This document shows positions 1 to 37,655 of a stretch of DNA of 37,655 nucleotides, one piece after another. How positions within the stretch are numbered: the stretch's first letter is position 1; every line of letters begins with the position of its first letter. The stretch is from an uncultured Methylococcaceae bacterium (GTDB lineage: Bacteria > Pseudomonadota > Gammaproteobacteria > Methylococcales > Methylococcaceae). The stretch spans positions 1 to 37,655 of the forward strand of contig CAIOOA010000307.1 in assembly GCA_903859815.1 (NCBI GenBank), given 5' to 3'. The notes beneath the pieces are model-generated. The model was not told where the DNA came from. It searched no databases and was given only the letters and a program-made list of their open reading frames with translations. The position numbers and the translations under genes were made by a program.

Positions 1-63
1 ATTATGCGGCGGCAGCAATTGGGCAATAATCTTGGCTTTGAATTCTTCAGGGTAGGTTGTCAT
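1..63 (-). CDS. Transposase, 5' fragment cut by window edge
   Basis: A minus-strand reading frame starts with ATG at 63 and stays open to base 1. Its first residues read MTTYPEEFKAKIIAQLLPP, which resemble the helix-turn-helix start of IS3-type OrfA transposases (a YxxEFKxxII pattern). A ribosome binding site, AGAGGA, lies just upstream. Only 21 codons are visible, so the family is provisional; other HTH transposases start in a similar way. It would make this edge of the window the 5' end of an insertion sequence that continues to the left. Confidence 0.55.
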   Translation of the reverse strand, partial: MTTYPEEFKAKIIAQLLPPHN

Positions 64-140
64 CGTTTTCCTCTTGATCGCCCCCACTATAGGCTAAAAA
101 TTCTCCTTGCGGGAGGCGACATCTATCCTGACACAGGGGG
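1..140 (-). mobile_element. Probable insertion sequence end (partial)
   Basis: This stretch is the leader of the truncated transposase gene. Read on the minus strand it runs from about 140 (CCCCTGTGTCAGGATAG) into the transposase start at 63, the right length for an IS end plus leader. The exact terminus and target duplication cannot be fixed because the other end is outside the window. Confidence 0.4.
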
Positions 141-266
141 AATTCACCACAAGCCGACATGCAGAAAACCAAAAAGAAAATCTCACGCAACGACGCAAAG
201 GCGCAACGAAAAAAGCCATTCTTAGGGAGGCAAGCCCTTGATGCCAATGGGTAGGCGGTGTCGTGC

Positions 267-287
267 GTCGGCATGGGGATTGCCGAC
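267..287. repeat. Small hairpin downstream of the TIR-FGE gene
   Basis: A perfect 7-bp inverted repeat, GTCGGCA and TGCCGAC, with a 7-nt loop. It lies about 60 nt beyond the stop codon of the TIR-FGE gene. No long T-run follows on the minus strand, so it is not a clear terminator. It could be a REP-like repeat or part of the 3' structure often found after variable regions of diversity-generating retroelements. Confidence 0.45.
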
Positions 288-348
288 CTACAAAAAAATC
301 GAGGCTCGCTGCGCTCGCCTAAAGGGTAAAAGCACAAAGAAATAAGGG

Positions 349-2559
349 CTATAAATCCCTGGCAAGCCGAAAACCTAGGATGTAGTTGGCTACATCGGAC
401 GTGTAGCTGTAACGGATGGCCGAGCGGAGGCTCTGCGGAATGTAGAACCACGAACCGCCGCGAACCACCCGGCGAGAACTGGCACAAGTTGTGCTTAAAA
501 TCCACGCGCTTCCATCCGTTGGCGCACCCAGATACTTGTCGTGATAACAATCCTGAACCCACTCCCAAACATTGCCACTCATATCATATAGACCAAAAGC
601 ATTGGGTTGCTTGCCTCCGACTGGATGGGTTCTGCTGTATGAGTTACTACTAAACCAAGCAACTTTGCCCACATCATCACTACCGCAATACAGCGTATAC
701 TGCCCAGCCCTGCAAGCATATTCCCATTCAGCCTCGTTCGGCAGCCGGTAATGACTACCCGTTATCTCGTTGAGTTTTCGAATAAAGGTTTGCACCTCGT
801 TCCATGACACATTCTCCACTGGACAATTATCCCCGCACTCCTTAAAACGAGACGGGTTGGAACCCATCACCGCTTTCCATTGCCCTTGGATAACCTCATA
901 TTTTCCTAATTTGAAAGCCGCTATATTCACCTCATGCCTAGGCTTTTCATCATCTTCAGCAAAATTATCATTTTCATCCGAACCCATCATGAAACTACCC
1001 GCCGGTATCTCGACCATTTCAGGAAAGATTGCAAAATCCTTTGAACTGACGCCGGGGTTGAGCGGGATTATCGGCTTAGTTTCATCCTTCGAGTTAATCG
1101 TTTGCAAGGCAGCGGGATGACCTTGTTCCGCCGCTTTACGATACCACGCTTGTGCAGCGGCCTTGTCTTGTTTGACACCCGTTCCGGCATCATATAATTT
1201 GCCTAAGGAATACTCGGCTTCGGCATCCCCTAAATTAGCCGCTGTGGTATACCAATTTTTTGCCTTGGTATAATCCTGCATCGTTTCATAATGCTTGCCT
1301 AAGGCTGTGATGACCGTGGGAGAATCAGCAAACACTAACTGTTCAACCGCATTCGGCAGCGTTTTTTCAGCTTCGGCATACGCCAAAACAGCCGCATTGG
1401 TCTGGCCTGTTTTGACAAGGAATTGCCCCGTAACCGCTTGTTTTGCGCCTTCTGCCAAGCTCGGAAATTCTTGATTGATCTTAGTCAAGGCCGATTGATA
1501 AACCTGTTCCTGCGTATTGTATTGCTTGGAAGCTTCGGCAATATTATTCGTTAATTGCTGGTAATAGGCTATTAAATCTTCGTCCACATGGATTCGGATA
1601 TGGATATTGTCATTTTCACGCTCCTCAACACCTATATCAAAGGCATAATCGTTAGTTTTGGGAGCTTTACCCATCCATAGCATAAGGCGTAAATTAATGA
1701 GTTCATCTGGATTGATAGCCCACTTATTGTCATCTAGCAAGTTCGTATAAAAGATCGATTTTGGGAAACCAATCAGCTTAAAATTGACCCGTTCTTTGCT
1801 AATATTCTTAAAATGATACACAGGTGCTTTATTCTGTACGGATACCGATAAGATGTGTGTATTGTTTTCGATTTTATCGGCATCCACCAAACTCAGGGTT
1901 TTTGTATCAGTTGTTTTGGAGGATGTAGTTGAGTTGGGTGTAGAAACACTATCTAACTGTTCGTTAGTCAAATCAAAATCGAGCAAAGATTTCACCATAA
2001 AACCCAAACCCAGCAATATTGCCACTAGGAACGTTATGACCAAGGCAATTAACAAGTTACTCGATTTTTTTTCATCATCGACTGGTTTGGTTAGAATAAG
2101 TGGACTTTCAGGCTTAGGCAATTCATGTGGGGTGATGAAACGTGAAACCAGCTTATGGATGTTGGCCTCAAAATCACTTTGTCTCAGAGTTAAATATTGA
2201 AAATCAAAAAGTCCTTTCATGGATTTTGGGCAGTCTTGTTGAAGCTTGGTTACATCAACCGAATCCTCAAACACCGGCACGATATTTTTGTTCAAGTTTT
2301 TGGCGAACTGAAATTCGCGTCGCAACCAGTCATCTTCTTCGATGCATCGATTCAACGCCCCCGGAGTCACCAGTAACAAAAAATGCTCACGCTTTGGCAC
2401 TTCGCTGAGAATTTGCTTTTCCCAATCCCCTGCACCCATATCATCGACATCAAGGAAAACTTCATAGCCTCGATACGCCAGCGCAAGCTTGACAGATCGG
2501 GCAAAATATTCCCCAATCGCATCGCGCCGATAGCTTATGAAAACGGATTTTTGACTCAT
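349..2559 (-). CDS. TIR - transmembrane - Sel1 repeat - FGE-sulfatase domain protein
   Basis: A 736-residue multidomain protein. Residues 1-140 are a TIR domain (VFISYRR start; FLDVDDMGAGDWE; DWLRREFQFA with E82 at the place of the SARM1 catalytic glutamate; KNIVPV). One membrane helix lies at about 168-190, so TIR is probably cytoplasmic and the rest outside. About 200-420 is unassigned, 422-490 holds Sel1/TPR-like repeats, and 514-736 is a formylglycine-generating-enzyme-type domain (EIPAGSFMMGS, RLPNEAEWEYACRAG, GNVWEWVQD, VVRGGSW, GFRLA). The tail from 704 to 730 resembles a diversity-generating retroelement variable region. A likely role, by inference, is a recognition protein whose FGE domain senses a ligand and whose TIR domain degrades NAD or signals. 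No reverse transcriptase is visible here. Confidence 0.9.
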   Translation of the reverse strand: MSQKSVFISYRRDAIGEYFARSVKLALAYRGYEVFLDVDDMGAGDWEKQILSEVPKREHFLLLVTPGALNRCIEEDDWLRREFQFAKNLNKNIVPVFEDSVDVTKLQQDCPKSMKGLFDFQYLTLRQSDFEANIHKLVSRFITPHELPKPESPLILTKPVDDEKKSSNLLIALVITFLVAILLGLGFMVKSLLDFDLTNEQLDSVSTPNSTTSSKTTDTKTLSLVDADKIENNTHILSVSVQNKAPVYHFKNISKERVNFKLIGFPKSIFYTNLLDDNKWAINPDELINLRLMLWMGKAPKTNDYAFDIGVEERENDNIHIRIHVDEDLIAYYQQLTNNIAEASKQYNTQEQVYQSALTKINQEFPSLAEGAKQAVTGQFLVKTGQTNAAVLAYAEAEKTLPNAVEQLVFADSPTVITALGKHYETMQDYTKAKNWYTTAANLGDAEAEYSLGKLYDAGTGVKQDKAAAQAWYRKAAEQGHPAALQTINSKDETKPIIPLNPGVSSKDFAIFPEMVEIPAGSFMMGSDENDNFAEDDEKPRHEVNIAAFKLGKYEVIQGQWKAVMGSNPSRFKECGDNCPVENVSWNEVQTFIRKLNEITGSHYRLPNEAEWEYACRAGQYTLYCGSDDVGKVAWFSSNSYSRTHPVGGKQPNAFGLYDMSGNVWEWVQDCYHDKYLGAPTDGSAWILSTTCASSRRVVRGGSWFYIPQSLRSAIRYSYTSDVANYILGFRLARDL
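370..450 (-). other. Candidate DGR variable region (VR)
   Basis: This is the last part of the FGE domain. Fixed residues (PQ, LRSA, TSD, GFRLA) alternate with positions that in related proteins are mostly Asn. On the minus strand the variable codons are TTC, TAC, ATT, AGC, ATC, TAC, AGC, TAC, then AAC, TAC, ATC: nearly all NNY, as expected if AAY template codons were mutated at their adenines. GTA, GCC and CTA are exceptions. The template repeat and reverse transcriptase would have to lie outside the window. Confidence 0.5.
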
Positions 2560-2652
2560 CGCCAGATGTCCATTGATTGTTTGAACTGCCCCATCAAAAC
2601 ATTAAGATTATGGTATCAAATATTGCATACTGTTGTTACTCAGCGGACTAGG

Positions 2653-2737
2653 ATTGGAGCGTCAAAGCTTGCTTTGACAGGCGAAGCAAGCTTCGCATTC
2701 CCTGCTCTCTTGTCAAAGCAAGCTTTGACGCTCCAAT
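2653..2737. repeat. 27-bp perfect inverted repeat with inner palindrome
   Basis: Left arm 2653-2679 (starts ATTGGAGCGTCAAAGC) and right arm 2711-2737 are exact reverse complements over 27 bp. The 31-nt loop holds a further 7-bp palindrome, GCGAAGC-AA-GCTTCGC, at 2681-2696, and a part copy (AGCTTTGACG) follows the right arm. It lies in the 269-bp gap between two divergent genes, with no obvious coding content. It looks like a REP or miniature palindromic element. Confidence 0.85.
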
Positions 2738-2828
2738 TCCAGCTTTGACGGTCTTAAGAGTTAAAGGTCTAGACATCCCTCCGCAAAAGTTGTGGAATAC
2801 TTAACTTACGTCAACAAAGGGGCAAGCC

Positions 2829-3410
2829 ATGGCTACCGTACAAGAAGAGGTTTGGGAAATACTGCGCAAACTTGCATTGAGTTCGGAGGAAACTAACCGA
2901 AGGATGCAAGAAACCGACCGTCATATGCAAGAAACTGATCGGCAGATGAAAGAAACTGACCGCAAGTTGAAAGAAGTCACCAAGGCCATAGGTCGCTTGG
3001 GCAACCGCTTGGGCGAGTTTGTCGAGGAGATGGTGCGCCCTGCCGTCGTCCGCTTGTTTCAACAACGTGGCATCGCGGTCCATCAGGTGAGTCGCGGGGT
3101 CTATGCCGAACGTGACGGTGATGCCATGGAAATCGACCTGCTGGTGGTCAACAATCTCGATGCGGTGTTGGTTGAGGTGAAAAGCGAACTGAAGGTGGAC
3201 GATGTCAAGGATCATGTGTCGCGCCTAGAACGGTTCAAGAAGCTGTGTCCGCAATATGCCGGTTTCCGGGTCATGGGCGCGGTGGCGGCAATGGTCGTGC
3301 CGGAAGATGCCGCCCGTTTCGCTTACCGGCAGGGCTTGTTTGTGCTGGTGCAAAGCGGCGATTCGATGACCGTGGGCAATGATGAGGATTTCACCCCCGG
3401 TGTCTGGTAA
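2829..3410 (+). CDS. Coiled-coil protein with PD-(D/E)XK nuclease-like domain
   Basis: 193 residues. The N-terminal 60 residues form a coiled coil built from near-identical heptads (MQETDRH, MQETDRQ, MKETDRK, LKEVTKA). The C-terminal half has a PD-(D/E)XK-like core: EIDLLVVNN followed by VLVEVKS, with E, D, E and K where a nuclease active site would be. The family resembles DUF3782-type proteins that are common, often in several copies, in cyanobacteria and gammaproteobacteria; their function is not established. The start is supported by an AAGGGG ribosome binding site at about 2817-2822. It stands alone, between the inverted repeat and guanine deaminase. Confidence 0.8.
   Translation: MATVQEEVWEILRKLALSSEETNRRMQETDRHMQETDRQMKETDRKLKEVTKAIGRLGNRLGEFVEEMVRPAVVRLFQQRGIAVHQVSRGVYAERDGDAMEIDLLVVNNLDAVLVEVKSELKVDDVKDHVSRLERFKKLCPQYAGFRVMGAVAAMVVPEDAARFAYRQGLFVLVQSGDSMTVGNDEDFTPGVW
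2904..2966 (+). repeat. 21-bp tandem repeat coding for coiled-coil heptads
   Basis: Three consecutive 21-bp units (ATGCAAGAAACCGACCGTCAT and two variants) inside the coding sequence; a diverged unit lies on each side. Each unit encodes one heptad, M(Q/K)ETDRx. Such repeats can change copy number by slippage and so alter coiled-coil length. Confidence 0.8.
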
Positions 3411-3435
3411 ACTGCCTCAAAAAGGATAATCCACC

Positions 3436-4734
3436 ATGTCCACCGTCTTCCTAGGCTCTATCGCCCATCTGACAGCGAACCCTTTTGAAAACCCTAATGC
3501 CCTAGAAATCATCGAAGAGGGTGCATTATGGGTGGATGAAAATGGCAAGATCATAGAGTATGGAAAACGCTCCGATATTCTGCCTAAAGCACTCGAAGCA
3601 AGTATTGAGGATTTTAAAAATGCTTGGATAATACCCGGTTTGATCGACGGGCATATCCACTTCCCCCAGTATTTCGCCACCGCCGCCTATGGTGGGCAAT
3701 TACTGGATTGGCTGGTGCAATCAATACTCCCGGCAGAAACCGCATTGGCAAACCCCACCTTTGCCCATGATGCAGCCCATCGGTTTGTCAAACATTTACT
3801 GTCTTGCGGAACAACCACGGCCTTGGTGTTTGGATCACAGTTTCATCATGCCAATGTATCTTTATTTAACGCGGCAAAAGAATATGGCTTGCGCTTGATT
3901 GCCGGGGCGACTTTGATGGATAGTCCCGGTGAGGGTATCCCGGATAGTTTGCTGCAAACTCCACAACAAGCACTTGCCGATGCCGAAAGTCTGATAAGCT
4001 TTTGCAGCAACGAACCTCTGCTGCATTACGCCATTACCCCACGTTATGCGCTGTCTTGCTCGGACGGGATGATGCAGGTGTGTCGGGGGTTGCTGCACGA
4101 CCATCCTGAAACCTATCTGCAAACCCATATCAACGAAAACGATGGCGAAATCCAAGCCGTGATGGGTCATTTCAAGCAACACAGGGATTATCTCGATGTT
4201 TACGATCATTACGGTTTGGTCACGGAACGCACGGTGTTGGCTCACAGCATCCACACGACTGACCGGGAACTGGCTCGCATTGCCCAAGCCGGTTGCGCGG
4301 TCTGTCATTGTCCGTCCAGCAATTTGTATTTGGGCAGTGGCTTATTTCCGTTGACCCGTCATATTGATAAGGGCATCAATATTGTTTTGGGAACTGACAT
4401 TGGCGCTGGAACCAGCTTCTCGATTTGGCGCAACCTTTCTGACGCTTATAAAATCCAACAACTGCAAAGGCTTAGCCTGGATGCCGCGCATTTGTTATAC
4501 TTAGCCACCTTGGGCGGAGCCAAAGCCCTGCGGCTAGACCATGAAACCGGCAATTTTGCTACAGGCAAGAGCGCGGATTTCTTCGTGTTGAACCCGCTTA
4601 AGGACAACTACCTTGGCGAGCGTTTAAGCCACTGTGACAGCCTGAAGCAGCAACTGTTTTGCCTGCTGCACTTGGCTTCTGAAAGGCACATTGAGGCGAC
4701 TGTTGTTGGCGGTCGGCGGGTTTATGGGATGTAA
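3436..4734 (+). CDS. guaD: Guanine deaminase
   Basis: A 432-residue amidohydrolase that converts guanine to xanthine and ammonia in purine salvage, in the cytoplasm. The metal site is complete: HIH at 73-75, H231 in QTHINEN, H270 in VLAHSIH and D321 in LGTDIGAG. PGLIDGHIHFPQ and the HCPSSNLYLGSG stretch are typical of guanine deaminase rather than of other amidohydrolases, and the length is usual for the family. AAGGAT at 3422-3427 precedes the ATG. It follows the coiled-coil gene by 25 bp, so the two may be co-transcribed, with no clear functional link. Confidence 0.93.
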   Translation: MSTVFLGSIAHLTANPFENPNALEIIEEGALWVDENGKIIEYGKRSDILPKALEASIEDFKNAWIIPGLIDGHIHFPQYFATAAYGGQLLDWLVQSILPAETALANPTFAHDAAHRFVKHLLSCGTTTALVFGSQFHHANVSLFNAAKEYGLRLIAGATLMDSPGEGIPDSLLQTPQQALADAESLISFCSNEPLLHYAITPRYALSCSDGMMQVCRGLLHDHPETYLQTHINENDGEIQAVMGHFKQHRDYLDVYDHYGLVTERTVLAHSIHTTDRELARIAQAGCAVCHCPSSNLYLGSGLFPLTRHIDKGINIVLGTDIGAGTSFSIWRNLSDAYKIQQLQRLSLDAAHLLYLATLGGAKALRLDHETGNFATGKSADFFVLNPLKDNYLGERLSHCDSLKQQLFCLLHLASERHIEATVVGGRRVYGM

Positions 4735-4777
4735 ATTAGTGACGTGCACGAAAACTGGATATGTTTGAATTTTATGG

Positions 4778-4833
4778 GGAGTTCAAGGCTTGCCTTGTTT
4801 GAACATGCCCTCGCAGAGCAAGCCTTGCACTCC
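4778..4833. repeat. Imperfect hairpin repeat, related to 2653-2737
   Basis: Arms 4778-4793 (GGAGTTCAAGGCTTGC) and 4818-4833 (GCAAGCCTTGCACTCC) pair at 15 of 16 positions. The arm resembles that of the repeat at 2653 (GGAG, then TCAAAGCTTGC or TCAAGGCTTGC), so the two appear to belong to one dispersed palindromic family. It sits between guaD and rplM, where it may also act as a terminator stem, though no T-run follows. Confidence 0.7.
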
Positions 4834-4892
4834 TGCATTGCTTTTAATGGCACACGAGGAACGGCAAGGCACAACTTTTATTGACTAAAGCC

Positions 4893-4921
4893 TTGTCATC
4901 GCCTCTAGGGTCAACTATAAT
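4893..4921 (+). promoter_or_regulatory. Sigma-70-type promoter of rplM-rpsI
   Basis: TTGTCA at 4893-4898 and a consensus TATAAT at 4916-4921, separated by exactly 17 bp. The -10 element lies 42 bp before the rplM start, leaving room for a short leader with GGAG at 4950-4953. This is the best promoter match I see in the window. Confidence 0.8.
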
Positions 4922-4963
4922 TAGCGGCTTTTATAAGAATGCAAGTTTTGGAGCGTAATTAGC

Positions 4964-5392
4964 ATGAAAACCTTCAGCGCAAAGCCAGCCGAAGTTAAAC
5001 GCGACTGGTACATAGTCGATGCCGCTGGCAAGACGCTCGGTCGTCTCTCAACTGAGCTGGCTCGCCGTCTGCGCGGAAAGCACAAGGCTGAGTACACCCC
5101 CCATGTGGACACCGGCGATTACATCATTGTCATCAACGCGGAAAAAGTCCATGTGACGGGTAACAAGGAACAAGATAAAATTTATTATCACCATACCGGC
5201 TATATCGGCAACATGAAATCGGCAAGCTTGGGCAAGTTGCGTCAAACTTATCCAGAGCGGATCATTGAAACTGCCGTCAAAGGCATGTTACCCAAGAACC
5301 CGTTAGGACGCGCCATGTTCAAGAAGCTCAAGGTCTACGCGGGCGATAAGCATGGTCACCAAGCGCAGCAGCCAAAATTGCTGGAAATCTAA
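4964..5392 (+). CDS. rplM: 50S ribosomal protein L13
   Basis: 142 residues, the normal length of bacterial L13, an early-assembling protein of the large ribosomal subunit. Diagnostic segments are [16 protein letters not shown] near the start, [29 protein letters not shown], and [20 protein letters not shown] near the end. It is the first gene of the conserved rplM-rpsI operon, with rpsI starting 21 bp downstream, and is preceded by a strong promoter. Confidence 0.98.
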
Positions 5393-5413
5393 ATTCAAAT
5401 AGTCAGGTCTATC

Positions 5414-5806
5414 ATGGCACAAACGCAGAATTATGGTACGGGTCGCCGCAAATGCGCAATAGCTCGCGTGTATGCGAAAGTCGGCACGGGCAAGATTGTC
5501 ATCAACAATAAATTACTGGACGATTATTTCGGCAGAAAAACTGACCGTATGATTGTCAAGCAACCGCTGGTACTCACCGAGTTGGGCGACAAATTGGATA
5601 TTTCCGTCAGCGTCGTCGGTGGCGGTCCTTCAGGACAAGCCGGTGCGATTCGCCACGGTTTGACTCGTGCATTGATGGAGTATGACGAAACCCTGCGCCC
5701 TGCATTGAGAAAGGCTGGTTACGTGACTCGCGATGCCCGTGAAGTCGAACGTAAAAAGGTCGGTCTGCACAAAGCAAGACGCCGTCCTCAGTACTCCAAG
5801 CGTTAA
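5414..5806 (+). CDS. rpsI: 30S ribosomal protein S9
   Basis: 130 residues, the usual length. S9 sits in the head of the small subunit, and its C-terminal tail reaches the P-site tRNA. The start ([14 protein letters not shown]), the middle ([21 protein letters not shown]) and the terminal [11 protein letters not shown] are all typical, including the invariant final Lys-Arg. Second gene of the rplM-rpsI operon; a short hairpin follows. Confidence 0.98.
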
Positions 5807-5817
5807 TTTTCTGTCGT

Positions 5818-5840
5818 TTTTGGCCTTCAATTAGGCCAAA
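5818..5840 (+). terminator. Hairpin after rpsI, possible attenuator
   Basis: TTTGGCC and GGCCAAA form a 7-bp stem around an 8-nt loop, 12 bp after the rpsI stop. Only T residues before the stem are seen, not after it, so on the plus strand it is a weak terminator. Transcripts may read through into tRNA-Gln. Confidence 0.45.
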
Positions 5841-5862
5841 GGCGCATTGAAGAATGATGCAT

Positions 5863-5936
5863 TGGGGGATCGTCTAGCGGTAGGACTACGGTCTCTGACA
5901 CCGTCAACTCTGGTTCGAATCCAGGTCCCCCAGCCA
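5863..5936 (+). tRNA. tRNA-Gln (anticodon CTG)
   Basis: A complete 74-nt cloverleaf. The acceptor stem pairs TGGGGGA with TCCCCCA, followed by G and an encoded CCA. The anticodon stem ACGGT/ACCGT closes the loop CTCTGAC with anticodon CTG at 5895-5897, reading the glutamine codon CAG. The T loop is TTCGAAT. It lies directly after rpsI and before a strong terminator. Confidence 0.95.
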
Positions 5937-5942
5937 TTTATA

Positions 5943-5980
5943 AAAGGGTTACAGCGAAAGCCGTAGCCCTTTGTTTTTTT
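5943..5980 (+). terminator. Rho-independent terminator after tRNA-Gln
   Basis: Stem AAAGGGTTAC / GTAGCCCTTT (10 bp with one G-U) around a 10-nt loop, followed by a run of T ending at 5980. This fits an intrinsic terminator ending the rplM-rpsI-tRNA unit. Confidence 0.88.
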
Positions 5981-6003
5981 GGTCAGTATGGGGGTTCATA
6001 GTG

Positions 6004-6303
6004 ATGTTGAAAAAATGGTTTTCCAATCGCCGCTGCAATATGGCATTCATAGCGTTTCTAGTTCTCGCCAACTCTGTGGCGTTTGCTGGTATCCGCCTAT
6101 CTGATGGTGACTTGCTTATGGAGGGTGACAGTTATTTGAAGCTGTCAAAATTAGGCAAGCCCGCTGGAGTGCAAAGCTATGACGTAGGAGACAAATATAC
6201 GGGTTTTGTTAAAGTCTATGAGTATAGCTACGAGAAAGATGGTGGTATCTATGTAGTGACAGTGATAAATGGGAAGGTGACTAATATTACTTGGAGCAGA
6301 TAA
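6004..6303 (+). CDS. Small exported protein, DUF2845-like
   Basis: 99 residues from ATG at 6004, chosen because earlier starts would fall inside the terminator stem. MLKKWFSNRRCNMAFIAFLV and a following VAFA form a signal peptide. The mature part has a GDxYLKLSKLGKP-like motif and ends in VINGKVTNITW. This resembles the short periplasmic proteins of the DUF2845/SmpA-like type, in which a glycine- and aspartate-rich loop precedes a small beta sheet. No function can be given. Confidence 0.6.
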   Translation: MLKKWFSNRRCNMAFIAFLVLANSVAFAGIRLSDGDLLMEGDSYLKLSKLGKPAGVQSYDVGDKYTGFVKVYEYSYEKDGGIYVVTVINGKVTNITWSR

Positions 6304-6332
6304 GAGCACTCCTCACCAGTTAGCAGTGCACC

Positions 6333-7436
6333 CTATTCTGCCTTCAACTTCTCCCAGTACTGAGTATAAATCGTGATGGCTTCGCCAATGTCAGTCTGAT
6401 ATTCGCCTTTGGAGAGTATCTCATCGCTGGGGTATATCGTCATATTATCACGCACTTTTGGGTCTAAGTGCTTGAGTGCTTCGAGGTTAGGTGTGGCGGA
6501 CCCGACTTTTTCGCTGATGGCTTGGGCAATATCGGGGCGCAACAAAAAATCAATCAAGCGATGGGCTAATTCCACATGGGGTGCATTTTTCGGGATGATG
6601 AGACTATCCATCCAAATAATGACACCTTCTTTCGGGTAAACATATTGAAACGACGGTTGTTCCCGTCGAATTCGGTTTGCCGCGCCATTCCAGACCACGC
6701 CAGCATCGGCTTCGCCAGTCATGAATAACACGTCCGCTGCGTCAGAATTGAACAATCGGACATTGGGCAGTAGTTTTTTCAGCAATTCATAGGCTTGACG
6801 TATGTGTTCCGGGTCGGTGTTGTTGCCGGAATAACCCAGTACGATCAAGGCGACATGAAACACTTCGCGCATGTCATTGGGCAATAATAGCCGGTCAACG
6901 AACATCGGTTTCCATAAATCGGCCCAAGCTTGAAGGTCTTGTGGTTTGAATTTATCGGTATCCAGCCCTATGCCAGTGGTTCCCCACAAATAAGGGATGC
7001 TATACTGGTTTTCGGGGTCAAATGGCTTGTCGAGTTGACGAGTATCGAGGTTTTTATAGTTAGGCAGCTTGGTTTTGTCGATTGCATGTAACATGCCCTC
7101 CCTGCGCATTTTATCGACAAAATAGGTCGAGGGCATCGCCAAATCATAACCGCCACTATTCAGTAGTTTGAGCTTTGCATACATGGATTCATTACTGTCA
7201 TAACTAGTATAGCGGACGGCGATACCCGTTTCTTGGGTGAACTGGTCAAGTATTTCCGGCATCAGATAATCCGACCAGCCAAATAGTCGAATTTCCTGAA
7301 CTTCCCCGCTAGCGATAGCGCCATAGAAACATAGCAATAAGCTGCTGATTATTTTCAAAATACAGGGTAGGGGCGATTTCATTTGCCCAAAAGTGGAAAA
7401 AGCCGGCCTGAGCGGGATGTGTTGGGATGGAATCAT
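6333..7436 (-). CDS. potD: Spermidine/putrescine-binding periplasmic protein
   Basis: Substrate-binding protein of the polyamine ABC importer. FGWSDYLMPEILDQF and YDSNESMYAKL are hallmark segments of PotD/PotF, and GEADAGVVWNGAANR and the C-terminal IYTQYWEKLKAE fit. ATG at 7436 overlaps the potC stop (ATGA), giving 367 residues, but a second ATG at 7382 starts directly at a conventional signal peptide (MKSPLPCILKIISSLLLCF). The shorter form is a real alternative. Last gene of the pot operon. Confidence 0.93.
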   Translation of the reverse strand: MIPSQHIPLRPAFSTFGQMKSPLPCILKIISSLLLCFYGAIASGEVQEIRLFGWSDYLMPEILDQFTQETGIAVRYTSYDSNESMYAKLKLLNSGGYDLAMPSTYFVDKMRREGMLHAIDKTKLPNYKNLDTRQLDKPFDPENQYSIPYLWGTTGIGLDTDKFKPQDLQAWADLWKPMFVDRLLLPNDMREVFHVALIVLGYSGNNTDPEHIRQAYELLKKLLPNVRLFNSDAADVLFMTGEADAGVVWNGAANRIRREQPSFQYVYPKEGVIIWMDSLIIPKNAPHVELAHRLIDFLLRPDIAQAISEKVGSATPNLEALKHLDPKVRDNMTIYPSDEILSKGEYQTDIGEAITIYTQYWEKLKAE

Positions 7437-8200
7437 TGGGGCTTCCGTTGCAATAAGTATTGCGCACTAATGACCACGCCTAAGGAAACGGCAAATAGCA
7501 AAGTCGCCAAGGCATTCACTTCTGGCTTAACCCCTAGGCGAACCATGGAGTAAATTTTCAACGGCAACACTTCAAACTCCGGTCCGGTGACAAAGAAACT
7601 CACCACGACATCATCCAAGGACAGGGTAAAACTCAACAACCAACCGGCCATGATGGCAGGCATCGCCAAGGGCAAAACGATTTGGCGTATTGCTTGCCAC
7701 TCACTAGCGCCCAAATCCGACGCGGCTTCAATCAAATGCCGGTCGAAACCTTCCAAGCGGGACAGCACGGTAATCGTGACGAAAGGGAGGCAGAATGTTG
7801 TGTGCGACAACAATAAAGTCCAAAAGCCTAGGTTGACATGCACGGCGATAAACAATACCAGTAGCGAAACCGCCATGACGATGTCGGGCGACATCAGCGT
7901 GACAAACAACAAACCTTGCAACAGCTTACGGCCTTTGAAGCGGTAACGGTAAAGGCCCACCGCACCCAAAGTTCCGACCGCACAAGCCAAGCTGGCGGCA
8001 AGGCTTGCCACGAGCAGCGAATTCATGGCAGCCTCTAGCAGCGTGTCATCGGTGGCAAGGCTGCGATACCAGTCCAAGCTGAAAGCCTCCCAACGGATAC
8101 TGTATTTGGATGAATTGAACGAATACAGCACCAGCACCGCCATGGGCAGATAAAGGAATCCAAAAATCAACGCCATATAGCCAGATTTGAATTTTGCCAT
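7433..8200 (-). CDS. potC: Spermidine/putrescine ABC transporter permease
   Basis: 255 residues with six predicted membrane helices. The cytoplasmic EAA loop, LIEAASDLGASEWQAIRQIV, contacts the ATPase PotA. The N-terminal LPMAVLVLYSFNSSKYSIRW pattern is typical of PotC/PotI. It starts immediately after the potB stop and overlaps potD by 4 bp, so translation is probably coupled. It forms the transmembrane channel together with PotB. Confidence 0.94.
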   Translation of the reverse strand: MAKFKSGYMALIFGFLYLPMAVLVLYSFNSSKYSIRWEAFSLDWYRSLATDDTLLEAAMNSLLVASLAASLACAVGTLGAVGLYRYRFKGRKLLQGLLFVTLMSPDIVMAVSLLVLFIAVHVNLGFWTLLLSHTTFCLPFVTITVLSRLEGFDRHLIEAASDLGASEWQAIRQIVLPLAMPAIMAGWLLSFTLSLDDVVVSFFVTGPEFEVLPLKIYSMVRLGVKPEVNALATLLFAVSLGVVISAQYLLQRKPQ

Positions 8201-9064
8201 TTAATGGTTTTCCTCTGCGCTAAATTGTTTCAGGCTATAGGCATAAGCAGATAAGAACAGCAACAGCAAGCCAATCAATACGATGCTGGCGGCTGCACCA
8301 AACGGCCAGTCACGGGCATCTAGGAACTGGTCTTTGAGAAAATTGCCCACCAGCAAATCACGCGAGCCGCCTAATACATCGGCGATGAAGAATAAACCCA
8401 AGGCCGGCATGAACACCAATAAGCACCCCGCGATGATGCCCGGCAAGGTCAATGGCAAAGTCACATGCCAAAACCGCCGCCAACGGCCCGCGCCTAGGTC
8501 GGCGGCGGCTTCGACTAAGCGACGATCCAATTTTTCGATGGCGCTGTACAAGGGCAAAATCATGAACGGCAATAAGATGTAAACCATGCCGATCAGCACA
8601 GCAGAACCGGTGTAAAGCAAACGGATTGGCTCATCAATCAGGCCAAGGGCAATGAGTGTGTTATTCATTAAGCCCTTGGCTGCCAATAACGAACGTATCG
8701 CGTAGGTGCGTATCAGCGAATTGGTCCAAAATGGGACGATAACGAGGGTCAACAACACCGGGCGCAAGCTAGGCCGAAACTGTGCCAAGAAATAGGCGAA
8801 GGGATAGCCCAACCCTAGACAAACCATCGTTGTCAACAAAGCCAGCCCTAATGAATGGGCGAACACCCGCAAATAAATGGGATCAAGCAAACGCAGATAA
8901 TTGTCGAAACTCGGCGCAAACTTGATGAAGCCGCTTTCGTCACGGCCCAAGAAACTGGCGACCAGCACCAGCAGATTGGGAACCAGCACAAAAACCGCCA
9001 ACCAGACCGATAGCAGCAAGATGATGGAGGTTTTAAAAAGGTTAGCGTTTCTCATCTTTACCAT
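8201..9064 (-). CDS. potB: Spermidine/putrescine ABC transporter permease
   Basis: 287 residues, six predicted helices. It carries the EAA loop LVEAAADLGAGRWRRFWHV and the PotB-like central segment VPFWTNSLIRTYAIRSLL. The start at 9064 lies inside the end of the upstream HNH gene (23-bp overlap); a second ATG at 9055 (MRNANLF) is an equally plausible start. Normally potB follows potA directly; here the HNH gene and a hairpin-rich region lie between them. Confidence 0.94.
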   Translation of the reverse strand: MVKMRNANLFKTSIILLLSVWLAVFVLVPNLLVLVASFLGRDESGFIKFAPSFDNYLRLLDPIYLRVFAHSLGLALLTTMVCLGLGYPFAYFLAQFRPSLRPVLLTLVIVPFWTNSLIRTYAIRSLLAAKGLMNNTLIALGLIDEPIRLLYTGSAVLIGMVYILLPFMILPLYSAIEKLDRRLVEAAADLGAGRWRRFWHVTLPLTLPGIIAGCLLVFMPALGLFFIADVLGGSRDLLVGNFLKDQFLDARDWPFGAAASIVLIGLLLLFLSAYAYSLKQFSAEENH

Positions 9065-9404
9065 TTGAATTTATCATTGGTTTAGGCAGCTTTTTTTGTT
9101 TGAGGCGACGCTGCACCCATTCTTTATATTTTTCAGGTTCAGGTGGATTTTTTAACCTATGCCGTAATTGATTACAAAATAAACAAGCCGCAACAATATT
9201 GGATTTAGAGTTTCCTCCACCGTCCTTGCGGGCTTGCAGATGTTCGGCAGTGCATTGGAAAAGCTTGGCTTGCTTTTGTTTTATGCCGTATTTCGAGGAA
9301 ATTTCTTGTGGATTGTTTGTCCACATCGGCATTTTGCAATAGTAGCAAAGGCCAGCTTGGTGGGAATAAGCGGAAGAACGAAGAGTTGTGATTTTGCCAC
9401 TCAT
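9042..9404 (-). CDS. Small HNH endonuclease inserted in pot operon
   Basis: 120 residues from ATG at 9404; a GTG at 9437 would add 11 residues of poorer quality. The zinc-ribbon HNH core is complete: CYYC near the N-terminus, then CTAEHLQARKDGG with the catalytic histidine, then NIVAACLFCNQLRH. It belongs to the small stand-alone HNH proteins common in Proteobacteria. No RuvC or PLMP domain is present, so it is not IscB or a typical IshB. It lies between potA and potB, preceded by a hairpin-dense stretch, and overlaps potB by 23 bp. The cargo or target is unknown. Confidence 0.85.
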   Translation of the reverse strand: MSGKITTLRSSAYSHQAGLCYYCKMPMWTNNPQEISSKYGIKQKQAKLFQCTAEHLQARKDGGGNSKSNIVAACLFCNQLRHRLKNPPEPEKYKEWVQRRLKQKKLPKPMINSNGKDEKR

Positions 9405-9815
9405 AAGAAATACACGAAACAATAGAAAGGAACCCACTCACTACATCAGTAGTTGAGACCGGAACCAGTTGATTTTAAAATCAAACTGGTAATGCAGACT
9501 ACATCAGTATCTGCAAATCCCCTTAAATCCGAATTTATCGGGTATTTAAGGGAAACCGTTCACCACTTAGGTGGTGACGCGGGAACCAGCCGGGCGTTTC
9601 GTGCTGGCTAAACTACCGGCAGACAGTTTTACTGTTCTGTGGCATTCCTTGTTGAGAAGTTTCACATGGCTCTCTAAAAGCTCTAGGGAACAAAATCTAT
9701 GAAACAAGGCTAAGGTCGATTTATATCGGGTCACTTAGCAAAAAGTCATTCAATCATTGAATGCTTGTGGTGAATTTATACACCAGTTAAATCGAAATAT
9801 GCAAGAAAATTTTAC
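9405..9815. ncRNA. Hairpin-dense non-coding region, possible structured RNA
   Basis: About 410 nt with no plausible gene but at least ten stem-loops. The clearest are 9465-9489 (CCAGTT...AACTGG), 9494-9514 (GCAGA/TCTGC), 9520-9552 (CCCTTAAAT/ATTTAAGGG plus inner CCGA/TCGG), 9560-9577 (TCACCAC/GTGGTGA), 9586-9607 (CCAGC/GCTGG), 9620-9639, 9648-9709 (CCTTGTT/AACAAGG closing a larger domain), 9717-9728, 9748-9763 (CATTCA/TGAATG) and 9768-9785. It fills the space from the potA stop to the HNH start. Transcription and strand are unproven; the HNH gene and the operon run on the minus strand. No known RNA family was recognised. Confidence 0.55.
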
Positions 9816-10901
9816 CTAACCATTATTTTTCAACACCCTCTCCCTTCCCCCCACCCAACTCAATCCAACCCGCTGGCCGACTTGGAAATCTAGCGCGTGT
9901 TCCTCTTGGTCGAAAAACTCACTGGCGAACAAGCGCTTGCCACTGTCCAATTCGACGACACAATCCAAGGTCATGCCTTTGTAGATTTGTTCGACGAGTT
10001 GCCCGCGTAGCCTTGCGGACGGGTCGGACGGGTCAACCAAGTGCAAATCTTCGGGGCGTAGCAACACATTGAAACGTTCGCCGACGCGGAATGTATGGGT
10101 TTGGCGTAATACGCAATCCAAGCCTTCCACTTTGGCTGCCAACGAAGTTGCGTCAAGCCGATGAGTGATGACACCTTCCAACAAATTGCTTTCACCGACA
10201 AACTGGGCGACAAACAGGCTGGCGGGTTTCTCGTAGATTTCACGTGGGCCGCCGATTTGCTCGATCCTACCGTCTCGCATGACCACCACCCGGTCGGACA
10301 TGGACAGAGCTTCTTCTTGGTCATGGGTGACAAACACAAACGTAATGCCCACCGAGCGTTGCAAGGTTTTCAAGGTCATTTGCATAGACTTGCGGAGCTT
10401 GGAGTCCAAGGCACTGAGCGGTTCGTCCAATAGCAATACACGAGGCCGGTTGACCAAAGCCCGAGCCAAAGCCACCCGCTGCTGTTGTCCGCCTGACAAT
10501 TGACGTGGCTTGCGAGTCCCAAACTCTGGCAAATCCACCGCAGCCAGCGCTTGTTCCACCCGTTCCCGAAGGTTCATGCTTGGGATTCTTTTCATCCTTA
10601 AACCGAAGGCAACATTGTCGAACACGCTTAAATGAGGGAATAACGCATAACTTTGGAAGACGGTGTTGACGTTGCGCTGGTCGGGCGGCAGAGCATTGAC
10701 TCGTTCCCCGTCTAGCAAGATTTCTCCAGAATCTGGCCGTTCAAAGCCCGCCAATAGGCGCAGCAAAGTCGTTTTGCCACAGCCGGAAGGGCCGAGCAAG
10801 GTTAAAAATTCACCTTCAGCAATGGTCAAATCCAAATTGCGCAAGACGGTATTCGCGCCGTATGTTTTGGTGATGGCTAGGAATTCTACAACAGGCTTCA
10901 T
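9816..10901 (-). CDS. potA: Spermidine/putrescine ABC transporter ATP-binding protein
   Basis: 361 residues, the usual PotA length. The nucleotide-binding domain has Walker A GPSGCGKT, signature LSGGQQQR, Walker B VLLLDEPLSALD and the switch histidine in FVTHDQEEAL. The C-terminal 110 residues form the TOBE domain (LRPEDLHLV), which regulates transport. First gene of the minus-strand pot operon; it powers import through PotBC. Confidence 0.96.
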   Translation of the reverse strand: MKPVVEFLAITKTYGANTVLRNLDLTIAEGEFLTLLGPSGCGKTTLLRLLAGFERPDSGEILLDGERVNALPPDQRNVNTVFQSYALFPHLSVFDNVAFGLRMKRIPSMNLRERVEQALAAVDLPEFGTRKPRQLSGGQQQRVALARALVNRPRVLLLDEPLSALDSKLRKSMQMTLKTLQRSVGITFVFVTHDQEEALSMSDRVVVMRDGRIEQIGGPREIYEKPASLFVAQFVGESNLLEGVITHRLDATSLAAKVEGLDCVLRQTHTFRVGERFNVLLRPEDLHLVDPSDPSARLRGQLVEQIYKGMTLDCVVELDSGKRLFASEFFDQEEHALDFQVGQRVGLSWVGGRERVLKNNG

Positions 10902-10930
10902 GATGAGTTTTGAGATAGCTTGGAAGGGGG

Positions 10931-10936
10931 ATTATA
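10931..10936 (-). promoter_or_regulatory. Putative -10 element upstream of potA
   Basis: The minus strand reads TATAAT here, about 30 bp before the potA ATG. No good -35 hexamer lies at the expected 16-18 bp, so this is only a weak promoter call. Confidence 0.4.
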
Positions 10937-11102
10937 AGCCACCATAGCCAATTTTCCGCATTAACTTGCCCTTTGTGTGAATGTCTCGTTTAGAAAGCTT
11001 GGCACTGAGTTAAAATATAACCCCTCGGGTTCACCTTTATCCCTTTGACTCTAGGGTGTGTCCCTCCAAACCGTTTTCATCATTACCGGAGCGTCTATAC
11101 GC

Positions 11103-11804
11103 ATGAAAACAATAAAAATATTATTGGTTGTATTGAACATTTTATTTCTGGCCCCGTCCAATGCCATCGCCGAAACCAGTGCCTTGGAGCAGGCAAACAA
11201 GCTCAATGAGGAATGGGAAGTGATCTTCTACTCTCTGCCGAGCAACCAACAAGCAGATCGTTTCAAAGCGCTATTGCCGCGTATTCGGGAGTTGCAGGCA
11301 AAATATCCCAACCGTGCCGAACCGCAGATTATTGAGGCCGTCACCCTATGCACCTTGGTTGCCGCCGAATGGAGTTTTAGCGCTTTAAGCGATATTGAAA
11401 AGGCAAAGGAATTGCTGATAAAAGCGATTGCTTTAGACCCCAATGCCATGGAAGGGGCGGCTTATATCGCTTTAGGCAATCTTTACTACCGACTCCCGGG
11501 CTGGCCGATTTCATTTGGCGATGACGATTTGGCTAGGCAAAATTTAGAAACCGCAGTGAAACTTTTTCCCAACGAAGTGGATACCAATTATTTCATGGGG
11601 GATTATTGGCTAGGCGAAGAAGAATACGAAAAGGCATTGCCCTATCTGGAAAAGGCAGAAAAATCTGAGATTCGCTCACACCATTCCTTGTCTGACGGCC
11701 ATACATTAGCCGAAACCCGCAAAGCCTTGGAAGCGGCTAGGAAACACGAAAGCAGCAGAAGCAGTTTTTTTTCCGACATTGTGCCGTCATTTTTCAAGCA
11801 ATAG
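11103..11804 (+). CDS. Exported TPR-repeat protein
   Basis: 233 residues from ATG at 11103, which directly opens a signal peptide (MKTIKILLVVLNILFLAP, cleaved near AIAE). The rest is a helical repeat protein: LLIKAIALDPNAMEGAAYIA, then LETAVKLFPNEVDTNYFMGD, then YLEKAEKSE are tetratricopeptide repeats. GNLYYRLPGWPISFGDDDLA resembles the TatT component of TRAP transporter systems, but no transporter is nearby. It probably acts as a periplasmic protein-binding scaffold. It is divergent from potA. Confidence 0.75.
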   Translation: MKTIKILLVVLNILFLAPSNAIAETSALEQANKLNEEWEVIFYSLPSNQQADRFKALLPRIRELQAKYPNRAEPQIIEAVTLCTLVAAEWSFSALSDIEKAKELLIKAIALDPNAMEGAAYIALGNLYYRLPGWPISFGDDDLARQNLETAVKLFPNEVDTNYFMGDYWLGEEEYEKALPYLEKAEKSEIRSHHSLSDGHTLAETRKALEAARKHESSRSSFFSDIVPSFFKQ

Positions 11805-11927
11805 TCCGACTAATTTGTCGATAATTCAATCTAATGGAGTCGCAGGCAGAAACAATCCATGGCCTATGACATAATGCAAGCCAAGAAAACGCCAACCTAA
11901 GCTTTAGCCGGATAAAACCTAACCCAA

Positions 11928-12758
11928 GTGATCTACGACCTTCATACCCATTCCACCGCCTCCGACGGCGCTTACACCCCGGCTGTACTGGTGCGTCATG
12001 CCTATGAAGCGGGGGTCACGCATTTAGCCTTGACCGACCATGATTGCACTGACGGCTTGGTTGAGGCTCAAACCGAAGCATCCCAGTGTGGGCTTACCCT
12101 GATTCCTGCCGTGGAAATATCCACTACTTGGCATGGCAAATCCGTGCATATTGTCGGCTTGAGGATAGACCCAGACAACCCCGAATTAAAATGTGGTTTG
12201 GCTCGCTTGCAAGCCCAGCGCTTATCTAGGGCCGAGGAAATGGGCCGCAATCTGGCAAAAAAAGGGATAGAGGGCGGTTTTGAGGCCGCTAGGGAGTTGG
12301 CCGGGCTGGGCATGATCACCCGCACCCACTTCGCCAAGTTTCTCGCCAACCAAGGCTTGGCCGCTTCAGTCAGGGCTGTGTTCGACCACTATCTGGTTCA
12401 AGGCAAGCCCGGTTATGTGCATACCGAGTGGGCCGGATTGGAGGAGGCTGTCGGCTGGATCAAGAACGCGGGGGGAGTGGCCGTGGTCGCCCACCCGCAA
12501 CGTTATAAGCTGACGGGCAGTTGGTTGCGTCGCTTGCTCACCGAATTTAAGGCGAGTGGGGGCGAAGCACTGGAAGTGGTTGCCGGCACATCCAATTTAG
12601 GCGATATACAATCCTCGGCCTCGGCTGCCCGCCGTCATGAATTATTGGCTTCGGTGGGTTCGGATTTTCATAGCCCCGAACATTCTTGGTTGAAATTAGG
12701 CCGCTTGCCCGAATTGCCCGGAGACTTGACCCCGGTTTGGAGTCTTTGGAATGACTGA
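11928..12758 (+). CDS. rnm: PHP-domain phosphoesterase (Rnm/YciV family)
   Basis: 276 residues starting with GTG (MIYDLHTHSTASDG). The PHP metal site is visible: H6 and H8 in DLHTHS, D13, the TDHD motif near 37-39, VAHPQR around residue 187 and GSDFHSPEH near the end. The family hydrolyses 3',5'-nucleoside bisphosphates and, as Rnm/YciV, trims the 5' ends of small RNAs and rRNA. The next gene overlaps by 8 bp, so the two are probably translated together. Confidence 0.88.
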   Translation: MIYDLHTHSTASDGAYTPAVLVRHAYEAGVTHLALTDHDCTDGLVEAQTEASQCGLTLIPAVEISTTWHGKSVHIVGLRIDPDNPELKCGLARLQAQRLSRAEEMGRNLAKKGIEGGFEAARELAGLGMITRTHFAKFLANQGLAASVRAVFDHYLVQGKPGYVHTEWAGLEEAVGWIKNAGGVAVVAHPQRYKLTGSWLRRLLTEFKASGGEALEVVAGTSNLGDIQSSASAARRHELLASVGSDFHSPEHSWLKLGRLPELPGDLTPVWSLWND

Positions 12759-13329
12759 CACTCTCACCCGCTGCGCATGGTGCTGCCGGACGGAAGAAGA
12801 GAGGGTTTATCACGATCTGGAATGGGGAGTGCCATTGCACGATGATCAAAAACTATTTGAATTTATTGTGCTGGAAGGAGCGCAAGCGGGTTTAAGCTGG
12901 GCCACCATACTGAAAAGGCGCGAAGGCTACCGCATAGCGTTTGACGGGTTTGTGGTCGAAACCGTTGCTCATTATTCTGAGGGCAAAGTGCGCGAATTGA
13001 TGGAAAACCCCGGCATCATTCGCAACCGCCTGAAGATTGAGTCAGCCATCGGCAATGCACGGGCATTTCTATCGATACAGCAAGAATTCGGCAGCTTCGA
13101 TGCCTATATGTGGCGATTCGTCAATGGCAAACCCATCCAAAATGCGTGGCGCGATTATAGCGAAGCACCCCCGCAAACCAAGGAATCGGAGGCGATGAGC
13201 AAAGATTTGAAGAAGCGCGGATTCAAGTTTGTCGGGCCGACGATCTGCTATGCGCACATGCAAGCAGTGGGCATGGTCAATGACCATGCGGTGGACTGTT
13301 TCCGCTGGCGGGAGTTGGGTGGTGGATGA
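12751..13329 (+). CDS. tag: DNA-3-methyladenine glycosylase I
   Basis: 192 residues. Tag removes 3-methyladenine from DNA, the first step of base excision repair of alkylation damage. Zinc-binding residues C8, H21, H179 and C183 are all present, as is E42 in LEGAQAGLSW, and KKRGFKFVGPTICYAHMQA is characteristic. It overlaps the PHP gene by 8 bp (ATGACTGA), giving translational coupling. AlkB and an Ada/Ogt-type methyltransferase lie within the next 4 kb. Confidence 0.95.
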   Translation: MTDTLTRCAWCCRTEEERVYHDLEWGVPLHDDQKLFEFIVLEGAQAGLSWATILKRREGYRIAFDGFVVETVAHYSEGKVRELMENPGIIRNRLKIESAIGNARAFLSIQQEFGSFDAYMWRFVNGKPIQNAWRDYSEAPPQTKESEAMSKDLKKRGFKFVGPTICYAHMQAVGMVNDHAVDCFRWRELGGG

Positions 13330-13508
13330 TCAGGCTACTTGCTTTCGCAACCCAAATAAGCCCCAGCCAATTGAAATCAGATTTAGCTATGCATTAACTG
13401 CAAAAATCTCTTACAATCAAGTTCATTGAACATCAAAAATAGACTTTGCAACTTGATTGCACCGTCCCATCCCCATCAGATGAGTCAACCCTAATAACTC
13501 TATAGAGA

Positions 13509-14354
13509 ATGAACCGGAAAAAACTTTTACTGATTGTTTCTCTGTTAATTGCCAGCAAGCCGATTACCGCTGTGCAGATAGACCCGCAACCAGTCGGGAT
13601 ACGCCAAATGGGTATGATCTACGAGCATGGTCGTGGCGTGAAGCAAGATATGAAACTGGCCTACCGCCTTTATTGCAAGTCAGCCCTGATGGGCGATGCC
13701 ATTTCCGCCTATAACATCGGCTTTATGTACTTCAATGGGCGAGGTTTGCCCCGACATCATGGCTTGGCTGCCTATTGGTTTAGAAAAGCGGCAGAGGCGG
13801 GGGATGAATTTTCCAAGCGCATGGCTTATCGGTTTCGCGATGTCGTTGCTACGGTGGATGCATCCTGCCAACCCGAGTTGCCACCGGCCCCCAGCCTTAA
13901 ATCCACTGAGGTTCCAAACCCCAATCGGGACATTGTCGCCGCATGGGTAAACCAAATTGCCCCCGTGTATTCAATCGACCCGGCTTTGGTCATGGCCGTC
14001 ATTCAGGCTGAGTCAGCCTATAACCCCGGTGCGCTTTCCCCTAAAAAGGCCCAAGGCTTGATGCAATTGATCCCCGCCACGGCGAAGCGATTCGGTGTCA
14101 AAGACCCATGGAACCCGCTGGAAAATATCAAAGGGGGGGTCGCATATCTGAGTTGGCTGTTGCGGCATTTTGACGGTAACGTGGAATGGACCTTGGCCGC
14201 TTATAACGCGGGGGAAAATGCTGTGGACCGCCATCGCGGTGTGCCGCCTTACCAAGAAACTCAAGCCTATGTCAAAAAAATACTCGCCCATTATCCGAAA
14301 ACCACCCATCCAATACCTCCTTTGCCATTGGAGCGCCCAACCGATGCAGGGTAG
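13509..14354 (+). CDS. Lytic transglycosylase with Sel1 repeats
   Basis: 281 residues. A signal peptide (MNRKKLLLIVSLLIASKPI) is followed by two Sel1-type repeats at about 30-100 (MIYEHGRGVKQD; MYFNGRGLPRHHGLAAYWFRKAAEAGD) and then an SLT domain. The catalytic glutamate is E168 in IQAESAYNP, supported by KKAQGLMQLIPATAKRFGV and LAAYNAGENAV. It is expected to cleave peptidoglycan in the periplasm with formation of 1,6-anhydro ends. Sel1 repeats at the N-terminus suggest a protein partner. It seems to stand alone. Confidence 0.92.
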   Translation: MNRKKLLLIVSLLIASKPITAVQIDPQPVGIRQMGMIYEHGRGVKQDMKLAYRLYCKSALMGDAISAYNIGFMYFNGRGLPRHHGLAAYWFRKAAEAGDEFSKRMAYRFRDVVATVDASCQPELPPAPSLKSTEVPNPNRDIVAAWVNQIAPVYSIDPALVMAVIQAESAYNPGALSPKKAQGLMQLIPATAKRFGVKDPWNPLENIKGGVAYLSWLLRHFDGNVEWTLAAYNAGENAVDRHRGVPPYQETQAYVKKILAHYPKTTHPIPPLPLERPTDAG

Positions 14355-14432
14355 ACATTTGCTTGGGATGAACAATTTAGCTCAACTCGCTATGCCATCA
14401 TGCAGCCTGATTTAGAGAAACCTGGCATGGGT

Positions 14433-14735
14433 ATGGATCAGCTAGTCCTCATCACCCTGACAGTGCCACCTTCCGTGGAGGAAAGCATGGTGGACTGGCT
14501 GCTTCAATTCAATGACCATTCAGGCTTCACCAGCCATCGGGCGAACGGTCATTCCAGTCGGCTAGAAGGGCTTAACATTGCTGAACAGGTTGCAGGCAGA
14601 AAAGAACAAATCCGTTTTCAAATGCATCTATCAGCCAATGACTTGCCACGATTGATGGATACGCTGAATAAGGATTTTAGTGGGGTGGGGTTGCATTATT
14701 GGATTACCCCGCTGATTGATGCAGGGCACATTTGA
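14433..14735 (+). CDS. DUF3240 family protein
   Basis: 100 residues from the third ATG (14433, MDQLVLITLTVPPSVEESMV); an ATG at 14400 would give 111 residues. It matches DUF3240 proteins: LVLITLTVPPSVEESMVDWL, SGFTSHRANGHSS and QVAGRKEQIRFQMHL. Family members are often beside metal-efflux RND genes and have a PII-like ferredoxin fold; no such genes are here. Function is not established. The downstream AlkB gene is in the same reading frame after a TGA. Confidence 0.78.
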   Translation: MDQLVLITLTVPPSVEESMVDWLLQFNDHSGFTSHRANGHSSRLEGLNIAEQVAGRKEQIRFQMHLSANDLPRLMDTLNKDFSGVGLHYWITPLIDAGHI

Positions 14736-14750
14736 CTGCAAGCCACTCCC

Positions 14751-15341
14751 TTGAAAAACCTAGCATCTCAAGACGGCGAATTGTTTTATCTGGCAAATTT
14801 CTTGCCGCCGGATCGTGCCTTGGAATGTTTTGCCCGCCTAAGGACTGAACTGAAGTGGCAGCAGGAGATAGCCACTATTGTTGGTCGGCGCGTCCCCGTC
14901 CCCCGCATGGTATGCTGGTATGGTGACGAAGGCGCGGTCTACCAATATTCCGGCTTGACACATTTTCCACAGCCTTGGACAGATACGCTGATTGACCTCA
15001 AACAATCTATTGAGAACGCTTGTGGGCAGCCATTTAATAGCGTTTTGGGCAATCTCTACCGAGACGGGCAGGATTCCATGGGTTGGCATTCAGATCAAGA
15101 AAAAGTCCTTGGGACTAATCCCTATATCGCCTCATTGAGCTTAGGTGCTACTAGGCTGTTTAAGATTCGCCACAACAAGACGGCTGAAACCGTGGAGATA
15201 AACCTTGCCGGCGGTAGCCTGTTATTGATGGGCGGTAGCCTGCAACATCACTGGCGGCATTGCATTCCGAAAACGCAGCAACCCATCACCGCCCGCATCA
15301 ACCTCACTTTCAGGAATATCATCAGCCTGACGCACAATTAA
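14751..15341 (+). CDS. alkB: AlkB-type alkylated-DNA repair dioxygenase
   Basis: 196 residues. Fe(II)/2-oxoglutarate dioxygenase of the AlkB superfamily, which oxidatively removes methyl groups from 1-methyladenine and 3-methylcytosine. The iron site is H113 and D115 (MGWHSDQE) and H170 (HHWRHCIPK); R182 and R188 in ARINLTFR bind 2-oxoglutarate. The start is unusual: no ATG is available and TTG at 14751 is the best choice, with a weak ribosome binding site, 16 bp after the DUF3240 stop. Part of a group of alkylation-repair genes. Confidence 0.9.
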   Translation: MKNLASQDGELFYLANFLPPDRALECFARLRTELKWQQEIATIVGRRVPVPRMVCWYGDEGAVYQYSGLTHFPQPWTDTLIDLKQSIENACGQPFNSVLGNLYRDGQDSMGWHSDQEKVLGTNPYIASLSLGATRLFKIRHNKTAETVEINLAGGSLLLMGGSLQHHWRHCIPKTQQPITARINLTFRNIISLTHN

Positions 15342-15380
15342 TGATGATCTCAACAGACGCACTACATTTGACCTAATAAT

Positions 15381-15887
15381 ATGGGAAGCGACCAAGAACT
15401 AATTTGCCAAGTCGACGAGAATGACCATATCGTCGGACCCTGCCTTCGTGGTGAAGCGCATAAACTGGGTTTACGCCACCGTTCCGTGCATATCCTTGTG
15501 TTCAATTCCGAGGGCGAGTTGTATCTGCAAAAGCGCTCAAGCACCAAAGATGTCAATCCAGGGCTTTGGGACACCTCCGCCGCCGGTCATGTGGATTTTG
15601 GCGAGAGTTATGAGGAATCCGCTCGCCGGGAACTGATGGAGGAGTTGGGTATAGATTATTCAGAGCCATTGGAACCTCTATTTAAAATGGAGGCCAGCGC
15701 CGACACCGGTTGGGAATTCATCCAAGTGTACCAACTGACCTATGACGGGGTGCTGCAACCGGAACCCAATGAAATTATCGATGGACGATGGTTTGGTTTG
15801 ACCGAATTGCAGACTTGGATTGCCCATGGTGGGGAGGGCCTTACCCCATCTTTCCAAATATTGTGGTCACGGTTTTGTGGGATTTGA
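15381..15887 (+). CDS. Nudix hydrolase (YfcD-like)
   Basis: 168 residues. The Nudix box is complete from GHVDFGE through REL to EELGI, matching Gx5Ex7REUxEExGU. The domain arrangement (QVDENDHIVGPCLRGEAHK at the start, then RSVHILVF, then LQKRSSTKDVNPGLWDTSAAGH) fits the isopentenyl-diphosphate-isomerase-like YfcD group rather than MutT. The substrate is unknown. It ends 11 bp before the convergent Ada/Ogt-like gene. Confidence 0.9.
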   Translation: MGSDQELICQVDENDHIVGPCLRGEAHKLGLRHRSVHILVFNSEGELYLQKRSSTKDVNPGLWDTSAAGHVDFGESYEESARRELMEELGIDYSEPLEPLFKMEASADTGWEFIQVYQLTYDGVLQPEPNEIIDGRWFGLTELQTWIAHGGEGLTPSFQILWSRFCGI

Positions 15888-15898
15888 TATAAACCCAG

Positions 15899-16735
15899 TC
15901 AAACTAACGCATTAACCCTTGGGAAATTCGCCATCTCCCATGCCAACATGACCCGCTTGCGGACTTTCCCACAGCCATAATTACCAATCACACCCGTCTC
16001 ACGAATTACCCGATGGCAAGGTATTACATAAGCCAGTGGGTTTTGCCCCACCGCCGTCCCCACTGCACGGGCGGCTTTGGGGTTTTTGATTTTTGTAGCT
16101 AGGCTTCCATAGCTGACGAGCGTTCCGGGCTGGATTTGCAATAAAGCCCGCCACACTTGGATTTGAAATGGGGTGCCTTTGACATAAGCTTGGCGTCGGT
16201 GTACGTCGTTGGGATGCTGAAATATGATGCCAACCAACCGGGAGGCAAAGCTGTCGTCACGTTGGAATATTGCTTTCGGCCAATTCCCCACCATCCAGGC
16301 CCATTTAACCGCGTCTTCGGCAGGCTCACCAAATGATAGATGGCAGATGCCACGCGGGCATTCCCCAATCAAACACCTTCCAAACGGGCTGTCGGCAAAG
16401 CCGGCGGTAATCGTCCAGTCTTCACCCGCCACAGTTAATTGACCGGGCGAGGCTGCTTCCAGCTTCAAGCATAGATTTTGCCACTGGCTAGGACCCTCTG
16501 AAGGCTCGAAGTCCAACGCAGCATCCAAATACCTGTTTCCCTCGCCCAACAATGCCTTGGCATTGGATAGCGTGAGGCAGGGCAAAATATCTTTGGGCGT
16601 GATCCCCGCCCAAACCGAAAACAGCCTGTGGAAATCGACTTGGCTCAAGCCTGCATAGTCCGCCAAATTGGGTTGTTCGGCATGGGATTCAGTAAGGGAC
16701 TGGATAACCTGAGCAATGCGGTTGTAATCATTCAT
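15899..16735 (-). CDS. Ada/Ogt-type methylated-DNA-cysteine methyltransferase
   Basis: 278 residues from ATG at 16735, preceded by GGGGGA; an upstream ATG at 16759 adds eight residues. The C-terminal half is the O6-methylguanine methyltransferase domain with the acceptor cysteine in IPCHRV (C240), plus YGSLATKI and GNYGCG. The N-terminal part resembles an AraC-type HTH (QPNLADYAGLSQVDFHRLF, ITPKDIL). The zinc-binding Ada N-domain that senses phosphotriesters is absent, so it is Ada-like but not a full Ada. It repairs O6-methylguanine in a suicide reaction. Confidence 0.9.
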   Translation of the reverse strand: MNDYNRIAQVIQSLTESHAEQPNLADYAGLSQVDFHRLFSVWAGITPKDILPCLTLSNAKALLGEGNRYLDAALDFEPSEGPSQWQNLCLKLEAASPGQLTVAGEDWTITAGFADSPFGRCLIGECPRGICHLSFGEPAEDAVKWAWMVGNWPKAIFQRDDSFASRLVGIIFQHPNDVHRRQAYVKGTPFQIQVWRALLQIQPGTLVSYGSLATKIKNPKAARAVGTAVGQNPLAYVIPCHRVIRETGVIGNYGCGKVRKRVMLAWEMANFPRVNALV

Positions 16736-16914
16736 GAGTCCCCCTGCCACGAAAGGCATTTAGAAAAGATTGCCAATTGCAGGCCATTGGTTTGGTAGAA
16801 TGGGAATGTGGCGTTGGTTAAGGTGAAAGATTAACTTTGGCGAAACCGTGTACTCATAGATTAGGTTTAAAGGTATAGTTGTTTCCATTCAAAAGTTTGG
16901 AAGTCAGTCTAAAT

Positions 16915-18078
16915 TTACAGATTTTTGAAGAAATCTTTATGTTTTCCAGCCATTAATTCAATTTTTTGGATTTCCCTATTAACAACTGCCCCACACTTGT
17001 GCGCCAGAAAATCATGATAATTGAGTAATATACAAAATTTAATTGGTTTGAATAAGATAATTACCTTCCCTTCGCCAATTTTATTCAAATCTTTTTGGGT
17101 AAGATTTTCGCTAGTAGCGATATGAACAGAACAAATTAAATTCATCCCAATGTTTATTACTAATGAAATAAAGTTTTCAATTGGAACAATAATCAAAGTT
17201 ACAGCATTTTCAAGGCCAGTTGATGATTTGAATTTACTATCATATACATTAGATAAAATAGGCACGCCTCTAATATTAGTTGGTGGATCGTTTTCTTTGA
17301 GCCAAAGTGTTTTATTTAATTCATTTGCATAAAGCGTTTCAAGAGATTTAAGTCCAAATAAAGCGTATGCAATTCCAATACTTATCTTTGCCAAAAAACG
17401 AAAATCAAATTTTGTGTAGACATTTAGCTGATGATGTCGATCATTGATTCCTGAGCAAACATCGTTAAAAAAATCGATACGCTTTTGGTCAGTTATATCC
17501 GGTTTAGAAAAACCAATATCGCTTGGGTTTGCACCACTAACGTATGTGCACATTATTTTTTTAACTTTTCTACGATCTTTGAATGCATCAGAAAACGTTA
17601 GCCAAGATAACTGTGGGAATTTCTGGGAACGTTCAGAGAATAGAAAATACGCACGGGTTTCGATTGTTTTCGCAGTTCTTGGGTTTCCACCCATATACCA
17701 GTAAAGACGATTATCATTTGGTCGTAACCAATAAATTTGTTCGCCCAATGAACCTAGCCAAGCTTCGCAGATTTCTGACTCCTCTTTCATATCTGGTGGT
17801 TTCAAATCAGATGGCCCCATACACAACAAAGGTAGGCCAATTGGATTATTAGTGTCAAAAAATGCAAAAAACATTTCTGTCAAGGCACTATACACTGCAA
17901 AGTTTTTTTTAAATCCAGCATCAACAAAAAGACCAAGGTTACTGTTGCATTTATCGCATACCGCTTTAATTTTATATAAATCAGGTGCATAAGCACCACC
18001 TAAGAATTTTGGAATTACATGTTCAAGAGTAAAATCATCATCACGCTTGATTTCTCTACAATATATACATGTTTTCAT
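16915..18078 (-). CDS. HNH endonuclease-like protein with unknown C-terminal region
   Basis: 387 residues. The first 50 are a zinc-ribbon HNH module: C4 and C7 in CIYC, EHVIPKFLGG with H20, and C41 and C44 in CDKC. About 340 residues follow with no motif I recognise; they contain hydrophobic beta-rich stretches. The gene is clearly AT-rich against its neighbours, a sign of horizontal transfer. Such large HNH proteins often sit in restriction or defence regions, but no partner gene is adjacent, only a 515-bp gap upstream. Function unassigned. Confidence 0.75.
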   Translation of the reverse strand: MKTCIYCREIKRDDDFTLEHVIPKFLGGAYAPDLYKIKAVCDKCNSNLGLFVDAGFKKNFAVYSALTEMFFAFFDTNNPIGLPLLCMGPSDLKPPDMKEESEICEAWLGSLGEQIYWLRPNDNRLYWYMGGNPRTAKTIETRAYFLFSERSQKFPQLSWLTFSDAFKDRRKVKKIMCTYVSGANPSDIGFSKPDITDQKRIDFFNDVCSGINDRHHQLNVYTKFDFRFLAKISIGIAYALFGLKSLETLYANELNKTLWLKENDPPTNIRGVPILSNVYDSKFKSSTGLENAVTLIIVPIENFISLVINIGMNLICSVHIATSENLTQKDLNKIGEGKVIILFKPIKFCILLNYHDFLAHKCGAVVNREIQKIELMAGKHKDFFKNL

Positions 18079-18593
18079 TTGAAGTACTATTTAATTGATT
18101 GTGTAAATCTGTTAGATTCATCTTTGAACCACAAAAGTCTATGCAAGTAGAATATTAAATGTGCATGTTTAAAATAGGTTAACAAGCCATCATTGAAAAT
18201 CCATCGTTCCACCTCCACGGTTCATCGATCAACTTCACAGATGCACTCTTGAAGTTTTGTGGATCATCGATTTACCTAAAAGGTCTATAAAATAAGCTTT
18301 CAGATACATCCATGAACCTTTAAGCCACATCTTTCCATTGAAAAGATACGTCACTAAATCTTAGGATTATACCGATTGACCTTTTTAATGGCTAGTTCCA
18401 TTGATGACATTAGAATTCGCTTAGGCTAGATCATCCGAGCTACAAACATTTGCTTAATTAGCTAACTTGTCCCGACCAATACCTTTCACTAAATATCTCC
18501 TCCATCATCCACGAACAAGTCCCAAGGAATATATTCAATCCCTTCCCTGAAACCGCTAATGTCTAGGGTTTACTCTGCCAATCAACATGACAA
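18079..18593. other. Gene-free AT-rich stretch
   Basis: 515 bp between two minus-strand accessory genes. No reading frame of useful length, RNA gene or clear long inverted repeat is visible. The base composition resembles the HNH gene next to it, so it may be decayed transferred DNA or a long leader. Confidence 0.5.
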
Positions 18594-19907
18594 TTATGCT
18601 GCCTCATCTTCAAGAAAATCCCGATCTATTCGTTTATGATTCACTAACAAAGTACTGACCGTGCGTTCAGAGACTTGAAAATGGTGCGCCGCATCATCTA
18701 TTGCTTCAGATGAATAATCACCGTTTAGGTTTTCGTCCAATGCCTCGAAAGGACATAGGAGTTCCGCAGCGAATGCACGTTGCAATTTTTGCCGATAAGT
18801 ATAGGATTTGCTAGCTAGTGATAAAGGTTCACTTAACCCACTAGAAAGATAGTCGCCGAGTAAACGGGCAAGATCGAATCGCCGATTAGTTTCCCATCGT
18901 GAACGAAGCACAGTACGACAGACACCATCATTCTCGCTTTCAAGGCTAAAGGAAAGCCCTATATTTTGATTTGATGATTTTGGATTAATGATTTCTTCCG
19001 AAACTCCGCATAATTCGGAAAGTTGGTTATTAGTGATGGGGTTATTTCCTAGTCGTTGTTGTTCGCGTAACTTATTAGCCACCAAGTAACCACGCTTCCA
19101 AGCCGGCAATTCCTCGCAAGGCGGTAAATCATCAATGGTAAGCCTAACCCTATCTCCAAGCTTAGTCTCACTTCCAAGTTTTCTTGCCAAATCTCGGATT
19201 TCACTGGCTGTCGTGACGTGATTTCCCGAAATTTGGGCAGCCGCCAACTCATGAACGGCGTCTGTTCCAACAATGCTTGCATCCATTAGCAGTTGCTCGA
19301 TTTGTTCTGGATTTCCTTGGTCAGGGTCTATGCCAAGTAACGCCTCAATTCGCCGTCTTGCAGAGAGATTTGGATCTGCCCGTTCGTCACAAACATCCGC
19401 CCATATTCGATCAAAATTTGTCTCAGAAATATTGCCCTCCCGTAACTTTCCCTGCACTTGGCCCATGAAACTATCCACTGCTGCCTCAAAAATACGCGAC
19501 GGCAAAACCACTGTATGTTTGGCAGTGAAACGAAAGGCTGCGAATCCTTGTGGGCATGTCGGGTTTGCTATCACAACTGTCCTTTCTCGATCTGAGTAAA
19601 CAGTAATATTCGGCCACAAATAGCCCTCACCGACGGTTGAAAGTCGATGAGCGAATGCCCAATCATTTGATGGATGATCGTATCTAGGCTCGACAGTTAG
19701 TCGCCACCAGTTCCAAGCCAACCATTCTGCGAGTGGGTACCCGGATACCAATGGGCCTTGACGACTACAATTAATAAATCCGTCAAAACCCTCTGCCATC
19801 GCTACAGTATTATTTTTTATGGAAAGCAAACCAAAGCAAGCACATTCTTCAGCAGAACCTTCCAAAAGGTGCCTCCATTGCATTTCGATACTAAAATTCA
19901 CGTTCAT
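18594..19907 (-). CDS. ImmA/IrrE-like C-terminal domain protein, catalytically degenerate
   Basis: 437 residues from ATG at 19907, which forms an ATGA overlap with the upstream stop; an ATG at 19919 is also possible. The last 120 residues resemble the ImmA/IrrE metallopeptidase fold: RRFDLARLLGDYL sits where the HExxH helix normally is, then RAFAAELLCPFEAL and HFQVSERTVSTLLVNH (an HTH-like end). The zinc-binding HExxH is absent, so it is probably not an active protease. The N-terminal 300 residues are unassigned. It is coupled to the 145-residue gene, forming a two-gene unit of unknown function. Confidence 0.65.
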   Translation of the reverse strand: MNVNFSIEMQWRHLLEGSAEECACFGLLSIKNNTVAMAEGFDGFINCSRQGPLVSGYPLAEWLAWNWWRLTVEPRYDHPSNDWAFAHRLSTVGEGYLWPNITVYSDRERTVVIANPTCPQGFAAFRFTAKHTVVLPSRIFEAAVDSFMGQVQGKLREGNISETNFDRIWADVCDERADPNLSARRRIEALLGIDPDQGNPEQIEQLLMDASIVGTDAVHELAAAQISGNHVTTASEIRDLARKLGSETKLGDRVRLTIDDLPPCEELPAWKRGYLVANKLREQQRLGNNPITNNQLSELCGVSEEIINPKSSNQNIGLSFSLESENDGVCRTVLRSRWETNRRFDLARLLGDYLSSGLSEPLSLASKSYTYRQKLQRAFAAELLCPFEALDENLNGDYSSEAIDDAAHHFQVSERTVSTLLVNHKRIDRDFLEDEAA

Positions 19908-20341
19908 CGTTGTTTCCATTCATATAGTACAACATCACGCATATTTTTCTCCGTCGCTTCGTCCAAACGGTAACCATGATAACCATCATTTCCAGTTTTT
20001 GCTTCATAAACTTCGCCCTTTTCATCAACTGCCCAAACAAATTTTGGCAAGCCAATTTCATCGCGACAAATACTTACCATGCATTTGCGAACTCCTGAGA
20101 TGAATAGCCTTTGCGCTTCTTCTAGCGAGATGGATCGCAGGTCATCACAAAGCGACCCGTTGGGTCTTGGGTTAGTCTGTGGATGAAACCTGTAGTTGGA
20201 AGGAAAGCGTTTATGCTTTGCGCTGCCTACATAACGTGAATTTCTCAGCAATATATCCTGTTCTTCCAAACTAAGTGAATTTTGCTGTGCAATCCTGCGC
20301 CTTGGATCATTAGATTGGCGCTTACCTAAGCGGTTTGTCAT
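19904..20341 (-). CDS. Conserved 145-residue protein paired with ImmA-like gene
   Basis: 145 residues, no signal peptide or membrane helix. A central RYVGSAKHKRFPSNY motif and NPRPNGSLCDD, followed by ISGVRKCMVS and FVWAVDEKGEVYEAKTG, recall small proteins often found beside ImmA/IrrE-like genes on accessory islands. It overlaps the downstream gene by 4 bp, so the two are probably co-translated. I do not know its function; a toxin-antitoxin or regulatory role is only a guess. Confidence 0.6.
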   Translation of the reverse strand: MTNRLGKRQSNDPRRRIAQQNSLSLEEQDILLRNSRYVGSAKHKRFPSNYRFHPQTNPRPNGSLCDDLRSISLEEAQRLFISGVRKCMVSICRDEIGLPKFVWAVDEKGEVYEAKTGNDGYHGYRLDEATEKNMRDVVLYEWKQR

Positions 20342-20376
20342 GTTCTTTCAGCCCGCGTTTTGCCATGCTGGGGTCT

Positions 20377-20402
20377 GGTTCCCACGCCAAAGCGCGGGAA
20401 CC
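20377..20402. repeat. GGTTCCC palindrome between accessory patch and pfp
   Basis: GGTTCCC-A-CGC / GCG-C-GGGAACC with a 4-nt loop: ten paired bases and one mismatch. It lies 12 bp past the pfp stop and before the start of the 145-residue gene. No T-run follows on either strand. It looks like one of the GTTCCC...GGGAAC palindromic repeats dispersed in many gammaproteobacterial genomes, but might serve as a transcription stop. Confidence 0.6.
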
Positions 20403-20413
20403 AAAGTGGGAAT

Positions 20414-21643
20414 TTAGTGACTCACCGCCACCTTGCCGCCTTTCTTCTGTCCAATGGCTTTCAACAGTTCGACAAACCAAGGCGTGTCGATGTCAAACGG
20501 CTTGCCGCCTTTGATGCGGGGGAATTCAATGGCGCGGAGGATGTTGCCATTGTCTTCGTCATGGCCGATCACGCCGGGCTCGCGGCGCAGGGCGCACTCC
20601 ACCGCCAAATCCGTGCAGGATTTGATTAGGCGAATGTCTTCGATATTGGACGCGGAAGCACGGGCATAGTAGCCGGATTTCTGCACCAAGGTTTTTTCCG
20701 CACCGAGCATTTGCGCGAACTGCTCGCCAAACCATTTGCCGGGGTTGACGGCATCGAGCTTGATGTGTCCAAATGCATCACGCGGCACTTCTTGGCCTTT
20801 GGCTTGCATTTCGGCAACAATCGCTTCCACGCCTGCGCCTTCGGAGATGAAAATGTTCACGTTGTCGACAGTGTCCATGACTTTACGCAGACGTTCCGCC
20901 TCGGCGGCGAGGTCGATTTCCATTTCCGGTACAAACACGGCATGAATTTCATAGCTTTCGCGGGTCAGTCCCAGTCCGGGCAACCATTCTTCCCGATCCA
21001 GCAGTTTGCGGTATTCCGATGCGGTGGCGGCGGTCAACCAACCACAGTTGCGGCCCATAACTTCGTGTACGATCAACATGCGCGGATTGGAATTGTTTTC
21101 CGCAACAGCATTGCGGAAATAACGTGCGCCTTGTTCGGCGGCGGTCCAAGCACCCAGAGACTGCTTGATGGGGAACACGTCGTTGTCCACCGTTTTCGGC
21201 AAGCCGATCACGGTCAAGCCATAATTGTTTTTTTGCAGGAATGCCGCCAAATCGGCAGCGGCAGTGTTGGTATCGTCCCCGCCGATGGTGTGCAGAATGT
21301 CCACGCCGTCTTTAATCAATTGGTCGGCGGCGACTTTCTGCGGGTCTTGGCCTTCCTTGACCAATCCGCGCTTGATGCAGTCTTTGACATTGGTTAGCTT
21401 GACGCGGCTATTGCCGATGGGCGACCCACCGAATTTATGCATCAAGCCGGCCTTGGCGCGGATTTCCGGGGTGACCGGATAGGAATCGCCGAGCAACAAG
21501 CCCTTGTAACCACTGCGATAGCAGATGATTTCGATGCTAGGGTCAATCTCGTTGTAGCGTTCGATGAGCCCGCCAACAGCAGAGCTAAGGCAAGGGGCCA
21601 AGCCACCGGCGGTGAGGATTGCGACTTTCTTTGGTTTACTCAT
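20414..21643 (-). CDS. pfp: PPi-dependent 6-phosphofructokinase
   Basis: 409 residues. It phosphorylates fructose 6-phosphate (in methanotrophs also sedoheptulose 7-phosphate or ribulose 5-phosphate) using pyrophosphate, reversibly. GGDDT at 121-125 with an Asp in place of the Gly of ATP-dependent enzymes, and PKTVDND at 149-155 with its Lys, are the residues that specify PPi. FGGSPIGNSR and HEVMGRNCGWLTA also fit. In type I methanotrophs this enzyme replaces the ATP-dependent one, which supports the assignment of the organism. It stands alone on the minus strand, divergent from the Bat genes. Confidence 0.94.
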   Translation of the reverse strand: MSKPKKVAILTAGGLAPCLSSAVGGLIERYNEIDPSIEIICYRSGYKGLLLGDSYPVTPEIRAKAGLMHKFGGSPIGNSRVKLTNVKDCIKRGLVKEGQDPQKVAADQLIKDGVDILHTIGGDDTNTAAADLAAFLQKNNYGLTVIGLPKTVDNDVFPIKQSLGAWTAAEQGARYFRNAVAENNSNPRMLIVHEVMGRNCGWLTAATASEYRKLLDREEWLPGLGLTRESYEIHAVFVPEMEIDLAAEAERLRKVMDTVDNVNIFISEGAGVEAIVAEMQAKGQEVPRDAFGHIKLDAVNPGKWFGEQFAQMLGAEKTLVQKSGYYARASASNIEDIRLIKSCTDLAVECALRREPGVIGHDEDNGNILRAIEFPRIKGGKPFDIDTPWFVELLKAIGQKKGGKVAVSH

Positions 21644-21890
21644 GGTATGTGTCTTTGTTTTGTGGTTTGATTGAAGGGATGGAACGAAAACGCTTATTTT
21701 GCCATGTCACCACTTGAACATTCACGGAATTTTTGTTTAATTCACTGATATTGCGCAATGGATGCAATAATTGGGCGTTTCAAAACTTGCTTTGGCCATC
21801 AAACCGGCCTTTGATATTCAAGTTTTAGGTCGATGCCAGGCATCGGTTATTCTTAAGAATTCAACTATCACTGTTTCAAACTATACAACA

Positions 21891-23717
21891 ATGTCCGAAT
21901 TCCATTTTCTTAGACCGCTTTGGTTGCTCGCCCTGATCCCACTCGCGGGCTTAAGCTGGCAAATGATCAAGTTAGGGCGGGAAGGCGGGGATTGGCGGCG
22001 AGTCTGCGACCCGGCCTTATTGCCTTACATCCTTGTCCATGACAGCGGCGGCAAACCAGCGCGACGTGCCTCTTGGTTGTTTACTTTGGGTGGCTTGCTT
22101 GCCATTCTCGCCTTGGCAGGACCCGTATGGGAAAGGCTGCCCGTACCGGCATTCCGCAATGAGGCCGCATTGGTCATCGCCTTGGACTTGTCACACATTA
22201 TGGAAGCCACTGATATTAAACCGAGTCGCTTGGGTAGGGCACGTTATAAAATCGCTGATTTGTTGAAACAACGCAAGGATGGCCTGACCGCCTTGTTGGT
22301 CTATTCGGGTGATGCCTTCACGGTGACTCCATTGACCGACGATACCGGCACGATCAATTCCCAACTTTCCGCACTCACCAGTGACCTGATGCCCGTCCAA
22401 GGCAGCCGGCCCGAACTCGCTTTGGAATTGGCCGGACGCTTGCTTAAGCAAGCTGGCTTGACCCGAGGGGACGTGCTGCTCATCACCGATGGCGGAAGTT
22501 TAGGCAAGGCTTTTGATGCTGCGAAAAAACTCAATTCACAAGGTTACAAAGTGTCTGTGTTAGGAGCCGGTAGTGAAGAAGGGGCTCCCGTGCCTCTTCC
22601 TGAAGGGGGGTTTTCGCTGGACAACAAGGGCAATATCAAAATTTCCAAGCTGGCAGAGCCTGCTTTGCGACAATTGGCAGAAGATGGCGGCGGGATTTAT
22701 CGGAAATTGAGCATCGACAATTCGGATTTGTCTACATTGCTCCCTTTTTTAGGCCAGCAGGGGAATCCTGCCCAGTTAGGCGAGGAAGGCAAAGGCACTA
22801 TCATCCAGCAATGGGAAGAGCGCGGGGTTTGGCTATTGCTATTGCTGTTGCCGATTGCCGCCTTGTCGTTTAGACGGGGCTACTTGGCCGTTTTGGCTCT
22901 ATTGGTGTTGCCATTGCCAGAAACCGTCAAGGCCATGGAATGGAAAGACTTATGGAAAACGCAGGATCAGCAAGCGAGTGAGGCATTCCAACAGGGCGAT
23001 GCTGCCAAGGCCGCTGAATCCTTTGCGAACCCTGCTTGGAAGGCCGCTGCCCAATATAAAGCCGAGCAGTTCGAAGAAGCCAGCAAGACCTTGCAGGGGC
23101 AAGAATCCGCCGATGCCAAATATAACCTAGGCAACTCTCTTGCCAAATTAGGGCAATATCCCCAAGCCATTGCGGCTTACGACAAAGCGCTGAAGTTGGA
23201 CCCTAAGCATGAAGATGCCCGTTATAACAAAGAATTAGTCGAAAAAGCCATGAAGGAACAGCAAGAGCAGGAAAAGGACAAAAATCAGTCGGGCGACCAA
23301 GACCAACAACAAAACAAGGATCAACAGCAGAAAAAAGGCGATCAACAACAAGGGAAAGACCAGAAACAGGACGACCAGCAAAAGCAGCAGGACCAGTCCA
23401 AATCTAAAGAGGATCAACAGCAGCAAGGGCAGCAGGACGACCAAAAGAGCCAAGATAACCAACAGGATCAGGCTGCTCAACAAGGCGAACAGCAAAAGCC
23501 TGAAGAGAAGCAAAGCGAAGACGCTCAAGCGATGGACCAGCGCCCGTCTGACCAACAAGAAGAGGAAAAAAAGGCGATGGAAAGTGCTGACATGCAAAAA
23601 AACGAAGACAATCAGGCCGTCGAACAATGGTTGAGGCGTATCCCGGATGACCCTGGCGGTTTGCTACGGAGAAAATTTGCCCTCCAATATCAACAAAGGC
23701 AAAATCGCCAGAAATAA
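21891..23717 (+). CDS. BatB/BatC-like VWA and TPR protein
   Basis: 608 residues from ATG at 21891, chosen because it opens directly with the N-terminal membrane anchor (MSEFHFLRPLWLLALIPLAG). Next are a second helix (LFTLGGLLAILALAGPVW), a von Willebrand factor A domain at about 95-270, a helix near 310, TPR repeats (YNLGNSLAKLGQYPQAIAAYD) and a Gln/Lys/Asp-rich low-complexity tail. The MIDAS motif reads D99-L-S-H-I103 rather than DxSxS. It joins the BatB and BatC arrangements in one protein. These proteins go with MoxR ATPases and BatD in envelope stress or enzyme maturation; MoxR is not in the window. Confidence 0.82.
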   Translation: MSEFHFLRPLWLLALIPLAGLSWQMIKLGREGGDWRRVCDPALLPYILVHDSGGKPARRASWLFTLGGLLAILALAGPVWERLPVPAFRNEAALVIALDLSHIMEATDIKPSRLGRARYKIADLLKQRKDGLTALLVYSGDAFTVTPLTDDTGTINSQLSALTSDLMPVQGSRPELALELAGRLLKQAGLTRGDVLLITDGGSLGKAFDAAKKLNSQGYKVSVLGAGSEEGAPVPLPEGGFSLDNKGNIKISKLAEPALRQLAEDGGGIYRKLSIDNSDLSTLLPFLGQQGNPAQLGEEGKGTIIQQWEERGVWLLLLLLPIAALSFRRGYLAVLALLVLPLPETVKAMEWKDLWKTQDQQASEAFQQGDAAKAAESFANPAWKAAAQYKAEQFEEASKTLQGQESADAKYNLGNSLAKLGQYPQAIAAYDKALKLDPKHEDARYNKELVEKAMKEQQEQEKDKNQSGDQDQQQNKDQQQKKGDQQQGKDQKQDDQQKQQDQSKSKEDQQQQGQQDDQKSQDNQQDQAAQQGEQQKPEEKQSEDAQAMDQRPSDQQEEEKKAMESADMQKNEDNQAVEQWLRRIPDDPGGLLRRKFALQYQQRQNRQK

Positions 23718-23941
23718 CAGCGATTTTTGGATTCATGAAAGGCTTAACTTACTATGAAGTTAGAGAGTTCGACAATATGACAATGGCAGATCAAAGCAGC
23801 AAGCTCGCAGCAGGAATCCTCAGCAAAGTAAGCGGGGAAACAGCATGGAATCCCGAATTCCCTTTAGCCTTGCTTCGCTCAAGACAAGCTTTATCAGGGC
23901 TTGGGCAGTTACGGGCCTGTGAAAACATCACCCGACTTGTC

Positions 23942-25651
23942 ATGATGGTTTGGTTTGGATTGCTAGGCTTGATGCTAATGTTTTCCATACCAGCCCAAGC
24001 AGCCGTCATCAAGGCGAACCCTGACCGCAACCCCGTGCAAATGAACGAGACGTTCAACTTGGTTTTCAGTAGCGAAGAAAGGGTGGACGACGACCCCGAT
24101 TTTAGCCCTTTAAACGAAGATTTCGAAATTATTAGCCAAAACCAAGGCAGCCAAGTTTCCATTGTCAACGGGAAAATGAGCAACAAACAGGAATGGACAC
24201 TCACCCTTAGCCCGAAACGGACGGGGACGCTTCAAATCCCATCGATTGCATTTGGTTCTGACCGCAGCCAAGCCATTAATATCAGCGTCTCTGCCCATTC
24301 GGATGCCTCCCCATCGTCCAGTGCGAGTAATGCACCCGATGACGAAGGAATTAAATTGGAAGTGGAAGCCGTGCCGAAAAAACCTTACGTCCAAGCGCAA
24401 GTCATTTACACCGTGAGGGTATTGTTTCGGGTTAATGTCGTGGGGGCAGATTTGAGCGAGCTAGCCGTTCAAGATGCTTTGATTGAAACCCTTGGGGATA
24501 GTAATTACAACACCACGCGAAATGGCCTCACCTACCGCGTACTGGAACGCAAAATTGCGATATTTCCTCAAAAAAGCGGCCTATTGCGGATAGACCCGTT
24601 ACACTTGACCGCGCAAGTGGAAGTCGGTAGCCGGTCGTTTTTTTCCCGATCCACTCGCGCCATCCAAGTAAAATCAGATTCCATAGACTTAGAAGTCCGC
24701 CCCATACCGGCCAGCTTCACCGGCAAGCATTGGCTACCCGCTGCTGATTTGAAGCTAGAGCAATCGTGGTCGCAAAATCCGCCCCAAGTCAAGGCGGGCG
24801 AACCCTTAACGCGAACGCTGACGGTGAGTGCCTTGGGAGTCACCAAAGGCTTATTGCCTGAATTGGGTACAGAAATCCGCCTTGACCCATCCATTAAGCA
24901 ATATCCCGATCAACCCGTGTTGAATGAGGAAAAATCCACTACCCTAGGGATTTCCAGCTCAAGGCAAGAAAAATCCGCTCTGATTCCAGGAAAACCGGGT
25001 AAATTCACCATGCCAGCCGTGGAAATCCCGTGGTGGAACATCAAAACAGATCGCATGGAAATAGCCAAAATTCCCGAAGTGACCCTAGTGGTGGAAGCAT
25101 CCGGCGAAGCCTTGAACCAAGCCTCGCCAAACAATCCTATTTCCAGGGAATCGACCGAATCTTCCCCTGACAAAGCCAACGGTTCAGCGGCTCAAGCAAA
25201 CCTTTCAAAACCTATCTGGTTCTGGTTGGCCTTAGCCTTTGGGTTTGGCTGGTTCTTCACTGGGCTAGGCTGGTGGTGGACAAGCAGGAAAACGAAGGCG
25301 GCTCCTTCATCTGAATCGTCACCGAAAACTGAACCGTCCACAGATATTGCCATAGCCCGCAAGTCATTACGCTCAGCCTGCACCCACAACGACCCTGCCG
25401 CTGCGAGAACAGCTTTACTGCAATGGGCAAAGGCTTACTGGCCTGAGCAAAAACCCGCTACCTTGGCAGAAATTGCCAGTCTTGGCGGAGGCCAATTGGC
25501 GGTGGAAATTGGACATATCAACCGGGTGCTCTACAGTCATGCCGGTGAAACTTGGGAAGGCAATGCCCTATGGGTGGCGGTGCAAACCTTGCAAGAGGGC
25601 AAGCTCAAAAAGAATAAGGAAAGCTTGGATTTGGAACCGATGTACCGGTAA
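23942..25651 (+). CDS. BatD family membrane protein
   Basis: 569 residues from ATG at 23942, where a signal peptide starts (MMVWFGLLGLMLMFSIPAQA); a longer ATG at 23735 is possible but would put 69 residues ahead of the signal. The mature part starts KANPDRNPVQMNETFNLVF, a BatD mark, and holds several immunoglobulin-like repeats with VSIVNGKMSNKQEWTLTLSP and VEIPWWNIKTDRM. A membrane helix (WFWLALAFGFGWFFTGLGW) lies near the C-terminus with a cytoplasmic tail. It follows the VWA gene closely and likely acts with it. Confidence 0.85.
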   Translation: MMVWFGLLGLMLMFSIPAQAAVIKANPDRNPVQMNETFNLVFSSEERVDDDPDFSPLNEDFEIISQNQGSQVSIVNGKMSNKQEWTLTLSPKRTGTLQIPSIAFGSDRSQAINISVSAHSDASPSSSASNAPDDEGIKLEVEAVPKKPYVQAQVIYTVRVLFRVNVVGADLSELAVQDALIETLGDSNYNTTRNGLTYRVLERKIAIFPQKSGLLRIDPLHLTAQVEVGSRSFFSRSTRAIQVKSDSIDLEVRPIPASFTGKHWLPAADLKLEQSWSQNPPQVKAGEPLTRTLTVSALGVTKGLLPELGTEIRLDPSIKQYPDQPVLNEEKSTTLGISSSRQEKSALIPGKPGKFTMPAVEIPWWNIKTDRMEIAKIPEVTLVVEASGEALNQASPNNPISRESTESSPDKANGSAAQANLSKPIWFWLALAFGFGWFFTGLGWWWTSRKTKAAPSSESSPKTEPSTDIAIARKSLRSACTHNDPAAARTALLQWAKAYWPEQKPATLAEIASLGGGQLAVEIGHINRVLYSHAGETWEGNALWVAVQTLQEGKLKKNKESLDLEPMYR

Positions 25652-25669
25652 TGGCCGAAAGCCTCATAG

Positions 25670-25707
25670 GGTGACATTCACATCGCCATGACGGGAGTAA
25701 TGTCGCC
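25670..25707. repeat. 9-bp hairpin after BatD gene
   Basis: GGTGACATT / AATGTCGCC, nine pairs with one G-U, around a 20-nt loop. It lies between the convergent BatD-like gene and the small membrane protein gene. No T-run follows, so a terminator role is uncertain. Confidence 0.35.
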
Positions 25708-25721
25708 TTGGAAAACAAACG

Positions 25722-25922
25722 TTACTGATCCCGTTTTTTTTGTTGCCAAAGGTCTAGCAAACGGAAAACGCCTTGGGTTCCGATGGCTCCGATTAGAAAA
25801 GCGATGCTGAATAACAAGGAATAGTGTTCCTCGTCCCATGAAGCGGCAAGTTTGCCCAAGCCCAAGCCTATGACCAAGGACAAGCCAATTTTCAACCGCT
25901 TGAAAATTTCAACGGTATTCAT
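25722..25922 (-). CDS. Small two-helix membrane protein
   Basis: 66 residues from ATG at 25922, preceded by a GAAGGAAATC ribosome binding site. Two hydrophobic segments (KIGLSLVIGLGLGKLAAS and LLFSIAFLIGAIGTQGVFRLL) suggest a small inner-membrane protein; a charged tail (QQKKRDQ) follows. No family recognised. It lies downstream of rnpB on the same strand and may be read from its own short leader. Confidence 0.6.
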   Translation of the reverse strand: MNTVEIFKRLKIGLSLVIGLGLGKLAASWDEEHYSLLFSIAFLIGAIGTQGVFRLLDLWQQKKRDQ

Positions 25923-25991
25923 GATTTCCTTCGTGTAAACGTCAATGCAAAGCTCTGACACTCTGCAAAACGCCGGTAGAAACGGGCCAAT

Positions 25992-26000
25992 AAAAAAAAG
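25992..26000 (-). terminator. T-run ending the RNase P RNA
   Basis: Reading minus, the 3' end of rnpB (ACTCCACC) runs directly into eight consecutive T. It is probably the termination site, using the RNA's 3' structure as the stem. Confidence 0.5.
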
Positions 26001-26368
26001 GTGGAGTCGGTCTATAAGCCGGGTTCTGTCTAGGACAGTCATTCATCTGGGCCACTTGTCACCAAGCGCCTCAAGCAACCTACCCGGGGACCGTGCGGGC
26101 CACACATTCGGGACGAACCCGTTGCCCCCCTATTTGGTCTTGCTCCGGGTGGGGTTTGCCCTGCCACTCTCGTTGCCGATAGCGCGGTGCGCTCTTACCG
26201 CACCATTTCACCCTTACCTTTTATTCCCAATGGAAAATAGGCGGTATATTTTCTGTGGCACTTTCCGTAGGCTCGCGCCTCCCAGGCATTACCTGGCACC
26301 CTGCCCAATGGAGCCCGGACTTTCCTCCCTCCGCGCAAGCGCGGACAGCGACTGTCCAACCAACTCCA
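26001..26368 (-). ncRNA. rnpB: RNase P RNA, type A
   Basis: The catalytic RNA of ribonuclease P, which cuts 5' leaders from tRNA precursors. On the minus strand the 5' half carries GGAGGAAAGTCCGGGCTCC, the middle has GCCACAGAAAAT (conserved ACAGAA) and the 3' end reads AGACAGAACCCGGCTTATAG, all universal in bacterial RNase P RNA. The 5' end is near 26368 and the 3' end near 26001, followed by a run of eight T. Length about 368 nt, normal for the A type. Confidence 0.96.
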
Positions 26369-26414
26369 AACTTAGTTTAACGGTTGCTTGGGAACTTTGC
26401 CAGAGTAGTTTGTC

Positions 26415-26810
26415 TTAACGGAACGCGGGTAGGGGAGAATTAAGCATCCATTTGTCAAATTCGTCGTCAAAACTCCAAACTTGGTGGTCGGTAATGGATT
26501 TTTCGATACCCTCCGATTCAAGAAAATAGCGGATTTGAACGGTATTCTCCACAATCTTACCGCCGGGTTTTTCGTCCACAAAGACTATATCATAGGATGC
26601 AATGTGTATGTTTTTTAGCCAATTTTTGTCTGGGACTGTTCTGAAGGCAGGGTTCTGAAATTGGGCTGCCTTGTCGAATTCGCCCCAGCGGATTGCCGAA
26701 GCATACCGGTTTATAATTTCATCCCGCTTGAGCATGTAAACGTCGGCTGAGTGGTGGCATGACACTAGCTGCGTGACCAAGATAAACAACCCGATAAAAT
26801 GCAATTTCAT
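26415..26810 (-). CDS. Putative lipoprotein
   Basis: 131 residues. A short signal peptide ends in LVSC, a lipobox, predicting a lipid-anchored envelope protein with mature Cys18. The mature domain (RYASAIRWGEFDKAAQF... and VQIRYFLESEGIEKSITDHQVWSFD) has the look of an NTF2-like alpha+beta fold, common in small bacterial lipoproteins. No named family recognised. It sits upstream of rnpB and is divergent from the next gene. Confidence 0.72.
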   Translation of the reverse strand: MKLHFIGLFILVTQLVSCHHSADVYMLKRDEIINRYASAIRWGEFDKAAQFQNPAFRTVPDKNWLKNIHIASYDIVFVDEKPGGKIVENTVQIRYFLESEGIEKSITDHQVWSFDDEFDKWMLNSPLPAFR

Positions 26811-26948
26811 GTTAGAGGTTCGTCGAAAATGAATGAATTAACCTGCCGAAGGAGAACCTTCCGCATTTCATAAAGTCCAAAATTGTACACGCTTTGCAAA
26901 CAACGAAATATATATCACTTTAATAACAAACTCATTGGAGAACGGCTA

Positions 26949-27395
26949 ATGCTAATGAAAGTACTCCTCGCCTTCATGGTGGTACTGGCACTCATTTTTT
27001 TTGCGCCACCTGTCTTGAAACGCTTCAACAGCTCTGAGATACATGGTTCCACCGATAAAAAAGTCATGCAATCGCTAAAAGATGTCAGACATAGCATGGC
27101 TACGGAACAACGCCATGTCTTTGATGTTGCATTGGGATTACTGCAAAAATTCCGCGAACAAGAAGGCGAAAACGCTTTTGCGAATACCGTAAGCGGCAAA
27201 TCACCCGTGGAGGTGATTGAACTGGCTAAGAAGGAAGTCGAAGCGAAAATAGCCGCTGGCGATGCGGAGTTCAAACAATATACGTCTTGGGACGATATGT
27301 TAAGCAAAAAAGCTGCCGAAGATGCTCCCAAAAAACCCGTCAGTCAACAACCACTACCCCCATTACGCCAATCGGAACGGACTGGGCGGCAGTAA
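26949..27395 (+). CDS. Membrane-anchored protein of unknown function
   Basis: 148 residues from ATG at 26949, preceded by GGAG at 26938-26941; upstream starts lack a binding site. One N-terminal hydrophobic helix (KVLLAFMVVLALIFFAPPVL) is followed by a charged helical region with SLKDVRHSMATEQRHVFDVA and VSGKSPVEVIELAKKEVEAK, and a Pro/Gln-rich tail. It may resemble DUF6694-type proteins, but I am not sure. Function unknown. Confidence 0.62.
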   Translation: MLMKVLLAFMVVLALIFFAPPVLKRFNSSEIHGSTDKKVMQSLKDVRHSMATEQRHVFDVALGLLQKFREQEGENAFANTVSGKSPVEVIELAKKEVEAKIAAGDAEFKQYTSWDDMLSKKAAEDAPKKPVSQQPLPPLRQSERTGRQ

Positions 27396-27476
27396 GCAAT
27401 CCTAAGCTCTGTGGGTGCGAATTCATTCGCAAATATTTTTTATTTGCGAAAGAACTGGCACCTACTGTAGTGAATG

Positions 27477-28334
27477 CTAACTGGTTTTATCAGCCAGCCT
27501 AAGCGCAGCCTGATACAGCAATTCCTTTCTTGCCCCAGTGACTTTTGCGGCCAATGAAGAAGCAGTTTTGACCGAACATTCCTCCAGCAATAATTTAAGC
27601 ACCCTTAATTGTTCTTCCGTCAATTCATCCTTGGTTTTTCGCGTCGCAGCTTCGATCAGCACGACAAACTCTCCCTTTTCCATGAATGGATCATTTTCGA
27701 TCCTGCTGACCACTTCAGCAACTGTGCAGCGTAGAATGGTTTCATGCAGCTTGGTTAGCTCGCGGGCAATGACAATCCTGCGTTGTACTGGAAACACGAA
27801 AGCGATATCCTTGACGAATTCCAATACCCGATGGCTGGATTCATAAAAAATCAATGTGCTCGATTCATCGACCAAACTTTCCAATAAGCTTCGCCGGGCC
27901 GAAGAGCTACGCGGAGGGAACCCCAGAAAGGCAAAGTGGCTGGTGGGTAAGCCGCTTACCGATAGAGCGGCAACCAAGGCACAAGCCCCTGGAACCGGCA
28001 CGACCCTCACCCCACGATCCACCGCCAGCCTGACCAAGGGAAAGCCTGGGTCGTTGATGAGGGGAGTTCCCGCGTCGGAAATCAAGGCTACGGACTCACC
28101 TTGTTCTAACTTTTCCAATAGTTTGGCGGAGGCTGCCTCTTCATTGTGTTCATGCAATGCAGTCAAAGGTTTGTCAATATTATAACGATCCAACAAAGGC
28201 CGACTGTGGCGGGTATCCTCACAGGCGATCAAGCTAACCCCTTGTAAAACCTCAACGGCGCGGAAAGTGACATCAGCCAGATTGCCGATTGGAGTTGCAA
28301 CTAGGTATAGTATGCCTTTAGGATTGTCCGCCAT
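27477..28334 (-). CDS. rsmI: 16S rRNA (cytidine1402-2'-O)-methyltransferase
   Basis: 285 residues. RsmI methylates the ribose of C1402 at the decoding centre, using S-adenosylmethionine. LYLVATPIGNLADVTFRA, LIACEDTRHSRPLL, ALISDAGTPLINDPG and PVPGACALVAALSVSGLP are the tetrapyrrole-methylase-fold hallmarks of this enzyme. Divergent from lpoA, as in Escherichia coli, where rsmI, lpoA, yraN and diaA are neighbours. Confidence 0.96.
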   Translation of the reverse strand: MADNPKGILYLVATPIGNLADVTFRAVEVLQGVSLIACEDTRHSRPLLDRYNIDKPLTALHEHNEEAASAKLLEKLEQGESVALISDAGTPLINDPGFPLVRLAVDRGVRVVPVPGACALVAALSVSGLPTSHFAFLGFPPRSSSARRSLLESLVDESSTLIFYESSHRVLEFVKDIAFVFPVQRRIVIARELTKLHETILRCTVAEVVSRIENDPFMEKGEFVVLIEAATRKTKDELTEEQLRVLKLLLEECSVKTASSLAAKVTGARKELLYQAALRLADKTS

Positions 28335-28371
28335 GTTTTTATCCCCAAACTAAAAGATTAATGTTATTGCT

Positions 28372-30315
28372 ATGTCCATCGCCAAGCTGGTTTTGACCTT
28401 AAGCCTCACCCTCATCCTGGCCGCTTGTGCCAGCCAATCGACGAGGTATCGCGACACTCCGCTCATCGCCGAGGCAAGCGAGCGATTCCGCAATGGCGAC
28501 TACGCCGGCGCATCGCAAATTTACCAACGCCTAGCCGAACGCGGTGGAGACGGTGCGGATTATTACCGCTTGCTGGCCGCCGATGCCGAATTGAGGGCGG
28601 GCAATGACCGGGCGGCCCGCGCCCTGTTGGGGGCCATCAAGCCGGATGAACTGGAGGAAAGCGACCGGCAACGATACGCGCTTTTGCGTGCCCGGCTTGA
28701 CTTGAACCAAGGCGACTCCCGCCAAGCCATGATTATGCTGGATAGCATCAATTACCAGCTTCTGACCTCTCCCTTGCGAGCGCATTATCACATACTGCGT
28801 GCTTCAGCCTACAATCAGTTAGGCAATATGCTGGAATGTGCCAGGGAACGGGTTTATTACGGGCAATTAACCAATAATGCCGATGCCATCCAAAAAAATA
28901 ACGAGGCCATTTACGATGCTCTCAATCATTTGCCCTATAAGGTCCTTACCGATCTGCAACCCAGCAGCCAAGGCACTCTAGGGGGTTGGATGGCTTTGGT
29001 CATCGCCCTGCGTGGCCCTGAGGCAAACCGCAATGCGGCCATCCAAGCATGGCGGGTAAAATATCCCAGCCATCCCGCCAATGGCACGTTTTTGGATAGT
29101 TTTTCGGGCAAGAAGGGCAATTCCGTTGAAATCACCCCGTTGAAACCTTCGGTTAGCGCACCAGTTGCCCCAACTCCCGAGCCTATACAGCCCAAGCTCG
29201 CACCGCCCTCAACCTCAGTCGCACCCACTGCCGCCCCCGCGTCGGCAACTCCGACTGCAACCAACGGAATAATCGGTGTCATGCTGCCACTCTCCGGCAC
29301 CTATGCTCAAGCTGCCCAAGCCGTCCGTGCCGGGTTGAACGCCGCCTGGAACGCCGACACGAACCCTACTCGGCCTGAGTTGCGCTTTGTCGATACTCAA
29401 GGCGGGGATGTAGTATCCATTTACCGGAAGCTGGTCGAAGACGGGGCACGGTTTGTGATTGGCCCTTTGCTTAAAGATGAAGTGGTCGCATTGGCAAGAA
29501 ATGGCGACTTCACGGTACCCGTACTTGCACTGAATCAAGCGCCCGAGGCCAACAACCGTGACGGGCTTTACCAATTTGCGCTGACCCCGGAACATGAGCT
29601 TGAACAATCTGCCAGCTTGGCTTGGTTTGACGGGCGGCAGAATGCTTTGCTTTTGGCACCCAACTCGGCTTTTGGCCAGCGCATGATTACCCATTTCAAC
29701 AGTTATTGGAAAAGCTTGGGGGGTAAAGTTGCCAACGTCAAAACCTACCAACCCGGTGCCGCTGACTATTCCGAAACCGCAAAAAAACTGGTGTCCAACG
29801 TACCAGGCGGGGATGCTTCAGCACCCATCGCCCTCCCACCTGAATTTATTTTCATGATTGCCGACTCAAGGGATGGCAAGCTACTCAACCCCCATATTGA
29901 AAACCAAGAAACCAGTCGCATCCCGGTTTATGCAACCTCACTGATCTTCAATGGTCAAGCCAATGGATCACAAAATGCCGACTTGTCCGGGGTGACTTTT
30001 TGCGACAGTCCTTGGTTGTTAGGCAACGATTCAGGGGTGCTGTCCCGTCAATCAATGTCGGCCTTGGTGCAACAAACCCCTGAGGTTTATTTGCGTCTGC
30101 TGCCGATGGGTATTGATGCCTACCAAATGATCCCAGAACTGAATCTGTTGAAAAATGGCGTACAAGGCAGATATTCAGGCGCGACTGGCGTTTTGACCCT
30201 GAATGGAAACCGGGTCAATCGTCAATTGCACTGCGCACAGTTTGAAGGCAACACCCTGCAACCGCGTGGCATCGCACCTTCCCTGCAACCGAGTGCCATG
30301 TCGCCTACGCCCTAA
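28372..30315 (+). CDS. lpoA: Penicillin-binding protein activator LpoA
   Basis: 647 residues. An outer-membrane lipoprotein (LAAC lipobox, Cys19) that activates PBP1A from the periplasm. The N-terminal part is TPR-like (GDYAGASQIYQRLAERG; LDLNQGDSRQAMIMLDS), then a Pro/Ala-rich linker at about 255-300, then a periplasmic-binding-protein-like domain (GIIGVMLPLSGTYAQAAQAV). The length and order match the family and its position between rsmI and yraN is conserved. Its stop overlaps the yraN start (TAATG). Confidence 0.94.
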   Translation: MSIAKLVLTLSLTLILAACASQSTRYRDTPLIAEASERFRNGDYAGASQIYQRLAERGGDGADYYRLLAADAELRAGNDRAARALLGAIKPDELEESDRQRYALLRARLDLNQGDSRQAMIMLDSINYQLLTSPLRAHYHILRASAYNQLGNMLECARERVYYGQLTNNADAIQKNNEAIYDALNHLPYKVLTDLQPSSQGTLGGWMALVIALRGPEANRNAAIQAWRVKYPSHPANGTFLDSFSGKKGNSVEITPLKPSVSAPVAPTPEPIQPKLAPPSTSVAPTAAPASATPTATNGIIGVMLPLSGTYAQAAQAVRAGLNAAWNADTNPTRPELRFVDTQGGDVVSIYRKLVEDGARFVIGPLLKDEVVALARNGDFTVPVLALNQAPEANNRDGLYQFALTPEHELEQSASLAWFDGRQNALLLAPNSAFGQRMITHFNSYWKSLGGKVANVKTYQPGAADYSETAKKLVSNVPGGDASAPIALPPEFIFMIADSRDGKLLNPHIENQETSRIPVYATSLIFNGQANGSQNADLSGVTFCDSPWLLGNDSGVLSRQSMSALVQQTPEVYLRLLPMGIDAYQMIPELNLLKNGVQGRYSGATGVLTLNGNRVNRQLHCAQFEGNTLQPRGIAPSLQPSAMSPTP

Positions 30316-30695
30316 TGCTGTTCGGAAAACAACCCACTGCCGGCCATTTAACCGCTGGTCAGCAAGCTGAAGATAGCGCATTGGCCTTTTTGCGATCTCA
30401 GGGATTGGTGCTGGTGGAGAGAAACTATCGTTGCCGTGGCGGTGAAATCGACCTGATCATGCGGGATGGTGGCAAAATCGTGTTTGTGGAAGTCCGCTTC
30501 CGTTCTGACCAGCGTTTCGGAGGGGCTTTGGCCAGTGTTGACCGCCATAAGCAAGCTCGATTGATACACGCTGCCTCGCATTATCTGGCGGCGAAACGCA
30601 TTGATCGTCCAGCCCGCTTCGATGTGGCGGCAGTTTCGCCCGATCAAGGCAAGCTTGAGATACAATGGATCAAAGACGCTTTTCAAGCGGGATGA
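30315..30695 (+). CDS. yraN: YraN/UPF0102 endonuclease-like protein
   Basis: 126 residues. A PD-(D/E)XK-fold protein of family UPF0102. GQQAEDSALAFLRSQGLVL, then NYRCRGGEIDLIM and IVFVEVRFRSD supply the E, D, E and R/K positions; SVDRHKQARLIHAASHYL follows. Its biological role is not settled. One-base overlap with lpoA suggests co-translation. diaA follows after a 75-bp gap with repeats. Confidence 0.93.
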   Translation: MLFGKQPTAGHLTAGQQAEDSALAFLRSQGLVLVERNYRCRGGEIDLIMRDGGKIVFVEVRFRSDQRFGGALASVDRHKQARLIHAASHYLAAKRIDRPARFDVAAVSPDQGKLEIQWIKDAFQAG

Positions 30696-30700
30696 AAGGA

Positions 30701-31358
<658 letters not shown>

Positions 31359-31361
31359 ACC

Positions 31362-32756
31362 ATGATCCTTGGAGTCGATTTCCTTGCCCAGCTAAGGAAA
31401 ATCTTGCCAACGGGTTCCATCCATACTGACCCCGCCGATTGCTGGGCTTACGGCTACGACAATTCCAAAAAACATGCATTGCCTGACGTGGTTGTTTTCC
31501 CCACCCGCCATCATGATGTCGTGGCACTGGTTCGCTTATGCAATGAATTTCGAATCCCACTGACTCCGCGTGGACGCGGAACGGGCACTACGGGCGCTGT
31601 CGTGCCATTGGAGGGCGGCTTGACGATGTCGCTGGAACGCATGAACCGCATCGTCGAATTGGCCCCAGACAACCGCTTTGCCGTGGTGGAACCGGGGTTG
31701 ACCAACCAAGCCTTGCAAGATGCGCTAAAACCCTTGGGCTTTTTCTGGCCCCCCGACCCGACCAGTGCGGCTTATTGCAGCATAGGCGGCAATCTTGCCT
31801 ACAACTCCGCCGGCCCACGTGCCGTGAAATATGGCACGCCTCGCGATAATATTTTCGGACTTCGCGCCGTGACCGGCGATGGGCGCGAACTTAGCACGGG
31901 CGTTTTCACCAGCAAAGGTGTGGTCGGTTTGGATTTGACCCGGCTCATCGTCGGCAGCGAGGGCACTTTGGCCATCATCACCGAAGCCACACTCAAATTG
32001 ACCCCATTGCCAGAATCCATCCGCACGATGCGGGCAGTCTATGCCAATGTCGATGCCGCCACCCGAGCAATCGCCCGCATCATGGCCCAACCGATGAACC
32101 CCTGCGCCTTGGAGTTCATGGATGCCAATGCGATTGACATGATCCGCCAATATTCCAACGTGGAATTGCCAACCGGGGCAGGGGCCTTATTGATGATCGA
32201 AGTGGATGGGCCATTATCCGGTTTGGATGCGGCAGCGGAGTGCATCGCCCAAGCCGCCCAGGTTGAAGGGCTTTTGGATTTCAGCATTGCCCGTGACGCA
32301 AAGGAAGTGGAGGCGCTTTGGCGCACCCGCAAGGCACTTTCCCCGGCCTTACGCAAAGTCGCCCCCGGCAAAATCAACGAAGATGTGGTCGTGCCTGTCA
32401 CCGAACTACCCGCCCTGATTAATGGGTTAAACCGCTTATCCAAACAGCACGGCATCCCCATTGTCAATTTCGGCCATGCTGGCAATGGCAACATCCATGT
32501 CAACCTATTACTCGACCCAAACCAACCAGGCCAACAAGAAAAAGCCGAGGAAGCCTTAAGTGAGGTATTTGATTTGGTTTTAGGTCTGCGCGGAACCTTG
32601 TCCGGCGAACATGGCATAGGCTTGGTCAAGCGGGATTATGTAGACAGGGAATTGGATGCTGTTTCCATGGATTTGATGCGCTCCATCCAGCGCCAGTTTG
32701 ATCCGAATGGGATTTTAAACAAGGGCAAGATGTTGCCGAATTTGGAGCCATTGTGA
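31362..32756 (+). CDS. FAD-linked oxidase, GlcD/D-lactate dehydrogenase-like
   Basis: 464 residues. A VAO-type flavoprotein: the FAD-binding part has PRGRGTGTTGAVVPLEGG, VVEPGLTNQAL and CSIGGNLAYNSAGPRAVKYG; the C-terminal part has NFGHAGNGNIHVNL and SGEHGIGLVKRDYV. The last two are usual in glycolate oxidase GlcD and D-lactate dehydrogenases and hold the substrate-binding histidines. The substrate, glycolate, D-lactate or D-2-hydroxyglutarate, cannot be fixed. It follows diaA by 3 bp and overlaps the next gene by 4 bp (GTGA). Confidence 0.88.
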   Translation: MILGVDFLAQLRKILPTGSIHTDPADCWAYGYDNSKKHALPDVVVFPTRHHDVVALVRLCNEFRIPLTPRGRGTGTTGAVVPLEGGLTMSLERMNRIVELAPDNRFAVVEPGLTNQALQDALKPLGFFWPPDPTSAAYCSIGGNLAYNSAGPRAVKYGTPRDNIFGLRAVTGDGRELSTGVFTSKGVVGLDLTRLIVGSEGTLAIITEATLKLTPLPESIRTMRAVYANVDAATRAIARIMAQPMNPCALEFMDANAIDMIRQYSNVELPTGAGALLMIEVDGPLSGLDAAAECIAQAAQVEGLLDFSIARDAKEVEALWRTRKALSPALRKVAPGKINEDVVVPVTELPALINGLNRLSKQHGIPIVNFGHAGNGNIHVNLLLDPNQPGQQEKAEEALSEVFDLVLGLRGTLSGEHGIGLVKRDYVDRELDAVSMDLMRSIQRQFDPNGILNKGKMLPNLEPL

Positions 32757-33196
32757 CGTTAGAACAACCCGCCTTATTAGATTTAAGCGCCCTACAGGAT
32801 GCAATATCCTCTTTGCGAGATGGCTTGGGTGTGGTCAGTAATCCGACGTGGTTCAATCAGCAGTCCAGCCCAGTTCAGAACACCCTTATTGCAGGTGTTA
32901 TTAAAAACTTTGAATTCGTTTATGAAATTAGTATTAAGATGATTCGGCGGCGACTTGAGATTGGGTCGGATAGCCCTGCTGATGTAGATCAAATGGAGTT
33001 TCGGAATCTGTTGCGGTCAGCGGCAGAGAGAGGATTGATTGCCGATGTGGAGGCATGGTTTAAATACCGCAAGATGCGAAATATCACCTCCCAACCTTAC
33101 GATCATGAAAAAGCACGTCAGGTTTATCAGGAAACCTTAGTGTTCATCAAAGATGCTGGTTTACTATTAGAAAAATTGGAAGCGATGAATGCTTGA
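32753..33196 (+). CDS. HepT/HI0074-like HEPN protein with altered active site
   Basis: 147 residues, GTG start inside the upstream stop (GTGA). It matches the HI0074-type nucleotidyltransferase partner of the HEPN superfamily: LQDAISSLRDGL, VIKNFEFVYEISIKMIRRRL and FRNLLRSAAERGLI. HepT toxins carry the motif RX4HXY; here it reads R109-N-I-T-S-Q114-P-Y116, so the histidine needed for RNA cutting is a glutamine while the tyrosine modified by the partner stays. It overlaps the MNT gene by 8 bp. It is probably not an active RNase. Confidence 0.82.
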   Translation: MTLEQPALLDLSALQDAISSLRDGLGVVSNPTWFNQQSSPVQNTLIAGVIKNFEFVYEISIKMIRRRLEIGSDSPADVDQMEFRNLLRSAAERGLIADVEAWFKYRKMRNITSQPYDHEKARQVYQETLVFIKDAGLLLEKLEAMNA

Positions 33197-33515
33197 ACCA
33201 CCCGTCAACCTATCCATCAAGCATTGGAATATAGTCCGCAATATCTTACAAAAGCATGTGCCTGAATATGAAATATGGGCATTTGGTTCCCGCGCCAAAG
33301 GGACAGCAAAACTTTATTCCGATTTGGATTTGGCTATAATTTCCAACCAAGCACTAAACCTCGCAGTCAGTGCCGCACTGGAAAATGATTTCACTGAATC
33401 TGACTTGCCGTGGAAGGTAGATGTGGTGGATTGGGCGACAACAAGCGAAACGTTTAGAAAAATTATAGAGCGAGAAAAGGTTGTGATTCAACTACCGACA
33501 AAGCGTATAGTTTGA
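33189..33515 (+). CDS. Minimal nucleotidyltransferase (MntA/HI0073-like)
   Basis: 108 residues. The nucleotidyltransferase signature GSX10DXD is complete: G33-S34, then RAKGTAKLYS, then D45-L-D47. In HepT-MntA systems this protein adds AMP to the tyrosine of its HEPN partner and neutralises it. Starts at ATG 33189 inside the preceding gene, so the two are translated together. Because the partner's catalytic His is lost, the pair may serve another purpose or be a decayed toxin-antitoxin unit. Confidence 0.85.
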   Translation: MLEPPVNLSIKHWNIVRNILQKHVPEYEIWAFGSRAKGTAKLYSDLDLAIISNQALNLAVSAALENDFTESDLPWKVDVVDWATTSETFRKIIEREKVVIQLPTKRIV

Positions 33516-33531
33516 AATAAGAGACTACAAA

Positions 33532-35886
33532 ATGAGTTTCAAACGATTATTGTATGGGTTCTTGTTTTTGTTACTCGCTATAGTGGGTACGCTGTTTGCC
33601 GGTTTGTGGCTGTCTTTGCCTAAATTAGATGGTGAAGTGGCTTTATCCGGCTTGAAAGACAAGGTCGAAGTGGCTTCTGACGGCTTGGCCATCCCTAGTA
33701 TCCACGCTTCCAATCGAGATGATGCCATGCGGGCCTTGGGCTGGATTCATGCCCGTGACCGGTTATTCCAAATGGAGTTGATTCGTCGCAAGAGTACTGG
33801 AAGGCTTGCCGAGTTGTTTGGACCCGCCGCGCTGCCTTTGGACAAACGGCAACGCACTTACGGTTTTGAACAAACGGCCCGTTCTATTTTAGCGGTGTTG
33901 CCAGAAAATCAACGACACGCCCTTGCCTCTTATACAGAAGGGGTCAATGCTTTTATTGACCATGCCCCTGTATTGTCACCAGAATTCATCCTGCTGAGAC
34001 ACAGTCCAGAACCTTGGCGAGAAGAGGATAGTCTTTTGGTGGGTATTGCCATGTTTCAAACGCTCAATTCCAACGAGGAAGAGGAACGGATGCTAACCGT
34101 GATGGAAAAAGCCCTACCAAACACTATGGTGAAGTTCCTGACACCCGACGTGGACAGTTTTGACACCGTCTTGATCGGTGGAGCGCAAACCCGTCGCCCG
34201 GAGCAACCGATTCCCGTTGAACAATGGGCAAGCATGGGTCAAGCGGATGCCATCGCTGGCAGTGTCGATTCGCTAGGCCGGGTGATAGGCTCCAATCAAT
34301 GGGTGGCGGGCGGTGTGAAAACTCGTGACGGTCGCGCCATTCTTGCCAACGATATGCACTTGAGCCTAGGCATCCCTAACATTTGGTATCGGGCAAACTT
34401 GTACTATGAGGGGAAGGTATTGAATGGAGTCACCTTACCGGGCTTGCCGTTGTTAATCGTAGGTAGCAATGGTCATGTGGCTTGGGGGTTCACTAATACC
34501 GATGCCGATGTGGCAGATTTGGTCAAGGTGCAAGTCAACCCGGACAACCCGGAACAATACAAAGCCCCGGATGGCTGGCGGAATTTTGAGCGAAGGAAAG
34601 AAACCATCAGGGTCAAAGGCGGGGATTCGGAGAATATAGTTCTGACTGGCACGATCTGGGGTCCGTTGTTGGCAAAACCATTGTTAGGCCAAGCGGTTGC
34701 CATCCATTGGACGGCCTTGCAAAGTTCCGGGGTTGATCTTAGCCTCATGAACATGGAGAACACAGAGAACTTGGAACAAGCCTTGGCAGTCATGAACCGC
34801 TCGGGCGGGCCGACGCAGAATGTCGTCATTGCCGACAACCAAGGCCATATCGCTTGGACTCTAATGGGCCATTATCCCCTGCGCCAAGGTTTCGACGGTT
34901 CAACCAGTCAATCATGGGCGGATGGAGTCATTGGCTGGAATGGCTATATTCCCCCGGACAAACTGCCGCGCCTGATCGATCCACCCGAGGGATTCATTGC
35001 CACAGCCAATAATCGCACGATAGGAAGTGACTATCCATACATACTCGCCCACAACCAAGCCAATGGCTACCGGGCTCACCGAATCGCCCAACGCTTGGCT
35101 GAATTGGAAAAAATGGATGAGCGGGATATGTTTTCCATCCAACTCGACACCCGCAGCGAATTTTTCGAATTTTACCGCAATCTGGCACTAAAAATGATGG
35201 GTGGCGCATACCGGGAACACTCTGAGTTGGCAGAAGCGCGTCAATATATCGAGGCTTGGAACGGTCGCATGGACGCCGATAGTTTGGGCATAGGCTTGTT
35301 ATGGGGTTGGCGGGAAAAATTGTCAGCCGTGGTGTTCGCGCCCATGGTGGCTCGTTGTAGGCAGACCGACCCGGATTTTTATTACGCTTGGCGAAAATTG
35401 GAAACCCCTCTGCGCGCCTTATTGACCGAACGAATACCAGCTACCCTGCCCAACCCCCAATACCGCGACTGGCAGGATTTGCTTCTGAAAACCTTAGTCG
35501 AAACTATGAAGGAATTGAAGCATCGACACGGAGTGAAAACATTGTCCGATTTGACATGGGGGGAGATCAACCGTGTTCCGATCCGCCATCCATTTAGCAA
35601 ATCCATGCCCTTCCTTTCCCCAGTGCTGGATATGGCGGAACGGGAAATGTCAGGTTGCTCTGGATTCTGTGTGCGAATTGCGGGCAATGGGCACGGGGCC
35701 ACCGAGCGCATGGTGGTTTCACCCGGCTACCCTGATCAAGGCATTCTGCATATGCCAGGCGGACAGTCTGGGCACCCCCTGTCGGAACATTATCGGGACC
35801 AGCAACGCGCTTGGCAGGATGGGCTTCCCCTGTCTTTCTTGCCGGAGACAAGCAAGCATGAGATTATTTTTACACCGACAAACTGA
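33532..35886 (+). CDS. Penicillin acylase family hydrolase
   Basis: 784 residues, an Ntn-hydrolase exported to the periplasm (hydrophobic N-terminus, LLYGFLFLLLAIVGTLFAGL). Members are made as a precursor that cuts itself to free an N-terminal serine nucleophile; here S254 in the IGSNQWVAGG segment. NDMHLSLGIPNIWYRANLYY and HPLSEHYRDQQRAWQDG also match. The substrate could be a beta-lactam side chain, an acyl-homoserine lactone or another amide, and cannot be told from sequence. It starts 16 bp after the MNT gene; an operon is possible but without a known link. Confidence 0.92.
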   Translation: MSFKRLLYGFLFLLLAIVGTLFAGLWLSLPKLDGEVALSGLKDKVEVASDGLAIPSIHASNRDDAMRALGWIHARDRLFQMELIRRKSTGRLAELFGPAALPLDKRQRTYGFEQTARSILAVLPENQRHALASYTEGVNAFIDHAPVLSPEFILLRHSPEPWREEDSLLVGIAMFQTLNSNEEEERMLTVMEKALPNTMVKFLTPDVDSFDTVLIGGAQTRRPEQPIPVEQWASMGQADAIAGSVDSLGRVIGSNQWVAGGVKTRDGRAILANDMHLSLGIPNIWYRANLYYEGKVLNGVTLPGLPLLIVGSNGHVAWGFTNTDADVADLVKVQVNPDNPEQYKAPDGWRNFERRKETIRVKGGDSENIVLTGTIWGPLLAKPLLGQAVAIHWTALQSSGVDLSLMNMENTENLEQALAVMNRSGGPTQNVVIADNQGHIAWTLMGHYPLRQGFDGSTSQSWADGVIGWNGYIPPDKLPRLIDPPEGFIATANNRTIGSDYPYILAHNQANGYRAHRIAQRLAELEKMDERDMFSIQLDTRSEFFEFYRNLALKMMGGAYREHSELAEARQYIEAWNGRMDADSLGIGLLWGWREKLSAVVFAPMVARCRQTDPDFYYAWRKLETPLRALLTERIPATLPNPQYRDWQDLLLKTLVETMKELKHRHGVKTLSDLTWGEINRVPIRHPFSKSMPFLSPVLDMAEREMSGCSGFCVRIAGNGHGATERMVVSPGYPDQGILHMPGGQSGHPLSEHYRDQQRAWQDGLPLSFLPETSKHEIIFTPTN

Positions 35887-35892
35887 TTTGAT

Positions 35893-37655
35893 TCATTTGA
35901 TAAAATATATAGTATGTAAATAAACACCTAACATTATCCATGCTATTGCACCTAATGCAACTATTCTATTTAGGTATCTAGGGAAGCGACGACTTATAAA
36001 GTATAAAAAAACAAATTGTAACACAGCCAATCCAATGCATAAGTAAGTCATACGATAACGATATCCTTCAAGGTTATAATATTTTGGAAATCGCTTTCCT
36101 AGATTCAGATTAGCATTATCTATTTTTAGCCGATCCATACTCGTGTCTTGGGCTTCTTTCAGGGCTACTTCCATAACATCATTATTGTTAGTTCCAATTA
36201 ATGTCAGCTTATTATCTTTGCGAACAAGTTTGTTCCATTTTATGCCGCCAATGCCAGAGATTTCCCATTCATTCGCAGATATGAACTTTATGCTCTCGTC
36301 AGCGTTTTGTTGATTGGAGGAGTGGGTGGACCAAATGGAAAGCACTGCCGAAGGCGATGGTTCAGATTCCAGAGCAATGCAGGAGACGGGTTTGGCAGCA
36401 TTGGATATCATGGCATAAGCCATTTGATTAGGGCAAAGCTTAATCGAACTTGCGCCTAAAAACCTACCTCTTAGATTTTCCTGCCCCTTGCCTATCCAAG
36501 TTGCAACGCCACTATCTTTAATTTCATGCTCTAAATTTCCGTTGACTCGCCAAATTATTTCTCCTTTGCCATGCCTGTCCATATCTGTAAAGATATCCAA
36601 GACAATCCAGATGTCCTTGCCTATTTGGAAAAATTGGCGCTGGATAGTGCCTTGCACAGCTTTTCGCAACATCACCAATCCTCGCAATTCAAGCGAGTCG
36701 CTAAAGGCTATTAATTCTGGGGCCAAGCGGGAAGATAACTCCTGTTCGCCCATGAAATGCGGAGCATTGCTACCTTTCCAGCTTTTCGCCTCTTCACGTC
36801 CTTCAGTCCCATCAGGCCAATAGCCAGAGTTAATCAATTCAGGAACAGTGTCCATCCAAAGCGAAATGCTTAATTCATCGGCATGTGAGTGGCCATTCTT
36901 TTGAAAATATGCCCAACTAGCGGTTGCATGGCTTATGGTGTCACCCTCCGGCGATAGAGTCCGCCACCCTCCCAAGCCGGATACTGGGAATATGGAAAAA
37001 TGATACATTCCCTTTAGAACTTGGGCATCGTCTGCTGTGAGATGGTTTGTTGAGTTGGATTCAGAAGCACTTTCCCAAGGACCTCCCGAGGTATCGCCAA
37101 ACGTGGGCAAACTGCCATCTGGCCGTTGCATCCATTTTTGGGCAAGTTGCGCTTTTTTCAACAAAGTACTCCATGAAGAAGGTAGCCTAGAACCGGATAA
37201 TCGATCCAATTCGATGATGGAAGCTAACAAATATATGCCAAATATATGATAACCGGGTGAATGCTCCAGTACTATGCCCTCTTGGCTTATATAAAATTCC
37301 ATCTGCCTTTCCAGCCTGGGTCTGGCTATTTTCCCCCATGTTTCCGCATTCTTCAGAGTAGGAAATGCGATAGATGCCTCCATCAACGCCAAGTTTGTCA
37401 TGATTCCATGATTGGTATTATAAGTGAACACCGAGGGCGAAGCCAAACGTGTGCATGTTCTTTCCGCCCCACGCAAAATTTCTGTTGCAATATTTGAATC
37501 ATAATCCTGATCTCTACGATAATGATACCAAAACCTAGACAACACCTGCACTCGATTGGATAATGCATGATCGTTCCAGCTAAAACCAGTATATATCAAC
37601 AGATCTTTCTCCCAAAGCAGGAAATGATAAATCATATCGCGTGCCAACAATAAAT
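35893..37655 (-). CDS. Heparinase II/III-like protein with C-terminal membrane helices (5' end outside)
   Basis: The reading frame is open to the right edge; 587 codons are visible and the start is outside. Central motifs fit polysaccharide lyases of the heparinase II/III type: an alpha/alpha-barrel part (LEHSPGYHIFGIYLLASI, RPDGSLPTFGDTSGG) and the beta-sheet part (HSHADELSISLWMD with the conserved His, then WIVLDIFTD). Two membrane helices at the very C-terminus (YLCIGLAVLQFVFLYFISR and IVALGAIAWIMLGVYLH) are unusual for the family. The gene is rather AT-rich. It may work in capsule or exopolysaccharide metabolism. Confidence 0.8.
   Translation of the reverse strand, partial: LLLARDMIYHFLLWEKDLLIYTGFSWNDHALSNRVQVLSRFWYHYRRDQDYDSNIATEILRGAERTCTRLASPSVFTYNTNHGIMTNLALMEASIAFPTLKNAETWGKIARPRLERQMEFYISQEGIVLEHSPGYHIFGIYLLASIIELDRLSGSRLPSSWSTLLKKAQLAQKWMQRPDGSLPTFGDTSGGPWESASESNSTNHLTADDAQVLKGMYHFSIFPVSGLGGWRTLSPEGDTISHATASWAYFQKNGHSHADELSISLWMDTVPELINSGYWPDGTEGREEAKSWKGSNAPHFMGEQELSSRLAPELIAFSDSLELRGLVMLRKAVQGTIQRQFFQIGKDIWIVLDIFTDMDRHGKGEIIWRVNGNLEHEIKDSGVATWIGKGQENLRGRFLGASSIKLCPNQMAYAMISNAAKPVSCIALESEPSPSAVLSIWSTHSSNQQNADESIKFISANEWEISGIGGIKWNKLVRKDNKLTLIGTNNNDVMEVALKEAQDTSMDRLKIDNANLNLGKRFPKYYNLEGYRYRMTYLCIGLAVLQFVFLYFISRRFPRYLNRIVALGAIAWIMLGVYLHTIYFIK

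Follow-up and report, generated by a model that had tools for sequence, protein, structure and literature searches.

A small HNH nuclease gene and its conserved, structured upstream RNA form a probable mobile cassette between potA and potB in a Methylococcaceae bacterium

Between potA and potB of an uncultured Methylococcaceae bacterium lies a small gene for an HNH nuclease, preceded by a stretch dense in predicted hairpins. The window (the whole stretch of DNA analysed here, 37,655 nucleotides of contig CAIOOA010000307.1) carries on its minus strand potA, potB and potC in this order, all above their NCBIfam cutoffs, and then a gene for a PotD-like protein that scores below its cutoff. The features of the junction are the following.

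8201–9064, minus strand: potB, downstream neighbour of the HNH gene, with its start inside that gene (NCBIfam NF007044, 378.7 bits against a cutoff of 348)
9042–9404, minus strand: HNH nuclease gene, 120 amino acids from its ATG (Pfam, alignment, AlphaFold2 model with pLDDT 84.5)
9046–9827, minus strand: inserted cassette (blastn against the same-genus genome G079, no counterpart at the potA–potB junction)
9412–9421, minus strand: partner arm, 8–17 nt before the HNH ATG (duplex prediction)
9422–9497, minus strand: conserved RNA unit, copy 2, in tandem (covariance model R1, 48.2 bits, E = 4.4e-18; a row of the R1 training alignment)
9544–9615, minus strand: conserved RNA unit, copy 1, comprising H1 (CCAG..CTGG), GGTTCC and H2 (R1, 49 bits, E = 1.9e-18; likewise a training row)
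9595–9604, minus strand: H1 arm of copy 1 with complementarity to the ribosome-binding region of the HNH gene (duplex prediction)
9775–9804, minus strand: probable promoter TTGCAT-N18-TATAAA with TG before the second hexamer (read from the sequence; conserved)
9816–10901, minus strand: potA, upstream neighbour of the HNH gene (NCBIfam NF006987, 541.8 bits against a cutoff of 482)

The stop codon of the HNH gene (9042) overlaps the ATG of potB (9064) by 23 bp. On the minus strand, the 415 nt upstream of the HNH gene fold at −130 kcal/mol (z −6.6, none of 100 shuffles as stable), and the plus strand of the same stretch folds about equally well (z −6.1, again 0 of 100); eleven hairpins were counted in the fold centroid. 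The original prediction, of a small HNH gene and a stretch with ten or more hairpins inserted between the two pot genes, with a 23-bp overlap at the potB start, thus describes the locus accurately, given also the PF01844 match of the protein and the NCBIfam names of its neighbours. It had treated the stem-loops as a separate non-coding stretch beside the gene; they appear instead to be an expanded leader of the HNH gene containing two conserved units. Part of the hairpin density is an expansion particular to the window copy and its sister in G091.

The longest open reading frame of the HNH gene spans 9042–9437 and opens with a GTG at 9437 (131 amino acids); as most homologues align from the residue of the ATG at 9404, the 120-residue frame is the likelier gene. 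Its product matches Pfam PF01844 at 26.4 bits (cutoff 21.4) and retains C20, C23, E54, H55, N69, C74, C77 and H82, of which C20, C23, E54, N69, C77 and H82 are invariant among the 57 (of 78) HNH proteins aligned, and H55 and C74 are conserved in at least 90% of them. The nuclease core is therefore intact. At position 106 a leucine replaces a near-invariant tryptophan, and no recognisable Shine–Dalgarno sequence was seen before the window gene; owing to these two features, this copy of the cassette may be decaying. Rough dN/dS values of about 0.40, 0.23 and 0.14 in three pairs from the window's genus, with two pairs close to saturation in synonymous changes and a G097 row extending several codons beyond its stop, point to selection on the HNH protein.

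The closest Foldseek matches of the AlphaFold2 model are the Gme HNH nicking endonuclease (PDB 4h9d) and EcoKMcrA (PDB 6ghc), with E between 4e-3 and 1e-2 and no match at E ≤ 0.001. Structure comparison gave Z-scores of 6.4 and 7.1, respectively, the latter being the maximum, with no match at Z ≥ 8, and ranked HNH domains from Cas9 and IscB with the top structural matches (Z 5–7). For the predicted model, such matches establish an HNH fold, not a function. Pfam returned HNH families only and no further DNA-recognition domain, and with 131 residues at most the reading frame is too short for a RuvC domain, whose absence had been noted from the sequence. The NCBIfam IscB model NF040563 (cutoff 175 bits) gave 26–30 bits for three of four HNH proteins and 19 for the fourth, the window protein scoring 26.3 and aligning over its HNH segment alone. 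A PLMP domain adjoining the HNH domain is a feature of IshB, the HNH-only relative of IscB; no PLMP-like match was found among the Pfam and NCBIfam models searched, a set without a dedicated PLMP model.

The original prediction had proposed looking for empty potA–potB sites in relatives, and one is present in G079, in which the two genes are 9 nt apart, as against about 780 bp in the window. The flanks of this near-identical allele, from which the intergenic HNH gene is missing, match the window at 96.4% over 473 bp on the potA side and 93.9% over 685 bp on the potB side, and its potB protein is 97% identical to that of the window. potA takes its final codons and its stop from the cassette, and potB its start codon. 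It occupies the same junction in G000, G091, G097 and G033 (in G033 its ends lie on two separate contigs and the HNH frame is broken), and is present in four of the five window-genus genomes with a strong potB match; seven genomes of this genus were examined, with G081 and G085 giving no potB match at E ≤ 1e-60.

Copies at other sites occur in the genus g71, where the cassette of G394 recurs in G714 (690 bp, 90%) and G693 (547 bp, 82%) and as a remnant in G747, with flanks that are unlike each other among these four genomes in the stretches compared. The G751 cassette has the left flank of G394, and in all 5 of 61 g71 genomes match the G394 cassette. On the left, the stretch shared by G394, G714 and G693 opens at one and the same base, at the −35 element of the promoter; on the right, its end in G693 and G747 is no more than about 20 nt from the HNH stop, and between G394 and G714 the shared stretch runs about 160 nt past that stop. 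Among the matches listed for Sinorhizobium, Rhizobium and Marinobacter there was no clean empty site, the flanks being matched by pieces alone. Judged by these sequence comparisons, the HNH gene and its RNA are one mobile cassette, inserted together.

Relatives of the HNH protein turned up in 8 out of 201 genomes from the order, in 5 out of 38 from the family and in 5 out of 398 from the phylum, counts that each include the window's genome and were made at different E limits. Further relatives lie at 10 loci of genome contigs (among them Marinobacter, Zoogloea and Desulfocapsa), at 92 viral-contig loci, of which 80 were kept, and in 12 plasmid records; a phage collection yielded none at E ≤ 1e-8. 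Plasmids of the cultured Methylomonas strains DH-1 and LL1 carry a relative. Several of the plasmid records inspected do not list the HNH gene in their gene tables. A protein tree, having few columns and many weak forks, was used only to place two L062 proteins and the window beside G091. Because several rows are near relatives (L036/L064, L047/L048, L043/L045, L090/L146 and L095/L105), the locus counts given here are not counts of independent events.

Preceding the HNH start codon in gamma-, beta- and deltaproteobacterial records, at unrelated places, is a recurrent RNA layout: a hairpin H0, a TGTTGTG-like linker, H1 (CCAG..CTGG), GGTTCC or GGTACC, and H2 (CCCG..CGGG), the last lying 20–50 nt before the start codon. 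The H1/H2 structure comprises 17 pairs, drawn by hand and eye from the same rows on which it was tested; H0 was assessed by folding only. In an alignment of 24 rows made with MAFFT only, 46 cells show two-sided changes, compared with 23.4 ± 4.3 after shuffling (0 of 500), and the covariation score is 0.269, compared with 0.138 (0 of 500) in shuffles and at most 0.123 for slid versions of the structure. The number of pairs with such changes (10 against 8.2, 37 of 500) is a weak signal, and the 70 changes against 31.4 in a 30-row alignment come from a fit to the covariance model that favours the structure by construction. The stems that the original prediction had wished to see aligned do, then, covary. 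R1 was trained on 24 rows from 22 sources, selected by regular expressions for a CCAG..CTGG-like motif, which in part explains why the outer H1 pairs are nearly invariant; the inner H2 pairs are the least conserved (52–62% paired).

At E ≤ 1e-3, R1 matches 28 of the 78 HNH-bearing sources, 22 of these being training sources, and the six leaders from outside the training set (L060, L037, L090, L146, L105 and L095) all lie directly upstream of an HNH gene; leaders that it missed are too divergent or, in a few loci, barely inside the fetched stretch. The proposed Rfam search returned no family at the gathering threshold for the window stretch or for the leaders of 34 other loci; permissive matches to mir-10, UCA1, MIR161 and the S15 leader fall far below gathering and were taken as chance. 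RF02033, the HEARO family, went unmatched in the window stretch at E ≤ 10, in the 34 loci at gathering and in two leaders at E ≤ 1. A search of the open-access literature, its scope excluding preprints and most subscription journals, found no description of this RNA or of the pairing reported below. Used as a DNA query against 301 genomes of the order, the whole 415-nt leader gave matches in 207 at E ≤ 1, mostly noise, and besides the window only that in G091 (E = 1.8e-7) was used.

The original prediction had left room for an HNH cassette lying beside an unrelated RNA, and had named occurrence of the region without the gene as evidence against a joint element. Scored over the best 129–150 candidate places per genome in 15 genomes, R1 gave eleven matches at E < 1e-7, two of them from the window alone, at ten loci that are all beside HNH genes. 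On the same scoring there was no strong match in the HNH-free genomes G079, G081 and G085, nor in G394 or G693 despite their HNH genes. Extended to 38 genomes of the family (again the best 129–150 places in each), the strong matches are HNH-adjacent save one in G021; at 22.5 bits and inside a methyltransferase-like reading frame, it was taken as chance, as was a match of 21.9 bits at a second place in G090, inside a gatB-like frame (both labels come from reading the translations). As the strong matches among these places all lie just upstream of HNH genes, an unrelated RNA is disfavoured. Neither of two refuting outcomes named in the original prediction, stems that fail to covary and a region found apart from the gene, was observed.

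A probable promoter lies near the upstream end of the cassette. The TTGCAT/TG/TATAAA arrangement recurs in G091 and G097, with TATATA in G033. A consensus promoter scan of the window stretch returned no minus-strand site and three plus-strand sites (1.5 expected), so the assignment rests on conservation. Across loci, the best TATAAT-like −10 falls 33–39 nt before H1 in 13 of 30 cases (2.25 expected), and with two-hexamer scoring the best promoter ends 31–38 nt before H1 in 16 of 30, the scores of 15 of the 30 being matched by at most 3 of 60 shuffles. The intervening 34 nt are more stable than shuffles in 29 of 30 loci (z −4.7 to −0.2). With a promoter-like −10 about 36 nt before H1 in many loci, the RNA has the appearance of a 5′ leader to the HNH mRNA; a transcript from the predicted promoter would begin at about H0, leaving a 5′ guide little or no space. 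The window leader extends 396 nt to the ATG from near the −35/−10 region; the distance from −10 to start codon is 239 nt in the sister G091 and 122–123 nt in G033 and G097. What stands of the proposed new HNH–RNA element is that gene and RNA are linked and were inserted jointly; that the RNA belongs to a new effector is a less simple reading than that of a leader.

The leader seems to pair with the site at which translation would start. Summed over 30 loci, predicted pairing between H1 and the locus's own HNH ribosome-binding region amounts to −538.3 kcal/mol, against −434.0 ± 15.6 after permutation (z −6.7, 0 of 2,000), and over 31 loci to −564 against −460 ± 16 (0 of 5,000). The additional locus, L074, was dropped from the smaller set because its start is 108 nt distant, and in both sets the window is represented by copy 2 alone. 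For seven pairs of control segments, z ranged from −1.9 to +1.3, two of the pairs being not quite flat (H2 with the ribosome-binding region, 51 of 2,000; H1 with the early coding region, 78 of 2,000). The pairing is exemplified by CCGACTG with CAGTCGG in L040 and by UGCCA with a start-codon-bearing UGGCA in several loci. The local H1 hairpin and the fold joining H1 to the ribosome-binding site use the same bases and are thus mutually exclusive. Among 17 representatives outside R1, drawn from 74 leaders cut to 42 by shared 8-mers, the signal persists at lower strength (16 of 3,000).

In nine of the 31 rows, pairing with the locus's own ribosome-binding region is weaker than the mean for foreign ones: L041, L047, L048, L071, L097, L142, L095, L105 and the window (copy 2). 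For the first six named, the predicted fold shows instead local hairpins after H1/H2 that include the Shine–Dalgarno sequence. In 28 of 30 loci, the ribosome-binding region is predicted to be less accessible than it is after shuffling of the sequence upstream (mean 0.34 against 0.45), consistent with a site paired within the leader, as in hairpin-regulated homing genes. In the window, it is copy 1 and not copy 2 that pairs with this region, through a predicted duplex of 9595–9604 with 9412–9421 (10 pairs, two of them G–U, −18.6 kcal/mol, with a perfect 8-nt core). None of 30 H1 segments from other loci pairs as well with the window's ribosome-binding region, and the arm of copy 1 is paired equally well or better by 7 of 30 ribosome-binding regions from other loci.

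The reading that draws on these sequence features (the insertion and its empty site, the copies at other sites, the covarying RNA, the −10 at a set distance, the complementarity of H1 and the selection on the protein) is that of a selfish HNH cassette of the homing type, equipped with a promoter of its own and with a leader of two alternative folds that restrains HNH translation, to which we assign a probability of roughly 0.6. The transcription, repression, switching, cutting and homing that we infer would proceed as follows. Placed between genes, the cassette would produce from its own promoter an H0–H1–H2 leader, followed by the ribosome-binding site and the 120-residue endonuclease. In one fold H1 would form its local hairpin; in the other it would be opened and paired with the Shine–Dalgarno or start region, which in some loci would instead be closed by a short local hairpin after H2. 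Folding of the leader would hold HNH translation low, its level being set most likely by the HNH protein binding to its own leader or by folding kinetics. The nuclease would cut cassette-free alleles, and repair would copy the cassette in. A homing-type cassette with a regulatory leader is the most economical account.

The best-surviving alternative, which we nonetheless consider unlikely, is that the leader acts as a stable RNA bound to the HNH protein, making the latter an RNA-dependent or RNA-guided nickase, an analogue of IscB or IsrB lacking RuvC. The anatomy is the same as in these systems, with RNA in the 5′ UTR and a Shine–Dalgarno sequence in the terminal hairpin: HEARO RNAs are 5′ UTRs (PMC9755519), and the terminal hairpin of the IsrB omega RNA contains the Shine–Dalgarno sequence of the nuclease gene and could aid its regulation (PMC9581776). 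The resemblance of the HNH protein to IscB (19–30 bits, below the cutoff) and to the Cas9 and IscB HNH domains also fits, as does a 120-residue protein with no further DNA-recognition domain in Pfam. A 10–11-nt RNA stretch, CTGGTTCCC, is identical to a stretch of potB in four potA–potB cassettes, a match length reached by shuffles in 5, 1, 3 and 1 of 60; as a guide it was rejected, the four being one shared site and not four cases, and the motif being kept in cassettes elsewhere. Against a guided nuclease, the predicted promoter in many loci leaves only H0 before H1 and no 5′ guide (the window leader is longer), and the g71 cassettes at different sites share one RNA in which no variable segment was seen. 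The RNA core scored 212 against its own flanks and 207.5 ± 5.0 against foreign ones (1,057 of 5,000, 27 loci), in a test blind to any motif common to all loci. The protein lacks RuvC and matched no PLMP-like model among those searched, and truncation of PLMP abolished nicking by IsrB (PMC9581776). The cassette fails membership of the IscB family because it has no RuvC, scores 26 against 175 bits with the IscB model and has no RF02033 match; its RNA may still serve the HNH protein. Somewhat less probable again is a leader of dual use, controlling HNH translation and also serving as the RNA partner of a minimal RuvC-less HNH ribonucleoprotein; if true, it would offer a present-day model of ties between HNH nucleases and RNA that preceded IscB and Cas9.

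Two further explanations are each, in our estimate, quite improbable and about equally so. The hairpins might act as DNA, as an operator for the HNH protein or as a folded single-strand end in mobility. They are situated close to the cassette's left end, their reverse strand folds about equally well, and I-TevI binds its own operator with an affinity equal to that for its homing site (PMC2988022). The two-sided changes of pairs without kept sequence would, however, be needless for a double-stranded operator, and the complementarity targets the ribosome-binding and start region, not two nearby coding segments. Alternatively, the leader might merely hide the ribosome-binding site, with neither a second conformation nor a signal. 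Leader structure is known to do so in I-TevI and segB, and a hairpin sequesters the site in the free-standing HNH homing gene mobE (PMC2988022); the lowered mean accessibility is likewise as expected. Such damping does not account for the conservation of both the local H1 pairs and the mutually exclusive pairs of H1 with the ribosome-binding site, and the recurring unpaired TGTTGTG and GGTTCC hint at a binding partner. A remnant of a self-splicing intron, suggested by HNH homing genes being often intron-borne (PMC2988022), is highly improbable, since the conserved RNA is short and lies entirely before the reading frame, the cassette is intergenic, no group I or II intron matched the window (none at gathering, none at E ≤ 10 in 9000–9900), and the sole group II match that Rfam gave across 34 other loci lies about 490 nt before the L142 leader on the opposite strand.

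A selfish HNH cassette with a regulatory leader, less than 800 bp in length, would add a widespread RNA, linked to a small HNH nuclease and matching no Rfam family, and a bacterial case of self-limited expression of a selfish nuclease, a question known mainly from T4-like phages. Its layout, that of IscB minus RuvC, would make the origins of the tie between HNH nucleases and RNA testable in a very small system. The original prediction held that none of the known systems fits; HNH homing genes of the mobE kind, with ribosome-binding sites hidden by hairpins, are in fact known (PMC2988022). Like these phage genes, the cassette places a small HNH gene with a structured ribosome-binding site between conserved genes, where it is variably present (PMC2988022). 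Unlike mobE, I-TevI and segB, it resides in bacterial genomes, plasmids and viral contigs, its cutting and homing being deduced here, and has a multi-hairpin leader that is conserved across bacterial classes, with a −10 at a set distance in many loci; the leader RNA is far more widely conserved than the T4-like I-TevI/mobE arrangement. With the Gme nicking endonuclease (4h9d) and EcoKMcrA (6ghc), whose PDB titles name no associated RNA, it shares an HNH fold that is common, at weak match scores. Like IscB and IsrB, it is mobile, with a structured RNA in the 5′ UTR that immediately precedes a nuclease gene (one bearing HNH in IscB), and as in IsrB the Shine–Dalgarno sequence lies in or beside the last hairpin. 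It differs from both in having no RuvC, no PLMP domain or 5′ guide that could be seen and no RF02033 match, and its RNA measures roughly 115–120 nt, compared with roughly 300 nt in IsrB.

Upstream of the HNH genes in one branch of viral-contig loci (L075, L078, L082, L104, L131 and relatives) is a different, GC-rich leader. The order of elements in the L131 leader is CGGGTCTCGCGCGAGC..GCCGGGGAGC..GGAGTACCCG, with GGAGTACCCG located at the ribosome-binding site and CGGGTCTC of the same leader, judging by its sequence, apparently its complement. The GC-rich leader is perhaps a second leader type within the same family.

Another viral contig carries two HNH cassettes in tandem (L062:3315–4312), each with its own match to R1, the covariance model of the H1–H2 leader RNA. 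In the tree, the two HNH proteins belong to one clade and lie on different branches. At L142, a further locus with an HNH relative, the group II intron family RF00029 matches with 46.1 bits; this match, L142:758–906 on the minus strand, lies approximately 490 nt upstream of the leader and on the opposite strand to it.

The gap from potA to the cassette promoter in two same-genus relatives, G097 (locus L056) and G033 (locus L058), contains other repeat-like sequence, which is of GCTCCAGCTT type in G097 and of CACGAAA/TTTCGTG type in G033; such repeat-like sequence was not seen in the window.

Among the five plasmid regions viewed in the set L164–L169 that have gene annotation, the HNH gene is missing from the gene listing in three (L164, L165 and L166) and listed in L167 and L169, these listings being taken from the PLSDB gene table, which is incomplete, such that the original records may annotate the gene.

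The window also contains the following features:

349–2559, minus strand: 736-aa protein with a TIR_2 domain, one Sel1 repeat and an FGE-sulfatase domain
16915–18078, minus strand: second HNH protein, 387 aa, with an N-terminal HNH_5 match (56.5 bits)
25999–26367, minus strand: RNase P RNA, bacterial class A (340 bits)
32753–33515, plus strand: HI0074-type/MntA-type pair, a nucleotidyltransferase substrate-binding protein and a nucleotidyltransferase

The second HNH protein has no NCBIfam match at E ≤ 1e-5. The HI0074-type/MntA-type pair, for which the MntA model scores below its cutoff, is a look-alike of type VII toxin–antitoxin systems.
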